This document shows, in pieces, positions 1 through 64,000 of a stretch of 64,000 nt of DNA; the first letter of the stretch is position 1; each line of letters begins with the position of its first letter. Origin of the DNA: Thiotrichales bacterium (GTDB lineage: Bacteria > Pseudomonadota > Gammaproteobacteria > Beggiatoales > Beggiatoaceae); the NCBI GenBank assembly GCA_016745035.1, contig JADGDE010000001.1:844507-908506 (forward strand), read 5' to 3'. The translations under genes were made by a program, and so were the position numbers. The notes under the pieces are model-generated. The model saw only the letters and a list, made by a program, of their open reading frames with translations. It had not been told where the DNA came from and did no database searches.

Positions 1-610
1 CATCACGAACATGGTCTAAAGTGGCTTTAATTTCAGGATGGGAGTCAATATTGATACCAAGGGTTAATTCATTTCCCTTAAGTGGTTCGGTATATAAGAT
101 GGGAAAATAATCGCTACGCGGCTCGACCGCTTCTAATTCGCCCTCAGCATTGATGTCATTCATCTGAAAATCAATCAAATAATCGTGCAAGTCCAAATTG
201 ACTTGACGCACAAATTCATCACGCTCAGTGGCTTGGATACGTGGAACCCATTGAATCAACTCGGTGCCATTGTGTTCGCCATTTTGATTTTGATTATTGA
301 GCAATAGGTCTTTACTAAACAGGGCAAATTCTTTGCGGTCGACATGGGAACTGGCGTTAAAAAAAGAGGCGACCATTTTTTGTAAAGCGAGGCGATGATA
401 TAAAGCTCGCTGAATCACGATCACCCGGTCTTCAGCTTCTTGAGAGAAGACCTCAAGGTTTTGGCGATGTTCCCATTTTTCCACCACATAATAACTCATT
501 AAGCTGAGTATAAGTCCTAAGAAAACACTCAGAACAATAGGACTATAGCTGACACCAGGCATCAGTAGTGGTGGGTGACGTAGGGTTTTAAAAGTAGTCA
601 GTATATCCAT
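1..610 (-). CDS. CHASE-domain membrane sensor protein, N-terminal part (runs off window)
   Basis: The reading frame starts at ATG 610 and stays open to the window edge, so only about 203 N-terminal residues are visible. A hydrophobic segment near residues 24-42 (PIVLSVFLGLILSLMSYYVV) is a likely membrane anchor. It is followed by an extracytoplasmic CHASE-like domain: a VASFFNASSHVDRKEF stretch, then LIQWVPRI, then YFPILYTEPLKGNE and LGINIDSHPEI, which is the order seen in CHASE domains. CHASE domains sense small ligands in the periplasm and are usually fused to a histidine kinase, GGDEF/EAL or cyclase output. The output domain lies outside the window and cannot be named. The next gene starts 12 bp away in the same direction. 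Confidence 0.8.
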   Translation of the reverse strand, partial: MDILTTFKTLRHPPLLMPGVSYSPIVLSVFLGLILSLMSYYVVEKWEHRQNLEVFSQEAEDRVIVIQRALYHRLALQKMVASFFNASSHVDRKEFALFSKDLLLNNQNQNGEHNGTELIQWVPRIQATERDEFVRQVNLDLHDYLIDFQMNDINAEGELEAVEPRSDYFPILYTEPLKGNELTLGINIDSHPEIKATLDHVRD

Positions 611-622
611 GTGTTAATTCAC

Positions 623-1390
623 TCAGCACTGCTGCGCTAAAGCGGTTTGTGTTTGTGCCAATAACTCACTTTGTCGTGTGCGACCAAAATGTGCCCAAGG
701 TTCTGTTTTTAATTGCGCCCCATTTTGCACATAATAAGCCTCAGCTGCTGCGACATTTTCGGGCAAAGTGTAAGTACGATAGATATTTAAAGCTTCCATC
801 TGACGGCGATAGTCCTGCAATACTAACTGAGATTTAAAACAATTAATAGCCATGCCTTTACGCGCCTTAATATCACTTATATCCAATAATAGGTTGGGGC
901 TTAAGGGAACGCCTATTTCGTACATGGCCAATTCCACTTGTTCACCGAAATTTTGCACGGCGGCAACTGCTACCTGTGCTAGGGCATAATGATCAGGATG
1001 AATCTCAGATAAGGCACAGGCATAAACCCGAGTAATGTGTTCTGATTGTATCAGATCAGATAGGCGCTGTACCCACCCTTGTTCATATTGAAAATTTCTA
1101 TCAGCAACATTCCAAAATGACAGCCGCTGATAACCTAAAATCTTCGCCGCAGCACGACTCTCTTGCCTACGGGTTTGAATATAAGCCTCACGCGCCGCTT
1201 CATGCGGGTGCGATATAGCGGCATCACCCTTGGTGATTAATACTACTTGGAGCTTATCCCCTTGCTCAATATGGCGCATAATCGCACCACCACAGCCAAA
1301 CACCTCATCATCAGGATGGGGTGCTAACACCAAAATATTCCCTTTCGGCGGAAAACGCTCGGCTGTATAAGGGATAAACCAGTGTTCCAT
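623..1390 (-). CDS. PIG-L (LmbE-like) family deacetylase
   Basis: This 255-residue protein has the zinc-binding PHPDDEVFGCGG motif near residue 24 and a later IHPDH motif, the two metal-ligand motifs of PIG-L/LmbE enzymes. Members remove N-acetyl groups from N-acetylglucosaminyl lipids, glycans or small thiols. The substrate here cannot be told from sequence. No signal peptide is visible, so it is probably cytoplasmic. It lies 4 bp downstream of mreB on the same strand, so the two may be co-transcribed. This could link it loosely to envelope synthesis, but that is inference. Family assignment is secure; substrate is unknown. Confidence 0.85.
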   Translation of the reverse strand: MEHWFIPYTAERFPPKGNILVLAPHPDDEVFGCGGAIMRHIEQGDKLQVVLITKGDAAISHPHEAAREAYIQTRRQESRAAAKILGYQRLSFWNVADRNFQYEQGWVQRLSDLIQSEHITRVYACALSEIHPDHYALAQVAVAAVQNFGEQVELAMYEIGVPLSPNLLLDISDIKARKGMAINCFKSQLVLQDYRRQMEALNIYRTYTLPENVAAAEAYYVQNGAQLKTEPWAHFGRTRQSELLAQTQTALAQQC

Positions 1391-1394
1391 ACAC

Positions 1395-2465
<1,071 letters not shown>

Positions 2466-2555
2466 TCATAAACTGGCGGGGGGAATAAAACCTTCTACTC
2501 TAGCAAATTTCTCTGATACTAGGCAAGATAAAAGCCAGCGCCTTTAGTCTTTTAA

Positions 2556-2637
2556 TTGATATTACGCAAAGGCTAAGCTTCACTATGCAGACCATACACT
2601 TGAATAATGAAACAAAAAAATAAGTGCGTCACATCAA
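2556..2637. repeat. MITE-like element, short type, with 8-bp target duplication
   Basis: The ends TTGATATTACGCA and GTGCGTCACATCAA are near-inverted copies of the family ends. The interior (AAGCTTCACTATGCA and GAATAATGAAACAAAAAAATA) matches copies at 16772 and 58031. TCTTTTAA is present on both sides (2548-2555 and 2638-2645), a perfect 8-bp duplication. The element lies in the last codons of the TPR gene and its end supplies that gene's TGA stop. Confidence 0.85.
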
Positions 2638-3050
2638 TCTTTTAACTCTTGTCCTGAGAGCAGTTGGGCGCGGCGTTTTGCCTCAATCATACAGTCAGAA
2701 TCACCCATTTCTTTACAGGCATTGGCGATTACCACCCAATTACGGGCGCGTAGAAAACGCTTATGATTAGCGAAGGTGTTGGATTTTGCGGCTAAACTGG
2801 CAGCTTTTTGCCATTTTTTTTGCTTTAAACTGATGCCAGCTAAGTTATGCCATAGCACGGCATTGCGCTGATCGATACGAATAGCGCGTTCTAAAAAAGA
2901 AGCAGAGCGATCATATTGGGCTTTTTCAAACGCTTGTTTGGCTTTTTGCAATAAATCTTGAATAGCACTGGCACTATTATCTGCCTGAGCTACTGGACTC
3001 AACAATAAACACAATAATATCAAGGTGAGATAACGATTAAAAAAACGCAT
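2634..3050 (-). CDS. Small exported TPR protein
   Basis: Starting at ATG 3050 the protein has 138 residues. This start has a GGGAG ribosome-binding site just upstream and gives a clean signal peptide (MRFFNRYLTLILLCLLLSP, cleavage near AQA). A start further upstream at 3131 is possible in frame but gives an unlikely N-terminus. Two or three helical tetratricopeptide-like repeats follow (for example ALWHNLAGISLKQKKWQKAA), so it probably binds other proteins in the periplasm. The partner is unknown. The stop codon TGA is supplied by the terminal repeat of an inserted MITE-like element; the pre-insertion gene would have ended Asp-stop at the same residue. Confidence 0.75.
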   Translation of the reverse strand: MRFFNRYLTLILLCLLLSPVAQADNSASAIQDLLQKAKQAFEKAQYDRSASFLERAIRIDQRNAVLWHNLAGISLKQKKWQKAASLAAKSNTFANHKRFLRARNWVVIANACKEMGDSDCMIEAKRRAQLLSGQELKD

Positions 3051-3138
3051 ACATACTCCCAAACGTGGAATAAATTTCAGAGGAGACCATTGTAGAAACC
3101 TATTGCTGACTGTCAAGTTTAGCGGCAACAAGCAATGA

Positions 3139-4413
3139 CTAAAAACGCCACAATTGCACTTGCTCTGGCACTGTATCTCGATCTAATACACCTTTAATAT
3201 CAATGACCACGGCAGGTTTCTCTAAGAGTGTCTCAATCCACTCCCAACCTTGGGCTAAATAAGGCTGATGCGCCACGGCTAAAATCAATGCTTGCGCTGG
3301 TTTTAACTCGGTCAATAATTCAATTTGATGATATTGCAAAGCTTCTGTGCTATCCACAAAGGGGTCATGCACTTGCACTGTAACCCCTTTGACCTTGAGA
3401 GCATCGACAATATCGACCACGCGGGTGTTACGTAAATCGGGTACATCTTCTTTAAATGCCAAACCCAACACCGTCACCGTACTTTCTTCCAGCAAACAAC
3501 CCGCGCCAATTAACTTATCGATACTACGCTCTGCAATAAAACCACCAATGCTGTCGTTAATTTGCCGCCCCGCAGGAATCAAATGCGCATCATAGCCCAC
3601 TTGTTTAGCCTTATCGACCAAATAATAGGGATCGACACCAATACAATGCCCACCGACCAGCCCGGGGGTAAAGGGCAGAAAATTCCATTTGCTTCCGGCA
3701 GCGGCTAAAACATCATGGCTGTCGATGCCAAGCCGATCAAAAATCATCGCCAGCTCATTCATCAAGGCGATATTGGTGTCGCGCTGGGTATTTTCTACTA
3801 CCTTTGCTGCCTCAGCGACCTTAATATTCGGTGCACGATGCACGCCGACATGCACCACTTGCTCATAAACTGCGCTAACAATATCCAAAGTCGCCGCATC
3901 ATAGGCTGAAACAATTTTAACCACATTATCAAAGCGATGTACCTTATCGCCGGGATTAATACGTTCGGGGGAATAAGCAATGCTAAAATCTTTACCACAT
4001 TGCAAACCACTGTAACGCTCCAACACGGGTAAACAACGCTCCTCGGTCGCCCCCGGGTAAACAGTGGACTCATAAACCACGATATCGCCGGCTTTAAGAT
4101 AATGTGCTAAGGTTTTGCTAGCGCTGAGTACGGGAGTTAAATCGGGTTCATTATTGTCATCTACAGGCGTAGGGACAGCAACAATATAAAAATCTGCATC
4201 AGCTAAACTGGCAGCTTTATAGCTAAAATTGATATTCGCTGCTTTTAAGTGTTCAGTTTCCACCTCACCGGTTTGATCGATACCCATTTGTAAGGCTTGG
4301 ATGCGAGCCGGATTATGATCAAAGCCAATCACAGGGGCATGTTTAGCAAAGGCGACGGCAGCAGGTAAGCCGACATAGCCAAGCCCGATCATAGCAATAC
4401 GACGTTGTTGCAT
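3139..4413 (-). CDS. UDP-N-acetylhexosamine 6-dehydrogenase (WbpO/TviB-like)
   Basis: This 424-residue protein has the NAD-binding GLGYVGLP motif near its N-terminus and the active-site segment GGHCIGVDPYYL with the catalytic Cys. These are hallmarks of the UDP-glucose/GDP-mannose dehydrogenase family. Overall sequence and length suit the branch that oxidises UDP-GlcNAc or UDP-GalNAc to the uronic acid for Vi-type or O-antigen polysaccharides; that choice is inferred. Start ATG 4413 is preferred over 4428 because GGAG lies six bases upstream of it. No other polysaccharide gene is adjacent. Confidence 0.9.
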   Translation of the reverse strand: MQQRRIAMIGLGYVGLPAAVAFAKHAPVIGFDHNPARIQALQMGIDQTGEVETEHLKAANINFSYKAASLADADFYIVAVPTPVDDNNEPDLTPVLSASKTLAHYLKAGDIVVYESTVYPGATEERCLPVLERYSGLQCGKDFSIAYSPERINPGDKVHRFDNVVKIVSAYDAATLDIVSAVYEQVVHVGVHRAPNIKVAEAAKVVENTQRDTNIALMNELAMIFDRLGIDSHDVLAAAGSKWNFLPFTPGLVGGHCIGVDPYYLVDKAKQVGYDAHLIPAGRQINDSIGGFIAERSIDKLIGAGCLLEESTVTVLGLAFKEDVPDLRNTRVVDIVDALKVKGVTVQVHDPFVDSTEALQYHQIELLTELKPAQALILAVAHQPYLAQGWEWIETLLEKPAVVIDIKGVLDRDTVPEQVQLWRF

Positions 4414-4538
4414 GATTTCTCCATTCATTATTACAGCAAACAGTTAGCCATCAAGCTTTGTCATGATGTTGATGGAAATCGTTTCGATTTGTACAATTAT
4501 GGTACGGATGGGAAAAAGTAGGAAGGTGAGGGAGAGAG

Positions 4539-4585
4539 GACTTTAATCCCGCCAAGATGCGACTAAAGCCGCATCTTTGGGACTT
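4539..4585. repeat. Small palindromic repeat downstream of ppiD
   Basis: AAGATGCG (4554-4561) pairs perfectly with CGCATCTT (4570-4577) around an 8-base loop. The hairpin is flanked by GGACTTTAATCCCGCC and GGGACTT. There is no T-run on either side, so it is a poor intrinsic terminator. A related GGGACTGAAGTCCCGCC palindrome occurs near 43305. Confidence 0.5.
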
Positions 4586-4631
4586 AGGAAAGTGCATGAA
4601 TTAATTTAGGCACGTTCCTTAGCAATGCATA

Positions 4632-6506
4632 TTATTTGAATTTTTCAGCGTAGATATTGACTTCAGTATCAGCTCGCATACTTGCCAGTAAAGCGCTGAA
4701 TTCACTATCTGCCCATAATTCCATTTGTGCATTTGCCGCCAGTGTACCATCACTGACTTCACCGTCTTTCGCCGCAGATAAAGCAAGAACGACATAATCA
4801 TTACCGACAAATAGACTTTGATACAAAGCTTTGTCATCCTTAGGCTTGCCCATTTTAAATGCAGTGCTGGCAAGGCTAGGCAAGGCTAAATCAGCATTAG
4901 CTTGGCGTTTAACCCATTGTGCTGCACTCCAATCTGCTGCGGGGGTTTGTCCTTGCTCAAGGCTAGCTAACAAATCTTTACCCGCTTGTTCGGCTGCTTC
5001 TTTGCTTTTCTTAGCAACCACATCTTCACGCACTTGTTCTTTGACAGTCTCTAAGGTTTGCTGCTCAGATTTTTTGTGTTCTTTCAGGCGTAACAATAAA
5101 TAATGTTGCTCACCGAGTTCAATAACTTCGCTGTTTTGATTTTTTAGCACTTGCTCACTAAAAGCAGCGGTTAAAACTTTGGGGTTTTTCAAAATTTCAT
5201 TTGAATCAGCACCAGAGCGAGCAAACAAATCCGTGGATTTAAGCTCTAGCTCCAGCGTTTCTGCCAATACAGTCAGATTATCCGGGTTTTCATAGGCGAG
5301 GTTGCTAAACTCTTCAGCGCGCTCGTAAAACAATTTGCGGGCTTCTTCTTGTTGGTATTCTTGGCTCAGCTCTTCGCGTACTTCAGCCAGTGGTTGTAAG
5401 CGTTCTGCTTCGGCAGCACTGACATGTAAAATATGGAAACCAAACTCGGTACGCACCGCTTCTGGGGTGGTATCACCAGTTTTTAAGTCTTTAATGGCGA
5501 CGAACATTTCGGGGCGTGCAGTTTCCTCAGTCAACCATTCGCCACTATCAACTTCACCAGCTTCGTTATCTGCCGTTTTCCATTGTGCTTCGACACTGTC
5601 ATAACCATCGGCTTTGACTTTTTCGAGCAGTTCATTAACTTGTGCCAGCGCGGTTTTTTCGACTTCAGCATCCGATTCTTTTGATAAAGGCACTAAAATA
5701 TGTCGAGCCTTCCAACGTGCTGGAGTGGTAAACCGGTTCATGCGCTCATCGTAGTAATTTTGTAAACCTTCCTCATTCGTCGCAATGTTATCTTTAAGCG
5801 CATCGGTAGCTAAAGTGACATAATCGATACTGACTTGCTCTTCGGTGACATAGTTGTCTTTGCGCTCATCATAATAGCTTTGTAAATCAGCATCGGTAAT
5901 TTCCAGCTTGTCTTTGAAACTTTCGCTATCAAATTTAACGTAGCTAATTTGCCGTGTTTGTTGCTCGATGGCTTGATAATGTTTGGCATCCGCATCACTC
6001 CACAAACTGGTAGCAAGCAGGGTTTTGCGCCATTGATCAGCGGTGAGTGAGCGACGATAATCTTGCTCAAACATGGGAGGGTTTAGCCCTTGTAGGCTTA
6101 AGACTTGTTCGTATTTGGCTTGGGAGAATTGTTTGTTTTCTTGAAAGCTGGGAATCGCTTGAATTTGTGCCGCCAGCCATTGATTGCCAATGCGTAATCC
6201 TTGCTTGTTGGCTTGTTGCCAGAGGATTTCTTCTTCAATGATTTGGTTAAGCACGCTTTTTTCAATCGTACCTTTGAGACTAGATAAGTCTTGACCAAAG
6301 TTTTGTTGAAAAATTTGCATTTGGCGTTTGACTGCATTTTCAAACTGATAGCGGGAAATTTCACTGTGCTCAACTTCGGCAACAACGACTTTACCAGAGG
6401 GACCTAAGTATTCTTGAATACCCCAAAGGGCGAAAGGGATGATGAGGAGACCTACAATGACCCAAGCTAACCAGCCTTGTGCTCGGTCACGGATATTTTG
6501 CAGCAT
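4632..6506 (-). CDS. ppiD: Periplasmic folding chaperone PpiD (SurA_N/parvulin)
   Basis: This 624-residue protein has one N-terminal membrane anchor (about residues 12-34, WLAWVIVGLLIIPFALWGI). A SurA_N-like chaperone domain and a parvulin-like domain follow (ARHILVPL near residue 265, then FGFHILHV). Length matches PpiD of other gammaproteobacteria. PpiD is anchored at the Sec exit site and assists newly exported proteins. It closes the conserved lon-hupB-ppiD block, here with two tRNA genes between hupB and ppiD. Confidence 0.95.
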   Translation of the reverse strand: MLQNIRDRAQGWLAWVIVGLLIIPFALWGIQEYLGPSGKVVVAEVEHSEISRYQFENAVKRQMQIFQQNFGQDLSSLKGTIEKSVLNQIIEEEILWQQANKQGLRIGNQWLAAQIQAIPSFQENKQFSQAKYEQVLSLQGLNPPMFEQDYRRSLTADQWRKTLLATSLWSDADAKHYQAIEQQTRQISYVKFDSESFKDKLEITDADLQSYYDERKDNYVTEEQVSIDYVTLATDALKDNIATNEEGLQNYYDERMNRFTTPARWKARHILVPLSKESDAEVEKTALAQVNELLEKVKADGYDSVEAQWKTADNEAGEVDSGEWLTEETARPEMFVAIKDLKTGDTTPEAVRTEFGFHILHVSAAEAERLQPLAEVREELSQEYQQEEARKLFYERAEEFSNLAYENPDNLTVLAETLELELKSTDLFARSGADSNEILKNPKVLTAAFSEQVLKNQNSEVIELGEQHYLLLRLKEHKKSEQQTLETVKEQVREDVVAKKSKEAAEQAGKDLLASLEQGQTPAADWSAAQWVKRQANADLALPSLASTAFKMGKPKDDKALYQSLFVGNDYVVLALSAAKDGEVSDGTLAANAQMELWADSEFSALLASMRADTEVNIYAEKFK

Positions 6507-6571
6507 AACGCATTCCTAAAAAAGCACAAAAAAAAAGGCACGCCTGAAGACAGACGCACCCTTTTCGAATA

Positions 6572-6648
6572 TGGCGGAGCGGACGGGACTCGAACCCGCG
6601 ACCACCGACGTGACAGGCCGGTATTCTAACCAACTGAACTACCGCTCC
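6572..6648 (-). tRNA. tRNA-Asp (anticodon GTC)
   Basis: The reverse strand reads GGAGCGG...CCGCTCC as a 7-bp acceptor stem, with anticodon loop CTGTCAC giving GTC, a GGTTCGAGTCC T-arm and an encoded CCA. It is read in the same direction as hupB and ppiD. Confidence 0.95.
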
Positions 6649-6654
6649 AAAATT

Positions 6655-6730
6655 TGGTGGGTGTTGAGGGACTTGAACCCCCGACATTCGCCTTGTAAGG
6701 GCGACGCTCTACCAACTGAGCTAAACACCC
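6655..6730 (-). tRNA. tRNA-Val (anticodon TAC)
   Basis: The reverse strand reads GGGTGTT...AACACCC as acceptor stem, with anticodon loop CTTACAA giving TAC, a GGTTCAAGTCC T-arm and an encoded CCA. It lies 6 bp upstream of tRNA-Asp, so both are probably cut from one transcript. Confidence 0.95.
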
Positions 6731-6777
6731 TCAACTGGAAAAAAACATTATAACATATAAATTTGTTTTGTCCAGTT

Positions 6778-6811
6778 AAAAATCAAAAAATTTTAAAGTT
6801 TTTTGATTTTT
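6778..6811 (-). terminator. Rho-independent terminator after hupB
   Basis: AAAAATCAAAAAA pairs with TTTTTTGATTTTT around a short loop. It lies about 38 bp beyond the hupB stop, before the tRNA genes. A second inverted pair, AACTGGA (6732-6738) with TCCAGTT, sits between it and tRNA-Val. Confidence 0.6.
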
Positions 6812-6848
6812 GAATTCAAAGGGAAAAACCCCTAAGAACTAAAGCGGA

Positions 6849-7121
6849 CTATTGTACCGCATCTTTTAAGGATTTACCAGCCTTAAATGAAGGGATTTTG
6901 CTAGCTGCGATTTGAATAGGTTTGCCATCACGAGGATTGCGACCTGTACGAGCAGCACGTTCTTTGATACTGAAAGTACCAAAACCGATTAAAGTTACAC
7001 TGTCGCCTTTAGTCAAGGTTTCAGTGACACTGTCCATTACTGCATTAACGGCAGCAGCAGCATCGGTTTTACTGATATTGGCTTTTTGTGCGACATCTTG
7101 AATCAGTTCTGATTTATTCAT
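6849..7121 (-). CDS. hupB: HU family DNA-binding protein, beta-like
   Basis: This 90-residue protein is a complete HU/IHF-family polypeptide. It has the N-terminal helices ([19 protein letters not shown]), the [19 protein letters not shown] beta-arm signature and the conserved GK...LK C-terminus. HU bends DNA without sequence preference and helps compact the nucleoid. Its place directly downstream of lon and upstream of ppiD is the standard hupB position, which supports the symbol over hupA or ihf. Confidence 0.95.
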
Positions 7122-7210
7122 TTAAACCCCCTCGTTTTAGGTATAAGTGTACGCTAGTAGCCGCTATCATACAGTTTATTAGCCAGATGGCAAGCTACTT
7201 GCGCGTTTTT

Positions 7211-9658
7211 TTAGTGTGTGCGAATCGATTGAGAGACTTTTTTTTGTTCACTTGAAACTGAACCCTCTCCCAAGTCTTCATCCGCTTGGGTTTCAACCGG
7301 CGTTGGCATCCGTTCCAAAGCCGTTTCTAACACCTCTTCAATCCATTTGACCGGTTTGATATCGAGGTGTTTTTTGATATTCGCAGGAATCTCTGCCAAA
7401 TCGCGTTGATTATCACTAGGAATAAGAACCGTTTTAATCCCACCACGTAAGGCGGCTAAGAGTTTTTCTTTTAGCCCACCAATCGGTAAGATTTCACCAC
7501 GCAGAGTAATTTCACCCGTCATGGCCACATCAGCACGCACAGGAATACCTGTAAGTACAGAGACTAAGGCGGTACACATACTCACGCCAGCACTAGGACC
7601 GTCTTTAGGGGTAGCACCTTCAGGCACATGAATATGGACATCATTTTTTTGATAAAAATCAGTATCAATGCCCAAGGTTTCAGCACGCCCACGCACCACG
7701 GTCATTGCCGCTTGAATCGACTCTTGCATAACATCGCCAAGCTGACCTGTATAGCTCAGTTTGCCTTTGCCTTGCATTAAAGCGGCTTCAATGGTGAGCA
7801 AATCGCCGCCCACTTGTGTCCATGCCAATCCTGTGACTTGACCGATACGGTTTTGTTCATCGGCTAAACCAAAGCGGAAACGTCGCACACCCAAGTATTT
7901 TTCCAAACTACGGGAGCTGACTTGAACTTTTTTGACTTTTTTCGAGCCTTTAGTCAATAAAATATCCTTGACTACTTTACGACAAATTTTAGCAATTTCT
8001 CGCTCTAAATTCCGCACCCCGGCTTCACGGGTATAATAACGGACAATATCGCGCAAGGTATTGCGGCTGATTTGCAACTCTTTTGAGTTCAAGCCATTAT
8101 TTTTAAGCTGCTTCGGTAGTAAGTATTTTTCCGCAATTCGCAGTTTCTCATCTTCGATATAGCCAGGAATATTAATGACTTCCATTCTATCGAGTAAAGG
8201 CGCTGGAATATCGAGGCTGTTGGCAGTGGCGATAAACATCACATCAGAAAGATCGTAATCGACTTCTAAATAATGATCGTTAAAGCTATGGTTTTGCTCG
8301 GGATCTAAGACTTCCAATAAGGCCGAGGAGGGGTCACCACGGAAATCCATCGACATTTTATCGACTTCATCAAGTAAAAACATCGGATTTTTAGTTTTGA
8401 TTTTACTCAAGTTTTGGATAATTTTACCCGGCATTGAGCCAATATAGGTACGGCGATGCCCACGAATTTCTGCCTCATCACGCACGCCACCTAAGGCCAT
8501 ACGGATAAATTTACGGTTGGTTGAGCGCGCAATTGATTCGCCCAAGGAGGTTTTACCCACACCAGGAGGCCCAACTAAGCAAAGAATCGGTCCTTTGAGT
8601 TTTTTCACCCGTTGCTGGACAGCAAGGTATTCGATGATCCGCTCTTTGACCTTTTCCAGACCATAATGGTCATCTTCTAAAATCGCCTCAGCTTTGGCTA
8701 AGTTTTTATTAATTTCGGTGCGTTTTTTCCAAGGCACTGCGGTCATGATGTCGATATAGTTGCGCACCACAGTCGCCTCTGCCGACATCGGCGACATCAT
8801 TTTTAGTTTGCTAAATTCAGACTTGGTTTTTTCCAAGGCTTCTTTCGGCATCCCTGCTTTACGAATTTTTTCGCTCAGCTCTTCTAATTCGTTGGGGTTT
8901 TCTTCGCCCTCGCCTAATTCTTTTTGAATCGCTTTGATTTGCTCATTCAAATAGTATTCGCGTTGGCTTTTTTCCATTTGCCCTTTGACCCGTTTGCGAA
9001 TACGTTTTTCAACTTGCAATAGATCAATTTCAGAATCCATCAGAGACATCAAATGTTCTATGCGCTGGTTAATATCCAGCATTTCGAGCATTTTTTGTTT
9101 TTCGTCGAGTTTGACCGCGATATGAGCTGCGATACTATCGGTTAAACGTCCAGGCTCTTCGATATTGTTTAAGGAAGTGAGAATTTCTGGCGGGACTTTT
9201 TTATTGAGTTTAATGTATTGTTCAAACAGCCCCATAATGGAGCGGGTCATCACATCCATTTCTTTATCTGCACTTAAGGTACTATCTACCGTATGGACAT
9301 CGGCGGTATAGTATTCTTCTAACGCGATAAATTTATCAATACTAACCCGGTTTTCACCTTCGACTAATACTTTAATCGTCCCATCAGGGAGTTTAAGTAA
9401 TTGTAAAATATTGGCGATACTACCAATACTGTAAATATCATCTGGGGTGGGATCATCTTCGGTTGCGCTTTTTTGGGCAACGAGGACGATACGTTTGTCT
9501 TCAACCATGGCTTGTTCTAAAGCGCGAATCGATTTATCACGCCCAACAAACAAAGGGATAACCATGTGAGGATACACAACAACATCCCGCAAGGGTAATA
9601 CAGGCAAGTTCATAACTTGCTGTTCTGTATTTTCTAGCGTTTTATCTTCTGCTGACAT
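7211..9658 (-). CDS. lon: ATP-dependent protease Lon
   Basis: This 815-residue protein has, in order, the LON substrate-binding domain (PVLPLRDVVVYP), a coiled-coil middle region, an AAA+ module with Walker A GPPGVGKTSLGE and Walker B FLLDEVDK, and the Ser-Lys protease domain (DGPSAGVSM with the catalytic Ser, later GGLKEKLLAALRGG with the Lys). Length and all catalytic residues are normal. Lon degrades misfolded and regulatory proteins in the cytoplasm. It starts 43 bp after clpX ends, on the same strand. Confidence 0.98.
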   Translation of the reverse strand: MSAEDKTLENTEQQVMNLPVLPLRDVVVYPHMVIPLFVGRDKSIRALEQAMVEDKRIVLVAQKSATEDDPTPDDIYSIGSIANILQLLKLPDGTIKVLVEGENRVSIDKFIALEEYYTADVHTVDSTLSADKEMDVMTRSIMGLFEQYIKLNKKVPPEILTSLNNIEEPGRLTDSIAAHIAVKLDEKQKMLEMLDINQRIEHLMSLMDSEIDLLQVEKRIRKRVKGQMEKSQREYYLNEQIKAIQKELGEGEENPNELEELSEKIRKAGMPKEALEKTKSEFSKLKMMSPMSAEATVVRNYIDIMTAVPWKKRTEINKNLAKAEAILEDDHYGLEKVKERIIEYLAVQQRVKKLKGPILCLVGPPGVGKTSLGESIARSTNRKFIRMALGGVRDEAEIRGHRRTYIGSMPGKIIQNLSKIKTKNPMFLLDEVDKMSMDFRGDPSSALLEVLDPEQNHSFNDHYLEVDYDLSDVMFIATANSLDIPAPLLDRMEVINIPGYIEDEKLRIAEKYLLPKQLKNNGLNSKELQISRNTLRDIVRYYTREAGVRNLEREIAKICRKVVKDILLTKGSKKVKKVQVSSRSLEKYLGVRRFRFGLADEQNRIGQVTGLAWTQVGGDLLTIEAALMQGKGKLSYTGQLGDVMQESIQAAMTVVRGRAETLGIDTDFYQKNDVHIHVPEGATPKDGPSAGVSMCTALVSVLTGIPVRADVAMTGEITLRGEILPIGGLKEKLLAALRGGIKTVLIPSDNQRDLAEIPANIKKHLDIKPVKWIEEVLETALERMPTPVETQADEDLGEGSVSSEQKKVSQSIRTH

Positions 9659-9701
9659 CGGAAAATCCTCTTATCATGCGGTATGAGCTTAATGCTTACC
9701 G

Positions 9702-11024
9702 CTATAAATTGTCAGTACCTAGCCGTTTTTTCTCACTCTCAGCAAAGACCAGCAGGGGTTTTGCCCCATCTTCGATAACAGCAACATCTATGACGACACG
9801 TTGTACATTATCAGTCGAGGGTAACTCGTACATGGTATCCAGCAACATATGTTCCATGATAGAGCGCAGCCCTCGTGCACCTGTTTTGCGCTGCATAGCT
9901 TTATTGGCTATGGCATGAAGTGCATCTTCTCTAAATTCAAGTTCTGCCCCTTCCATCGCAAACAAGCGGTTATATTGCTTGGTGAGGGCATTTTTAGGTT
10001 CTTTCAAGATCCGAATTAATTGTTCTTCGTTTAATTCTTCTAAAGTCGCATTAATTGGCAAGCGACCAACAAATTCAGGAATTAGCCCATAACTGATTAA
10101 GTCCTCTGGTTCTAATTCTTTCAGATCTTTAGTAATATCTTTTTGCTCTTCTTTGTCTTTAACCGAAGCCGAAAAACCAATACCACTTTTCTCAGAACGA
10201 TTACGAATGAGTTTATCTAGGCCAGCAAAAGCGCCGCCGCAAACAAACAAAATATTACGGGTATCAACTTGTAAAAATTCTTGCTGCGGGTGTTTTCTGC
10301 CACCTTGTGGTGGGATAGATGCGACTGTGCCCTCAATCATTTTCAATAAGGCTTGTTGTACCCCTTCGCCGGAAACATCACGAGTAATTGAGGGGTTATC
10401 TGATTTGCGGGTAATCTTATCAATTTCGTCGATATAAATAATCCCAGTTTGGGCTTTTTCGACATCATAATCACAGCGTTGCAGCAGTTTTTGAATAATG
10501 TGTTCAACGTCTTCACCGACGTAACCTGCCTCGGTTAAGGTCGTGGCATCAGCGATGGTAAACGGCACATCCAACATACGCGCTAAGGTTTCAGCCAATA
10601 AGGTTTTGCCAGAGCCGGTTGGGCCGATTAACAAGACATTACTTTTGGATAATTCGACTTTATCTTCGTCATCATGTTCTTGTCCGCTACCCATTTCTGT
10701 TTCTAAGCGTTTGTAATGGTTATACACCGCCACCGAGAGGATTTTTTTCGCATCGGCTTGCCCGATGACATACTCATCGAGTTTTTCATTGATTTCTTTG
10801 GGCGTGGGTAAGCTTTTTTTCTGACCTTGTTCTGATTCTGCGGAAATCTTGGCATCTTCGGCGGTTTCTTCGCGAATAATGTCATTGCAAAGATCGACAC
10901 ATTCATCACAAATAAAAACAGCAGGACCTGCGATTAATTTGCGAACTTCGTTTTGGTTCTTGCCACAGAAAGAACAGTAGAGCAAACGCTCCCCATCTTT
11001 ATCCGAGTCGTTGTCTGTGCTCAT
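9702..11024 (-). CDS. clpX: ATP-dependent Clp protease ATP-binding subunit ClpX
   Basis: This 440-residue unfoldase begins with a C4 zinc finger (CSFCGKNQ..., then CDECVDLC) used for adaptor and substrate binding. An AAA+ core follows with Walker [14 protein letters not shown] and Walker [10 protein letters not shown]. The IGF loop that docks on ClpP is present (SGIGFSAS). It unfolds tagged substrates and feeds them into ClpP, which is encoded just upstream. All expected elements are intact. Confidence 0.98.
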
Positions 11025-11099
11025 AAAAGTTTACTCACAATAAATCGTTGAAAGACATCAAGCGGTTTGCTCGCAGCGAGCTGAGGTTGGTAGACGAGC

Positions 11100-11732
11100 T
11101 TAGGCTGTTTCGTCGTCTGTTTGCCGTTGCGTGAAGACTTTATCAACTAAACCATAATCACAAGCAGCTTCTGCCGACATGAAATTATCACGTTCGGTGT
11201 CTTTGCAAACTTGTTCATACGTCTGTCCAGTATGATGAGCCATGATACGGTTGAGCCGCTCACGCATATGCAAAATTTCTTGGGCATGAATATCAAAATC
11301 AGTTGCCTGACCTTGGAATCCACCCAAAGGTTGGTGAATCATCATGCGGGAGTTAGGTAAACAATAACGTTTATCTGCCGCACCGCCTGAGAGCAATAAT
11401 GCGCCCATGCTCGCCGCTTGACCAATACACAAGGTACTGACATCGGGCTTAATGAATTGCATGGTGTCATAAATTGCCATCCCCGCTGTCACGGAGCCAC
11501 CAGGGGAGTTGATATACAAATGTATATCTTTTTCGGGGTTTTCAGATTCTAAAAACAAGAGCTGCCCGACGATGACGTTGGCACTGTAGTCCTCAACATC
11601 ACCGACGAGAAAAATAACCCGTTCTTTAAGGAGGCGGGAATATAAATCAAACTGACGTTCGCCGCGTGATGTTTGTTCAATCACATGGGGAATACCCCAG
11701 CCCCCTGCGCGAATGGTTTGATTTTGATTCAT
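11100..11732 (-). CDS. clpP: ATP-dependent Clp protease proteolytic subunit ClpP
   Basis: From ATG 11732 the protein has 210 residues, the usual ClpP length. The catalytic Ser lies in [12 protein letters not shown] and the catalytic His in MMIHQPLGG; an Asp follows at the expected spacing. The frame is open further upstream to 11810, but that would overlap tig by 77 bp and lacks family support. The chosen start lies one base after the tig stop and has GAGGG about 12 bases upstream, so translation is probably coupled. Confidence 0.97.
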
Positions 11733-11733
11733 T

Positions 11734-13062
11734 TTATACAGCACCCTCGCCGTGTTGTTGTCCCATAATATCGTTAAAGCTAACCGCTTCGGTTTCAACT
11801 GAAACGCCATCTTGCTCTAAGAGCCAATCAACGACTTGTTCTTCTAAAACGTTGGATTGAATCGCTTGCATTTGTTCAGGGGAATTGTGTACCCATTCGA
11901 CCACAGCACTTGGATCTTCATAAGTCGCTGCCAATTCGCCAATAGCCTCTTCAACACGCTCACCATCCGCTTCCATTTCGTTTTTACTAATGACTTCACT
12001 TAATAACAAACCGAGTTTAACCCGTTCAGATGCTTGGTCTTTAAAGCCCTCAGCGCTGAGATTCATGCTGGCGACATCAATGCCTTGAGCACTGAATTTG
12101 CTTTCCATGTCTTGTGCCATACGTTGGGCTTCAGATTCAACCAAGGATTCGGGTAAAGACACATCATTATTCGCGACTAAGGCATCTAAAGTACCCTGCT
12201 TACGTTTTTGTTTTAAGGCTTGAGACAATTCGCGGGTCATGTTTTCTTTGACATCGGTACGGAAGTCATCCATGTCGCCACTTTCTACGCCGAAAGCTTG
12301 GATAAATTCAGCATCGACTTCGGGTAATACCGCTTCGTTAACGCTTTTGATAGTTACACTAAAGCGTACCGCTTTGCCTGCGAGCTGTTCGGCTTGATAG
12401 TTTTCTGGGAAGGTTAAATCTAATTCAACTTTGTCATCTGCTTTTGCGCCAATGATACCGTCTTCAAAACCATCGATTAAACGTTTGCTGCCTAAAACTA
12501 ACTCGAAGTCCTCGGCAGTACCACCTTCAAAAGGTTCGCTTTCATCAGCCAAAGTACCAACAAAATCAATAATCACTTGGTCTTCGTTTGCTGCAGCACG
12601 ATCAACAGCTTGCCATTCGGTGCGTTGTTTTTTCAGTTTTTCGATCATTTCATCAATGTCACTGTCGCTCACGTCAGCACTTTGCTGTTTGATAGACATG
12701 CCATCGATTTTAAGTTCTAACTGTGGATATAATTCAAATTCAGCCCTGTAGCTGATTTTTTCTTCGTTTTCTTCATCCAAAAATTCGATACTAGGGGCGT
12801 TAGCAGGGCGCAAAGACTCTTGTTCTAAAGCGTCTTGGAAGCTCTCTTGCGTGATTTCACCCATAACTTCTTGGCGAACTTGCGCTCCATAACGTTGCTT
12901 GACGACGCTCACTGGCACTTTGCCAGGTCTAAAACCATTAATACGGGTTTTTTTAGCCAGTTCCTTGAGACGTTCTTGAACTGCTTCATCGATACGTGCT
13001 TTTGGCACATCGACGGTCATTTGACAATTAATATCGTTATTGATTTCTACTGATACCTGCAT
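11734..13062 (-). CDS. tig: Trigger factor, ribosome-associated chaperone
   Basis: From ATG 13062 the product is 442 residues starting MQVSVE, the usual trigger-factor N-terminus; an upstream ATG at 13125 adds 21 atypical residues next to the tRNA. The ribosome-binding loop is present as GFRPGKVP. A PPIase FKBP-like domain (residues about 150-240, with VIIDFVG and [15 protein letters not shown]) and the helical C-terminal arms follow. It binds nascent chains at the ribosome exit. It heads the tig-clpP-clpX-lon block. Confidence 0.96.
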
Positions 13063-13126
13063 TGGTTGTCCGTTCGCTTTTGGTTCGCTTTTAGCGCTTT
13101 TGGCACTGTGTGCATGATTTAACAAA

Positions 13127-13211
<85 letters not shown>

Positions 13212-13536
13212 ATATTGAATCTGAATCTGTTGAATTCAGCTCTGGTTAGACTAGAACCGCCTATTATATATGAAAAATACCCACATGCACCATACAAATG
13301 CGGCTCAAGTTTTAAAAAACCTGCCTTAAATTAAAAAAAATTGTCTAAAACAGGCAATCTTGGCAAATTTTTTAGCTTTAGCAGGATCTAAAAACTTACG
13401 CTTTAAGCAAGCTTGTCCGCTAACACAGAGGCATAGATTGGGCTATGAATTTAAAAAACAACACTGTGGTTAAATTTTTTTGTGTAAATCTAGCAAGTCT
13501 ATGCACATTCAGGTAATCTTGGCGCTGTATTATTTT
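13212..13536. other. Intergenic region upstream of the cpoB-like gene
   Basis: About 325 bp of AT-rich sequence lies between the divergent tRNA-Leu and the MITE-like repeat. It must hold the tRNA-Leu/tig promoter, but no convincing -35/-10 pair was picked by eye. CCTGCCTTAAATTAAAAAAAATTGTCTAAAACAGG-like weak inverted sequence is present near 13320-13357. Nothing coding is seen. Confidence 0.5.
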
Positions 13537-13660
13537 CTGATGTTACGCAAGGGCTTTTTTACCCCAAAAAGTAAAAAACTGCCATTGCTCCACGGCTAAA
13601 TATCACTAGGCAGGTGGGAAATCACGATCTGGTGGCATGTAGCTTAGTGCGTAACATCAG
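13537..13660. repeat. MITE-like element, long type, with 7-bp target duplication
   Basis: This 124-bp copy begins CTGATGTTACGCA and ends TGCGTAACATCAG, a perfect 13-bp terminal inverted repeat. TTATTTT flanks it on both sides (13530-13536 and 13661-13667). The interior carries GGCAGGTGGGAAATCAC, shared with the copies at 23787, 47386 and 63792. Confidence 0.9.
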
Positions 13661-13712
13661 TTATTTTGTGGATCCGCCCAGTCCCGCTTTTTAATAACTG
13701 GTGAGAATGCTT

Positions 13713-14564
13713 ATGAGATTACCTTTGCTTGTTTTAACCTTATTATATGCTTTAAGTCCTTTGAGTTTCGCAGCCGATGCTGGACAATTACAAAGTCAAG
13801 TACAACGCCTGACAGGTATCATGCTGGAGCAAGAACAATTATTACAACAGCAAGCGCAAGAGCTACGTCAATTACAAGGGGATAATGAGTTGATGCGCCA
13901 TCAATTGCAGAGTATTGAGGATCGACAAAATGATTTATATGCTGATATAGACCAACGTATCGGGAATATGCGCTCAGCACCAGAGAATACCCCCATTTTA
14001 ATTGACGTGCCTAAAACACCAATATCAAAGTCCAGTGAGCAATATACTGAGACGGAGAGTAAAAACCCCGAAGGAAAGCCCTTAAAACCTACAATAGAAA
14101 AAAATACCGAGACCAAGGTCAAAACCGAAACCCCAGCACCTGCGCCCAAACCCGTGAGTAATTTAATGGCAAACGGAGACATGAGTGCCAAACAAGCGTA
14201 TAAAGCCGCATTTAATTTGATTCAAATGCGTCAATACCCTCAAGCGGTGTTAGCATTTCATATGTTCTTAAAACAACATGGTGGCACTGATTATGCCGAT
14301 AATGCGCAATATTGGTTGGGAGAGGCCTATTATGCCCAGCGTGATTATAATCAGGCGATTGCGATTTTTAGAGAATTGATGGAAAAATACCCCAGCAGTC
14401 CTAAACGTGCTCATGCTTTATTAAAATCAGCTTTTGCTTATGACAGCTTGAATGACAAACTCACCGCCAAAAAATACCTCAAGCAATTACGCCAGCAATA
14501 TCCCAATAGCGCCACAGCAAGACTGGCTTTAGAGCGCCTGCAACGCTTGCAAGCAGAAGAATAA
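13713..14564 (+). CDS. CpoB/YbgF-like periplasmic cell-division coordinator
   Basis: Starting at ATG 13713 (GGTGAG lies eight bases upstream; in-frame GTG 13701 and ATG 13707 are alternatives) the protein has 283 residues. It has a signal peptide (LPLLVLTLLYALSPLSFAA), an N-terminal trimerising coiled coil (about residues 25-80), a Pro/Thr/Lys-rich linker, and three C-terminal tetratricopeptide repeats (AYKAAFNLIQMRQYPQAV; AQYWLGEAYYAQRDYNQAI). This order matches CpoB, which links the Tol-Pal system to peptidoglycan synthesis. No tol or pal gene is adjacent, so the name rests on architecture alone. Confidence 0.8.
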   Translation: MRLPLLVLTLLYALSPLSFAADAGQLQSQVQRLTGIMLEQEQLLQQQAQELRQLQGDNELMRHQLQSIEDRQNDLYADIDQRIGNMRSAPENTPILIDVPKTPISKSSEQYTETESKNPEGKPLKPTIEKNTETKVKTETPAPAPKPVSNLMANGDMSAKQAYKAAFNLIQMRQYPQAVLAFHMFLKQHGGTDYADNAQYWLGEAYYAQRDYNQAIAIFRELMEKYPSSPKRAHALLKSAFAYDSLNDKLTAKKYLKQLRQQYPNSATARLALERLQRLQAEE

Positions 14565-14604
14565 GGGAACATGCAGCGCCTAGCAGCACTGCACGAATGG
14601 CGGC

Positions 14605-15945
14605 TTATAAACCGTAAGCTTGGCGTAAAAGTGTCAATGGGTGTTCTGCGCCTTTACCCGCATCTGCGCCCAAGCCATTTTCAACATGATGCCCTGCCAT
14701 CGGGCAATCACTGCTATAGTGATCTGCCTTGGCTTGCTTAACCCGATTAACCACCGGTTTGACGATTTTCATCGAATCAGCATGGGTTTCAGCCTTAACA
14801 GCATAAGTGCCATCATGACCGGAACAACGCTCAATGGCATTGACTTCGGTATCAGGAATTAGCGATAAAACTTCACGGGTCTTGAGACCTATGTTTTGTA
14901 CCCGCAAATGGCAAGCAACTTGATAAGCGATTTTCCCTAAACTCTGTTTAAACTCGGTTTTAAGTAAGTCTTCTTTATGCCGCAGCATCAAGTATTCAAA
15001 CGGGTCATACATGGCTGCTTGGACTTTTTTCACCTCGGCATCGTCTGGATATAATAGAGGTAATTCTTGTTTAAACATCAAGACGCAAGAGGGAATTGGA
15101 CCGACAATATCAAAACCTTGATCGATGAGTTTTGCTAACAAAGGAATGTTATTTTGTTTGGCTTTATCGACAGATTCCAAGTCGCCCAGTTCTAATTTAG
15201 GCATCCCGCAACATTGTTCTTTTTCTACCAAACGCACCATGATACCGTTGTGTTCAAAAACTTTGATCAAGTCTTCACCAATTTCAGGCTCATTATTATT
15301 ACCATAGCAGGTTGAAAATAAAGCGACTTTGCCGGTGGTGAGTTCCCCTTTGCGCACGGCGGCAAGGGGGATACGTTTTTTATCGCGCTTTTTCAAATTA
15401 TTACTATGAAAATCAGGTAATTTAGCATCGGCATGGATACCTAAGATTTTTTGATTCAGCTTGCGCAGAGGTTTATTTTTATTTGCTGCGTTGACAAGCC
15501 CTGCAACCACAGGAATGCCTAATAAGCTGCCGAGTGTATCGGTGGAGGTGAGAATTTTATCACGTAATTTGGTTTCACCTTTTTTGAATTTAACTGCTTT
15601 CGCCCGTAGCATCAAATGCGGAAAATCTAAGTTCCATTCATGTGGCGGCACATAAGGACACTTGGTCATATAACACATATCACAAAGATAGCAATGATCG
15701 ACGGTTTGCCAATAATCAGCCTTGGTAATCCCATCGATTTCCATGGTCTCTGAGTCATCAATGGCATCAAATAATTTCGGGAAGGATTGGCACAGATTGA
15801 AGCAGCGACGACAGCCATGACAGATGTCGAAAACACGCTCTAGCTCATTAAATAAAGCGTCTTCGTTATAAAATTCTGGATTTTTCCAATCAACAGGATG
15901 ACGGGTAGGGGCTTCTAAGCTGCCTTCGCGTGTGGGGTTCGCCAT
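14605..15945 (-). CDS. GlpC-like Fe-S oxidoreductase with CCG domains
   Basis: This 446-residue protein has two ferredoxin-like clusters near the N-terminus (CHGCRRCFNLCQSFP and CYLCDMCYMTKCP). Two Cys-rich CCG domains follow, seen as STCYGNN...EQCCGMPKLE and CHLRVQNIG...ERCSGHDGTY. This is the layout of anaerobic glycerol-3-phosphate dehydrogenase subunit C and heterodisulfide reductase HdrD-like proteins. It probably passes electrons to or from a partner. The start at ATG 15945 has AAGG seven bases upstream. It lies downstream of rubrerythrin, a pairing seen in many proteobacteria, which suggests a role in peroxide or oxygen defence. The true donor and acceptor are unknown. Confidence 0.85.
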   Translation of the reverse strand: MANPTREGSLEAPTRHPVDWKNPEFYNEDALFNELERVFDICHGCRRCFNLCQSFPKLFDAIDDSETMEIDGITKADYWQTVDHCYLCDMCYMTKCPYVPPHEWNLDFPHLMLRAKAVKFKKGETKLRDKILTSTDTLGSLLGIPVVAGLVNAANKNKPLRKLNQKILGIHADAKLPDFHSNNLKKRDKKRIPLAAVRKGELTTGKVALFSTCYGNNNEPEIGEDLIKVFEHNGIMVRLVEKEQCCGMPKLELGDLESVDKAKQNNIPLLAKLIDQGFDIVGPIPSCVLMFKQELPLLYPDDAEVKKVQAAMYDPFEYLMLRHKEDLLKTEFKQSLGKIAYQVACHLRVQNIGLKTREVLSLIPDTEVNAIERCSGHDGTYAVKAETHADSMKIVKPVVNRVKQAKADHYSSDCPMAGHHVENGLGADAGKGAEHPLTLLRQAYGL

Positions 15946-15965
15946 CAAAATGCCTTGCTATTTAG

Positions 15966-16048
15966 TTGATGTTACACAAAGGCTAACACCATTATACAGG
16001 TAGAAAATCCTGCGGCTGTGGCAAAGTTGGCTTAGTGCGTTACATCAG
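15966..16048. repeat. MITE-like element, internally shortened copy
   Basis: The ends TTGATGTTACACA and GTGCGTTACATCAG match the family with a few substitutions. The interior is shorter but keeps an ACAGGTAGAAAATCCTG segment. It separates rubrerythrin from the GlpC-like gene, so it may affect their co-transcription. The flanks TATTTAG and TTATTAG are only a partial match for a target duplication. Confidence 0.75.
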
Positions 16049-16057
16049 TTATTAGAA

Positions 16058-16092
16058 TAAAAAAATACAACCGAAGCGAGCTTCGGTTGTAT
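16058..16092 (-). terminator. Strong intrinsic terminator after rubrerythrin
   Basis: On the reverse strand a perfect 12-bp stem (ATACAACCGAAG / CTTCGGTTGTAT, loop CTCG) is followed by a run of T residues. It lies 10 bp after the rubrerythrin stop, so the downstream Fe-S gene is either transcribed by read-through or has its own promoter. Confidence 0.85.
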
Positions 16093-16101
16093 AAAACCAG
16101 A

Positions 16102-16521
16102 TTAACCGTCTAAGTTATCTAAGGCTTTTTGGAAACGGTTAGCGTGAGAGCGTTCTGCACGTGCTAAGGTTTCAAACCAGTCAGCGATTTCATCAAAACC
16201 CTCGTCACGAGCCGCACTTGCCATACCAGGATACATATCAGTGTATTCGTGGGTTTCACCAGCGATAGAGGCTTTTAAATTATCTTCGGTGTTACCGATA
16301 GGTAAACCCGTTGCAGGATCGCCGCAAGCTTCTAAGTATTCTAAGTGACCGTGTGCGTGACCGGTTTCACCTTCAGCAGTTGAACGGAAAACGGTAGATA
16401 CATCGTTATAACCTTCAACGTCAGCTTTGGCTGCGAAATACAAATAGCGACGGTTAGCTTGAGATTCACCAGCGAATGCATCTTTCAAGTTTTGTTCAGT
16501 TTTGCTGCCTTTTAAATCCAT
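16102..16521 (-). CDS. Rubrerythrin-type ferritin-like diiron protein (no rubredoxin domain)
   Basis: This 139-residue protein is a four-helix ferritin-like domain. The diiron ligands are visible as [12 protein letters not shown], then the [13 protein letters not shown] ExxH-type motif, [12 protein letters not shown], and [11 protein letters not shown]. Classical rubrerythrin has about 190 residues with a C-terminal rubredoxin CxxC pair. Here that domain is absent, so this is the short erythrin/sulerythrin-like form, which needs another electron donor. It probably reduces hydrogen peroxide. The GlpC-like gene downstream is a possible partner. Confidence 0.92.
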
Positions 16522-16550
16522 TTTAATACTCCAGTGTTAATGGGAAAGTC

Positions 16551-16589
16551 AATTATATAAAAAATCCAGTGATTTAGAATGAGTCTAAA
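16551..16589 (-). promoter_or_regulatory. Candidate rubrerythrin promoter with overlapping operator dyad
   Basis: On the reverse strand a consensus -10 TATAAT occupies 16556-16551, and TTCTAA sits 17 bases upstream at the -35 position. A perfect dyad TTTAGA-N5-TCTAAA (16573-16589) overlaps that -35. The layout fits a repressor site controlling rubrerythrin; the regulator is not identified. The predicted leader is about 22 nt, with CTGGAG before the start codon. Confidence 0.5.
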
Positions 16590-16771
16590 TTGCGGTCAAT
16601 CATACGAAGTCCACATCAGACTGTCAAGCATTAAGCCAAAAACATTCAGGAAAATCAAAGCAAAAATTTTCTATTGGCTATAAGGTGGTTTGACGGTTGT
16701 TTTGTGTATCGTTTTTAGACACGGATTAAGTCCCTATAAAATAAGGGTCTATTAGGGGTTTTTCAATATAG

Positions 16772-16845
16772 CTGATGTAAGGCTAAGCTTCACTATGCAA
16801 GAAATTGTTGAATAATGATGCAAAAAAATAAGTGCATAACATCAA
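16772..16845. repeat. MITE-like element, short type
   Basis: Starts CTGATGTAAGGC (CGCAAA of the end is lost) and ends TGCATAACATCAA. The interior GGCTAAGCTTCACTATGCA and GAATAATGATGCAAAAAAATA match the copy at 2556. Flanks AATATAG and AATATAA differ at one of seven bases, consistent with a decayed target duplication. The rest of the 250-bp gap to rubrerythrin holds the promoter described above. Confidence 0.8.
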
Positions 16846-16852
16846 AATATAA

Positions 16853-18250
16853 TTATTTTTGTAAAAAATTCTCAACCCCATCCCAATCTTTAGGCACATT
16901 GCCAACCATCAGTTCGGCGCAGCGATTAAGGTATAAGCGAGCAGCTTTATCATCATTGTGGCGTTCTAATACTTGGTTAAATTGCACGCTTGCCTCGGCA
17001 AATTTGGCCTGTTGATAATAACTTAAGCCCATTTCAAAGGCGCGCTTATTACTCAGTTTTAACTTAAAATCACTTTTATTATCACCATCAAACACTTCAT
17101 AGACCCCAACTTGCTTGCTTTTGCCCTTCACTCGAATATTGCCAACAAAACGGTAATGATAATGTTTATTGTCGTGAAGATGTCGCAAGGTTTGCTTGCT
17201 GATAATAATATTAGCACCGTAATGTTTGGTCAGGCTCTCAAGGCGAGCGGCGAGATTCACTGAATCTGAAATCACCGTGCTTTGTAAGCGGGTGCGCTCA
17301 CCGATAATCCCCAACATTAATCGACCGGTATGAATCCCAATACCGATACGCACCTGAGGTAAATCGCGACTTTGTAAACTGATGTTATGGCGCGCCATCG
17401 CTTTACGAATGCTAATCGCCGCTTGCAAGGCATCTTCAGCATGATGACGGGGAAACAAAGCCATGACCGCATCACCAATATATTTATCTACAAAGCCATG
17501 GTGACGTTTAATGATGGGGCTAATTTGGCTTAAGCATTCGTTAAGAAAATTAAAATTTTCCTGCGGTGACATTTTTTCTGACATACTGGTGAAATCACGA
17601 ATATCTAAAAATAACACGGTCATTTCTTGCTGCACTTGATCCCCTAAACGCACCTCGGTAATACTTTTTTTATCTAAAAATATTAAAAACTCATGCGGGA
17701 CAAAACGCTCATAAACCGCATTTAAATCGCGCAACTCTTGAGTATAGGCATCGAGACGTTGTTCTAATTCAAAGGAGTTATTTAGAAGTTTGCTGACCAT
17801 CTCTTGGAGCTTGTCATTCTCAGCACAGACATAATTAGATAAATCTCGCTGCTCTAAGAGATTGGGCATTTTTTCGGCGATTTTGCTCAGTTGTAACTGG
17901 CGTTGGATTTTGGTGCTGATTTCATTGGGGCGAATCGGTTTACAAATAAAATCTTCAAAACCTTCTTTGAATAAATCTCCTGAGTCTGCTAATTCTTCTA
18001 TGCTAATCAGCAATAACAACGGAATATGTTGAAAGGCGTTTTGTTGTTTTAAATAGCGGCTTAATTCATAAATGCTGCCGCCAGGTTCATGCCAAGGTAA
18101 GACGACTAAATCCGGCGGGGTTTGAATGATTTGTTTCAGTCCAACGCTTAAGTCGCGCTGATAGTCTACCTCATAGTCCTGAGCTTTTAGTTGTTTAATT
18201 AAAACCGCTAAAATAATTTTATCTGGCTCGATAAGGTAGATACGTTGCAT
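16853..18250 (-). CDS. Pseudo-receiver plus class III adenylate/guanylate cyclase
   Basis: This 465-residue protein has an N-terminal receiver-like domain (about residues 1-120), a coiled linker (130-180), a class III nucleotide cyclase domain (205-370) and a short TPR-like tail. In the receiver the phosphorylated Asp position is Pro52 (PDLVVLPWHEPGG), although the conserved Lys is kept in ICKPIRP. The cyclase domain looks competent: metal-binding Asp216 and Asp260, Lys256 in DKYIGD, and Asn332/Arg336 in SVNLAARLE. It should make a cyclic nucleotide, probably cAMP, but cannot be switched on by normal receiver phosphorylation. The start lies 2 bp after the upstream kinase-like gene, so translation is likely coupled. 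Confidence 0.92.
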   Translation of the reverse strand: MQRIYLIEPDKIILAVLIKQLKAQDYEVDYQRDLSVGLKQIIQTPPDLVVLPWHEPGGSIYELSRYLKQQNAFQHIPLLLLISIEELADSGDLFKEGFEDFICKPIRPNEISTKIQRQLQLSKIAEKMPNLLEQRDLSNYVCAENDKLQEMVSKLLNNSFELEQRLDAYTQELRDLNAVYERFVPHEFLIFLDKKSITEVRLGDQVQQEMTVLFLDIRDFTSMSEKMSPQENFNFLNECLSQISPIIKRHHGFVDKYIGDAVMALFPRHHAEDALQAAISIRKAMARHNISLQSRDLPQVRIGIGIHTGRLMLGIIGERTRLQSTVISDSVNLAARLESLTKHYGANIIISKQTLRHLHDNKHYHYRFVGNIRVKGKSKQVGVYEVFDGDNKSDFKLKLSNKRAFEMGLSYYQQAKFAEASVQFNQVLERHNDDKAARLYLNRCAELMVGNVPKDWDGVENFLQK

Positions 18251-18252
18251 GA

Positions 18253-19470
18253 TCAAGCATCGTCAAGTTTTTGATAAGGCAGGTGAATGGTAAATAAACT
18301 GCCTTTACCTAAAATACTAGCAACCGTAATTTGTCCATTCATCATTTCTAGTAAGCGCTTGCTGATGCTCAAGCCTAGACCACCGCCACGGTATATTTGT
18401 TCTGGGCTTGAGTCTTCTACTTGTTTGAACAAGGCTAAAATTTTATTCAATTGTTTTTGGCTCATGCCAATACCGTTATCTTCAACTTCGATGGTCAATA
18501 AATCCGGGTTATCATCATGTACCCGTAAATATACATGGCCTTTTTCGGTAAACTTGGCTGCATTGGATAACAAGTTGATTAACACTTGGCGCAAACGCCC
18601 TAAATCGGCTTGAATCGTATGAATATGGTCAGGACAGTTGATATGCAATTGGTTTTGGTGGCGCTCGAACAAAACGATTGTGCCTTGCTCCAATTCATCA
18701 AATAAATCATGAATATCAAAGCGCTCAGAGAACATTTTTAATTGTCCTGCTTCCAACTTAGAAAAATCCAACACGTCATTCATCAAGCTAAGTAAGTGGC
18801 GACTGGCTTCGCCGATACGCTCTAAGTCCTCAACTTTATGTTGATCAAATTCATATTCCGCTTGTTCTCTGAGAATTTCACTATAACCAATAATAGCATC
18901 GACAGGGGCGCGCAATTCATAATTCATATTGGTGAAAAATTTACTTTTTGCATCATGCGCTTGCTCTGCCACTTCTCTGGCATATTCCAAGGCCTGTACC
19001 AAATTTTCAATCACATGACCTTTTTCGTCTAATTTATCTTTTTGTTTATCGAGCAATTGCCGTTGCTTAGTCACGATGCGTCCAAGATGGGCGAGATGAA
19101 TATAATTGTTAATTCGTGCTAGGGCTTCATCAACTTGATAAGGCTTATGCAAATAATCAATGCCGCCAATTTGCAAGCCCTCAACAATATCGACATCATT
19201 ATCATGGCTATTTTCCAGACAAAATAAAATCGGCGTATGTTGGTAATCGGGTAATGCCCGAATAGTTTGGCACAGATCAAAGCCACTTTTATCAGTAGGT
19301 GTCAGCGCAATTAAAACAATATCAACGGCTTGATGCATTAAGAGCTGCAAACTTTGTTCTTTGGTTTCAGTCGCAAAAACTTGAAAGCCCATATCGTGCA
19401 ATAAGCAAGACAGTTGCTGATAACTCTCTGTTTGCTCATCAACGATTAATAGATGGTGATGCGTTGGCAT
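18253..19470 (-). CDS. Receiver-HisKA-HATPase protein lacking phospho-acceptor residues
   Basis: This 405-residue soluble protein has a receiver-like domain (1-125), a coiled linker, a HisKA-type dimerisation domain (about 172-245) and an ATPase domain (285-400). The H-box reads NMNYELRAP, with Tyr184 (codon TAT) where the phospho-accepting His belongs. The receiver reads DIVLIALTPTDKSG, with Ala55 at the Asp site. The N box (LSNAAKF), G1 (DNGIGM, 331-336) and G2 (GGGLGL, 362-367) are intact, so ATP binding is expected. It is probably a nucleotide-gated scaffold or allosteric partner of the downstream cyclase. Both conclusions on activity are inferred. Confidence 0.9.
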   Translation of the reverse strand: MPTHHHLLIVDEQTESYQQLSCLLHDMGFQVFATETKEQSLQLLMHQAVDIVLIALTPTDKSGFDLCQTIRALPDYQHTPILFCLENSHDNDVDIVEGLQIGGIDYLHKPYQVDEALARINNYIHLAHLGRIVTKQRQLLDKQKDKLDEKGHVIENLVQALEYAREVAEQAHDAKSKFFTNMNYELRAPVDAIIGYSEILREQAEYEFDQHKVEDLERIGEASRHLLSLMNDVLDFSKLEAGQLKMFSERFDIHDLFDELEQGTIVLFERHQNQLHINCPDHIHTIQADLGRLRQVLINLLSNAAKFTEKGHVYLRVHDDNPDLLTIEVEDNGIGMSQKQLNKILALFKQVEDSSPEQIYRGGGLGLSISKRLLEMMNGQITVASILGKGSLFTIHLPYQKLDDA

Positions 19471-20040
19471 TTATTTAGCCTCAAGCTGTTTCAATACATA
19501 GCTCCAATCAAACGCGACTCCGGGGTCAGTTTTACGTCCAGGGGCAATATCACTATGCCCGACAATACGTTGATTACTAATGGCAGGATAATAGTATTGT
19601 AAACTTTGTATTAGTTTTATTAGTTGTTGGTATTGTTTATCGGTATAAGCCAAAGTATCTGTGCCTTCTAACTCAATACCAATGGAAAAATCATTGCAAT
19701 TTTCTCGCCTCTGAAACGTTGATACGCCCGCATGCCAAGCACGTTTATCAAAGCCAACATATTGTACCACTTCACCATCACGTCGAATCAATAAGTGTGA
19801 TGAAACCTCCAAACCCTCTAAATCGGCAAAGCTGGGGTCAGCATCCATGTCTAAACGATTACAAAATAAATCGTCAATATAGCTCCCCGCAAACTGTCCT
19901 GCGGGCAAGCTAATATTATGGATAACGAGAAGATCAATGGGGGTGTTTTCCGGGCGCAGGTTAAAATTGGGCGAGGGACAGTGGCGAGTGCCGCTAAACC
20001 AAGCTTTTTCAGGAACCAGCTGAAATTTATCCGTACTCAC
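19471..20040 (-). CDS. ampD: 1,6-anhydro-N-acetylmuramyl-L-alanine amidase AmpD
   Basis: This 189-residue cytoplasmic amidase keeps the zinc ligands: the His in LLVIHNISLPAGQFAG, and the His and Asp in VGHSDIAPGRKTDPG. Length and sequence match AmpD. It cleaves the stem peptide from anhydro-muropeptides during cell-wall recycling; in many bacteria its substrates signal wall damage. The start is GTG 20040, overlapping the mltG stop by four bases (GTGA). Its stop abuts the next start (TAAATG), so kinase-like and cyclase genes are translated right behind it. Confidence 0.95.
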   Translation of the reverse strand: MSTDKFQLVPEKAWFSGTRHCPSPNFNLRPENTPIDLLVIHNISLPAGQFAGSYIDDLFCNRLDMDADPSFADLEGLEVSSHLLIRRDGEVVQYVGFDKRAWHAGVSTFQRRENCNDFSIGIELEGTDTLAYTDKQYQQLIKLIQSLQYYYPAISNQRIVGHSDIAPGRKTDPGVAFDWSYVLKQLEAK

Positions 20041-21176
20041 GGCGTGCCCACCTGTGCTAAATCATCACTGGGTTTTAAGCTCGGTTGTGGTTTATTTCTG
20101 ACTTGTTTGCATACCCGACAATAGGTTTGCTTTTGACACAGCCGCCGGAATTTTTTCGGTGCTTTATCTTTTATCTGATAACGCAACACCGCACAGTTAT
20201 GGGTTTTTAAATCTGGGGAAAAATAATGCCGTCCTTTGCCTTTGGCAACAAAATAAAGACTGTCACCATCATCAGGATGGGTAGCAGCATATAAAGCCTT
20301 CCAGCCGGGCATGGCAATCGGGGTCGGCGGCAAACCTTTATGCACATAGGTGTTGTAGGGGGTCTCACGGCGCAAATCAGCGCGGGTAATATTGCCTTTA
20401 TAACGCTCACCCATGCCATAAATCACCGTCGGGTCCGTTTGCAAGCGCATATTTGTTGCTAAACGGCGACTAAACACCCCAGAGACTTGGGCATATTCCT
20501 CTGCTGCGCCCGTTTCTTTTTCAATAATAGAAGCTAAAATCAAAGCCTCATACGCATTGTTGATTTGTAAATTATTGGCCCGCTGTCCCCATGCCTCAGT
20601 GAGTTTTTGTACCATGGTTTGATATGCGTGTAATAACAACGCACTGTCACTAGTACCACTGGCAAAAAAGTAAGTATCAGGATAAAAACGCCCTTCAGGA
20701 TGAACATTGGGATAACCTAAACGGTTCATAATCTCGCTATGATTTAAGCCTTTTAGGCTTTGCTGAATTTTTGGGTGTTTGGCAATTTCTGCCAACATTT
20801 GCTTAAACGACCAGCCTTCATAAAAACGAATCGTATGCTGAATCCCGACCCCATCAATAAATAATTGTAATAATTGCTCAGGCGTTGCCCCAATTGGGAT
20901 CGCATATTCGCCCGCTTTAAGTAAGTGGGCTTTATTTTGATAACGCGCCTTTAACACCCAAGTGGCAGCAATGGGGTAATTAAACACCCTTTGATCAACC
21001 AAGTCTTTCGCTACTTGATTAATGGTTGCACCTTTTTCGATGGTGTAATTGAGTTGATTGCCCTGAATATTCACAGGATAACGCAAACTATGATAATACA
21101 ACCAATAAGCTGTGCCGCCGCCAAAAACGATTAATAAGAGCAAGGCGATAAAACTGCGCCATAAAAAATGTTTCAT
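20037..21176 (-). CDS. mltG: Endolytic murein transglycosylase MltG
   Basis: From ATG 21176, which overlaps the pabC stop by four bases (ATGA), the protein has 379 residues. A single N-terminal membrane helix (FIALLLLIVFGGGTAYWLYY) is followed by a LysM-like part and the YceG catalytic domain, with the glutamate in ASIIEKETG. MltG cuts nascent glycan strands and sets their length. After the normal end of the family the protein carries about 45 extra residues containing CQKQTYCRVC, a Cys-rich tail not typical of MltG. The pabC-mltG order is conserved in gammaproteobacteria. Confidence 0.95.
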   Translation of the reverse strand: MKHFLWRSFIALLLLIVFGGGTAYWLYYHSLRYPVNIQGNQLNYTIEKGATINQVAKDLVDQRVFNYPIAATWVLKARYQNKAHLLKAGEYAIPIGATPEQLLQLFIDGVGIQHTIRFYEGWSFKQMLAEIAKHPKIQQSLKGLNHSEIMNRLGYPNVHPEGRFYPDTYFFASGTSDSALLLHAYQTMVQKLTEAWGQRANNLQINNAYEALILASIIEKETGAAEEYAQVSGVFSRRLATNMRLQTDPTVIYGMGERYKGNITRADLRRETPYNTYVHKGLPPTPIAMPGWKALYAATHPDDGDSLYFVAKGKGRHYFSPDLKTHNCAVLRYQIKDKAPKKFRRLCQKQTYCRVCKQVRNKPQPSLKPSDDLAQVGTP

Positions 21177-21994
21177 GAAGCTATCCATTGCTGGGTTAAT
21201 AATGCCGACTTTAAGCGTTGCACTAAAGGATGGGCGGGCCATTGTTGCAAGCGTTGTTGTTGTGTGTCGAGCAATTGATTCACAGAGCAAAGCCCCATGA
21301 TACTGTTACAGATAAATACACCATCGGCTAATCGTAAGTCTTCGAGTCGATATTGACCCACCGATACGGATATACCTAATTGGCGGCTTAAGTCTATAAT
21401 ACGCCCCCGGATAATACCAGCCACACCTGCTTGACTCAAATCGGGTGTATAAAGTCTTGTATTTTTTATAAAAAACAGGTTGCTCATACAGCCTTCAATC
21501 AACCAGCCTTGGGTATCGCATAATAAACCTTCGCGAATGTGGCTATCTTGCCATTCTTGCCGAGCCATGACTTGCTCCAAGCGATTGAGATGTTTCATTC
21601 CCGCGAGCAAAGGCTGCTGAGCTAAACGGGTTTGGCATAAACGTACACAAACTTCTTCAGAGGAATAATCCGGGAAAGGATAACTATATAAATACACTTG
21701 CAGTGCGGGTTTATTTGGAGGGAAATAACCGCGCCCACCACTGCCACGGCTAAGCAAACATTTAAGCACGCCCGATTGCATTTGTGCAGCGGTATCGGCA
21801 ACCGCTTGGTCAAGCGCGCTCGCATCCCACAACGGAAAACCCAGCCGTTGAGAATCTTGCACTAGCCGTTCTTGATGATAAGCCCATGCCAAAGCCTGCC
21901 CTTGTTGTACCGCAATGGTGCTAAATAAACCATCACCATAAAATACAGCACGGTCTTGAGCCGCGAGGGTCTTAGGCGCAATATGAATCTGCAC
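21173..21994 (-). CDS. pabC: Aminodeoxychorismate lyase PabC
   Basis: This 273-residue PLP enzyme of the class IV aminotransferase fold converts 4-amino-4-deoxychorismate to p-aminobenzoate and pyruvate in folate synthesis. The N-terminal YGDGLFSTIAV motif, the GMKHLNRLEQVMA segment with the PLP-binding Lys, and EGCMSNLFFI match the family. The start is GTG 21994, sharing one base with the preceding TAG stop. Its position before mltG supports PabC over a branched-chain aminotransferase or D-amino-acid transaminase. Confidence 0.93.
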   Translation of the reverse strand: MQIHIAPKTLAAQDRAVFYGDGLFSTIAVQQGQALAWAYHQERLVQDSQRLGFPLWDASALDQAVADTAAQMQSGVLKCLLSRGSGGRGYFPPNKPALQVYLYSYPFPDYSSEEVCVRLCQTRLAQQPLLAGMKHLNRLEQVMARQEWQDSHIREGLLCDTQGWLIEGCMSNLFFIKNTRLYTPDLSQAGVAGIIRGRIIDLSRQLGISVSVGQYRLEDLRLADGVFICNSIMGLCSVNQLLDTQQQRLQQWPAHPLVQRLKSALLTQQWIAS

Positions 21995-22851
21995 TAACTG
22001 CCCTCAAGGGTGAGCAAGCTAATTTCTGGCGGCACGCCCAAACGCAAAGGCCACATGCTCGTGCCTAAGCCAGTGCTGACAAATAAATCATGTCCCAGCT
22101 CTTTGATATGCCCGCCTAAATAACGCAAGCCATGTTCGCTTGGAACCAAAGGTGCAACCAAAAAGCTCAAGGCAATTTGCCCGCCGTGGGTATGTCCGGC
22201 AATACCCAAATTCACCCAAGGCGGTAAATCAGTAAATAAATCGGGATTATGAGTCATCAGAATAATCGGGTCTTGCTGCGGAATGCCTTTAAGTGCCGCA
22301 TTCATATCCGGCTGACCTTTGCGGACATCGCTGACCCCAGCAAGCCAAAAGCCTTTACCGTTATAATTCAATAATACCGAACGCTCTTCAATCAGATTAA
22401 TATACGCTCTAGCTAAGGCCTGTTTTAACGGCTCCACGCCGACCCGGTGATCATGATTGCCCAGCACCACCCACACCCCTAAAGGCGCGCGTAATTTCGC
22501 CAACATTTGCGCAATCGCATCGAGGTTGATGTCGGTTTTCAAGAAAAAATCACTGACTAAAATATCGCCGCTAATCAGCACCAAACCCGCTTGCTGTTGA
22601 TTGGTTAAATTAACAATCTCTTGTAGTTTATCCAAGGTCATATAAGGCGCACCCATATGCAAATCGCTCAAAACCGCAACCTCAAGCCCGTGCAAACGCT
22701 CAGGCCAATCGGTGAGTTCTAAGCGGTGCGTTTGCACCCGCAAGGAGTCTGGCTCCCACCAAAACATATAGCACAACAACATCAACATCAAGGCATAAGC
22801 ATAAAACTTAAATTTACGCCGCCAATGTGCCTGTGCTTTACTTAAACTCAT
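21994..22851 (-). CDS. Membrane-anchored metallophosphoesterase (YaeI-like)
   Basis: This 285-residue protein has an N-terminal hydrophobic helix (FYAYALMLMLLCYMFWW) and the full calcineurin-like metal-site set: LSDLHMG, SGDILVSD, GNHDH and GHTHGGQ. Members of this branch include YaeI and YkuE, which act on phospholipid head-group or lipid-type phosphodiesters. The exact substrate is not evident. It overlaps DUF3108 by four bases (ATGA) and pabC by one, so it belongs to the seven-gene operon. Confidence 0.88.
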   Translation of the reverse strand: MSLSKAQAHWRRKFKFYAYALMLMLLCYMFWWEPDSLRVQTHRLELTDWPERLHGLEVAVLSDLHMGAPYMTLDKLQEIVNLTNQQQAGLVLISGDILVSDFFLKTDINLDAIAQMLAKLRAPLGVWVVLGNHDHRVGVEPLKQALARAYINLIEERSVLLNYNGKGFWLAGVSDVRKGQPDMNAALKGIPQQDPIILMTHNPDLFTDLPPWVNLGIAGHTHGGQIALSFLVAPLVPSEHGLRYLGGHIKELGHDLFVSTGLGTSMWPLRLGVPPEISLLTLEGS

Positions 22852-23564
22852 TGCCCTAAGCCCTCAAGGCTTTCAATCACCATAGTGACTTTATCGCCTT
22901 TGGGTTCTTGGTGCTCGATGCGCACCGGCAACCACTGATACGCCTCAGCACACCAAAGGCTGCTAAAGCGGGATTTTTTATGCGCCGATTGACGGGTGAA
23001 TTTATAGGTTTTGAGTTTGCCAAGTTTGGTTTCAATCATCTCTTCACCAGCAAATATTAAACGATAGGTTTTTAGCTTGCCGCCATCAGCGACTTGATAT
23101 TCAATATCACCTTTATGCCCGGCTTTTAAGTCGCGCATTAAAGCCATCTGATACACCAGCTTATCTAACACGCCTGATTTGAGCTTAATTTCCCAAGTTT
23201 CTCCCTTATAGGTGTTGGCGGCAAGGCCTTTTTGCCAATCAAACTCAATCGTGACATGGCGCTGCTTTTTCGAGCCTGTGTGATGATAGGCATAAGACTG
23301 TGGGACGATATTGCCATCTTGATAAGTCCACAGGCTTTTTTCCTTGATTTGGTCATCGCGAATCAGTGCTGCAACCCCAGTGGTATTGCTCTCACTGGAA
23401 AAAATAAACTGATTCGGCTGGGTGGTTTTTAATTCACGCGTGGCTTTGCCCAGTTCAATACCATAACTGTGCAAGCTGTAATGCGCACGAAAATCCGGCA
23501 CAGGTGCGGCAATGCTGCTTAGGGGGAAATATAAAAGAATCAAAGAAATAAACGCATTTTTCAT
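22848..23564 (-). CDS. DUF3108 family exported protein
   Basis: From ATG 23564 the product has 238 residues with a signal peptide (FISLILLYFPLSSIAAP). An upstream ATG at 23630 would place an odd segment before the signal. The body (YSLHSYGIELGKATREL, then LDKLVYQMALMRDL and YKFTRQSAHKKSRF) matches DUF3108, a periplasmic beta-rich domain of unknown function. It is the first gene of the overlapping operon that runs to the cyclase. No motif shows an enzyme activity. Confidence 0.85.
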   Translation of the reverse strand: MKNAFISLILLYFPLSSIAAPVPDFRAHYSLHSYGIELGKATRELKTTQPNQFIFSSESNTTGVAALIRDDQIKEKSLWTYQDGNIVPQSYAYHHTGSKKQRHVTIEFDWQKGLAANTYKGETWEIKLKSGVLDKLVYQMALMRDLKAGHKGDIEYQVADGGKLKTYRLIFAGEEMIETKLGKLKTYKFTRQSAHKKSRFSSLWCAEAYQWLPVRIEHQEPKGDKVTMVIESLEGLGQ

Positions 23565-23786
23565 CAGATTTTGCTTACAATTGGGCAAGAATAAGTGCAT
23601 AGCTAAAACGAACAGTCGTTCAAGCATCACAACAAAAGGCGCTTAGTGTAGCCTATCAGTCAGGGATTTTTTAGTACTAATATAAATTTTATCGCAATGA
23701 GTTCGGGTTACTTCATATGAATTTAAAGCTGCTTGAGTCATGCCCATAAAACCCCATTATCTCAACCAGCCGTTTTTCTTTTATAA

Positions 23787-23888
23787 CTGATGTTACGCAA
23801 AGGCTTCTTTTTCTGCATGACTAAGCTTCATTAGGCAGGTGGAAAATCACACTATTGTGATAAAAACCAGCTTAGTGCGTAACATCAG
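23787..23888. repeat. MITE-like element with perfect 8-bp target duplication
   Basis: This 102-bp copy begins CTGATGTTACGCA and ends TGCGTAACATCAG. TTTTATAA lies on both sides (23779-23786 and 23889-23896). ATCACACTATTGTGAT inside can form a hairpin. It ends 37 bp before the trhP start and lies in the gap between divergent operons; the remaining 220 bp toward DUF3108 shows nothing else clear. Confidence 0.92.
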
Positions 23889-23925
23889 TTTTATAATTCA
23901 GCCTTTATCATTTTTGAGAATTCCA

Positions 23926-25236
23926 ATGAAATCCCCCGAACTGCTCTCGCCTGCGGGCACTCTTAAAAACATGCGCTACGCCTTTGCCTATGGCGCAGAT
24001 GCCGTCTACGCAGGACAACCGCGCTACAGCTTGCGGGTACGCAATAATAATTTCAACGACATGGACAACCTCGCCTTGGGCATTAGCGAAGCCCACGCGC
24101 AGGGCAAACAATTCTATGTCGCTGCCAATATCTCACCGCATAACAGCAAACTAAAAACCTTTATCGCTGATATGCAGCCTGTGATTGACCTGAAACCCGA
24201 TGCATTGATTATGGCAGACCCTGGGCTTATCCACTGGGTGCGCGAACACTGGCCAGAGATGCCGGTTCACCTCTCAGTACAAGCGAACACCGTCAATTAT
24301 GCCGCCGTGCAGTTCTGGCAAACCATTGGTATTTCAAGGGTAATTTTATCGCGGGAATTGGCACTAGAGGAAATCGAGGAAATCAAACAACAATGTCCAG
24401 AAATGGAACTAGAAGTATTTGTGCATGGGGCTTTGTGTATTGCATATTCAGGACGCTGCTTGCTTTCGGGCTACTTAAACCACCGCGATCCCAACCAAGG
24501 CACATGCACCAATTCTTGCCGTTGGACGTATAATACCGATGAGGCAATCACGGATGCCAGTGGTGATATTGTCCCTGCAACACCAAGCACTGATATTACC
24601 GACAAAGTGTTTTTACTCACCGAAAAACACCGCCCCGATGATCCCATGCCCGCTTTTGAAGACGAACATGGCACGTATATTATGAATTCCAAAGATCTAC
24701 GGGCGATTCAGCATGTACAAAAATTAATCGACATCGGTGTCGATAGTCTCAAAATCGAAGGGCGCACCAAGTCCCATTATTATGCCGCCCGCACGGCACA
24801 GATTTACCGCGAAGCCATCGACAACGCCACCGCTGGCAAAGACTTTGATTTTAACCTAATGACCCAACTTGATAACCTTGCTAACCGGGGTTATACCGAA
24901 GGTTTTTACCGCCGCCATGTGCCGAAAGAATATCAAAATTACGAACAAGGCGCGTCATTTAGTGATAAACAACAATTTGTGGGTGAAGTCGAAGCCCATG
25001 AAGCCGATACGGGCTGGGTAAAAATTGCAGTGAAAAACCATTTTCGCGTTGGTGAACAGTTTGAATTGATGCGCCCTGAGGGCAATTTACATTTTCAACT
25101 CGACGCTATGCAAGATAAACAGCGCCAGCCTTTAGACATTGCCAAAGGCTCAGGGCACGAAGTCTGGATTGCGCTACCCCAGCAAGATATTCCCATTGGC
25201 GCTTTATTGCTGCGTAACTTACCTAAAGAGACGTAA
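23926..25236 (+). CDS. trhP: tRNA 5-hydroxyuridine synthesis protein TrhP (U32 peptidase family)
   Basis: From ATG 23926 the protein has 436 residues and begins KSPELLSPAGTLKNMRYA, typical of YegQ/TrhP. The frame is open upstream, but that part is MITE sequence and not gene. The U32 signature HGALCIAYSGRCLLSGY and the later GTCTNSCRW supply the Cys residues thought to bind an Fe-S cluster. TrhP hydroxylates U34 of certain tRNAs in a prephenate-dependent route. Length agrees with YegQ of other gammaproteobacteria. Confidence 0.93.
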   Translation: MKSPELLSPAGTLKNMRYAFAYGADAVYAGQPRYSLRVRNNNFNDMDNLALGISEAHAQGKQFYVAANISPHNSKLKTFIADMQPVIDLKPDALIMADPGLIHWVREHWPEMPVHLSVQANTVNYAAVQFWQTIGISRVILSRELALEEIEEIKQQCPEMELEVFVHGALCIAYSGRCLLSGYLNHRDPNQGTCTNSCRWTYNTDEAITDASGDIVPATPSTDITDKVFLLTEKHRPDDPMPAFEDEHGTYIMNSKDLRAIQHVQKLIDIGVDSLKIEGRTKSHYYAARTAQIYREAIDNATAGKDFDFNLMTQLDNLANRGYTEGFYRRHVPKEYQNYEQGASFSDKQQFVGEVEAHEADTGWVKIAVKNHFRVGEQFELMRPEGNLHFQLDAMQDKQRQPLDIAKGSGHEVWIALPQQDIPIGALLLRNLPKET

Positions 25237-25248
25237 TCCTTATGCATA

Positions 25249-26214
25249 ATGCGTAGATACATACTCCTTGCCTTAATCAGCGCTTTAACTTTAGTAAGTT
25301 TACTTGGTTTTGTACCTGCTCATTGGTGGTGGGGTTTTGATTTACTCAGCCACCCACGTCCACAATATAGCTTGGGTTTAGCGCTGGGTTTAGGTTTTGC
25401 CTTAATGCTACGGGCTTGGCGGCTCGGCTTATTTGTGCTGCTTGCGTTAGGACTGAATATAAGCGTTTTATGGTCTTGGTATGTAGAAAAACCTTACGTG
25501 CTACCGACCCATAAAAGCTTATCTATCACCCATGTAAATTTGGATAAAGGGCAAATTGATAAACTGCGTTTATTCAAACAATTGCGCCAACGCACCCCTG
25601 ATTTGCTGTTTTTACAAGAACTCACCCCCACTTTTCTGGCAACATTACGCCAAGATCTACCTCATTATCAAATCCTGCTGGCAAAAGCTTTAAATAATAC
25701 TCATGGGTCAGCGATTTTGGTGCATAAACAAGCGGGATTAAATATATTGGCTGCCACAGAACTACATCTACCGAATCATGCGACACGTCCTTTACTGAGC
25801 GTCAGTTTGAATTGGCAGGGACAAGTTTTACAGCTATTGAGTTTACACACGACACGGGTAACGGATGCCAATAACTTGGCTTGGCAAGCAACAGAATTTG
25901 CAGCCGCTGCCGCTTGGAGTCGCACACAGCAGCAAGCGGGTGTACAGGTGTTGGTTATCGGTGACTTTAATGCTACCCCATGGTCAAAAAATTATCAGGA
26001 TTTTGCTAAAGCGGCACAATTGGATGGTCTGCTTAAGCATCGTGGCACATGGCCAGCTTATTTGCCCGCGTTTTTGCGTATTCCCATTGATCACGCTTTA
26101 GCCAGTCCGCGCCTACACATCAGCGAGAAAATCACCGGAGACTCCATTGGCGGTGACCATTTGCCCGTGCATATTTTGCTTGATTTTATCCCCGAGGCAA
26201 ATTCAAGCCCTTGA
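25249..26214 (+). CDS. Membrane-anchored endonuclease/exonuclease/phosphatase family protein
   Basis: This 321-residue protein has two or three N-terminal membrane helices (residues 5-22, 35-55 and 60-78) and an EEP domain. The domain shows VNLDKGQIDKLRLF, the metal-binding Glu in LLFLQELTP, VIGDFNATPWS and the terminal GDHLPVHILL. Members hydrolyse phosphodiesters in nucleic acids or lipids; the substrate here is unknown. The start ATG 25249 lies 12 bp after trhP, so they may form an operon. Confidence 0.85.
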   Translation: MRRYILLALISALTLVSLLGFVPAHWWWGFDLLSHPRPQYSLGLALGLGFALMLRAWRLGLFVLLALGLNISVLWSWYVEKPYVLPTHKSLSITHVNLDKGQIDKLRLFKQLRQRTPDLLFLQELTPTFLATLRQDLPHYQILLAKALNNTHGSAILVHKQAGLNILAATELHLPNHATRPLLSVSLNWQGQVLQLLSLHTTRVTDANNLAWQATEFAAAAAWSRTQQQAGVQVLVIGDFNATPWSKNYQDFAKAAQLDGLLKHRGTWPAYLPAFLRIPIDHALASPRLHISEKITGDSIGGDHLPVHILLDFIPEANSSP

Positions 26215-26302
26215 AACCTCAAGCCCCGTCGCCATTTTAACAAGGTCTCTGGCTTGATTAAGCAAGCCGAATATCAGCTACTCACTGGGGATTGGACATT
26301 TC

Positions 26303-26773
26303 ATGCTGGATCATAATGCCGTTTTTGCCGCACTCGATGCTTTAACTTCCACAAAAACTGATACCGATTTTTTTACCGTGTTAGAACAGCATCCTATTTT
26401 GCTTGATCCAGCGCTAGATAATTGGTTGGATCAATTCATTATCCAAGCCAGAAGCGATGGCAATGCTGAGGTGGTGGCACAGTTTCAGCAAATGCAAACG
26501 ATGCTAAAAGACATTCGTGAGCAATGCTCAGGGGATTTATCCGAGACCCAAGAATTGATGCAGGCTGTTCATGCGTTGGCTTTGGTCAGTTCTGAGGAAG
26601 AAGCCCTAAACATATTATCAGCCCATCCCATATTACAATCGCCTGATACCTATACTTTTATTGATAAAGTTATTCCCGAAATGGAAGCAGCGGGCGAGGT
26701 GGAACAAGCGAATTTATTTAAGCAAGTCAAAGCTTGGCTATTAAGTCGTCCGCAAATGGCAAAAGTGCATTAG
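26303..26773 (+). CDS. Small helical protein with internal duplication, unknown function
   Basis: This 156-residue acidic protein matches no family I can name with confidence. It contains two related units of about 75 residues: FFTVLEQHPILLDPALDNWL near residue 25 and ALNILSAHPILQSPDTYTFI near residue 97, each followed by a helical segment. Similar 'vLeqHPiLL' units occur beside TPR or CHAT-type domains in filamentous bacteria (recalled, not checked). No signal peptide or membrane segment is seen. GGGGATTGG precedes the start. Confidence 0.7.
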   Translation: MLDHNAVFAALDALTSTKTDTDFFTVLEQHPILLDPALDNWLDQFIIQARSDGNAEVVAQFQQMQTMLKDIREQCSGDLSETQELMQAVHALALVSSEEEALNILSAHPILQSPDTYTFIDKVIPEMEAAGEVEQANLFKQVKAWLLSRPQMAKVH

Positions 26774-26787
26774 CTAGAGACACCTTG

Positions 26788-26831
26788 GCAGCTCTATTGT
26801 GACAAAAACTGCCTTAGTCGGTCACATTCAT
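26788..26831. repeat. Degenerate half copy of the MITE-like element
   Basis: CTATTGTGACAAAAACTGCC and CTTAGTCGGTCACATTCA align with one end of the family (CTATTGTGATAAAAACCAGC, then CTTAGTGCGTAACATCAG) with several changes. The other half is missing. Confidence 0.6.
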
Positions 26832-26918
26832 TGGTTTGATAGGCTATATTTTTCTGTTATCGCCCCACAATTCGCGTTAAGATAAGCCCCAGGTTCTTCG
26901 GCTTGATAGGCTCTTCTT

Positions 26919-29723
26919 ATGCGCCATGACACACAACTTTTTAATCTGGCTTTTATTGATAATCTTTATGAGGATTATCTCGAAGACCCTATGCAAGTGG
27001 GGGAAAAATGGCGCGCTTACTTTGATAGCCTCAAAGAAACCGAAGTTAATGAAGACACTTCACACCGCCCGATTCAAGCGCGTTTTTTAGCCCACGCGAA
27101 ACAAAGCGGCAAACCCAGCGCCGCTTGCCAAACCCCAGAGCAAATCAAAAATCAAAATGCGGTGTTGCGCCTGATTAACTATCACCGTTATCGTGGGCAT
27201 CAAGCCGCCGACCTTGACCCCTTAAATTTGCGCCAACGCTTGCCACTGCAAGACTTACATTTAGCCACGCACGGGCTTACCCCAGCGGATATGGACACGG
27301 TGTTTAATACCGGGAGTTTATTCACTTTTCCGAAACGTAAAGCCAAACTCAAAGAAATTTATCGGGCGCTGCGCAATGTTTATTGTCATCATATTGGCAT
27401 CGAATACATGCACATCACCGACACGCCGCGCAAGCGTTGGATTCAAAAACGGGTAGAAACGGACCTTGCCGGACAACGCACCGATCATTATTTGACCACC
27501 GCCCAGCGCTTAGAAATCCTCGACCGCCTCGCTGCTGCCGAGGGCATTGAGTATTATTTAGACCGACATTATCCGGGACAAAAACGCTTTTCTCTCGAAG
27601 GCGGCGAAAGTTTAATTCCGCTATTAGATACCGCTTTACAGCGCGCGGGAAAATACGGCGTGCAAGAGAGCGTAATCGGCATGGCGCATCGCGGGCGCTT
27701 GAATGTCTTGGTCAATATCATGGGACAAAATCCCAATGATTTGTTTACCGAGTTTGAAGGCGGCAACCCGCATCCCAACGCGGAAATCACCGGCGATGTC
27801 AAATATCACAAAGGCTATTCTTCCGATATTGTCACCAATCAAGGCGACCCCATGCACTTGGTGCTGGCGTTTAATCCCTCGCATTTAGAAATTATTAATC
27901 CGGTGGTTGAAGGCTCAGTGCGGGCGCGCCAAGAGCGTCTGGGCGATGCCGAGCATCAAAAAGTCTTGCCTGTGTTGATTCATGGCGATGCAGCGTTTTC
28001 GGGGCAAGGGGTGGTGATGGAAACCTTGAATTTGTCCGATACCCACGGCTATAACACCGGCGGCACGCTGCATATTATTATCAATAATCAAATCGGTTTT
28101 ACTACCAGTGACCCTTGCGATGCCCGTTCAACTTATTATTGCACCGACATTGCCAAAATGGTCGAAGCGCCGATTTTCCATGTCAACGGTGACGACCCCG
28201 ACGCGGTGGTCTATGCCACCCGTTTAGCCTTAGATTTTCGCATGACCTTCCATCAAGACGTGGTGATTGATTTAATTTGCTATCGCCGTCACGGGCACAA
28301 CGAAGCCGACGAACCGGGCGCAACCCAACCGTTTATGTATCAGGCAATTAAAAAACACCCCAGTGTGCATCAAATCTATGCCGAGCAATTGATAGCCGCA
28401 GGCGTGATTACCAGTGCCGAGGCAGAGAGCATCGCTTACCGTTATCGCGCCGACTTGAGCGCCCGCGATAAAATGATTCAGCATACCGTGACCGCTAGCC
28501 CACACCGCACTGAATGGAAAGACTTTGTTGATAAGCATTGGACACTGCCTGCACAAACCCATCTCAATCCTGAGCGCCTGCAAACTTTGGGTAAAGCCCT
28601 GTTAGAAATTCCCAAAGGCTTCCAATTGCATCGGGTGGTGAAAAAAATCATGCAAGCCCGCGCAGATATGCTCACAGGTGAGCGTTATTTGGATTGGGGT
28701 ATGGCAGAGGCGTTGGCGTATGCCTCTTTGATTACCGAAGGCTATGGCGTGCGCCTCTCAGGGCAAGACTCAGAGCGAGGCACATTTGCCCACCGCCACG
28801 CCGTGCTACACGATATTAACAACGGGCTAACCTATACCCCTTTGCACCACGTTGCTCCTGACCAAAAGCCATTTCGGGTTTATAACTCCTTGCTTTCGGA
28901 AGAAGCGGTGTTGGGATTTGAATTAGGCTATAGTTCTTCAGAGCCGAATATTTTGACACTATGGGAAGCGCAATTCGGTGATTTTGCCAATGGCGCGCAA
29001 GTGGTCATTGACCAGTTTATCAGCTCCTCAGAGGCTAAATGGCAACGCTTATGCGGTTTGGTGATGTTGTTACCGCATGGCTATGACGGACAAGGCCCGG
29101 AACATTCCTCCGCCCGAATCGAGCGTTATTTACAACTCTGCGCCCAAGACAATATCCAAGTTTGTATGCCCAGCACCCCCGCGCAGTTTTTCCACTTATT
29201 ACGGCGACAAATGCTCAGACCTTACCGTAAGCCTTTGATTGTCTTTACCCCGAAAAGTTTATTGCGCGACCAGCGCAGTGCTTCACCGTTGGCCGCGTTT
29301 ACCGAGCATGATTATCAATTATTGGTCGATGATCGTTATGTTAAAGACCCAAAAACCGTGCATAAAGTCTTGCTTTGTAGCGGACAGATTTATTACAAAT
29401 TGCGCGAAACCCAACAACAACGCGAACAAGAACAAAATGTTGCCATTATCCGCATTGAGCAGTTCTATCCTTTCCCCGAAGAGGCGATAGAACAGATGAT
29501 TAAGCGTTATCAGCATGTACAGCGCTGGTATTGGGTACAAAACGAGCCACGCAACCAAGGCGCTTGGCAATTTATCGCTATTAAAATGCAATACTTACTG
29601 ATGCAAATAGACTGTCGTTTGAATTATATCGGCAGGCCGCTAGCTGCCTCGCCTGCGGCGGGTTCTTTGCGTTTACATCAACAACAACTCGAGACCTTGC
29701 TTGATGAAGCTTTCGAGGGCTGA
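26919..29723 (+). CDS. sucA: 2-oxoglutarate dehydrogenase E1 component SucA
   Basis: This 934-residue protein matches SucA in length and order. It has the N-terminal helix (FNLAFIDNLYEDYLEDP), the thiamine-diphosphate region with HGDAAFSGQGVVMETLNLS and INNQIGFTT, and the transketolase-like C-terminal half (FELGYSSSEPNILTLWEAQF). It decarboxylates 2-oxoglutarate and passes the succinyl group to SucB. The gene is unusual in standing alone: sucB and lpd are not beside it, and the next gene overlaps its 3' end by 20 bp and belongs to another family. Confidence 0.97.
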   Translation: MRHDTQLFNLAFIDNLYEDYLEDPMQVGEKWRAYFDSLKETEVNEDTSHRPIQARFLAHAKQSGKPSAACQTPEQIKNQNAVLRLINYHRYRGHQAADLDPLNLRQRLPLQDLHLATHGLTPADMDTVFNTGSLFTFPKRKAKLKEIYRALRNVYCHHIGIEYMHITDTPRKRWIQKRVETDLAGQRTDHYLTTAQRLEILDRLAAAEGIEYYLDRHYPGQKRFSLEGGESLIPLLDTALQRAGKYGVQESVIGMAHRGRLNVLVNIMGQNPNDLFTEFEGGNPHPNAEITGDVKYHKGYSSDIVTNQGDPMHLVLAFNPSHLEIINPVVEGSVRARQERLGDAEHQKVLPVLIHGDAAFSGQGVVMETLNLSDTHGYNTGGTLHIIINNQIGFTTSDPCDARSTYYCTDIAKMVEAPIFHVNGDDPDAVVYATRLALDFRMTFHQDVVIDLICYRRHGHNEADEPGATQPFMYQAIKKHPSVHQIYAEQLIAAGVITSAEAESIAYRYRADLSARDKMIQHTVTASPHRTEWKDFVDKHWTLPAQTHLNPERLQTLGKALLEIPKGFQLHRVVKKIMQARADMLTGERYLDWGMAEALAYASLITEGYGVRLSGQDSERGTFAHRHAVLHDINNGLTYTPLHHVAPDQKPFRVYNSLLSEEAVLGFELGYSSSEPNILTLWEAQFGDFANGAQVVIDQFISSSEAKWQRLCGLVMLLPHGYDGQGPEHSSARIERYLQLCAQDNIQVCMPSTPAQFFHLLRRQMLRPYRKPLIVFTPKSLLRDQRSASPLAAFTEHDYQLLVDDRYVKDPKTVHKVLLCSGQIYYKLRETQQQREQEQNVAIIRIEQFYPFPEEAIEQMIKRYQHVQRWYWVQNEPRNQGAWQFIAIKMQYLLMQIDCRLNYIGRPLAASPAAGSLRLHQQQLETLLDEAFEG

Positions 29724-30765
29724 ACAATACAAAGGCTTGCTGCTAGGCACGGTGGTGGGTGACAGTTTAGGTTTACCCGCCGAGGGTTTATCCAAACGCC
29801 GTATTGCTAAACTGTATCCCAAGGCGTGGCAACAACGATTTTTTTTCCACACTGGCTGGATTAGCGATGACAGTGAACACAGCTTGTTTATAGCCCAATC
29901 TTTGCTAGCCCACCCTGATGATGTCAACGCCTTTAAGCGCCGCTTTGCCTGGTGCTTACGCGGCTGGTTATTAGGGTTGCCCGCAGGCGTGGGCAAGGCC
30001 AGTTTATTATCTTGCCTAAAACTTTGGCTAGGACTGAGCAACACAGGCGTGTTTTCGGCCGGCAATGGCGCAGCGATGCGCAGTGCGATGATTGGTGCGC
30101 TGTTTTATGACGAGACAGAAAAACGCCGCACTTATGTCAAAGCCGCGACTGAAATCAGCCACAGCGACCCCAAAGCTTTAACCGGAGCGCTAGCACTGGC
30201 AGAAATCAGTGCATGGGCTATTCGCAACCCACAAGCCCCGCGCCCCGAGTGGCGCAGTTTTTACGAATTATTGCAAAGCTGTGGCATAGATAAAGATTGG
30301 CAAGCCTTACTGACCGAATTAAAACAAGCCCATATAGCCAACTTAAGCGTGGCTGATTTTGCTGCTAAAGTGGCAGCGCCACAGGCAGTCAGCGGCTATG
30401 TCTATCACAGTGTCCCCGTGGTGTTATACGCTTGGTATCAACATTATGGTGATTTTGCCGCAGGACTAGAGGCAATGATGCGCTGTGGTGGCGATACCGA
30501 CACCACCGCAGCGATGCTCGGCGCGATTTCGGGGGCGGTGGTCGGTGAGTGCGGTATCCCTGCAAAGTGGCTTGCTGACTTTAAGGACTACCCGCGCAGT
30601 CGTACTGTGTTCACCCAAGTAGCAGAGCAACTCGCCCAAGTGGCAGAGGATAAACAGCCTCGCGCGCCCGTAAGCTATGGCTGGTGGTGGTTGCCCTTGC
30701 GCAACAGCTTGTTTATGATTTGGGTCTTGCTGCATGGCTTGCGGCGTTTGTTGCCGCCCTATTAA
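29704..30765 (+). CDS. ADP-ribosylglycohydrolase (DraG-like) family protein
   Basis: From ATG 29704 (TTG 29701 is the in-frame alternative) the protein has 353 residues. The magnesium-site motifs are present: GTVVGDSLGLPAEG, WISDDSEHS, and RCGGDTDTTAAMLGAISGA near residue 260. Enzymes of this family remove ADP-ribose from proteins or small molecules. The C-terminal 25 residues are hydrophobic (SLFMIWVLLHGL), possibly a membrane tail. It overlaps the last codons of sucA, so its translation is probably coupled to SucA. Confidence 0.85.
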   Translation: MKLSRAEQYKGLLLGTVVGDSLGLPAEGLSKRRIAKLYPKAWQQRFFFHTGWISDDSEHSLFIAQSLLAHPDDVNAFKRRFAWCLRGWLLGLPAGVGKASLLSCLKLWLGLSNTGVFSAGNGAAMRSAMIGALFYDETEKRRTYVKAATEISHSDPKALTGALALAEISAWAIRNPQAPRPEWRSFYELLQSCGIDKDWQALLTELKQAHIANLSVADFAAKVAAPQAVSGYVYHSVPVVLYAWYQHYGDFAAGLEAMMRCGGDTDTTAAMLGAISGAVVGECGIPAKWLADFKDYPRSRTVFTQVAEQLAQVAEDKQPRAPVSYGWWWLPLRNSLFMIWVLLHGLRRLLPPY

Positions 30766-30768
30766 TAT

Positions 30769-30832
30769 TTAGCCGTGAAGCAATGGCGGTTTTTTGGCTT
30801 AAAAAGCCAAAAAGAAGCCTTTGCGTAACACC
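30769..30832. repeat. Half copy of the MITE-like element
   Basis: TTAGCCGTGAAGCAATGGCGG and AGAAGCCTTTGCGTAACAC match the right half of the copy at 63792 in the same orientation. GGCTTAAAAAGCC inside replaces the usual CTGCCCTTAAGGCAG palindrome with a compensated one. It lies between the glycohydrolase and moaD genes. Confidence 0.75.
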
Positions 30833-30847
30833 TACTCAAGGACACTT

Positions 30848-31096
30848 ATGATTACTGTTCGTTATTTTGCCCAATTAAAAGAAAACCTCGATTGTGCTGA
30901 GGAGCAATTAAAGCTCCAAACAGAGATTACTGACGTGCAAAGCTTACAACATTTCTTGGCTGGACGAGATGAACACTGGCAACGGAGTTTTGAGCAACGC
31001 TTGATGGCAGCAGTCAACCAAGAAATGGCGCAAAGTGATACGCCGATTAAAGCGGGGGATGAGGTCGCCTTTTTTCCACCCGTTACTGGCGGTTAG
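30848..31096 (+). CDS. moaD: Molybdopterin synthase small subunit MoaD
   Basis: From ATG 30848 the protein has 82 residues. It begins ITVRYFAQLKE and ends VAFFPPVTGG, with the C-terminal Gly-Gly that is thiocarboxylated to deliver sulfur in molybdopterin synthesis. An upstream in-frame start would add MITE-derived residues. moaE and other moa genes are not adjacent, which is unusual. The last 14 bp overlap the convergent VanZ-family gene. Confidence 0.88.
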   Translation: MITVRYFAQLKENLDCAEEQLKLQTEITDVQSLQHFLAGRDEHWQRSFEQRLMAAVNQEMAQSDTPIKAGDEVAFFPPVTGG

Positions 31097-31499
31097 CAAA
31101 ACGCAACTCTAGGTTTAATAAGGTACGTCCCAAAGCGCTATAACATAGCAGCCAAGCGACCACGACTCCTGTCGTATTGGCGAGCATATCCATCGGATCA
31201 AACTGGCGCAAACCGCTGATGCCTTGCAAGATTTCCAAGCCGATGCCCATCAAGGTAAACACCACAGCCAAACGCCAAAAATACTGCCGCTGATGCCACT
31301 GGGCAAACCAGCCCATCAACACCGCATAAGCGAGAAAATGCCCGAGTTTATCCGAGGGTAAGACATCTATGGGTAATTGATTTAGGCGTGGTTCTAAGGA
31401 TAAATACCAAATCAAGCCCAATAACAACCAGCCACAAATGCGCCAGAAAGTTAAATACGTCAGGTCTAGCGGTTTAGAGAAAAAATAGCTTCGCATCAC
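31083..31499 (-). CDS. VanZ-like family membrane protein
   Basis: This 138-residue protein has four predicted membrane helices and the conserved SDKLGHFLAYAVLMG and FDPMDMLANTTGVVVAW segments of VanZ-like proteins. Function is unsettled in the family; the founding member gives low-level teicoplanin resistance. It is the last gene of a three-gene operon and overlaps the preceding nucleotidyltransferase gene by four bases. Confidence 0.85.
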   Translation of the reverse strand: MMRSYFFSKPLDLTYLTFWRICGWLLLGLIWYLSLEPRLNQLPIDVLPSDKLGHFLAYAVLMGWFAQWHQRQYFWRLAVVFTLMGIGLEILQGISGLRQFDPMDMLANTTGVVVAWLLCYSALGRTLLNLELRFANRQ

Positions 31500-32557
31500 T
31501 GGCGCATAAACATGCGAAAATAGTCTTGATTGGCTTGTTCAAATTCGGGCATTTGCCCAATATCGAGCCAATACTCATGAATAGGAAACATGCTCACGGT
31601 GTTTTCGGTGTCAATTTGTTGCTGTAACAGGGTCGGCATATCCAAGACTTGATTTGGCGCAACGCCTTGGCGCAATTCTGGCTCTAAGACATAAATCCCA
31701 GCATTAACAAACATTTTTTGAATCGGTTTTTCTTCGATATTGGTGACATAATGATGGTCTTTTCCGGCGCTAATCACGCCATAGGGAATCTGAAAATCAT
31801 ATTCACGCACGCACATGGTCGCCACGCTTTGATGTTCTTGATGAAATTCTAGTAATTTAGCTAAATCGACTTTGGTTAAAATATCGCCATTCATCATAAT
31901 AATCGGTAATTTAGGCAAGTCTTTAGGCAACAAACTCAAAGCCCCTGCCGTGCCTAAAGGATCTTCTTCATGGACATAGTTAATATTGACGTGCCATTGC
32001 GAGCCGTCGCCGAAGTGGGCGCGGATTTTTTCAGACTGGAAATGGGTGGAAATATAAAAATTATAAAAACCTGCCTCGATAAATTGCTCTAAAATGGTTT
32101 GTAATATCGGTTTATCGCCAATTTGCAGCAGAGGTTTGGGGGTTTCATCGGTCAAAGGGCGCAAGCGTGTGCCAAAACCCCCTGCCATCAAAAACACCGG
32201 ATTATCATAATAACGGCGTTTTAATAAGTGTTGTAAAGTTTCTAGCCCTGCGACCCGATTATCCCCATCTATCAAGGGCATTTGATAAAATTGCTGGGCT
32301 TGCATCTGCTCTAAAATGTCTTGTTTGGATTCGCTGATCAGCATGGTGGTCGGTTTTTGATTCATGCACAAACTGACCTCAGCATCGACACCGAGTTTTT
32401 TTATCAAACCGCGACGAATATCACCATCGGTCACCGTGCCTAATAAATAGCCTGCATCATCGGCGATTAAGACAATCCCTAAACCAGTTTGATTTAACAG
32501 TTCAATGGCAGCTAAAATACTCGCAGAAGGGGCTAATAAGCAGGCTTTCCAATCCAT
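31496..32557 (-). CDS. CBS-domain sugar nucleotidyltransferase (PtmE-like)
   Basis: This 353-residue protein has two CBS motifs (residues about 5-115) followed by a sugar-1-phosphate nucleotidyltransferase domain with the GGFGTRLRPLTDETPKPLL signature, MMNGDIL with the metal-binding Asp, and a late VFMEYWLDIG-like segment. This fusion is seen in PtmE, which makes GDP-glucosamine in the Campylobacter legionaminic acid pathway. It lies 8 bp after neuB, which agrees with a nonulosonic-acid role. The exact sugar and nucleotide are inferred. Confidence 0.87.
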   Translation of the reverse strand: MDWKACLLAPSASILAAIELLNQTGLGIVLIADDAGYLLGTVTDGDIRRGLIKKLGVDAEVSLCMNQKPTTMLISESKQDILEQMQAQQFYQMPLIDGDNRVAGLETLQHLLKRRYYDNPVFLMAGGFGTRLRPLTDETPKPLLQIGDKPILQTILEQFIEAGFYNFYISTHFQSEKIRAHFGDGSQWHVNINYVHEEDPLGTAGALSLLPKDLPKLPIIMMNGDILTKVDLAKLLEFHQEHQSVATMCVREYDFQIPYGVISAGKDHHYVTNIEEKPIQKMFVNAGIYVLEPELRQGVAPNQVLDMPTLLQQQIDTENTVSMFPIHEYWLDIGQMPEFEQANQDYFRMFMRQ

Positions 32558-32565
32558 AATTTTTC

Positions 32566-33633
32566 CTAATCTATCAAATCTTCCGCAGCATAATCACGCG
32601 GGCTGCTTGTGCCTAATATATCGTAATAATCCAAGGGGCTACGTCCTGTGCCGGGGCGCTTACAAATGAGATTGTTCTCACTAAAAATGTCGCCTTTGGC
32701 TATCGCTTGCGCTGCCATCATGCTCTTACGCGCCACGTCACGGTTGGCGACTTCAGAGGCTTGTAGACGTTTTTGTCCCTGCCCTAATGCCTGTTCGGTA
32801 ATGCGAATGGCATCGACCATTGCTTTTAACTCTTCTGGCTCTAGTGATGCTTTATGGTCAGGACCTGGCAGGTTTTTATTCAGGGTAAAATGTTTTTCAA
32901 TCACCCGCGCCCCCAAAGCCACCGCTGCAATCGGCACGCTAATGCCATCAGTATGATCGGAATAGCCACAAGGCAGACCAAAACTGGTAGCTAAAGTGGG
33001 AATCACGTTCAAATTCACTTCGGCCACTGGAGCCGGATATTCCGTGGTGCAATGCAATAGTTGCACTTTTTCTCTTAATAGGCTTTGACCTGCTTCGGAA
33101 TTAAACGCTTGTGCAAAGGCTTGTCTGCTGGGTTTTTTACCCAAATACCCGCAGGCAAGCACACCCAAAGCGGCTTCAATATCGCCTAAACTTGCCATGC
33201 CTGTGGACATCAAAATGTTTTTTCCGGTGCGCGCATGTGCCCACAATAAAGGTGCATTATTAATTTCGCCTGAGGGCAGTTTTAATTGCTCAAGGCGTAA
33301 TTCATCGACTAAAAATTTTAAGCTGGTTAAATCAAAGGCAGTGGATAAAAATAAAATCCCTTGCTGCTGGCAATAGCTTTGTAATTGATGATGCAAGGCG
33401 TGAGGTAAAGCGAGGCGCTTGAGCATGGCATATTGTGATTCATCAGCCCCCGTGCTGCGCTGCTGATAATTGGCTTTAACAGCTGTTTGAGACACCAATT
33501 GTTCGGGGATAAATGTTTGAAATTTAACCGCATCTGCACCAGCGGCAACAGCGCTATCAATTAAAGCAAAGGCTTTATCTGGCTCACCATTATGGTTGAC
33601 ACCCGCCTCGGCAATCACAAAAACAAAAGACAT
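32566..33633 (-). CDS. neuB: NeuB family nonulosonic acid synthase
   Basis: This 355-residue protein has the NeuB barrel start (VIAEAGVNHNGEPDKAF), the DAVKFQTF and LPSGEINN active-site segments, the GYSDHTDG motif and a C-terminal SAF (antifreeze-like) domain with RKSMMAAQAIAKGD. It condenses phosphoenolpyruvate with an N-acyl-hexosamine to make sialic, legionaminic or pseudaminic acid. The CBS-nucleotidyltransferase partner suggests legionaminic acid. ATG 33633 is preferred over TTG 33642. Confidence 0.92.
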   Translation of the reverse strand: MSFVFVIAEAGVNHNGEPDKAFALIDSAVAAGADAVKFQTFIPEQLVSQTAVKANYQQRSTGADESQYAMLKRLALPHALHHQLQSYCQQQGILFLSTAFDLTSLKFLVDELRLEQLKLPSGEINNAPLLWAHARTGKNILMSTGMASLGDIEAALGVLACGYLGKKPSRQAFAQAFNSEAGQSLLREKVQLLHCTTEYPAPVAEVNLNVIPTLATSFGLPCGYSDHTDGISVPIAAVALGARVIEKHFTLNKNLPGPDHKASLEPEELKAMVDAIRITEQALGQGQKRLQASEVANRDVARKSMMAAQAIAKGDIFSENNLICKRPGTGRSPLDYYDILGTSSPRDYAAEDLID

Positions 33634-33788
33634 TAAGGGCAACCTGCCGTTGAGAGAAAAAGCGAATCATAACATGGTTTTGACGCTGAGATTATGCGTC
33701 TAGCAGGCAAATCTGGTATATTGTGCGGCAAACTATCTAAAGCGCCTTGCGTTTATCCCTAAAATTTTTCAATTAAAAGTGAAATTCA

Positions 33789-34949
33789 ATGGCAGAAAAA
33801 ATCCTTTTTACCTCTGAGTCCGTCTCTGAAGGACACCCTGATAAAGTCGCCGATCAAGTCTCTGATGCCATCCTTGATGCGATGCTCGAACAAGATAAAA
33901 ACTCCCGTGTTGCTTGTGAAACTTTGGTTAAAACCGGTATGGCATTGGTTGCTGGTGAAATCACCAGTAACGCCGTGGTTGATATTGAAGACATTGTCCG
34001 TAAAACCATTTTAGATATTGGCTATAACGATTCTGACATGGGTTTTGATGGCGAAACCTGTGCCGTTCTCAATGGCGTTGGCAAGCAATCTGTTGATATC
34101 GCCATGGGCGTAGATGAAACCGAAGATCATGAACAAGGCGCAGGCGACCAAGGTTTGATGTTTGGCTATGCCAGCAACGAAACCGACGTTTTGATGCCCG
34201 CCCCAATTATTTATTCTCACCGCTTGGTCGAAAAACAAGCTGAATTGCGTAAAAACGGCACCTTGCCTTGGTTACGTCCTGATGCTAAAAGTCAGGTGAC
34301 TTTTATCTATGAAGATAATAAACCTGTTGGCGTTGACGCGATTGTTCTTTCGACTCAACACAACCCTGATGTCGATAACAAAACCCTTCACGAAGCGGTG
34401 ATGGAAGAAATCATCAAACCTGTGTTACCTGCTGAATGGTTACACGCCGATACCCAATACCACATCAACCCAACCGGGCGTTTTGTGATTGGCGGCCCTG
34501 TCGGTGATTGCGGCTTAACCGGACGTAAAATTATTGTTGATACTTACGGCGGTATGGCACGTCACGGTGGCGGTGCTTTCTCTGGCAAAGACCCATCTAA
34601 AGTGGACCGTTCAGCTGCTTATGCTTCGCGCTATGTGGCAAAAAACATCGTGGCTGCTGGCTTAGCTGAGCGTTGCGAAATTCAAGTTTCTTACGCCATT
34701 GGTGTCGCTGAGCCGACTTCTGTCCGCGTTGAGACCTTTGGCACAGGTAAAATCGATGAAGCCCGTTTAACAAGCTTGGTTCGTGAGCATTTCGACTTAC
34801 GTCCACGCGGCTTAGTTGCCATGTTAGACTTGTTACGTCCAATTTATCGCCAAACCGCAGCTTATGGTCACTTTGGTCGTACCGAGTCTGATTTGACTTG
34901 GGAACACACCGATAAAGCGGAAGCCTTGCGCGCTGACGCTGGCTTGTAA
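33789..34949 (+). CDS. metK: S-adenosylmethionine synthetase
   Basis: This 386-residue enzyme makes SAM from ATP and methionine. It begins [18 protein letters not shown] and has the [12 protein letters not shown] and [19 protein letters not shown] motifs. Codon use is strong and regular, as for a highly expressed gene. A TATATT -10-like sequence lies at 33717-33722 but its -35 is unclear. No SAM riboswitch was recognised in the 145-bp leader. It precedes ahcY, which handles the SAM product S-adenosylhomocysteine. Confidence 0.98.
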
Positions 34950-34975
34950 TCAGCAAAAACCACACAAGATAATCA

Positions 34976-34998
34976 AAGCCACTCTATTCGAGTGGCTT
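34976..34998 (+). terminator. Hairpin between metK and ahcY
   Basis: AAGCCACTC pairs perfectly with GAGTGGCTT around TATTC, followed by CTTTA. It is a weak terminator or attenuator just before ahcY. A GTG start for ahcY at 34992 would lie inside this stem, which argues for the later TTG start. Confidence 0.5.
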
Positions 34999-35027
34999 CT
35001 TTACGAATAAACATTAGGAAACTCACA

Positions 35028-36341
35028 TTGAGCGCACAAGCAATTGAAAATTTAACCCCTGATTATAAAGTCGCGGACATGGAACTTGCCGCATGGGGAC
35101 ACAAAGAAATCAGCATTGCCGAAACCGAAATGCCCGGGCTGATGGAATTACAAAAAGAATATGGCGAGAGCAAACCACTTGCAGGCGCACGCATTGCTGG
35201 TTGCTTACACATGACCATTCAAACCGCGGTTTTAATTGAAACCCTAGTTGCCTTAGGCGCAGAAGTACGCTGGTCATCTTGCAATATTTTTTCAACCCAA
35301 GACCAAGCAGCAGCGGCAATGGCTGACCAAGGTATTCCTGTGTTTGCATGGAAAGGCGAAACCGAAGAAGAAGCCATCTGGTGTATCAAACAAACCATTT
35401 TTGGTCCTGATAACTGGCGACCAAACATGATTTTGGACGACGGCGGTGATTTAACCCAAATCATGCATGACGAATACCCAGAGTTGTTAAAAGATGTCAA
35501 AGGTTTATCCGAAGAAACCACCACTGGTGTCCATCGTTTATATGAAATGATGAAAGATGGTAGCCTCAAAGTCCCTGCAATCAACGTTAATGATTCGGTC
35601 ACCAAATCTAAATTTGACAACCTCTATGGCTGCCGTGAATCTTTAGTTGATGGGATTAAACGCGCAACTGATGTGATGATCGCGGGTAAAATTTGCGTAG
35701 TCTTAGGTTATGGCGATGTCGGCAAAGGCTGCGCCCAAGCATTCCGTGGTCTTGGCGGCACAGTAGTTGTGACCGAAATCGACCCTATTTGTGCCTTGCA
35801 AGCCTCTATGGAAGGCTACCGTATTGTGACCATGGATGAAGCCGCTAGCATGGGTGATATTTTTGTCACCACCACCGGTAACGTCGATGTCATTAACCAT
35901 GAACACATGAAAGCGATGAAAAACGAAGCCATCGTTTGCAACATTGGTCACTTCGACTCAGAAATTAATGTTGCCAGCTTACGCGAATACAAATGGGAAA
36001 ACATCAAACCCCAAGTCGATCACATCATTTTCCCTGATGGTAAACGCTTAATCCTCTTAGCTGAAGGGCGTTTGGTCAACTTAGGTTGTGCCACAGGTCA
36101 CCCTAGCTTTGTGATGTCTAACTCTTTCACCAACCAAGTCTTGGCACAAATGGAATTGTGGGATAACGCTAATAACTATGCTAATGAAGTCTATGTTTTA
36201 CCTAAACACCTAGACGAAAAAGTGGCGCGTATGCATCTCAAACGCATCGGTGCACAACTCACCGAAATGACCTCAGAGCAAGCAGAATACTTGAACTTGC
36301 CGGTTGAAGGCCCTTATAAGCCTGAGCATTACCGCTATTAA
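35028..36341 (+). CDS. ahcY: S-adenosylhomocysteine hydrolase
   Basis: From TTG 35028 (AGGA eight bases upstream) the protein has 437 residues and starts [17 protein letters not shown]. It has the NAD-binding [17 protein letters not shown] motif, [19 protein letters not shown], and the C-terminal YKPEHYRY expected of AhcY. It splits S-adenosylhomocysteine to adenosine and homocysteine, regenerating the methyl cycle fed by MetK upstream. metF or metE/H are not adjacent. Start choice is moderately sure. Confidence 0.97.
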
Positions 36342-36420
36342 AAACTTCTTTTTGCGCCTTAAGGGCGCAAAAAACCGTCAGTGCGCCAGAGCTATCTAAG
36401 TACATCACCTCAAAATTTGT

Positions 36421-36452
36421 ATTCCCCATAAAGCCTTTGTGGGGAATTTTTA
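36421..36452 (+). terminator. Intrinsic terminator after ahcY
   Basis: ATTCCCCA pairs with TGGGGAAT around an 11-base loop, followed by TTTTT. An earlier palindrome, TTTTTGCGCC-TTAA-GGGCGCAAAAA (36349-36373), lies directly behind the ahcY stop and may act in both directions. Confidence 0.75.
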
Positions 36453-36490
36453 ACTAACGACCATTTTGGTATTTCCCTGAATTTATATCT

Positions 36491-37105
36491 ATGTATATCG
36501 ACTTTAGCCAACTCAGTGCGAATGCCGCCTATTTCATTACCACCCAAACGCTGATTCCGCGTCCTATTGCTTGGGTATTATCTGAACATGAGCCGGGACA
36601 ATTTAATATTGCGCCATTTTCTTATTTCACCTCCATTTCTAGCAATCCACCATTGTTATTGATTGCGGCAGGTAAAAAAAATGATGGCAGCCCCAAAGAT
36701 ACCCGCGCCAATATCGAACGCCGAGGCAAATTTGTGATTCATATCGCTAGCATGGAACAAATGCAGGCACTGAATGACAGTGCTGAAACCTTGCCAGCCG
36801 AAGTCTCTGAAGTGGATAAATTTAATATCGAACTGACCGATTTTGATGGCTTTGATTTACCTCGCGTCAAAGACTGCCCCATCGCTTTTGCCTGTGATTT
36901 ATACGAAATTCAAGAAGTAGGCAACACCCCGCAAAGCTTGATTTTGGGCGAAATTAAACAAGTGTATATCAGCGATGATTGTGCTGAACAAGATGACAAA
37001 GGACGGGTGAAAGTTCATGCCCCTACAGTGAACCCTTTGGGACGCTTAGGTTCAGGAGAATATTGTGATATTGGCGAAATTATCACGCTAAAACGCCCGC
37101 TTTAA
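36491..37105 (+). CDS. Flavin reductase-like FMN-binding protein
   Basis: This 204-residue protein begins YIDFSQLSANAAYFITTQTL and has LIPRPIAWVLSE, NIAPFSYFTSISSNPPL and NPLGRLGSGEYCDIG. This is the split beta-barrel flavin reductase (DIM6/NTAB) family, which binds FMN. The substrate is not evident. It lies 12 bp upstream of psd and on the same strand, but no functional link is known. Confidence 0.85.
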   Translation: MYIDFSQLSANAAYFITTQTLIPRPIAWVLSEHEPGQFNIAPFSYFTSISSNPPLLLIAAGKKNDGSPKDTRANIERRGKFVIHIASMEQMQALNDSAETLPAEVSEVDKFNIELTDFDGFDLPRVKDCPIAFACDLYEIQEVGNTPQSLILGEIKQVYISDDCAEQDDKGRVKVHAPTVNPLGRLGSGEYCDIGEIITLKRPL

Positions 37106-37117
37106 CCAAGGATGAAT

Positions 37118-37963
37118 ATGTCAGACAAGATGGATCGCTGGTTGACCTTGCCGCAATACCTATTGCCTCAACACCTATTATCCAAAGGCATGTACCACCT
37201 GACACGTACCCCGCTAGGTGCACCGATGCCGTGGCTAATTAAAGCATTTATCAAGCAATATGGCATTGATATGCAGCAATATGCCGAGCCTAATCCAACC
37301 GCTTATCCTACCTTTAATCAATTTTTTACCCGTGCACTGGCAGAAGGTGCACGCCCGATTGAAAAAGGCGTGGTTTCACCCGTTGATGGTGCAATTAGTC
37401 AAATTGGTAGTATTTTAGGCGATAAAATTTTCCAAGCCAAAGGGCATAATTTTGACTTAAACACCCTGTTTGGTGGCAAAACAGCGTTAGCCAAACCTTT
37501 CGAGCAAGGCTTATTTACCACCATTTATCTCTCTCCCAAGGACTATCACCGCATTCATATGCCCATCGATGGCACAGCCACCGATATGATTTATGTCCCC
37601 GGACGTTTATTTAGTGTGAATCCACGCACGACCCGCGCGGTTCCCGGTCTTTTTGCTCGTAATGAGCGCTTAGTGTGTGTGTTTGATACCGTTTTAGGCC
37701 CAATGGCAATGGTGTTAGTCGGTGCGATTTTTGTCGGCAGCATGGAAACCATCTGGCAAGGTGAAGTGACCCCTAACCAGAAAAAACAAGTCGAACACTG
37801 GCAAATGCCTGACAGTACCGAAATAGTCTCCAAAGGTGAAGAAATGGGACGCTTTAACATGGGTTCGACTGTGATTATGTTATTTGGCAAAGAAATGATG
37901 CAATGGCTACCCCAATGGCAAGCGGGCAGCAATGTACGTTTAGGTGAACAATTAGCAAAATAG
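37118..37963 (+). CDS. psd: Phosphatidylserine decarboxylase
   Basis: This 281-residue proenzyme makes phosphatidylethanolamine at the inner membrane. PTFNQFFTRAL and SPVDGAISQIG near the N-terminal half, the YLSPKDYHRIHMPIDG active-site segment and MGSTVIMLF near residue 249 are present. Cleavage before the Ser in this MGST motif (usually LGST) would form the pyruvoyl group. ATG 37118 has AAGG six bases upstream; ATG 37112 is too close to it. Confidence 0.96.
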   Translation: MSDKMDRWLTLPQYLLPQHLLSKGMYHLTRTPLGAPMPWLIKAFIKQYGIDMQQYAEPNPTAYPTFNQFFTRALAEGARPIEKGVVSPVDGAISQIGSILGDKIFQAKGHNFDLNTLFGGKTALAKPFEQGLFTTIYLSPKDYHRIHMPIDGTATDMIYVPGRLFSVNPRTTRAVPGLFARNERLVCVFDTVLGPMAMVLVGAIFVGSMETIWQGEVTPNQKKQVEHWQMPDSTEIVSKGEEMGRFNMGSTVIMLFGKEMMQWLPQWQAGSNVRLGEQLAK

Positions 37964-38390
37964 CTCCAAGATAGAGGCAGGGTTGTTGTCCTGCCATGTC
38001 TCCCTCCTCTCAGAAAACACAACTTCCCCTCCAAGATCTCTTTTTGCCATAAAAAAAATTAGGGCTAAACAGAAAAAATAATAATATCTAGCTTAAATAA
38101 TACCTGATGTTTTTACTGGGTTTTATGCCGCAGCGCTTGATTTTACAGCCATAAATCCCTAGATGGGGTCTTGATAAAAACAATTTATAAGCACTAAGAA
38201 TAAATCAGCTTTTTTTTTCGCCCTCAAATGCTGATAATGTCCCCCAATTCGCAAGACCTGATGTTTTAGATCTTACGTTTTTTCTAACTCGGCAACTGCT
38301 GTTAGCTTAAAACCGTCATAACCATGTCGGCGATGGCGGCTTTATCTGATGCTTTCCAAGCTCGCAGTAAGCATACTATAGGAGAAATTC
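37964..38390. other. Long non-coding leader between psd and aprB
   Basis: This 427-bp gap contains a 6-bp hairpin GGCAGG/CCTGCC at 37976-37995 behind psd, several A/T runs, and an AGGAGAAATTC ribosome-binding site before aprB. It probably holds the aprBA promoter and a long leader, but no convincing promoter pair was picked by eye. Nothing coding is seen. Confidence 0.5.
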
Positions 38391-38864
38391 ATGCCTACTT
38401 TTGTACGTACTGATAAATGCGATGGCTGTAAAGGCCAAGATAAAACCGCTTGCATGTACATCTGTCCTCACGACTTAATGAAGTTGGACAAAGATGGTTC
38501 TGAAACCGGTCACGCGATGAAATCTTATAACCAAGAGCCAGAACAATGCTGGGAATGCTACTCTTGCGTTAAAATCTGCCCTCAAAACGCTATCGAAGCA
38601 CGTCACTACGCTGACGTTGTTCCTTTGGGCGGTTCTGTACAACCTTTACGTGGTACTGACTCCATTATGTGGACCATCAAGTTCCGTAACGGCACCATGA
38701 AACGTTTCAAATTCCCAATTCGTACCACTCCTGAAGGTTCTATCGATCCTTATGCAGGTAAACCTTCTGCTGACATGGCTAACATTGCTAAACCTGGTTT
38801 CTTCAACCACAACGAGCAAAACGGCTATCGCGAAGGCGACAAGAGCGAACTGATCAACTTATAA
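38391..38864 (+). CDS. aprB: Adenylylsulfate reductase beta subunit AprB
   Basis: This 157-residue iron-sulfur protein has two [4Fe-4S] ferredoxin motifs, CDGCKGQDKTACMYICP and CWECYSCVKICP, and the C-terminal tail (IMWTIKFRNGTMKRFKFP) that wraps AprA. With AprA it catalyses APS/sulfite interconversion in the cytoplasm. In a sulfur oxidiser the pair runs from sulfite and AMP to APS. The gene starts with GGAG eight bases before the ATG and lies 51 bp upstream of aprA. Confidence 0.97.
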   Translation: MPTFVRTDKCDGCKGQDKTACMYICPHDLMKLDKDGSETGHAMKSYNQEPEQCWECYSCVKICPQNAIEARHYADVVPLGGSVQPLRGTDSIMWTIKFRNGTMKRFKFPIRTTPEGSIDPYAGKPSADMANIAKPGFFNHNEQNGYREGDKSELINL

Positions 38865-38915
38865 GTTGACTTCTTCAGTTTTAGATTTAATTTTTAATAT
38901 TTAAGGAAATATAGA

Positions 38916-40895
38916 ATGGCTGAATTTGGTAATCCAGATGTCGTCGAAGAAGAAGTTGACATCCTCCTCATCGGTGGTGGTATGGCTTGTTGTGGTGCTG
39001 GTTTTGAAATCATGCGCTGGATGGAAGGCACCGACTTAACCGTAAAATTGGTTGATAAAGCAGCAATGGATCGCTCTGGCGCGGTTGCTCAAGGTTTATC
39101 AGCAATTAACACCTACATTGGTTCTGAGCAAGATCCTGCGGATTACGCTCGTATGGTCTCTAATGACTTAATGGGTATTACCCGTGATGACTTAGCATAT
39201 GACTTAGGTCGCCACGTTGACGAATCTGTACATTTATTTGAAGAATGGGGCTTACCTATTTGGAAATTAGACGAAAACGGCGAACGTCATGATGGTGCTC
39301 AAGGCATGACCTCATTGAAAGACGGCGGTAAACCTGTCCGTTCTGGTAAATGGCAAATCATGATCAATGGCGAATCCTACAAATGGATCGTTGCTGAAGC
39401 GACTAAAAAATCTCTCGGGATTGACCGCATTGAAGAACGTATCTTCATCGTAAAATTAATCAACGACAAAAATGATCCTAGCCGCATCGCTGGTGCTGTT
39501 GGTTTCTCTACTCGTGACCACAAAATCGTTGTCTACAAAGCAAAAGCTATTTTGTTAGCAGCTGGTGGTTGTGTAAACATCTTCCGTCCACGTTCTGTTG
39601 GTGAAGGCACCGGTCGTGCTTGGTACCCAGTATGGAACGCAGGTTCTACCTATTCTATGGCAGCTGAAGCTGGCGCAGAATTAACCCTGATGGAAAACCG
39701 CTTCGTACCTACCCGTTTCAAAGACGGCTACGGTCCTGTTGGCGCATGGTTCTTATTGTTCAAATCTCAAGCAACCAACGCTATCGGCGAAACCTACATG
39801 ACCCGTAACAAGGAAATGTTGGACGACTACCCTCCTTATGGTCAAGCAGCGGTTCCAGCATCTTGCTTACGTAACCACTTGATGCTTAAAGAAATGAAAG
39901 AAGGTCGTGGTCCTATTTGGATGGACACCGTTACCGCTTTAGCTAACTTACGTGAAACCTTAAGTCCTCGTGAAGTTAAGCATCTCGAAGCTGAAGCTTG
40001 GGAAGATTTCTTAGACATGTGCGTTGGCCAATGCGGTATCTGGGTTGGTGAAAATATTGAACCAGAGAAGAAAAACTCTGAATTAATGCCTACCGAACCT
40101 TACCTCTTAGGCTCTCACTCTGGTTGTTGTGGTATCTGGGCTTCAGGTCCTGATGACATCGGCGCACCTACCACCGAAACCGAAGCTGGCGTACCTGATC
40201 ACTTGCCTTCAGGCTGGAACTGGGGCTACCGTGGTATGACCACCGTAAACGGCTTATTCACCGCTGGTGATGGCGTTGGCGCATCTGGCCACAAATTCTC
40301 TTCAGGTTCTCACGCAGAAGGTCGTTTGGCTGCAAAAGCAATGGTTAAATATTGCTTAGATAACGCCGACTACAAACCTGAATTAGATACCCCAGTTGAC
40401 GAATTAGTAGAAGCTATCTACAAACCTGTCCGTACTTTCTTAGAGTTCAAAGACTACTCCACCGCGATTGATGTTAACCCTAACTACATCACTCCAAAAA
40501 TGCTACAATTCCGTCTACAAAAAATTATGGACGAATATGTCGCAGGTGTTGCAACCTACTACACCACCAACGAACACATGTTGGCTGTAGCAGAAGAAAA
40601 ACTCGACATGCTGAAAGAAGATGCAGAAAAAATGCGTGCGAAAGATTTACATGAGCTGTTACGCGCATGGGAAAACTATCACCGCATCCTGACTGCTGAA
40701 GCACACATGAAACACATTCAGTTCCGTCAAGAAAGTCGTTATCCTGGTTTCTACTACCGCGCTGACAAAAACTTCGTTGACGAAGAAAACTGGCATTGCT
40801 TTGTAAACTCAATTTACGACAAAGAAAGCAAAAAATGGACTTGCTTCAAACGTGCACACGTTGATTTGGTTGACAAGTCTAAACTGTTCAAATAA
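38916..40895 (+). CDS. aprA: Adenylylsulfate reductase alpha subunit AprA
   Basis: This 659-residue FAD enzyme begins with the dinucleotide fold (DILLIGGGMACCGAGFE) and has GAVAQGLSAINTYIG, RPRSVGEGTGRAWYP, SGCCGIWASGPDD and GHKFSSGSHAEGR, all in AprA order. Length matches dissimilatory AprA. Codon use (CGT, AAC, TTC) is strongly biased, so it is likely highly expressed. sat, aprM, qmoABC and hdr genes are not next to it. Sulfur oxidation is the likely direction because no dsr reduction genes are seen here, but that is inference. Confidence 0.98.
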   Translation: MAEFGNPDVVEEEVDILLIGGGMACCGAGFEIMRWMEGTDLTVKLVDKAAMDRSGAVAQGLSAINTYIGSEQDPADYARMVSNDLMGITRDDLAYDLGRHVDESVHLFEEWGLPIWKLDENGERHDGAQGMTSLKDGGKPVRSGKWQIMINGESYKWIVAEATKKSLGIDRIEERIFIVKLINDKNDPSRIAGAVGFSTRDHKIVVYKAKAILLAAGGCVNIFRPRSVGEGTGRAWYPVWNAGSTYSMAAEAGAELTLMENRFVPTRFKDGYGPVGAWFLLFKSQATNAIGETYMTRNKEMLDDYPPYGQAAVPASCLRNHLMLKEMKEGRGPIWMDTVTALANLRETLSPREVKHLEAEAWEDFLDMCVGQCGIWVGENIEPEKKNSELMPTEPYLLGSHSGCCGIWASGPDDIGAPTTETEAGVPDHLPSGWNWGYRGMTTVNGLFTAGDGVGASGHKFSSGSHAEGRLAAKAMVKYCLDNADYKPELDTPVDELVEAIYKPVRTFLEFKDYSTAIDVNPNYITPKMLQFRLQKIMDEYVAGVATYYTTNEHMLAVAEEKLDMLKEDAEKMRAKDLHELLRAWENYHRILTAEAHMKHIQFRQESRYPGFYYRADKNFVDEENWHCFVNSIYDKESKKWTCFKRAHVDLVDKSKLFK

Positions 40896-40951
40896 GCCGA
40901 GTGCTTGTTAATGTGAAAACCTAGCTTGCTGGGTTTTTGCGAACAGAGATG

Positions 40952-40987
40952 AAAAAACCGACTTCCTTTGGGGGTCGGTTTTTTTTT
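40952..40987 (+). terminator. Strong intrinsic terminator after aprA
   Basis: AAAAAACCGAC pairs with GTCGGTTTTTT, followed by a long T-run. A second hairpin, AAAACCTAGC/GCTGGGTTTTT, lies just before it. The segment 40941-40992 is repeated 265 bp later with one changed base. Confidence 0.9.
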
Positions 40988-41017
40988 GCTTATGGGAAAG
41001 TGATTTTATATCATGTG

Positions 41018-41157
41018 GTAGGGTGCGTTAGCGCAGCGTAACGCACCGCTTGAATACCAAGGAATGGTATAAAAACTTTGTTGACTTCGAGTAGTGTTGT
41101 TTAATAATGGACTTTGTGGATTTTATTGGTGCGTTACGTTTCACTAACGCACCCTAC
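41018..41157. repeat. Palindromic element with 30-bp inverted ends (GGGTGCGTTA family)
   Basis: The left end GTAGGGTGCGTTAGCG... (41018-41047) and the right end ...CACTAACGCACCCTAC (41128-41157) are inverted copies over 30 bp with few changes, separated by 80 bp of AT-rich sequence. Each arm is itself a palindrome (GGTGCGTTA / TAACGCACC). Elements with this end are common in diverse bacteria as non-autonomous repeats. No open frame lies inside. Confidence 0.85.
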
Positions 41158-41205
41158 TTGCTATTTGCTACGTTTATGCTTAGAGCTGTGACTTGTTACA
41201 GCTCT

Positions 41206-41258
41206 GAACAGAGATGAAAAAACCGACTTCCTTTGGGGGTCAGTTTTTTTTTGCTTAT
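41206..41258 (+). terminator. Duplicated aprA terminator sequence
   Basis: This repeats 40941-40992 (GAACAGAGATGAAAAAACCG onward) with one change, GTCGG to GTCAG, that weakens one stem pair. It is preceded by an 8-bp hairpin AGAGCTGT/ACAGCTCT (41182-41205). With the first copy it brackets the palindromic element. Confidence 0.75.
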
Positions 41259-41325
41259 ATATTATTTGTTTAATATGGTTGTGAAGGGTTATATTAATAC
41301 TTTTTAGCTATATAACTTATTATAT

Positions 41326-41709
41326 ATGTCACCTAAGACTCGTTCAATACTACAATCATTACTGATTGTCATAATAGCAATGATTTTTCTAATAATAACC
41401 ATTGTTCTAGCATCAATTTATACTTCCGTATCCCTATCTCCATTAGAAAATACATTAGAAAATAGTCATAGAACTCATCCAAAATATATTGCTTGGAAAC
41501 ATAATAAAGCACCTTATCAACCAAGTATCGTTTTACGTTTTCTCAATATTGATACTGAATTTCGCCAATCTCTACATGGTAAAACAAAAATAGAAATAGC
41601 ATCTTGGTTTCCAGATTTACGTCTCCCTATAGATGCTAGTGATAATCAAAAGTATTATCATAAATACCTTGGCAATAGTGACTTTCTTTGGATTGGTGCT
41701 TCTTCATAG
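41326..41709 (+). CDS. Small membrane-anchored protein, unknown function
   Basis: This 127-residue product has one N-terminal membrane helix (LLIVIIAMIFLIITIVLASI). The outward part is hydrophilic and contains WKHNKAPYQPSIVLRFLNID and SWFPDLRLPID. I do not recognise a family. Coding sequence is markedly AT-rich compared with the neighbours, and no good ribosome-binding site is seen. It lies in the accessory patch behind aprA, so it may be acquired DNA. Confidence 0.45.
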   Translation: MSPKTRSILQSLLIVIIAMIFLIITIVLASIYTSVSLSPLENTLENSHRTHPKYIAWKHNKAPYQPSIVLRFLNIDTEFRQSLHGKTKIEIASWFPDLRLPIDASDNQKYYHKYLGNSDFLWIGASS

Positions 41710-41827
41710 GCAATTGAGTTTGAAAATAGTAAGCTCAAAAGGTTTCGTCTTATGAAAGGTTAAAATTTGTTGTGTTTTTTAGATAGAGTCATATAGAATA
41801 TGAATTTAGTGATTTTTTTAAAACTTT

Positions 41828-42199
41828 ATGAGTAACAATAAAATGAATAATTATCTATTTAAGCTACTATTAATTATATTTTTAATAAATACAGCCTCTT
41901 TAGAGGCTAAAGTAGCCCCAGAAAATCATAAACAAGCTTCTTTTAAATTGTCTGTTTCAGCAAAAAAAATGATCGATAATTATCAAACTAAAGAATTACT
42001 ATCGGCTCAAAAATTTATTCAGGTAATGAAAAATATTTTAGATAGTCAATTAACAGAAAAAGAAAAAGTAGATGCCTTTATTATTTTACTTGATAAAATA
42101 AAATTTCTTTTTGATGGTACTGTTACTTTAGCTAAAGATAAAGATTACTTTTTTTCTTATACAAAAAAAATATCAAGGAATTTAAAGACACCCATGTAA
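41828..42199 (+). CDS. Small exported protein, unknown function
   Basis: This 123-residue product has a signal peptide (NNYLFKLLLIIFLINTASLEA) followed by a Lys-rich helical body ending RNLKTPM. It may start at ATG 41828 or 41843; neither has a clear ribosome-binding site. No family is recognised. Like its neighbour it is AT-rich. It ends just before the stretch that precedes the intron-like fragment. Confidence 0.45.
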   Translation: MSNNKMNNYLFKLLLIIFLINTASLEAKVAPENHKQASFKLSVSAKKMIDNYQTKELLSAQKFIQVMKNILDSQLTEKEKVDAFIILLDKIKFLFDGTVTLAKDKDYFFSYTKKISRNLKTPM

Positions 42200-42407
42200 T
42201 ATAACGAGCCGAAATGCTAGATGAAAAATACCTTGACCATCCATTGGCATGGGTTTCATAACTGCCATATCAAGCCTGATTTGGTTTTAATTTATTGCAT
42301 TGTTGATGAGACGTTATAACTGTCTCGAATTAGATCGCATAGTGAATTGTTTTAATACGTATTGGGAAACTTTTAATTTTTAAGGTTTCTGAGTTATGGC
42401 TGGTACA

Positions 42408-42727
42408 GTGCTTACGAGTCAAAAATAATGTATCCCTCAAGCGCTGACCGCCATGGAAAGCGCGATCTCGCGAAGGCGTTTAGTCCGTGATAGGCAATGC
42501 CGACCGAGAAGGCGTATATGAGCGCTAGGGAATGTAGCCTGAGCGCAGCGGTATGATTGCCGTAAAGTCATGTGAGAGCCTTCATGCCGGAGGTGTACCG
42601 AGCAGCTTGTGCTGCAATGGTATACGTAGGCTGGGAGGTGACACGGACGAATCAGGGCTAAGATAACGTCGCGTTTGCGAGTAGTTTTTAGGTAGGGATA
42701 CCTAAAAAGTCGTCACGAGGTAGCGAC
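42408..42727 (+). mobile_element. Probable 5' fragment of a group II intron (chloroplast-like class)
   Basis: The stretch has the feel of group II intron domain I: a GTG-type start, CCTCAAGCGCTGACCG, GGAAAGCGCGATCTCGCG, AAGGCGTTTAGTCC, AGGCAATGCCGACC and GGGAATGTAGCC in order. Several stems are visible: GCAGC-TTG-TGCTGC inside GTGTACC/GGTATAC, and TTTTTAGGTA-GGGA-TACCTAAAAA bounded by GTCGC/GCGAC. The fifth base is T and not the usual G of GUGYG. No reverse transcriptase frame and no domain V were found, so the element is truncated. Class assignment is from memory of family sequence. Confidence 0.6.
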
Positions 42728-43172
42728 ACCCTTGATTAAACAAGACATCAAGGCAAGGTGTTCTTTCTGCCACATCAATATTAAATGACTTTTCCCCAAA
42801 TTTTTCAGAAAAAATCATACCTGAAATTGTTGCTGATAAACCTAAACTTTTTTGTTTATTATTGAGATAAATGAGGAATAAAGTCAATGAAGTTAATCGT
42901 TGTTGACCATCGATAATACTACGTTTGCCTGATTTTTCACTTAGAACAAATGGATCTAAGTAATAGCTATTATAATTAGCGACATCTGGACGTTGATGAG
43001 AACAATCATAATTATCAAGAAATGCATTATACAAGTCTGTAACCAGTTGAACTATGTGCTTTTGTTCCCAATTATATTCGCGCTGATAATAATCGACCGT
43101 GTATTTTTTATTGTCCAATACTTCTAAGATAGAGCGGTTATTTGCTTCAATTTTATTTTCTAAGTGACCCAT
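42702..43172 (-). pseudogene. Truncated DUF262 (GmrSD-N/ParB-like) gene
   Basis: The 156-residue remnant has the DUF262 start, YTVDYYQREYNWEQKHI, and the diagnostic SIIDGQQRLTSLTLFL motif. Full DUF262 proteins are usually several hundred residues; this one stops soon after CLDVLFNQG, where it meets the intron-like fragment on the opposite strand. Proteins of this family include GmrSD-type nucleases that cut modified phage DNA. The remnant is probably not functional. Base composition is AT-rich. Confidence 0.8.
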
Positions 43173-43379
43173 ATTTATTTTCCTTGTTAAGCATGTCTAT
43201 AGCATACCTTTCCATTTTAACGTACTTTCTGGGAAAAGCACTTGAACTCAAGCAAAGCTTCGATATAAGCTGCTTTTCCTAACTTATACCGCAACGACCG
43301 AGTGGGACTGAAGTCCCGCCTCCAGAGTCGGATAATGATATTCTAAGAATGAATCGCTTAACGGGGGGAAATGGGCGTT

Positions 43380-44705
43380 ATGAAACCAGCCTTATTATAT
43401 TTTGTCGATGATGATGCGCTGGCATGTCGTTTATTTCAGCGCCATAGCAAGCAATTGGGCTATGCCTGCCAAGTCTTTAGCCAAGCGCCGGACTGTCTCG
43501 CTGCCATCGAGAAAACACTGCCAGCGATGGTGTTGGCGGATTTAACCATGCCGGGCATGGATGGCTTTGAGTTGATTCGCCGCATTCGTCAAAACCATAG
43601 CGATTTGCCCATTTTAGCCCTGACCGGACAATCGACGGTCGAACGGGCTGTGCAAGCGATGCAGGCAGGGGCATCGGACTTTTTGAAAAAACCCTATGAG
43701 CAAGAAGAGCTGTGTCTGGCGATTGAGCGTTGTTTGAGTCATGCCCAAATCGCCAGCGAAAACCGCGAGTTAAAACGTCAAGTGTTGGACTCTCAAGCAG
43801 GCTTTGGAATGCTCGGCGACTCGGAGGCGATGCGGCATATTTATGCCATGATTGACAAACTCGCAGCGGTCGATTGTCCGGTGATTATTCAGGGTCAATC
43901 GGGCAGCGGTAAGGAGTTGGTTGCTCGCGCTATTCATGACCGAGGCACACGCCGCGCTGAGCCATTTGTGGTGATTGATTGTGGTTGTTTATCCGATACC
44001 TTGCTTGAGAGTGAGTTATTTGGGCATAAGCGCGGGGCGTTTACTGGCGCAGACAAAGACCGCACAGGGCTATTGGAAATGGCGCGCGGTGGTACGGTGT
44101 TTTTGGATGAAATCGGTAATATTTCTGAGTCGATGCAGGCAAAATTATTGCGGGTGATTCAAGAGCATTCGATAACCCCTGTCGGCAGCAGTCGCAGTAT
44201 TGAGGTGCGGGCGCGGTTTATTTGTGCCACCCATCGGGATTTGCCGCAAATGGTCGAGGCGGGTGAGTTTCGCCATGATTTGTATCACCGTTTGAATGTG
44301 GTCAGTATCGCCGTGCCGACGCTAAATGAGCGCCAAGGCGATATTCCCTTGCTGGCGCAGCATTTTGCCGATGAGTTTTGCCAAAAATATCAGCGTCCTA
44401 AATTGCAGTTTTCCGCTGCGACCATGCAGCAATTATGTCAGCGGCATTGGTCTGGCAATGTCCGCGAATTACGCAATTATATTGAGCGTTGTGTGATTAT
44501 GAATGAGTCGGCATTGGCTATGCCTAGCGAGCCAAATCCAGCCGCCAATACGCCAGCGAGCGCCGAGCCTAGTTTACAAACCTTGCATGAGTTGGAAGTG
44601 GTGCATATCCAGCGGGTGCTGGAGAGTGTCGGCGGTAATCATCGCCAAGCGGCGGATATTTTAGGGATTAGCCGCACGACTTTGTGGCGTAAGTTGCGGG
44701 ATTGA
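43380..44705 (+). CDS. Sigma-54-dependent NtrC-family response regulator
   Basis: This 441-residue protein has an intact receiver (phospho-Asp in VLADLTMPGMDG, Lys in FLKKPYE), a sigma-54 AAA+ domain with Walker A GQSGSGKELVARAI, the GAFTGADKD loop that contacts sigma-54, and a Fis-type helix-turn-helix at the C-terminus (NHRQAADILGISRTTLWRKL). It would activate sigma-54 promoters after phosphorylation. No partner kinase gene is adjacent. The ATG at 43371 lies against the GGGGGGAA site, so ATG 43380 is preferred. Confidence 0.93.
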   Translation: MKPALLYFVDDDALACRLFQRHSKQLGYACQVFSQAPDCLAAIEKTLPAMVLADLTMPGMDGFELIRRIRQNHSDLPILALTGQSTVERAVQAMQAGASDFLKKPYEQEELCLAIERCLSHAQIASENRELKRQVLDSQAGFGMLGDSEAMRHIYAMIDKLAAVDCPVIIQGQSGSGKELVARAIHDRGTRRAEPFVVIDCGCLSDTLLESELFGHKRGAFTGADKDRTGLLEMARGGTVFLDEIGNISESMQAKLLRVIQEHSITPVGSSRSIEVRARFICATHRDLPQMVEAGEFRHDLYHRLNVVSIAVPTLNERQGDIPLLAQHFADEFCQKYQRPKLQFSAATMQQLCQRHWSGNVRELRNYIERCVIMNESALAMPSEPNPAANTPASAEPSLQTLHELEVVHIQRVLESVGGNHRQAADILGISRTTLWRKLRD

Positions 44706-44727
44706 TACCCACGCGGGTGCGTGGGTA
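44706..44727. terminator. Hairpin between convergent genes
   Basis: TACCCACGC pairs perfectly with GCGTGGGTA around GGGT directly after the NtrC-type gene. There is no clear T-run. It may serve both convergent genes. Confidence 0.45.
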
Positions 44728-44736
44728 GGGTCAGTT

Positions 44737-46020
44737 TTAGCGAGGGTGAACCAAAATGGTTTGACCTTGATAAACCGGATAAGGCGGGGCAATGCCATTC
44801 CATAACGCCAGTTCACGCAAACCTTGTCCATATAAAGCCGCGATGTTTGCTAAGCTCTCGCCTGCACGCACTTGGTGATAAATGCGGCTGCTGTTGGTGG
44901 TTGAGCGGTTAGGTTTCGCAGATTGAATGCCTTTGCTGGCAAAGCCAAAAGGATTAGCGCTGGGGCTTGGTGCAGGGGCGCGGGTTTGCATCCCGGCATT
45001 AGGTGAAATCCGCAAGCGTTGACCGATGAACAGGGTGTAAGGGGGTTGCAGATTATTCCATAAGGTAATGTCGCCAACGGTTTGTCCGTAACGCATGGCG
45101 ATGTTGTATAAGGTGTCACCACGGCGGACATTATGAAATGCGCTGTTGTTGTTGCTATTAACCCGCATACTATTGCTGGTTTTAGTGGTAGCAGGGCTAA
45201 CGCGCAGGCGTTGTCCGACGCTAAGGCTATACGGAGGCATGACGTTGTTCCATGCAGCTAGATCGCGGAAATTGCGATTATAGCTACGGGCAACGCCGTA
45301 TAAGGTCTCGCCGCGTTGCACCGTGTGGTATTGCGTGCTAGCGCTGGGAACGGGTGCGGGTGCAACGGGTTGCGGTGCTGGCGCTGGGGTCACATTATTA
45401 CGGCTGATTAAGATTTTTTGTCCAACGCTTAAGCTGTAAGGTGCGCCGATGTTATTCCAACTGGCGACATCGCGGAAATGTAAACCATAAGAGCGCGCGA
45501 TACTATAGAGGGTTTCGCCCGCGCTGACGGTGTGGTAAGTCGAGCCGATGACCACAGGTGCAGGTGCATTCGGTGCGCTTGGTGGTACATAGGTCGGCGG
45601 TGCGACAGGAGCTATTGGTGGCGCTATTGGGCTAGGTGCGCCTGCTACTGGGGATAAAACCAAGACTTGTCCGGGGCTAATGGCGGTGTAAGGTGGGGCT
45701 ACATGATTCCATGCAGCTAAATCCTTGAAATTTAAGCCGTAAGTTCTGGCAATGCCATATAAGCCTTCACCTGCCTGCACAACATGGGTATTATTGTCAG
45801 CCGTCGTTCCTGGCATTTCAGCTGGCTGAGTAATCACCGGGGGAACAATCACCGTACCCGGTGGCAGTGTATTAGGTACTTCTGCCGCAGGTGGTTGGTG
45901 TACAGGGGAACCCTGTTCTTCTTCAGGTACAACTTGCATACGGCTACAAGCACTGAATAATGTCACCGTGGCAAGTAATGCCGGTAGGACAATTTTTTTC
46001 TCATTGTGTGCAAATACCAT
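44737..46020 (-). CDS. LysM-repeat lipoprotein with five LysM domains
   Basis: From ATG 46020 (GGAG about eight bases upstream) the product has 427 residues. It has a lipoprotein signal with lipobox LFSAC. Five LysM repeats follow, each starting like YHTVSAGETLYSIARSYG and ending like PPYSLSVGQRL, joined by Pro/Ala-rich linkers. LysM binds peptidoglycan glycan. The usual catalytic M23 peptidase domain of NlpD-like proteins is absent, so this may be a wall-binding scaffold or an amidase activator. It is probably outer-membrane or periplasmic. Confidence 0.88.
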   Translation of the reverse strand: MVFAHNEKKIVLPALLATVTLFSACSRMQVVPEEEQGSPVHQPPAAEVPNTLPPGTVIVPPVITQPAEMPGTTADNNTHVVQAGEGLYGIARTYGLNFKDLAAWNHVAPPYTAISPGQVLVLSPVAGAPSPIAPPIAPVAPPTYVPPSAPNAPAPVVIGSTYHTVSAGETLYSIARSYGLHFRDVASWNNIGAPYSLSVGQKILISRNNVTPAPAPQPVAPAPVPSASTQYHTVQRGETLYGVARSYNRNFRDLAAWNNVMPPYSLSVGQRLRVSPATTKTSNSMRVNSNNNSAFHNVRRGDTLYNIAMRYGQTVGDITLWNNLQPPYTLFIGQRLRISPNAGMQTRAPAPSPSANPFGFASKGIQSAKPNRSTTNSSRIYHQVRAGESLANIAALYGQGLRELALWNGIAPPYPVYQGQTILVHPR

Positions 46021-46092
46021 GAGGGATACTCCATGCTCAGGCAATAGGTTAGGAACGAATGTTAATGTAGTTTATCACAAAACATAAAACTT

Positions 46093-46923
46093 ATGACAGT
46101 ACATATAAGCGCAATACAAATGGCATCGGGCCCAAACCTTGAAGCCAACTTAAATGAAGCAGCCCGTTTGCTGGAAAAAACTGCTGAGGCTGGGGCAAAG
46201 CTCTGCGTCTTGCCGGAGAACTTCGCCTTTATGGGCGCAGATGCCGAGCAGCGCAAGCTTTGTGAGCAAGCAGGCTCGGGAAAAATTCAGCAGTTTTTGT
46301 CGCAACAAGCGGAAAAACATGGCATTTGGCTGGTCGGTGGTACAGTGCCTTTACAAGCACAAGCCGATAATAAAGTCCGTGCGGCTTGTTTGGTGTTTGA
46401 TGACAAAGGTCAGCAACAAGCACGGTATGATAAAATTCATTTGTTTGATGTTCAACTGACAGAAGATACGCCAGAAAAATATAAGGAATCGGCATTGCTA
46501 GAATCCGGCTCTGATGTGGTGGTGCTCGATACCCCTTTTGGGCGCTTAGGTTTGGCGATTTGTTATGATTTACGCTTTCCTGAGTTGTTTCGCTTGCTCT
46601 CGGCTCAAGGTGCGGAAATTGTCGCCCTGCCCTCGGCTTTTACCGCCACCACAGGCAAAGCCCATTGGGAATCGTTGGTACGCGCGCGGGCAATTGAAAA
46701 TTTGAGTTTTATGATTGCTGCCAATCAAGGGGGTTATCATGTTGATGGGCGCGAGACTTATGGTGATAGTATGATTGTTGATCCTTGGGGGACAATCCTC
46801 TCACGTCATCCGAAACATGCAGGGCTGGCTTGTGCGAAATGCGACTTGACCAATTTAAAAAGTTTACGGCAAAGTTTCCCGGTTTTGCATCATCGGCGTT
46901 TGTTTTGCCAAGATGATCACTGA
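46093..46923 (+). CDS. Carbon-nitrogen hydrolase, deaminated-glutathione-amidase-like
   Basis: This 276-residue protein has the Glu-Lys-Cys triad of the nitrilase superfamily: Glu in LPENFAFMG, Lys in YDKIHLFDV and Cys in LAICYDLRFPELFR. The set of motifs and length fit the Nit1/YbeM branch, which hydrolyses deaminated glutathione. It overlaps recX by 11 bp. No signal peptide is seen. Confidence 0.88.
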   Translation: MTVHISAIQMASGPNLEANLNEAARLLEKTAEAGAKLCVLPENFAFMGADAEQRKLCEQAGSGKIQQFLSQQAEKHGIWLVGGTVPLQAQADNKVRAACLVFDDKGQQQARYDKIHLFDVQLTEDTPEKYKESALLESGSDVVVLDTPFGRLGLAICYDLRFPELFRLLSAQGAEIVALPSAFTATTGKAHWESLVRARAIENLSFMIAANQGGYHVDGRETYGDSMIVDPWGTILSRHPKHAGLACAKCDLTNLKSLRQSFPVLHHRRLFCQDDH

Positions 46924-47368
46924 GGCACAAAGACTCTATCGCTCAGCAATGTTGATGCTCTCGGCGCGTGAACATTCGGTGGTCGAGTTACGACGCAAAC
47001 TGAAACAAAAGGGCTTTGATAGCGAGGCGATTGAGAGCTTGCTTGCTGACTTACTCGACAAAGATTGGCTTAGTAATCAGCGTTATTGTGAGGCGTATAT
47101 GCGTTCGCGAGTACAAAAAGGCTATGGTTTGCGTTATATTGAAAATGCCTTAAAACAACAGGGTATTACTCAGAGCGAAATTGCACAAGCCCTAACAGTC
47201 GAGCCGGTGGATTGGTATCAATTAGCCATTGAAGTCCGGCATAAGCGCTTTGGCTCGCATTGCCCGAAAGATTTTAAACATCGGCAAAAACAACAACGTT
47301 TTTTACAATATCGCGGTTTTGACAGCGATCAAATTCAAGAGGCTTTGGCACATAATGGAGACGCTTGA
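46913..47368 (+). CDS. recX: RecA regulator RecX
   Basis: This 151-residue all-helical protein begins with the RecX three-helix pattern (AMLMLSAREHSVVELRRKL) and repeats SNQRYCEAYMRSRVQKGYG and RHKRFG. RecX binds along the RecA filament and lowers its activity. recA is not next to it here, which differs from many genomes. A MITE-like element follows 17 bp after its stop. Confidence 0.9.
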   Translation: MITEAQRLYRSAMLMLSAREHSVVELRRKLKQKGFDSEAIESLLADLLDKDWLSNQRYCEAYMRSRVQKGYGLRYIENALKQQGITQSEIAQALTVEPVDWYQLAIEVRHKRFGSHCPKDFKHRQKQQRFLQYRGFDSDQIQEALAHNGDA

Positions 47369-47385
47369 GCAAAAAATAAATATAA

Positions 47386-47511
47386 CTGATGTGACGCACT
47401 CAGCCTGTTTTTGCCACAATAAGGTGCTTTCCACCTGCCTAGTGAAGCTTAGCTGTGCAGCAATGGCAGTTTTCTGTGCTCTTAAGGCACAGCACCTTTG
47501 CGTAACATCAG
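47386..47511. repeat. MITE-like element, long type, opposite orientation
   Basis: This 126-bp copy begins CTGATGTGACGCA and ends TGCGTAACATCAG. The interior carries CCACCTGCCTAGTGAAGCTTAG and GTGCTCTTAAGGCAC, shared with the copy at 63792. AATAAATAT is near both ends, but not at exact matching spacing, so its target duplication is unclear. Confidence 0.9.
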
Positions 47512-47564
47512 ATCAATAAATATCAATCAAACCGATTACATACTAAAACCAAAGGAGAAAAAGT

Positions 47565-48836
47565 ATGCATTTTAAATTACTAGGGATAGTCGGCGTATTG
47601 CTTGCCGGGCAGGCACTGGCCGATATTGGCAAACCCCCAGGCAGCCCGATGGCAGGGCCTAGTTCTCTGGGTTCAAAAAATCTAGCTATGCCTGCGCATC
47701 ATTTAAGCGCTGAGGCTTGTCGCGAATGTCATCAAGAAATTTATCAGCAATGGCAATCTTCCATGCACGCCAACAGTACCGCGATCAAAGATCCGATTCA
47801 TGGCGCGTTTTATAATGCTTTGGTTGGCAGCCCACATGAAGAGGATATGAAGCACAAAGCTTCAGGCAAATACCCGGTGTGTTTAAAATGCCATGCGCCT
47901 AATGCTGCACGGGATACAAAAACCAAGCTCGATGCCATCCCAGCTTATAACGAAGGGGTCAATTGTCTCACTTGTCATATGATTAAAGGCTATAAAGGCG
48001 TGTTACCCAAAGCTGAGGGCGAAAAAATGAAACTCGGTGTCGATGCCTATGAAATGAGCGATGTTCTCCAAGGCCCTTCCGGTAAAGTCTTCACCCAAAT
48101 GCCAATCGCTACCCCACCACCTGAATCAGGGCTGGCTGTGCCGTCTTTCCATCCTTTCCCAATGGAAAGCAATACGGCGATTTTGCGTACCAGTGAAGTC
48201 TGTTTAGGCTGTCATGAGCAGCGCAATAACCCTAACGGTGTGCCTTTGTGTAATACTGGATCTGAATTCCGTGCCGCAGGAAGCTTCAATTGCCAACAAT
48301 GCCACATGCCTGTGAACAAAGGCTATGCCGATCATTCGATGATGGGTGGTCATTCTGGGGCGATGCTTGAGCGCGGGGTAATTTTGACCTTGGATGCGAA
48401 AAAACAAGACGATAACATCAATGCCACGGTGACGCTGAAAAACATGCTGCCGCATAAAATGCCCACTGGTGCGCCGTTCCGCAATATGTATGTCAAGCTG
48501 GCAGCCTATAATGCTTTAGGTCAACCTTTATGGCAAAACTTCAAAAAACATCCGATTAAAGATGATCCCAAATCGATGTTTATGCTCAAACTCTTGGATG
48601 ACAATAACAAACCTGCGCCACCGCCAAAAGCGACCAAACAGGGTAAAGACACCCGTTTAGAGCCACGCGAGACCCGCAGTATTGAATACAGCTTGCCTGC
48701 GAAAGATGTCGCGGTGGTACGGGCTGAATTGTACTACGATTTGTTATTACCGCCTTTGAAGAAGAAATTCCAAAGCATTCCCCCTGAGTTGAAAAAATCA
48801 CGGGTGATTGCGCGTTCTGAAATGCGGATTCAATAA
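47565..48836 (+). CDS. Pentaheme c-type cytochrome (cytochrome c554-like), unknown partner
   Basis: This 423-residue protein has a signal peptide (FKLLGIVGVLLAGQALA) and five CxxCH heme sites: CRECH (52), CLKCH (106), CLTCH (134), CLGCH (213) and CQQCH (243). Beyond residue 260 it is heme-free and beta-rich (LTLDAKKQDDNINATVTLKN). The heme part resembles the cytochrome c554/multiheme group that carries electrons in periplasmic nitrogen or sulfur reactions. No redox partner is adjacent, so the role is unknown. AAAGGAG precedes the ATG. Confidence 0.85.
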   Translation: MHFKLLGIVGVLLAGQALADIGKPPGSPMAGPSSLGSKNLAMPAHHLSAEACRECHQEIYQQWQSSMHANSTAIKDPIHGAFYNALVGSPHEEDMKHKASGKYPVCLKCHAPNAARDTKTKLDAIPAYNEGVNCLTCHMIKGYKGVLPKAEGEKMKLGVDAYEMSDVLQGPSGKVFTQMPIATPPPESGLAVPSFHPFPMESNTAILRTSEVCLGCHEQRNNPNGVPLCNTGSEFRAAGSFNCQQCHMPVNKGYADHSMMGGHSGAMLERGVILTLDAKKQDDNINATVTLKNMLPHKMPTGAPFRNMYVKLAAYNALGQPLWQNFKKHPIKDDPKSMFMLKLLDDNNKPAPPPKATKQGKDTRLEPRETRSIEYSLPAKDVAVVRAELYYDLLLPPLKKKFQSIPPELKKSRVIARSEMRIQ

Positions 48837-48843
48837 ATCATAA

Positions 48844-48891
48844 CGTAGAGCCGTAGCACTGCTACGGCTTTAGCGCTGCTACGGCTCTACG
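48844..48891. repeat. Inverted-repeat hairpin between cytochrome and nudJ
   Basis: CGTAGAGCCGTAGCA pairs perfectly with TGCTACGGCTCTACG over 15 bp around an 18-base loop that contains a further copy of GCTACGGCT. It has no T-run, so it is more like a REP unit than a terminator. Confidence 0.75.
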
Positions 48892-48908
48892 ATAATTTGG
48901 AAAATACC

Positions 48909-49349
48909 ATGTGGTTAGCTCATGTGACCGTTGCCGCTGTGATTGAAAACCCACAAGGGCAATTTTTGTTGGTTGAAGAGCACATTGACCAGCAAGCGCT
49001 GTTTAATCAACCCGCTGGACATTGGGAAGCAAACGAGAGTTTGGTCGAGGCGATAAAGCGGGAAGTCTTGGAAGAGACCGCACGTGATTTTAGCCCTTCA
49101 CATATCGTTGGCATATATGACTATACCAGCGCTAATAATGACACCACGTATTTACGCATTGCCTTTGCTGGCAGTGTTTCCGAACAAATGGCGGGCAGAG
49201 CTTTTGACTCTCCCATCGTCGCCACCCATTGGCTAGATGTGCCACAAATTGCCGCAAGGACTCTGCGCAGCCCCTTGGTGCAGCGTTGCATTGCTGACTA
49301 TAAAGCGGGTATCCGCTACCCTCTAGGATTGCTCCAGCATGTGGGTTAA
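48909..49349 (+). CDS. nudJ: NUDIX hydrolase NudJ
   Basis: From ATG 48909 the protein has 146 residues and matches NudJ in length. The NUDIX box reads GHWEANESLVEAIKREVLEE with TARDF following, so the terminal Gly of the box is Ala. NudJ releases phosphate from thiamine pyrophosphate-type and nucleoside di- or triphosphates in the cytoplasm. Its 3' end overlaps the convergent GGDEF gene by 27 bp. Confidence 0.9.
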   Translation: MWLAHVTVAAVIENPQGQFLLVEEHIDQQALFNQPAGHWEANESLVEAIKREVLEETARDFSPSHIVGIYDYTSANNDTTYLRIAFAGSVSEQMAGRAFDSPIVATHWLDVPQIAARTLRSPLVQRCIADYKAGIRYPLGLLQHVG

Positions 49350-51386
49350 AGGCAGCGGTTGTGCCAATTCAAAGCCTTGAACATAATCTATTTTTAACTG
49401 TTTCAAAATCGGCAAAATCTCATCGTCTTCAACCGTGGTCGCAATGGTTTTTAAGTTTAATTGCTGAGCTAATTGCTGTATTGCTGCCACCATGACTTTA
49501 TCCACAGGGTCTTTGCTAATATTCTGAATTAATTGTCCGCTGATTTTAATAAAATCAAAGGGGATTGTTTTGAGGCTGTTGAGCATGATAGCCCCTGTAC
49601 CGAACTGGTCGAGTCCAAAATGGCAGCCATAGGGTTTAAGGGTGTTGATAAAGTGCTGTAAACCACTGAGTTCGGTCGATAAGGCCATTTCATTAAATTC
49701 AAAATAAAATTGCGGCAAGGGCAGCGGTTGTTGTTGTAATTTCTGTACCACTAAAGCCGCGAATTGCCCATCGCCCAAAGTTTGGTTACAAATATTGATA
49801 AAAAATAGGGTATCTGTCGGCAGTGATTCGACGTGCATGGTTAACCATTGAGTTAATTTTGTGATCACCCAGGCATCGATTTCTGCTGATAACTCATAAC
49901 GTTCGGCAGCGCTTAAAAAGGTGTCTGGCAATAACAGTTCTTCTGATTCTTTACGATAAAGGCGTAAAAAAAACTCATGTCCTCGCACACGATGATCTAA
50001 ATCGTAGATTTTTTGTTGTAACAAACAAAACTTGTCTTCAGCCAAGCCTTCTTTAATACTGTTAAGCCAGTGAATGGGTTTATTTTCATCTTGGTCTTCA
50101 TCATCTTTATAAAGCTGTACTTGCCCTCGACCTGCGCGTTTGGCCGCCAAACAGGCATGGTCAGCGGTGACCAGTAGTTTATTGTGGTTATGTTGTTCGG
50201 TATTAATTTCAACAATGCCGATACTAGCGCCAACACTAAAAACATGGTTATCCCAAGAAAACTTAAATTCAGCCACATGCTGACAAATTTGTTCTGCAAT
50301 CCGTAAGGCTTGTTTACTGGGGCAATGTTGCAGCAAAAAACCAAATTCATCACCACCTAAACGCGCCACAATATCGCCTTTTCGCACTTGTCTTTGTAAT
50401 AATTGACTCAGTTGCTGGAGTAGCACATCGCCTGATTTATGTCCGCAGGTATCGTTGACGATCTTAAACCGATCCAAATCTAAATATAATAAGCTATGCA
50501 CCCGCTCTTTTTTTTCTGTTAATAAACACAATTGTTTGAGGTGTTTTTCAAATTCTCGGCGATTATATAAATGGGTCAGGGCATCGTGGCTGGCTTGGTA
50601 GGCAATACTTTCTGCCATGCGCTGACGCTCGGTGACATCATGAAAAACCAGCACCATTCCCAGTGTCTCACCATGACGGCTGCGCAGAGGAGAGGCATTG
50701 TGCTCTATGACGAAAGTTTGCTGTTTGTCTTTATGCTGTAGCAAGACCTGTTCGGCAATAACCTCGCTGGTATCGTTGACATAGGGTAAATTTAGGCGCT
50801 GTTTGCTGTCTTTATCAATCAGGTTAAACACATCTAAGAGAGCCTCTCCTTGTGCCTGAGCGAGTTGCCAGCCGGTGAGTTTGCTGGCGATGGGATTTAA
50901 GTATTCAACTTGCTGTTTAGCATTGGTGGTGATGACCCCATCACCGATAGATTCTAGGGTAATTTGGGCTTTTTCTTTTTCATCAAATAAAGCTGTTTCT
51001 GCACGCTTGGCACTGAGAATATATTCAATTCGATTCCGTAACACATCCCAGTTAATCGGCTTCATGACATAATCAGTTACGCCAGCTGCATAAGCTCTAT
51101 CAACCCAATCGCGTTCTCCATAACCTGTCACCATAATCACGGGGATATTTTGCCCCAGTTCCGTGCTGCGAATTTTTTCACAGGCACTGATACCGTCTAA
51201 TACAGGCATATCCGCATCCATCAAAATCAAATCAATCGGTTGATTTTTCTGAAATTGCTCTAATGCTTCTAACCCATTGGTCGCAGTTTTGACTTGATAA
51301 CCCTGTTTTTCTAAAGAAAACTTAAGGGTCGTCAATAAAATAGGCGAATCTTCAACAGCTAAGATAGTATTGACAGGTTTACTCAT
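49323..51386 (-). CDS. REC-PAS-GGDEF protein with degenerate EAL domain
   Basis: This 687-residue soluble protein has an intact receiver (Asp57 in LILMDADMP), a PAS domain (about 140-255), a GGDEF domain with an unbroken LGGDEFGF signature, and a C-terminal EAL-like domain. The EAL signature reads GHEFFLRLYR in place of GxEALLR, the catalytic DDFGTG is DQFGTG, and the EGVE motif reads TTVE. So it should make c-di-GMP when phosphorylated but not degrade it; the EAL part may bind c-di-GMP. It overlaps the upstream gene by eight bases, so a relay between them is likely. Confidence 0.92.
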   Translation of the reverse strand: MSKPVNTILAVEDSPILLTTLKFSLEKQGYQVKTATNGLEALEQFQKNQPIDLILMDADMPVLDGISACEKIRSTELGQNIPVIMVTGYGERDWVDRAYAAGVTDYVMKPINWDVLRNRIEYILSAKRAETALFDEKEKAQITLESIGDGVITTNAKQQVEYLNPIASKLTGWQLAQAQGEALLDVFNLIDKDSKQRLNLPYVNDTSEVIAEQVLLQHKDKQQTFVIEHNASPLRSRHGETLGMVLVFHDVTERQRMAESIAYQASHDALTHLYNRREFEKHLKQLCLLTEKKERVHSLLYLDLDRFKIVNDTCGHKSGDVLLQQLSQLLQRQVRKGDIVARLGGDEFGFLLQHCPSKQALRIAEQICQHVAEFKFSWDNHVFSVGASIGIVEINTEQHNHNKLLVTADHACLAAKRAGRGQVQLYKDDEDQDENKPIHWLNSIKEGLAEDKFCLLQQKIYDLDHRVRGHEFFLRLYRKESEELLLPDTFLSAAERYELSAEIDAWVITKLTQWLTMHVESLPTDTLFFINICNQTLGDGQFAALVVQKLQQQPLPLPQFYFEFNEMALSTELSGLQHFINTLKPYGCHFGLDQFGTGAIMLNSLKTIPFDFIKISGQLIQNISKDPVDKVMVAAIQQLAQQLNLKTIATTVEDDEILPILKQLKIDYVQGFELAQPLPLTHMLEQS

Positions 51387-53196
51387 TTGGAACAGGGTTC
51401 GTTATTTTTTCATTTTCGGCTTTGAGTGCTTGAATGACGCGTGATAATTCGACGCGCATCAGATCCAAATGTTTTTCCGCTTGTGCCAGTTCTTGGTGAT
51501 TGGCAAAAGTTTCCAATTCTTTACATAAACTGCCCAAGGTTTCTGCACCAATTTGCATACTTTCCCCCTTGAGTTGGTGCGCTTTACGTCGTAATAAATC
51601 CAGATTTTTTTGCTCAATGGTTTCTGCTAACAAGTCAATTTGTTCAGGAAGATATTGAATAAATTGTTGTAATAGAACGGCAAGCTGGTTTCCCAAGGTT
51701 TTATTCAGATCTTGCATTATAGCGGGATTTAAAACCGGAGATCCATGTTTAACAGTCGGTGTTGATACGGTGTCAGTTGTATTTTTAACTTGAGTTTGTA
51801 ATTTTTCTGTGGGCAAATACTGCGTTAATAAATCTTGTAAAATGCCCACTTTAATCGGTTTACTAATATGATCATCCATGCCGGCTTTTTTAGCCCGCTC
51901 TTTATGTTTACTCAAGGAATAGGCAGTTAGGGCGATAATCGGCGTATGATCTAAGTCTTGTTCTTGTTCTATTTTACGGATTTGCTCCGTGGTATGGTAG
52001 CCATCCATTTTTGGCATTTGGCAATCCATAAAAATGAGATCATAATGATTTTGTTGCCATAATTGCAGGGCTTCATAGCCATTATCGGCATAATCAGCTT
52101 GATAACCTAAACGCTGTAAAATTTTATTAATCACCACTTGGTTAATTTCGCTGTCTTCAGCAACCAATAAATTAGCCCCACTGTTAGATGCGGTTTTGAG
52201 TTTAGGTATTTTTGTCGCAGAGGCTAAGATTGGTCTTGCAGGAGAGGTGTCTTGTTCTAAGGAACTATCAGCTAAAACGGAATGATTGAAAGTTTGGCTG
52301 TGTGCATAATTGGTCGTTTTCTCTGATTGCTGTTGTGTTTTCCATTCTAAAAGCATCGCAATATAATGTGCATAAATATTGAGAATGACCAACAAATCAG
52401 GTGATAAAGTATTGGTTTCGGTTGCCATTAAACATAAGACACCCATTTGCTCACCTGTAGGGGAACAAAGTGGAATTGAAAAATAGCTTTGTGCTTTATA
52501 GTGTTGAATTAATTTTGAAGGGTAATTTACTAGGGCATCTTGGTAAATAAAGACATCATTTTCGATGCCGCCAGTATCTGGAAAATCTGTGATTGCCCAA
52601 CTTCTTAGATGACAAAACTGTCCTTGCTCCCAACACATATGGGGTTGCAAAGCTTGTTTATTATCGCTAAAAGTGGCGATAAATATGACATCAGCGACAC
52701 AATCTAAAGCTAAATTATGCGCTGTTTGGCGTAAAAAATAATCTAAACGTTGATGTAAGGCGTGAATGTTTTCTGTCGGAGTTTGATTTTTATCCAAATA
52801 ATAAGCACGTTTTTGTTGTGACAAGGCGACAATATCTTTCTCTAAATCATAATAATGCTGCAAAATAACACGCATATGGCTATTTTCATATTGCAATTGT
52901 TTAAGTTGGGATTTATTACTGTTTTTACGCGCAAAGCATAATTCTAATAGCTGGGGAAAACGAAATAACCACCAAAAAGCCAAGCCTGCCGGTAAACTTG
53001 ATAGCGTCAATAATAAAACTAACCAAGGAAGGTTAAGGCTATCCCATTCGAGTATGTGTTCTTGAAAAATAATATAAGCGGGTACCAAGCCTATGTAGAC
53101 AAGAAAAGCTAATAAAATGGGAAAGATATACAAAATAGCAACAATGAGTGCAACTTTTGAGATAAATTGTGCTTTTTTATTATTTAATGCTTTCAT
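51379..53196 (-). CDS. Membrane GAF-receiver-HPt protein without a kinase domain
   Basis: This 605-residue protein has two N-terminal membrane helices (about 12-40 and 55-78), a coiled stretch, a GAF domain (140-290), a receiver with intact Asp (LIFMDCQMPKMDG near 390) and an HPt domain with His in KAHQLKGES near 547. No HisKA or ATPase module is present, so it cannot phosphorylate itself. It resembles the C-terminal half of a hybrid kinase that has lost its core, and probably relays phosphate from another kinase to the REC-GGDEF protein downstream. Confidence 0.88.
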   Translation of the reverse strand: MKALNNKKAQFISKVALIVAILYIFPILLAFLVYIGLVPAYIIFQEHILEWDSLNLPWLVLLLTLSSLPAGLAFWWLFRFPQLLELCFARKNSNKSQLKQLQYENSHMRVILQHYYDLEKDIVALSQQKRAYYLDKNQTPTENIHALHQRLDYFLRQTAHNLALDCVADVIFIATFSDNKQALQPHMCWEQGQFCHLRSWAITDFPDTGGIENDVFIYQDALVNYPSKLIQHYKAQSYFSIPLCSPTGEQMGVLCLMATETNTLSPDLLVILNIYAHYIAMLLEWKTQQQSEKTTNYAHSQTFNHSVLADSSLEQDTSPARPILASATKIPKLKTASNSGANLLVAEDSEINQVVINKILQRLGYQADYADNGYEALQLWQQNHYDLIFMDCQMPKMDGYHTTEQIRKIEQEQDLDHTPIIALTAYSLSKHKERAKKAGMDDHISKPIKVGILQDLLTQYLPTEKLQTQVKNTTDTVSTPTVKHGSPVLNPAIMQDLNKTLGNQLAVLLQQFIQYLPEQIDLLAETIEQKNLDLLRRKAHQLKGESMQIGAETLGSLCKELETFANHQELAQAEKHLDLMRVELSRVIQALKAENEKITNPVPNE

Positions 53197-53384
53197 AAGT
53201 GCCTATGATTCAAACGATGGTAAATCCTAAATGTGAACATTTATCCTGACCCAAGATACCGATATGCCTACGAGCTGCAAGCCGTTGCATACAGAGTAAG
53301 ATAAGGAAAGGGATCAAGCAGTTATAAAGAGGTTAGGCAAGGGCACAAAAAATGACCTTTGCTTCACGCTTACCTATCCATGCG

Positions 53385-53438
53385 CAGGTAAAAAACCTGC
53401 TATATTGTGATAGAAACTGGCTTAGTGCTTCACATTTG
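53385..53438. repeat. Degenerate half copy of the MITE-like element
   Basis: CAGGTAAAAAACC, CTATATTGTGATAGAAACTGG and CTTAGTGCTTCACATTTG match the right half of the family copy at 23787 with several changes. The rest of the 380-bp gap before the chaperone start (53197-53579) shows no gene or clear promoter. Confidence 0.65.
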
Positions 53439-53579
53439 TTAGTAATGACAAAGCATATATCTCCATTCAAAGATTATTCCATGAAGACGACAATGCCAGA
53501 CATCCAAACAGAAATCAAACTTGGTGTTTTTTATGCTTATTGGCAAACACAATTGATAAAACTCTTAAGGTTACTGCTG

Positions 53580-54404
53580 ATGAAAAAAATAATTTTTTCT
53601 TATGTAATGAAATGTCGCGGTGTGGCAATGACGGTTTTTTTACCTTTTAGGACAAAGAAGCACTGTTTACGTCACATCAGTTATGTATTATTTATGCTGC
53701 CAGTATTGTCTTTTGCCACTAATTTGACCGTGACACCTACAAAGGTACACATTTCACCCAAACAAAAAAGCGGTGTATTGAAAATCATTAATAAGCAGGA
53801 TAAAGCGGTTAAATTACAAGTTTTTATCAAAGCTTGGGCACAAGATGAATCTGGAAATACGCAATTAAGCGACAGTAAAAATCTGGTGGTGTTTCCTAAA
53901 TTGCTCTCAATTGCAGCCCAAAGCGAGCGCCCTATTCGTATTGGTTTTCAGGGTGAATTACCCGCAACCGAACAAGCTTTTCGGGTGCTTATCGATGAAC
54001 TGCCCGATAGTGCTGTTAAACCCGGCATAGCCGTGGTCATGCCTGTGCGTTTGAGCGTGCCCGTGTTTTTGCAAAATACCACCGAAAAATCAGCGGCTCA
54101 GTTAGAGATATTTCAACTAAAAAAACAGGGTAAATATTTAAGGGTTGGAGTACACAATCAAGGCACAGAACATGTGATGCTCAAACAGATTGAAGCTGAT
54201 TTATTTCAAGGACAACAAAGCATCTCACAGCTCAGTAAGGCCGCTTGGTATGTGTTACCCGATGCAAAAATCTTTTTTGATATCGCTTGGGATAGCAAAC
54301 TGTGTACAGCGGCAAACCAAGCTAAAATTCGCCTTAGCTGGGCGCAACAAAGCCAAGTCTATGATTTAGCCCTCACTGAAGGAACATGCCAACTGCCTCA
54401 CTGA
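53580..54404 (+). CDS. Fimbrial periplasmic chaperone with MITE-disrupted signal peptide
   Basis: The mature part (TNLTVTPTKVHISPKQKSG onward) is a complete PapD-like two-domain chaperone; the family assignment is supported by the adjoining usher and spore-coat-U subunits (Csu/sigma type). From ATG 53580, which has AAGG nine bases upstream, the product has 274 residues. Codons 10-36 derive from a 74-bp MITE insertion plus its 7-bp target copy. Removing 81 bp restores MKKIIFSYVLFMLPVLSFA, a textbook signal peptide. The insertion is in frame. Translation could also begin at ATG 53628 inside the element, which still gives a basic n-region and the hydrophobic core. Confidence 0.88.
   Translation: MKKIIFSYVMKCRGVAMTVFLPFRTKKHCLRHISYVLFMLPVLSFATNLTVTPTKVHISPKQKSGVLKIINKQDKAVKLQVFIKAWAQDESGNTQLSDSKNLVVFPKLLSIAAQSERPIRIGFQGELPATEQAFRVLIDELPDSAVKPGIAVVMPVRLSVPVFLQNTTEKSAAQLEIFQLKKQGKYLRVGVHNQGTEHVMLKQIEADLFQGQQSISQLSKAAWYVLPDAKIFFDIAWDSKLCTAANQAKIRLSWAQQSQVYDLALTEGTCQLPH
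53607..53680. repeat. MITE-like element inserted in chaperone signal peptide
   Basis: This 74-bp copy ends TACGTCACATCAG and shares GCAATGACGGTTTTTT and ACAAAGAAGCACTGTTTACG with the right half of the 63792 copy; the left end is worn. TTATGTA flanks it exactly on both sides (53600-53606 and 53681-53687). Total added length including one duplication is 81 bp, 27 codons. Confidence 0.88.
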
Positions 54405-56701
54405 TGCGAACCCGGCAAGGCACACGGCTGTTGTTGTCCTTGTTATTATTGCTGTGCGCGCGCGCACAGGCAACAGAGCCGCTCGAGACAGTGATTCTCG
54501 GTTTGGTAGTGAACCAGCAAAACCTAGGGCAACAATTTTTTCAATTAGATACTAAGGCGCAAGTATTCAGTCATGGGCAAACCTTGCGCGATTTGGGTCT
54601 GAAAGCGGATTTGTGGCAGGGGCTGCCAGAGTCGTTTGCATTAGCGGCTTTAGCACCGAACTTAAGGTTTGAATTCGACTTAGATAAGGCGCTGTTGTCG
54701 ATACAAGTCGCCCCACAATGGTTTGTTGAACAACAAGTCGGTTTAAAAAAAACCAAAACCTCGGTTCATGATGAGTATGTGCCCGAGGATTTGAGCTTAT
54801 TGTTTAATTATCAACTCAACTTAAATGGCAATCGTAAACAAGGTGTTCAAAGCCTGAGTTTGCCGAGTGAATTGGCATTGCGGTTTAAAAACATCCTGTT
54901 TTATAGCAATTTTTATGGGCTGTATCAGCAGGGGCAAGGGGATTATAAGCGCTTATTAACCCAGTTTGTTTATGATCGACCTGAGGATATGTACCGGATT
55001 ATTATCGGTGATTTTATCGATGCCGAGGTATTCGGTGGTATCTCCGTGCAGCGTAAATTTAATTTTAAGCCCCGGTTTCGTGCTTACCCAGAACTGAATT
55101 TAAGCTATTTGTTTGACACCGCCAGTTTGACCAAACTGTATATTAATAATGAATTTGTTGCCAAATGGCGTTTGCGCCCAGGGCGGGTTTTGTTTCAGGA
55201 TTTATTGCCGCGCCCAGGTCATGGCGAGGCGGTGTTATTAATTCAAGACTTGAATCAACAACGTCTACGCTTTGTTAGTCCTTTTCGGATTAATAGCCAA
55301 CAATTAAAACCCGGTGTGCATGATTTTCGCTATAACTTAGGTTTTAAGCGTCGTCATTTGGGGGCGAAAAATGTTGATTATGGTAAGGCGGTTTTTTCTG
55401 CTTTTCATCGCATAGGTTTATATCAAAATCTCAGTATTGGCGGACGTTTTGACCTAGAAAAACACTATGTGGGTTTGGATTTTTTTGCCGACTGGGTCGT
55501 CTCTGGGCGGGTTAAAGTCAATACCGGGATTTTAGTGAGCCGTGAAGGGCAGCAAAGCGCTTATGGCTTTTATAATAATAGCCATTGGCAGTGGTCACAA
55601 TTTAATCTTAGTTTGGGCTTTGCCCAGTTTGATAAACACTATAAGCGCCAGTTAAATGATAATGAAGGCGTGCGCCAGCAACTGCAATTGGGATTGGGCT
55701 TTTTTCCGAAAAAAGTTTGGGGTTCTTTAAATCTCAGTTTTGATGAAAGCCGTTTTCACCATGGAAAAACGCCAACACGGCAATGGGCTTTGAATTATTA
55801 TCAGCGCCTTTTACCGCATATGAATCTACTTATCAGCGCTAGAGAAGGTCAAGAACAAAACCAAAGGCAACGGGAATTATTTGTCGCGCTACAATATCAT
55901 TTAGATAAAAAACCGCAGCTAGGCTACAGCTATTATCAACAAAATAAGACCGCACGCCATCAAATCAAAATCAGTACCCCACAAACGCGGGGGCAAAACT
56001 TTGCTTATGATTTACGCCTACAGAAACAAGCGAATAAAGCCACCGAACTCAATGCCCGTTTGCATTATCGCGGCACACATGCCGAATATGATGCCGCTTT
56101 ACGTCATACCGGAGACAATGATTATCTGAATATGAGTGTTGCCGGTGGCTTGGCGTGGCTTAAAAACGAAGGCGTTTATATGAGCCGCCCAATTCATGAC
56201 AGTTTTGCCCTAGTTAAGACCGGTATTGCTGATTTACCCGTGCGTTTAGGTGGGCAGATTTCGACCTATACCAATCAAGCTGGTAATGCCTTGTTGCCGG
56301 ACTTAAATGCTTGGTATCAAAATCGGGTCAATATCTCCCCGGCGGATTTGGGTCTCAATTATCAAATAGATGAGCCGGTCAAATATGTTCGTGCCAGCCA
56401 GCGCAGTGGCTTACGTTTACCATTTAATATCTATCAATTTACAGCGGTGGAAGGACAGTTATACCAACGGACTGCCAGCGGCAAGCAAGCGCTGGAACAT
56501 CGCAATTTTCAATTGTTGAGCAAAAATGGAGATATTGCTGGGTTTACGGCGAAAGAGGGCTATTTTTATTTAGAAAATGTTAAAGCCGGGGATTACCGTT
56601 TGCAACTCAAGCTGGAACAAGGGCTATGTTTGCTGCATCTCACCATAGCGGAAAGTGAGCAAATATTACAAAATTTAGGAGTGCTTTATTGTGAACAATA
56701 A
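54386..56701 (+). CDS. Outer-membrane fimbrial usher protein
   Basis: This 771-residue protein has a signal peptide (LLLSLLLLLCARAQA), an N-terminal domain that receives chaperone-subunit pairs, a long beta-rich region with many alternating aromatic/hydrophobic strands (LSYLFDTASLTKLYINNEF; DLRLQKQANKATELNARL) typical of usher barrels, and C-terminal immunoglobulin-like domains. It threads fimbrial subunits through the outer membrane. ATG 54386 overlaps the chaperone by 19 bp; ATG 54404 (TGATG coupling) is an alternative start with the same signal core. Its sequence is rather divergent from FimD/PapC, in line with a Csu-like lineage. Confidence 0.88.
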   Translation: MPTASLMRTRQGTRLLLSLLLLLCARAQATEPLETVILGLVVNQQNLGQQFFQLDTKAQVFSHGQTLRDLGLKADLWQGLPESFALAALAPNLRFEFDLDKALLSIQVAPQWFVEQQVGLKKTKTSVHDEYVPEDLSLLFNYQLNLNGNRKQGVQSLSLPSELALRFKNILFYSNFYGLYQQGQGDYKRLLTQFVYDRPEDMYRIIIGDFIDAEVFGGISVQRKFNFKPRFRAYPELNLSYLFDTASLTKLYINNEFVAKWRLRPGRVLFQDLLPRPGHGEAVLLIQDLNQQRLRFVSPFRINSQQLKPGVHDFRYNLGFKRRHLGAKNVDYGKAVFSAFHRIGLYQNLSIGGRFDLEKHYVGLDFFADWVVSGRVKVNTGILVSREGQQSAYGFYNNSHWQWSQFNLSLGFAQFDKHYKRQLNDNEGVRQQLQLGLGFFPKKVWGSLNLSFDESRFHHGKTPTRQWALNYYQRLLPHMNLLISAREGQEQNQRQRELFVALQYHLDKKPQLGYSYYQQNKTARHQIKISTPQTRGQNFAYDLRLQKQANKATELNARLHYRGTHAEYDAALRHTGDNDYLNMSVAGGLAWLKNEGVYMSRPIHDSFALVKTGIADLPVRLGGQISTYTNQAGNALLPDLNAWYQNRVNISPADLGLNYQIDEPVKYVRASQRSGLRLPFNIYQFTAVEGQLYQRTASGKQALEHRNFQLLSKNGDIAGFTAKEGYFYLENVKAGDYRLQLKLEQGLCLLHLTIAESEQILQNLGVLYCEQ

Positions 56702-57107
56702 ATGGATGCTGGGCTTAAGCTATTTCATCTTTACGCCCGTCTCTGCCTGTGATATTTGGTTATTATCCATCGACTTTGGGCAATATGACGCGACCTATCC
56801 CGTACAAGCCTATGGCGAAATCCAACTCAGTGGCTGCGAACGTGAACCGGTGCGTATCAGTTTAGGAACCGGTGAATATACACAAGGATACAATCCCCGT
56901 TACCTCTCAGCCGGCGGAGAGAGTAAAATTGCTTATAATCTCTATCAAGATGCGCAACATTATATTATTTGGGGAGATGGGCAACAAAGTTCAAAGACTT
57001 TGTTGGCAAACGCGGGCACTTATCGTATTTATGCCAAAGTAGAGATGGGGCAATTTGTTGCACCGGGCTTGTATCGAGACAATGTACAAGTGGTGCTGGA
57101 GTGGTAG
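56691..57107 (+). CDS. Spore-coat-U domain fimbrial subunit (probable tip)
   Basis: This 138-residue protein starts at GTG 56691 (GGAG upstream), overlapping the usher by 11 bp. It has a short signal peptide (MLGLSYFIFTPVSA) and an SCPU-type body: two Cys, ISLGTGEYTQGYNPRYL, LAYNLYQDA-like LYQDAQHYIIWGDG and a C-terminal YRDNVQVVLEW donor-type strand. The order and position after the usher suggest a minor or tip subunit of a Csu/sigma-type pilus. Confidence 0.82.
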   Translation: MNNKWMLGLSYFIFTPVSACDIWLLSIDFGQYDATYPVQAYGEIQLSGCEREPVRISLGTGEYTQGYNPRYLSAGGESKIAYNLYQDAQHYIIWGDGQQSSKTLLANAGTYRIYAKVEMGQFVAPGLYRDNVQVVLEW

Positions 57108-57150
57108 GCTAACATGGCACGGTGTCCATGCTAGCCTTGATACTCAGGAA

Positions 57151-57672
57151 TTAGAATTCCAATGTCACCAAAACGGTATCGGTGTAAGTACCTGCCGCTT
57201 CAGCCCCGGTTAAGGTAAATTCTAAACCATAACCCCAAGCTTGCGCACTGCCGATGCCCGTGCCATTTTGGTCATCATAGTTAGTACCACCCCCATCGTT
57301 ATTGTAGCTGTTATCTGCATTCACACCTTGACTCCCCCAAACCGCACTATTAGAGTTTTTAGTGATTTGGTAAGGAATGTCATTGATACCATCTGAGACG
57401 TGACGCACTCCGCTACCCATATGTGTACCTGCACCCATGGCAATTCTATAAGGATGGGTATTATTACAAGTCACATTGACATTACCAGAGGTAGCATGAA
57501 CGCCTGTAAAACCCGTGTTCACGGTTTCATTCACATCATCAACACTGAGCACTGAGCAAGCTGCTTGTACAGTCAAACTGATGTCGAGATTATCAGTTGC
57601 TGTGTCAGCCCATACGCCGCTCACAGCTAGCATGATGGAAGCAGAAATGAGGCTTTTATGTAGCATGTTCAT
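57151..57672 (-). CDS. Spore-coat-U domain fimbrial subunit (probable major pilin)
   Basis: This 173-residue protein has a signal peptide (LISASIMLAVSGVWA) and an SCPU-type body with paired Cys (AACSVL and VTCNNTH), Gly/Asn-rich loops (SYNNDGGGTNYDDQNGTG) and a YTDTVLVTLEF end that resembles the tip subunit's last strand. It is encoded on the opposite strand, convergent with the usher operon, so it has its own promoter. Separate, strong expression would suit a major pilin. AAGGG precedes the start. Confidence 0.82.
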   Translation of the reverse strand: MNMLHKSLISASIMLAVSGVWADTATDNLDISLTVQAACSVLSVDDVNETVNTGFTGVHATSGNVNVTCNNTHPYRIAMGAGTHMGSGVRHVSDGINDIPYQITKNSNSAVWGSQGVNADNSYNNDGGGTNYDDQNGTGIGSAQAWGYGLEFTLTGAEAAGTYTDTVLVTLEF

Positions 57673-58030
57673 GACAAAATACCCTTATTATAGTAAGTGT
57701 TGAGTTTTTAAGCGGAGACACATTCATAAAGAAACTGCCGCCTTTTAAAAGTCACTTTTCAAATTGGGCGATAAAGCTGACTTGCTTAGATAAAAGCAAA
57801 ATATGTTCCAACATTAAAATCGCATATTGCTAAAAAAATTTTAATGTTAAAAATAAATCTATTAAATTGAAATATATAGTATTTTTATAATTAAACATTT
57901 GAAAAATTGTTATTTATAATAAAATTAATTTGATTTTTCAAACTTTATTCGCAAAATACAAGCACAAATTAAGAAGGATTTCGATAAGTTAAAATCATAT
58001 TGCAAAGCAAAGCGAGTAAAATACTCTTCA
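57673..58030. other. AT-rich intergenic region, probable pilin promoter
   Basis: These 358 bp between the divergently placed pilin and rnz's downstream element are strongly AT-rich (long A/T runs at 57830-57920). The pilin promoter should be here. No single -35/-10 pair stands out by eye, and nothing coding is seen. Confidence 0.5.
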
Positions 58031-58104
58031 CTGGTGTGACGCACTTATTGTTTTTTGCTTCATTATTCAAAACATAGTGAAGCCTAGCCTTTGTGTAACA
58101 CCAG
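58031..58104. repeat. MITE-like element, short type, next to rnz stop
   Basis: It begins CTGGTGTGACGCACTTA and ends GTGTAACACCAG, and its interior (TTTTTTGCTTCATTATTCA) is the reverse complement of that in the 2556 and 16772 copies. Flanks CTCTTCA and CTATTCA agree at six of seven bases. The rnz TAG stop lies directly against the element, in the flanking duplication. Confidence 0.82.
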
Positions 58105-59079
58105 CTATTCAGGGCTTTTTAAGCTCAACACGCCCTCGGTATTGAGGTGATAATGGGCAAAATCCTCGGCTAAAAATAAACGTCCTTGATAATACTGCTG
58201 GGCTTCTTGGCGAATTTCTTCAATACTCAAACCGTTTTGGCTGGGATTGTGGCGATAACGAGGGCTAAAGTGAGTCAAAATGACGTTGGCTAAGGCGACT
58301 TGCTCAGCAAATAGAGCCACACGCTCGGCGGTGCTGTGTCCATAGAGATTGCCGCCAGCTTTTTCTTCAGCCGCACGGGTATAAGTGGCTTCATGGACTA
58401 ACACTTGCGCCTTGTTTGCTGCTGTTTTTAAGACATCAGGACTATCATTATCGCCAGCAATAATCACTGTGCGCGGCGCGCGCGGGGATAACAAATAATC
58501 CGCCGCTGTTAATATTAGCCCATCGCTCAGTGTTACACGCCGTTGCTGTTGTAGCTGTCCCCAAATTTCACCTTGAGGAATACCCTCGGCTTTAAGTTTG
58601 GCAATATCAAGTTTTTGCTGTTGAACTTTTTCTTCAAATTGATAAGCAAATGAGGGCACGCGATGCGATAGAGGCACAGACTTGACCTGAAAATCCCGAT
58701 CATTAAAATCCGCGCCTTGCTCGACACTATGGAAACGCACTTCAAAGGATAAATGCAATTCGGTGAAGCTTTGTATTTGCTCGATTAAATGCTGGATTGC
58801 CACAGGGGCGATAATATCCAAAGGCGCACGTCGTCCTGCCATCGACGCGGTTGCCAATAAGCCCACCAAGCCATAACAGTGATCGCCATGAATATGGGTA
58901 ATAAAAACTGCCCGCAAATGTCCCAGAGCTAATGACGTGTGTAGCAGTTGATGTTGTGTGCCCTCGCCACAATCAATCAGATACCACGCTTTGCTATCGG
59001 CTTTTTTGATTGCCAATGCCGAGACATTACGGCTTTTTGTTGGCGCGCCAGCCGATGTGCCTAAAAAAATTAACTCCAT
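58105..59079 (-). CDS. rnz: Ribonuclease Z
   Basis: From ATG 59079 the protein has 324 residues and begins ELIFLGTSAGAPTKSRNVSA, the RNase Z N-terminus. The zinc motif reads THIHGDHCYGLVGLL. The flexible arm and later VIIAGDNDSPDVL and LTHFSPRYRH are present. It trims the 3' end of tRNA precursors. The upstream in-frame start at 59178 would overlap the divergent HPP gene and lacks family support. Confidence 0.95.
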   Translation of the reverse strand: MELIFLGTSAGAPTKSRNVSALAIKKADSKAWYLIDCGEGTQHQLLHTSLALGHLRAVFITHIHGDHCYGLVGLLATASMAGRRAPLDIIAPVAIQHLIEQIQSFTELHLSFEVRFHSVEQGADFNDRDFQVKSVPLSHRVPSFAYQFEEKVQQQKLDIAKLKAEGIPQGEIWGQLQQQRRVTLSDGLILTAADYLLSPRAPRTVIIAGDNDSPDVLKTAANKAQVLVHEATYTRAAEEKAGGNLYGHSTAERVALFAEQVALANVILTHFSPRYRHNPSQNGLSIEEIRQEAQQYYQGRLFLAEDFAHYHLNTEGVLSLKSPE

Positions 59080-59121
59080 GATGGTAGAATCCCCTGTTTT
59101 TTTAATGATTGAGAACAATAT

Positions 59122-59673
59122 ATGATCAAGCCCTATGTGCGGCGTATGCGTGGGCAAAAACGTGATTGTACACGTCATAGCCCCAACGAAATATTTTGGT
59201 CAGGTATCGGCGCATTTATCAGCATTTATGCCTTATATTTATTTAACCAATATTTAGGCTTTAGTAGTGCCGATCGCTTATACCTTATCTCATCTTTTGG
59301 TGCTTCGACCATCTTAGTGTACGGTGTACCGCAAGCGGATTATGCGCAGCCACGTAATGTGGTCGGCGGGCATTTAATTTCAGCATTTATTGGCATTAGC
59401 ATCTATAACCTAATGCCAGAACAAGTGGAATTAGCCAGCGCCTTGACCGTCTCTTTATCATTGATGGCGATGCATCTGACCAGTACCATTCACCCACCAG
59501 GGGGCGGCACTGGTTTGCTGGCGGTGATCGGTAGCGGACAAATTCATAACTTAGGCTATCAATTCATATTTTATCCGGTGCTGACCAGTGTGGTGTTTTT
59601 ATTGGCTCTGGGGCTTATTTTTAATAATATTTCCCGCAACCCTAATCGACATTATCCGAAGTTTTGGTATTGA
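59122..59673 (+). CDS. HPP family integral membrane protein
   Basis: This 183-residue protein has four to five membrane helices and the HPP signature in STIHPPGGGTGLLAV. The family is found in bacteria and plants, where a relative transports nitrite; function here is unknown. It starts 42 bp from the rnz start, divergent, so both promoters share that short gap. Confidence 0.85.
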   Translation: MIKPYVRRMRGQKRDCTRHSPNEIFWSGIGAFISIYALYLFNQYLGFSSADRLYLISSFGASTILVYGVPQADYAQPRNVVGGHLISAFIGISIYNLMPEQVELASALTVSLSLMAMHLTSTIHPPGGGTGLLAVIGSGQIHNLGYQFIFYPVLTSVVFLLALGLIFNNISRNPNRHYPKFWY

Positions 59674-59676
59674 TGG

Positions 59677-59713
59677 CTGATGTTAGGCATTGAGAAGCCT
59701 TTGCGTAACATCA
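59677..59713. repeat. Minimal MITE-like element (end-to-end copy)
   Basis: CTGATGTTAGGC and GCCTTTGCGTAACATCA lie only a few bases apart, so the copy is 37 bp with practically no interior. It sits 21 bp before the ispD start. Confidence 0.7.
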
Positions 59714-59734
59714 AAACTTAACAATGAGTCCTTC

Positions 59735-60481
59735 ATGTTTGAAAACAAAAAAACACGTTATTGGGTTGTGATTCCTGCCGCTGGCATTGGTTCACGCATG
59801 TATAAATCAACCCCAGCAATGGCAAAGAAAAAATGTCCTAAGCAATATTTAAAACTCTACGATGGGCGTACTGTGCTTGAGCATACTATCGCTAAGTTTC
59901 AACAAATCGAAGAGATTAGCGGTATTTGTGTTTGTTTAGCCGCAGATGATGAATTTTGGCAAAAACTCCCAAACATGGACGGGGTATGCACCACTAATGG
60001 TGGCAAAGAACGGGCAGACTCGGTCTTAAATGGTTTGCGTTTTTGGCAACAACAAAACGCTAGTGCTGATGATTGGGTTTTGGTACATGATGCGGCGCGC
60101 CCAGCCATCGACACAGCCGATATTCGCCAGTTGATAAGCGGGCTAGCACCAGATGCTGATGGCGCTATTTTAGCCACCCCCGTGCGCGATACACTAAAAA
60201 AACAAAGGGACAATGCCTTAGATGTCGCTCAAACGGTGGATCGTCAAGGGCTTTGGCAAGCACAAACCCCACAAATGTTTCGCTTAGCGGCGTTGAAAAA
60301 AGCATTAACAACGTGGGTGGCTGCAAATGAACCGATCACGGATGAGGCACAAGCCATGGAAAAAATGGGACATAAAGTACAATTGCTTGAGGGTAATCCC
60401 AATAATTTAAAACTGACTCAAAGTGAAGATTTAGCCCTGATTAATTGGCTTTGCCAACAACAGGCGGATAATGCCCAGTGA
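59735..60481 (+). CDS. ispD: 2-C-methyl-D-erythritol 4-phosphate cytidylyltransferase
   Basis: From ATG 59735 the protein has 248 residues. It makes CDP-methylerythritol in the non-mevalonate isoprenoid pathway. It has VIPAAGIGSRM, KCPKQYLKL, VHDAARPAI and a late EAQAMEKMGHKV segment. An insertion of about eight residues separates GIGSRM from PKQY, longer than the usual family spacing. ispF, a common neighbour, is not present. Confidence 0.95.
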   Translation: MFENKKTRYWVVIPAAGIGSRMYKSTPAMAKKKCPKQYLKLYDGRTVLEHTIAKFQQIEEISGICVCLAADDEFWQKLPNMDGVCTTNGGKERADSVLNGLRFWQQQNASADDWVLVHDAARPAIDTADIRQLISGLAPDADGAILATPVRDTLKKQRDNALDVAQTVDRQGLWQAQTPQMFRLAALKKALTTWVAANEPITDEAQAMEKMGHKVQLLEGNPNNLKLTQSEDLALINWLCQQQADNAQ

Positions 60482-61080
60482 TGGCTTTGTTATCACAGCT
60501 ACGCGGGCGAGTAAAAATCGCCCTGATGGCTTTATTGTTTTTATTGCCTTTGATAACCATCTATTGGTTGGTTATCATTCTCAATTGGGAAATTAACGCC
60601 AAGTTTTATCATGGTCAGCGCATTAACCCGCCACAAAAAGTCACCATCACGTCTTTAGTTGATACACAATCACATCTTGTCCACCAACAGTTAGAAGGAA
60701 AATGGGGCTTATTACTTTTGGATGATGATCAATGTCAAAGCTATGTTTGTCGCCAACGTTTACAAATTCTAGCCACCATGGCAAAAGGCTTAGGGGCTAA
60801 ACTCAACACCTTATTATTGCTCAAAAAAGCCCCCGCTGATGGCAAACATTTGCAACGTTTAGAACAAAATTACCCTGATATTAAGCTGATAAGAGAACAG
60901 CGTGGTAATAATGTCCAATTATTTGCCCAGTTAGCACAGCTATACCCTCAACATAAAACTGGGCTATATATGCTTGATCCTTATCAAAATCTGATGATGT
61001 ATTATAATAATAACGTCAGCAATCAAGGCATTCATGCTGATACGCATTATTTTATGCAGGAACCTGAACCAATACACTAA
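60478..61080 (+). CDS. Membrane-anchored thioredoxin-fold (SCO-like) protein
   Basis: This 200-residue protein has one N-terminal membrane helix (LMALLFLLPLITIYWLVIIL) and a periplasmic part with LEGKWGLLLLDDDQCQSYVC and LYMLDPYQNLMMYY, a pattern resembling SCO-type cytochrome-oxidase assembly factors and the small proteins found near SURF1 genes. The cysteines are spaced CxxxxC. It overlaps ispD by four bases. The match is by eye only; a copper or redox role is possible. Confidence 0.6.
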   Translation: MMALLSQLRGRVKIALMALLFLLPLITIYWLVIILNWEINAKFYHGQRINPPQKVTITSLVDTQSHLVHQQLEGKWGLLLLDDDQCQSYVCRQRLQILATMAKGLGAKLNTLLLLKKAPADGKHLQRLEQNYPDIKLIREQRGNNVQLFAQLAQLYPQHKTGLYMLDPYQNLMMYYNNNVSNQGIHADTHYFMQEPEPIH

Positions 61081-61115
61081 AACGTCAGCCTTTTTTATCT
61101 AACCCTAGGACATTT

Positions 61116-62774
61116 ATGCGTTATTTGTTTAACCCTTACGTGGCTTTATTGCTGGTTTTGTGGTTTATCACCCGCGCATTTCAAGCCATTGATGGGCTAT
61201 ATGCCATCAGTTCGCATTTATTGAGTTTAGAAATTGTATTTATACTCTATTTGTATGCTTGGTTTCAGTTTCTCTTAAAGCCCGATGCCTATCGCCCGTG
61301 GCTCGCTGCTCTGCCCATCGTCCAAGCCTATTTGACCTTTGATATTTTCTTTGTCGCTTACGGGCGTTTTTTTCATCTCAGTGAATTTGAAGAATTGCCG
61401 GAATTATTGGCGGTGATGCCGTGGTTTTATAGCCTCTTATTTGCCTTGCCCGTGGTATTGCCTTTGCTGTGGTTTTTCTCCCGGATAGACTATCAAAAAA
61501 GGCGTTTGAGTTTATTGGCAGGTGCGCCTTTATTTGCCCTGATTTTAGTTATTGCCTATGCGCCGCAAACTTTCTTGAAACTATACGGCAAACTCAACCG
61601 CCCAGCGGTCAGTTGGTCGGATCAATATCACGTCACTGATAATGGGCGCTTTATGGTCTTTATGCACCGCCAAGCCGTGCGTCGCCAAGCCCTACAAAGT
61701 AGTCGTCACCAACTTAATTGGAATGCCTTTCGCCGTGATAAGGCTGCAAAAATCAGCAAACTTGCGCAACAAGGCGGCGGGCAAAACATCCATTTAGTGG
61801 TCTTAGAGAGCTTTTTTGAACCCAATAGCCTCGCGGCAGTGCAATACGCCAGAGACCCGGCACATCCTGATTACCGTTTGTTATTTGGTGATAAGGTCAA
61901 TAACAGCATCAGCCCGGTGTTTGGTGGCTCGACCGCCCAAGCCGAATTTGAAGTTTTATGTGGTTTCCCAGCGTTTAGTTTATATAGCAATGTCGAATTT
62001 AACGCTTTTGGGGGTACGAATGTCGCTTGCCTGCCGGGTGTGCTTGCCCAAGTGGGCTACCGCAGCCTTGCCAGCAACGCTTTTCGCCCTGATTTTTTCA
62101 ATACTCTTGCGGCTTACAAAGGTATCGGTTTTGAAGAAATGTATTTTGCTAAAGAATTTAGCCGAGATAAGCCGAGCTATTTTTCCACTGGGAAACCGGA
62201 TGATGACAGCTTTTTTATGAATGATGAGGACTTATTCAATGCCAACTTAAACTTGGTCGAGGCACATATCAATAGCAAGCCCGATACGCCCTTGTTTAAC
62301 TATATTCTCAGTATTTATGGACACTTTCCGCACGAATTACATGACGGACAAAGCCCGCATACCGACATCACCCAAAGTCCCTACCAAGACAGCTTTTTAG
62401 ACAATGTGGCGCAGCAATATTATTATCGTACCGAGGCGATTACGCGCTATACCCAGCGCTTAATGCAAATTGACCCAGAGAGCCTGATTATTTTTATCAG
62501 CGATCATTTACCGCCGCTAAGCTATGGCAAACGCAGTTATCAGCGCTTACAATACCAGCAGCCGATTTATCAAGTGCCTTTATTAGTAATCGAAGCCGGT
62601 GAAGTACGCCAATACCCGCTCTTACATCATTACGATATACCCGACTTGATTCAAAATTATCTGACCCAAGGCAAGCACTGCCAGCAACAGCCTTGTAATT
62701 TAGAACACGAGCAAAAACCCAAAGCCGCCTATGAAGCCGATTATAAACGCTTTATGGCACATGCCCTGTTTTAG
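61116..62774 (+). CDS. LtaS/OpgB-like sulfatase-family phosphotransferase
   Basis: This 552-residue protein has four or five N-terminal membrane helices and an extracytoplasmic alkaline-phosphatase-like domain. The catalytic Thr is in FGGSTAQAEFEVLCG. Other metal-site features are VVLESFFEPN, YGHFPHEL and IFISDHLPPL. Relatives transfer phosphoglycerol or phosphoethanolamine to glycans (LtaS, OpgB, EptA-type). The acceptor is unknown here. It lies 35 bp after the SCO-like gene on the same strand. Confidence 0.87.
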   Translation: MRYLFNPYVALLLVLWFITRAFQAIDGLYAISSHLLSLEIVFILYLYAWFQFLLKPDAYRPWLAALPIVQAYLTFDIFFVAYGRFFHLSEFEELPELLAVMPWFYSLLFALPVVLPLLWFFSRIDYQKRRLSLLAGAPLFALILVIAYAPQTFLKLYGKLNRPAVSWSDQYHVTDNGRFMVFMHRQAVRRQALQSSRHQLNWNAFRRDKAAKISKLAQQGGGQNIHLVVLESFFEPNSLAAVQYARDPAHPDYRLLFGDKVNNSISPVFGGSTAQAEFEVLCGFPAFSLYSNVEFNAFGGTNVACLPGVLAQVGYRSLASNAFRPDFFNTLAAYKGIGFEEMYFAKEFSRDKPSYFSTGKPDDDSFFMNDEDLFNANLNLVEAHINSKPDTPLFNYILSIYGHFPHELHDGQSPHTDITQSPYQDSFLDNVAQQYYYRTEAITRYTQRLMQIDPESLIIFISDHLPPLSYGKRSYQRLQYQQPIYQVPLLVIEAGEVRQYPLLHHYDIPDLIQNYLTQGKHCQQQPCNLEHEQKPKAAYEADYKRFMAHALF

Positions 62775-62794
62775 CGCCATCGCAGAGTTTTAGC

Positions 62795-63790
62795 ATGAAT
62801 AGCAGTAAATTACTTACCTTTTTTCTTCTCTTATTTGCCGTTTGTATTGCGGTGGGAACCTTGTTTTTTCTCTGGGCGAGCATGAATGTATTTGGCTTAA
62901 CACTGAAAGAAATTCGCCAAGAGCCTTTCTTGAACCCTTATACCTTGTATACGATTGGTGAAATCATTGCTCTGGTGGGTTTATTGAGTATTTGTATCCC
63001 GATAATTTTTCAATTAAGCCCCGCCAAAGCAGAAATATTCAAACGCCGTAACTTATTATTTTTATTGCTGATGCTGATTGTACTTAGCCTTGCCTATAGC
63101 GTCCGTATCCCCGCGCCCAATGTTGTTGTCGCTCAAGGCGCAACCCAGATAGCTGACAAACAGTCTTTATTGATTATTGGCTATCATGCCCAACTTATGT
63201 GGCAAGTGTTGATGGGCTTATTGGTCAGCGTGTTAGGTATGATGAGCTTGAGTAAAAAATGGCCTCGAACCTTGATTATTTTACTCTTAATGTATTTTGT
63301 TTATTTTAGTACGGGGACAATTTTATTAAGCGAACACCTGATTGCGGATATGACCAGTTTTGTGATTTTTGGCTTAATGATCGCTTTTATTTTATTGCTT
63401 AGCATCCTTGCTTTATCTAAACCTGATACCTCACCAACAGCAAAGCAACCTGCCATTGAAGCCTCAGAGGAGCGAGCTAAAATCGAAGCGGAAGCAAAAG
63501 CTAATAAGAATCAGAAGAAAACCGCACCGCAACAAACAGCGAGTAATGATAAAGAAGGCAACGATACCCATGTATTTGCAATGATGCATAATCTTGGGGA
63601 TATGTTTGATATCAGTTCACAACTAAAAAGCAAGTTGGAATCCAATATCTCACAATTACAAAATTTGCGTACCGAAACGGAGCATGTTGAGGCGGATAAA
63701 AAACAACAACAAGCCAATCATGATGAAATCATGGAAAAACTCGATACCATTGAGAAGCACCTCCATAACCTGGAGTTATCACAATTATAA
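62795..63790 (+). CDS. Six-helix membrane protein with coiled-coil tail, unknown function
   Basis: This 331-residue protein has about six membrane helices in the first 215 residues (for example LLTFFLLLFAVCIAVGTLFF), a charged linker rich in Ala, Lys and Glu, and a C-terminal coiled coil (about 270-328, SKLESNISQLQNLRTETEHV). I do not recognise a family. It begins 20 bp after the LtaS-like gene. The tail probably lets it oligomerise or bind a partner in the cytoplasm. Confidence 0.6.
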   Translation: MNSSKLLTFFLLLFAVCIAVGTLFFLWASMNVFGLTLKEIRQEPFLNPYTLYTIGEIIALVGLLSICIPIIFQLSPAKAEIFKRRNLLFLLLMLIVLSLAYSVRIPAPNVVVAQGATQIADKQSLLIIGYHAQLMWQVLMGLLVSVLGMMSLSKKWPRTLIILLLMYFVYFSTGTILLSEHLIADMTSFVIFGLMIAFILLLSILALSKPDTSPTAKQPAIEASEERAKIEAEAKANKNQKKTAPQQTASNDKEGNDTHVFAMMHNLGDMFDISSQLKSKLESNISQLQNLRTETEHVEADKKQQQANHDEIMEKLDTIEKHLHNLELSQL

Positions 63791-63791
63791 T

Positions 63792-63923
63792 CTGATATTA
63801 CGCACTAAGCTGGTTTTTATCACAATAGTGTGATTTCCCACCTGCCTAGTGAAGCTTAGCCGTGCAGCAATGGCGGTTTTTTCTGCCCTTAAGGCAGAAA
63901 AAGAAGCCTTTGCGTAACATCAG
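63792..63923. repeat. MITE-like element, long type, best-preserved copy
   Basis: This 132-bp copy begins CTGATATTACGCA and ends TGCGTAACATCAG. TTATAAT flanks it exactly (63785-63791 and 63924-63930). Inside are two hairpins, ATCACA-ATAG-TGTGAT and TTCTGCCCTTAAGGCAGAA. Confidence 0.93.
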
Positions 63924-63934
63924 TTATAATCTGA

Positions 63935-64000
63935 TTATGCCGACAACGAGGCGATACAATCCCGCCCTTTTTCTTTTGCAGCATAAAGGGCTTTATCTGT
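63935..64000 (-). CDS. C-terminal end of a GGDEF-domain protein (partial)
   Basis: The reverse strand reads TDKALYAAKEKGRDCIASLSA followed by TAA. ALYxAKxxGR is the diagnostic C-terminal segment of diguanylate cyclases. The rest of the gene is outside the window. Confidence 0.75.
   Translation of the reverse strand, partial: TDKALYAAKEKGRDCIASLSA

Follow-up and report, generated by a model that had tools for sequence, protein, structure and literature searches.

The window analysed here is a stretch of 64,000 nucleotides from a bacterium of the family Beggiatoaceae (Thiotrichales bacterium, contig JADGDE010000001.1), and the gene pair described below lies on its minus strand, as does ampD. 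It carries a kinase-like gene of 405 codons (18253..19470), which Pfam and an AlphaFold2 model resolve into a receiver domain (REC), a long signalling helix, a DHp domain and a CA domain, followed by a cyclase gene (16853..18250) encoding 465 amino acids arranged as a pseudo-receiver, a helical linker, a class III cyclase domain and a helical, TPR-like tail. Residues of the cyclase are counted from the ATG at 18250, the listed TTG start being 6 bases upstream. The TAA stop of ampD (19471..20040) abuts the ATG of the kinase-like gene with 0 bases between them, and 2 bases separate the TGA stop of the kinase-like gene from the ATG of the cyclase. Because these junctions are so tight, ampD and the two signalling genes are probably expressed as a single transcript, and the kinase-like and cyclase genes are probably also translationally coupled. 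Scans for promoters and terminators gave no excess over shuffled sequence.

Pfam recognises REC, HisKA and HATPase_c domains in the kinase-like protein, each above cut-off, with HisKA scoring 51.6 bits and REC (PF00072) 54.9 bits. The first-pass annotation had proposed that the pair has exchanged all three of its phospho-acceptors, His for Tyr184 and two Asp for Ala55 and Pro52, and the codons confirm each exchange. Both kinase replacements were read from the codons and from the alignment of homologues: GCG for Ala55 (19306..19308) in the N-terminal pseudo-receiver (residues 6-122; 19105..19455), and TAT for Tyr184 (18919..18921) in the H-box. Two further changes were not on that first list, namely a Glu (E12) at the second acidic residue of the receiver, which is Asp in 34/34 homologues, and T188A (GCC, 18907..18909), which replaces the H-box Thr four residues past the His position. 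The H-box Thr of HisKA kinases has a role in phosphatase activity, and since T188A removes it a phosphatase action of the protein is also doubtful. Over the H-box region as a whole (residues 178-191; 18898..18939) the substitutions are A180T, S183N, H184Y, T188A and N191D, with E185 and R187 kept. The CA domain (residues 289-400; 18271..18606) retains the residues of its ATP site, N299 and N303 of the N box, D331, G333 and G335 of G1, F348 of the F box and G364 and G366 of G2; all 34 homologues have the same residue at each of these positions, so that the earlier description of intact N, G1 and G2 boxes holds and extends to the F box. The AlphaFold2 model (mean pLDDT 84.7) has an unbroken helix from REC to DHp (residues 113-206), and its structural matches include LvrB, a REC-controlled kinase and the best full-length match, as well as HK853, RetS and DivL. 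The protein is thus a pseudo-histidine kinase in the sense of a HisKA/DHp fold with its acceptor His replaced (H184Y).

In the cyclase, Pfam recognises REC at 35.8 bits, with Pro52 in place, and Guanylate_cyc (PF00211) at 91.4 bits, both above cut-off. The pseudo-receiver, delimited by Pfam and by alignment of orthologs, occupies residues 1-120 (17891..18250), and Pro52, which replaces the phospho-acceptor Asp, is encoded by CCT at 18095..18097. The cyclase domain (residues 205-390; 17081..17638) has the full set of class III catalytic residues, with the two metal-binding Asp (D216 and D260), the substrate Lys and its Thr/Asp partner (K256 and T325), the Asn (N332) and the Arg (R336). The Lys/Thr pair is of the adenylate kind, the predicted structure is a confident model, and its top structural matches are mostly adenylate cyclases, the guanylate cyclase Cya2 matching too. 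We therefore describe the protein as a predicted adenylate cyclase and infer cAMP as its product. A cyclic-nucleotide output would have possible readers, since the genome carries 18 cNMP-binding domains. A frameshifted or decaying cyclase is ruled out by the open frame and the conserved catalytic domain. PF00072 domains without the acceptor Asp (PsR/ALR) are present in both proteins of the pair, which does not constitute a functional two-component system, the His donor and the Asp acceptor being absent from both genes. For this reason His-Asp transfer within the pair is almost certainly absent, judging from the residues present, and to this extent the proposal that the pair works free of phosphotransfer is upheld.

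The genome has 95 HisKA domains, and His is missing in 3 of the 91 that were aligned (five weak domains were left out of the HisKA count and two failed to align), being replaced by Tyr in the kinase of the window and by Leu and Asn in two others. Among the loci sampled, 155 of 167 receiver domains keep their Asp. According to published figures the site is missing in 0.9% of HisKA and 2.0% of REC domains (PMC12632262). If the losses were independent, three of them in a pair of adjacent genes would be expected at about 4e-6, a figure that can serve only as a rough guide as losses within one pathway are not independent. Single losses are ordinary; three within one tight gene pair are not. The second His-less kinase (L203:2804-5149(+), contig C90 of the same genome; 'ANMNLELRTP') is apparently membrane-bound, and the gene downstream of it encodes two cyclic-nucleotide-binding domains, part of an FAD-type reductase and ferredoxin-like Fe-S motifs. 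The third (L204:2824-5100(+), contig C11; 'ISNEIRSP') seemingly has Asn for Asp in its C-terminal receiver as well ('LLINCK'). Elsewhere, four loci (L053, L060, L061 and L079) encode a REC followed by a tandem pair of cyclase domains, of which the first is altered (GDG/GDR, with Asn or Arg lost) and the second may be intact; the first is possibly a regulatory, dead cyclase domain. Within the window itself, a protein of REC-GGDEF-EAL type (49323-51386, minus strand) has an intact GGDEF motif, and its phosphodiesterase half looks inactive, with the EAL region reading 'HEFFLRL' and 'QFGTG'.

Comparison with relatives of the cyclase clarified the age of its pseudo-receiver. When 43 genomes of the family, from 25 genera, were searched (the order sample consists of these same 43 genomes), three further full-length orthologs came to light, in the genomes G015, G006 and G012. 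Those of G015 and G006 stand apart with scores of about 885-915 bits, the next match having 422, and that of G012 was assigned by a split match together with its position in the tree. The class and phylum samples, in which few candidates were scored per genome, yielded no further full-length ortholog. The four proteins form one clade (support 100/99) in a tree built from 45 cyclase domains, and the sister clade consists of proteins of about 1,100 residues in which a REC with its Asp retained directly precedes the cyclase. The cyclase gene of G012 adjoins lon and ppiD, and in the window lon lies 7.2 kb off with ppiD beyond, a weak synteny that agrees with the orthology. Another REC-cyclase relative, from a different genus (G034:C227:28398-29693), has four in-frame stops and is apparently a decaying copy.

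Across the four genera the receiver Asp site reads Pro in the window and Ser, Ala and Thr in the three orthologs, and the N-terminal acidic pair of the receiver has been lost variously. The metal, base and transition-state residues of the cyclase, all six, are identical in the four members, in agreement with the earlier view that they are intact, and invariant just where the receiver Asp is gone. Receivers of this clade evolve far faster than the cyclase domains, the window branch being 1.68 in the receiver and 0.27 in the cyclase domain. The placement of these sequences shows that the cyclase receiver lost its Asp in the common ancestor of the four genera. Because the Asp is missing from all four orthologs and the catalytic residues are invariant, the pseudo-receiver is old and maintained, released from phosphorylation chemistry and kept in every one of these genera. 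None of the other three genomes has such a kinase directly beside the cyclase, so the cyclase does not in general need one.

The history of the kinase is a different one. His, the H-box Thr and the receiver Asp are kept in 34/34 full-length kinase homologues, and the window protein has none of them. The closest homologue, in G015, shows the highest identity (about 47-48%), is sister to the window kinase at 97/92 and keeps both His and Asp. This placement is less sure owing to the long terminal branch of the window kinase (1.89 versus 0.28 in its sister), although the highest identity and the proximity of the loci agree with it. In G015 a distance of 2.1 kb separates the kinase gene from the cyclase ortholog, a proximity that we estimate would arise by chance about once in 1,000; the kinase gene is on the other strand, and its neighbours are a TonB-type receptor, a YfiR-like protein and a further kinase. 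Among the 34 full-length homologues compared there was no close relative carrying the Tyr, and a scan of the named genome contigs returned distant kinases only. The kinase losses are recent: its His and Asp went later than the Asp of the cyclase receiver and, as far as seen, in this kinase alone. A single joint event for the three sites is rejected by the kinase and cyclase trees. It had been anticipated that a loss peculiar to this copy, with His and Asp kept in orthologs, would count against a changed mechanism; that is the situation of the kinase, and it is not that of the cyclase, in which Asp is kept in 0 of 4.

The changes in the kinase are unevenly spread. When each domain was fitted on the same tree, the window branch measured 2.43 for REC, 0.73 for DHp and 0.63 for CA, compared with 0.24, 0.11 and 0.29 in the sister. 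Among the positions at which at least 94% of the kinase homologues agree, those changed in the window number 9/22 in REC, 7/31 in DHp (five of the seven within the H-box stretch 178-191) and 3/32 in CA, and the contrast between CA and the rest weakens as the conservation cut-off is tightened (p = 0.001, 0.011, 0.032, 0.085 and 0.16). This pattern is suggestive, though not decisive, of a kinase that gave up phosphotransfer and kept its ATP domain. Fast change mostly in REC, together with the keeping of the N, G1, F and G2 boxes, argues against simple decay. The idea of a changed mechanism therefore survives in part: the cyclase shows no decay, and no part of the kinase is better preserved than its ATP domain, but the three losses were not one coupled event.

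Several characterised systems resemble parts of this pair. Like DivL of Caulobacter (PMC4211667), the window kinase has Tyr for His in the H-box, retains the N, G1, F and G2 boxes and has no phosphotransfer through that site. DivL has neither kinase nor phosphatase activity and yet binds a response regulator specifically through its DHp surface (PMC4211667). It differs in having PAS domains ahead of the kinase region and Tyr (or Ala) across its orthologs, and in acting through DivK~P in cell-fate control, whereas in the window a REC precedes DHp, the Tyr is known from this genome only and the neighbour is a cyclase. The window kinase is not a DivL ortholog, as it has a REC, Pfam found no PAS domain in it and its nearest homologue has His. 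The layout of REC, signalling helix, DHp and CA is that of LvrB of Leptospira, in which REC drives coiled-coil formation (PMC13269768); LvrB, however, is switched by phosphorylation through a working REC and H161, and the window protein has A55 and Y184 at these two sites. Other bacterial pseudo-receivers or aspartate-less receivers share the Pfam-recognised REC fold without an acceptor Asp (PMC12632262, PMC4395418), but the one described here precedes a class III cyclase in the same protein and has been retained in four genera. PleD, composed of a REC, a pseudo-receiver and a diguanylate cyclase, likewise places a pseudo-receiver ahead of a nucleotide cyclase, but it also has a working receiver and makes use of a diguanylate cyclase, where the window pair has no working receiver and a cyclase of class III. 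The same class of cyclase occurs in CyaC of Spirulina (cyclase domain 1wc0) and in the REC-cyclase hybrids of the family; the hybrids of the sister clade keep the receiver Asp, whereas the window encodes kinase and cyclase as two proteins, neither with an acceptor left.

Taken together, it is plausible, if somewhat short of an even chance, that a pseudokinase resembling DivL and a class III cyclase with a pseudo-receiver, encoded in one operon, form a signalling unit free of His-Asp phosphotransfer. The pseudokinase (REC-DHp-CA, with Tyr for His) would keep its dimer helices and ATP-binding domain and be co-translated with a predicted adenylate cyclase bearing a maintained pseudo-receiver. Docking would most likely take place through its DHp surface, as in DivL, with the pseudo-receiver of the cyclase as the first candidate partner, and would set the geometry of the helical linker between receiver and cyclase, such that cyclic-nucleotide output would track the conformation of the pseudokinase. 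The conformational input may be ATP/ADP occupancy or a partner bound to the pseudokinase's own pseudo-receiver. ATP occupancy is possible as an input, but intact ATP motifs are no proof of nucleotide sensing since DivL keeps these motifs and yet binds an ATP analogue weakly (PMC4211667). The fuller proposal, of a two-component system turned contact-only switch in which the pseudokinase reads ATP/ADP or a partner and sets the cyclase through its pseudo-receiver with no phosphate chemistry at any step, is rather unlikely. In favour of the pair model we count the substituted acceptor sites and T188A, the clade-wide loss of Asp beside invariant cyclase residues, fast change that falls mostly in the kinase REC, the confident models of both proteins and the structural matches of the kinase, the tight junctions, the proximity in G015 and the precedent of DivL; against it stand the three of four genera without an adjacent kinase, the opposite strand and other neighbours of the G015 kinase, the lack of a close relative with the Tyr form and the cut-off-sensitive p values.

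It could be instead, although we think it rather improbable, that the kinase-like gene is a decaying remnant, its selective value gone once the cyclase receiver had lost phosphorylation, and that the cyclase is constitutive or set by expression. The earlier loss of the cyclase Asp in all four genera, the long terminal branch of the kinase and the retention of the cyclase without such a kinase directly beside it in three genera are what this predicts. A neutral remnant, however, is expected to lose equally conserved sites at similar rates in all domains, and here the frame of 405 codons is open and most changes cluster in REC and the H-box, the CA branch being 0.63 against 0.29 in the sister and every ATP-box residue checked being kept. 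Function as a working regulator is somewhat favoured over a fading remnant. No better placed than decay is the possibility that the pseudokinase acts on another kinase or regulator, as a RetS-like heterodimer with a HisKA kinase or a sensor of a phosphorylated response regulator, and shares only a transcript with the cyclase. The many HisKA domains of the genome offer possible partners, the model matches structures of RetS (TM 0.81 by target length) and DivL, and DivL reads DivK~P (PMC4211667), but a cyclase with its own pseudo-receiver lies just two bases away and the same two families occur near each other in G015, favouring joint function. That Tyr184 is itself phosphorylated, making this a tyrosine-phosphorylating protein with a histidine-kinase fold, is highly improbable in spite of its hydroxyl and the intact ATP domain, as DivL with Tyr at the same place is without autokinase activity (PMC4211667) and the cyclase receiver has no acceptor for onward transfer.

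Pseudokinases and pseudo-receivers are already known, but a pair of this kind is apparently undescribed; in the titles and abstracts of the open-licence literature we found none that joins a pseudo-receiver adenylate cyclase to a histidine kinase. What survives is a pseudo-receiver maintained in four genera and here co-encoded with a kinase that, by its residues, is phospho-dead, and the pair displays an order of loss, receiver first and kinase later. Because acceptor residues have been lost and the ATP-binding and cyclase domains are intact, it suggests signalling by contact rather than by phosphate. How bacterial pseudo-receivers switch was called a mystery in a 2025 review (PMC12632262). 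The pseudo-receiver of the window is joined to an enzyme whose product can be measured and lies two bases from a pseudokinase, and among its relatives G015 has an intact kinase close by while in G006 and G012 none of the kind adjoins the cyclase, which makes regulation by contact alone directly testable by cyclase assay.
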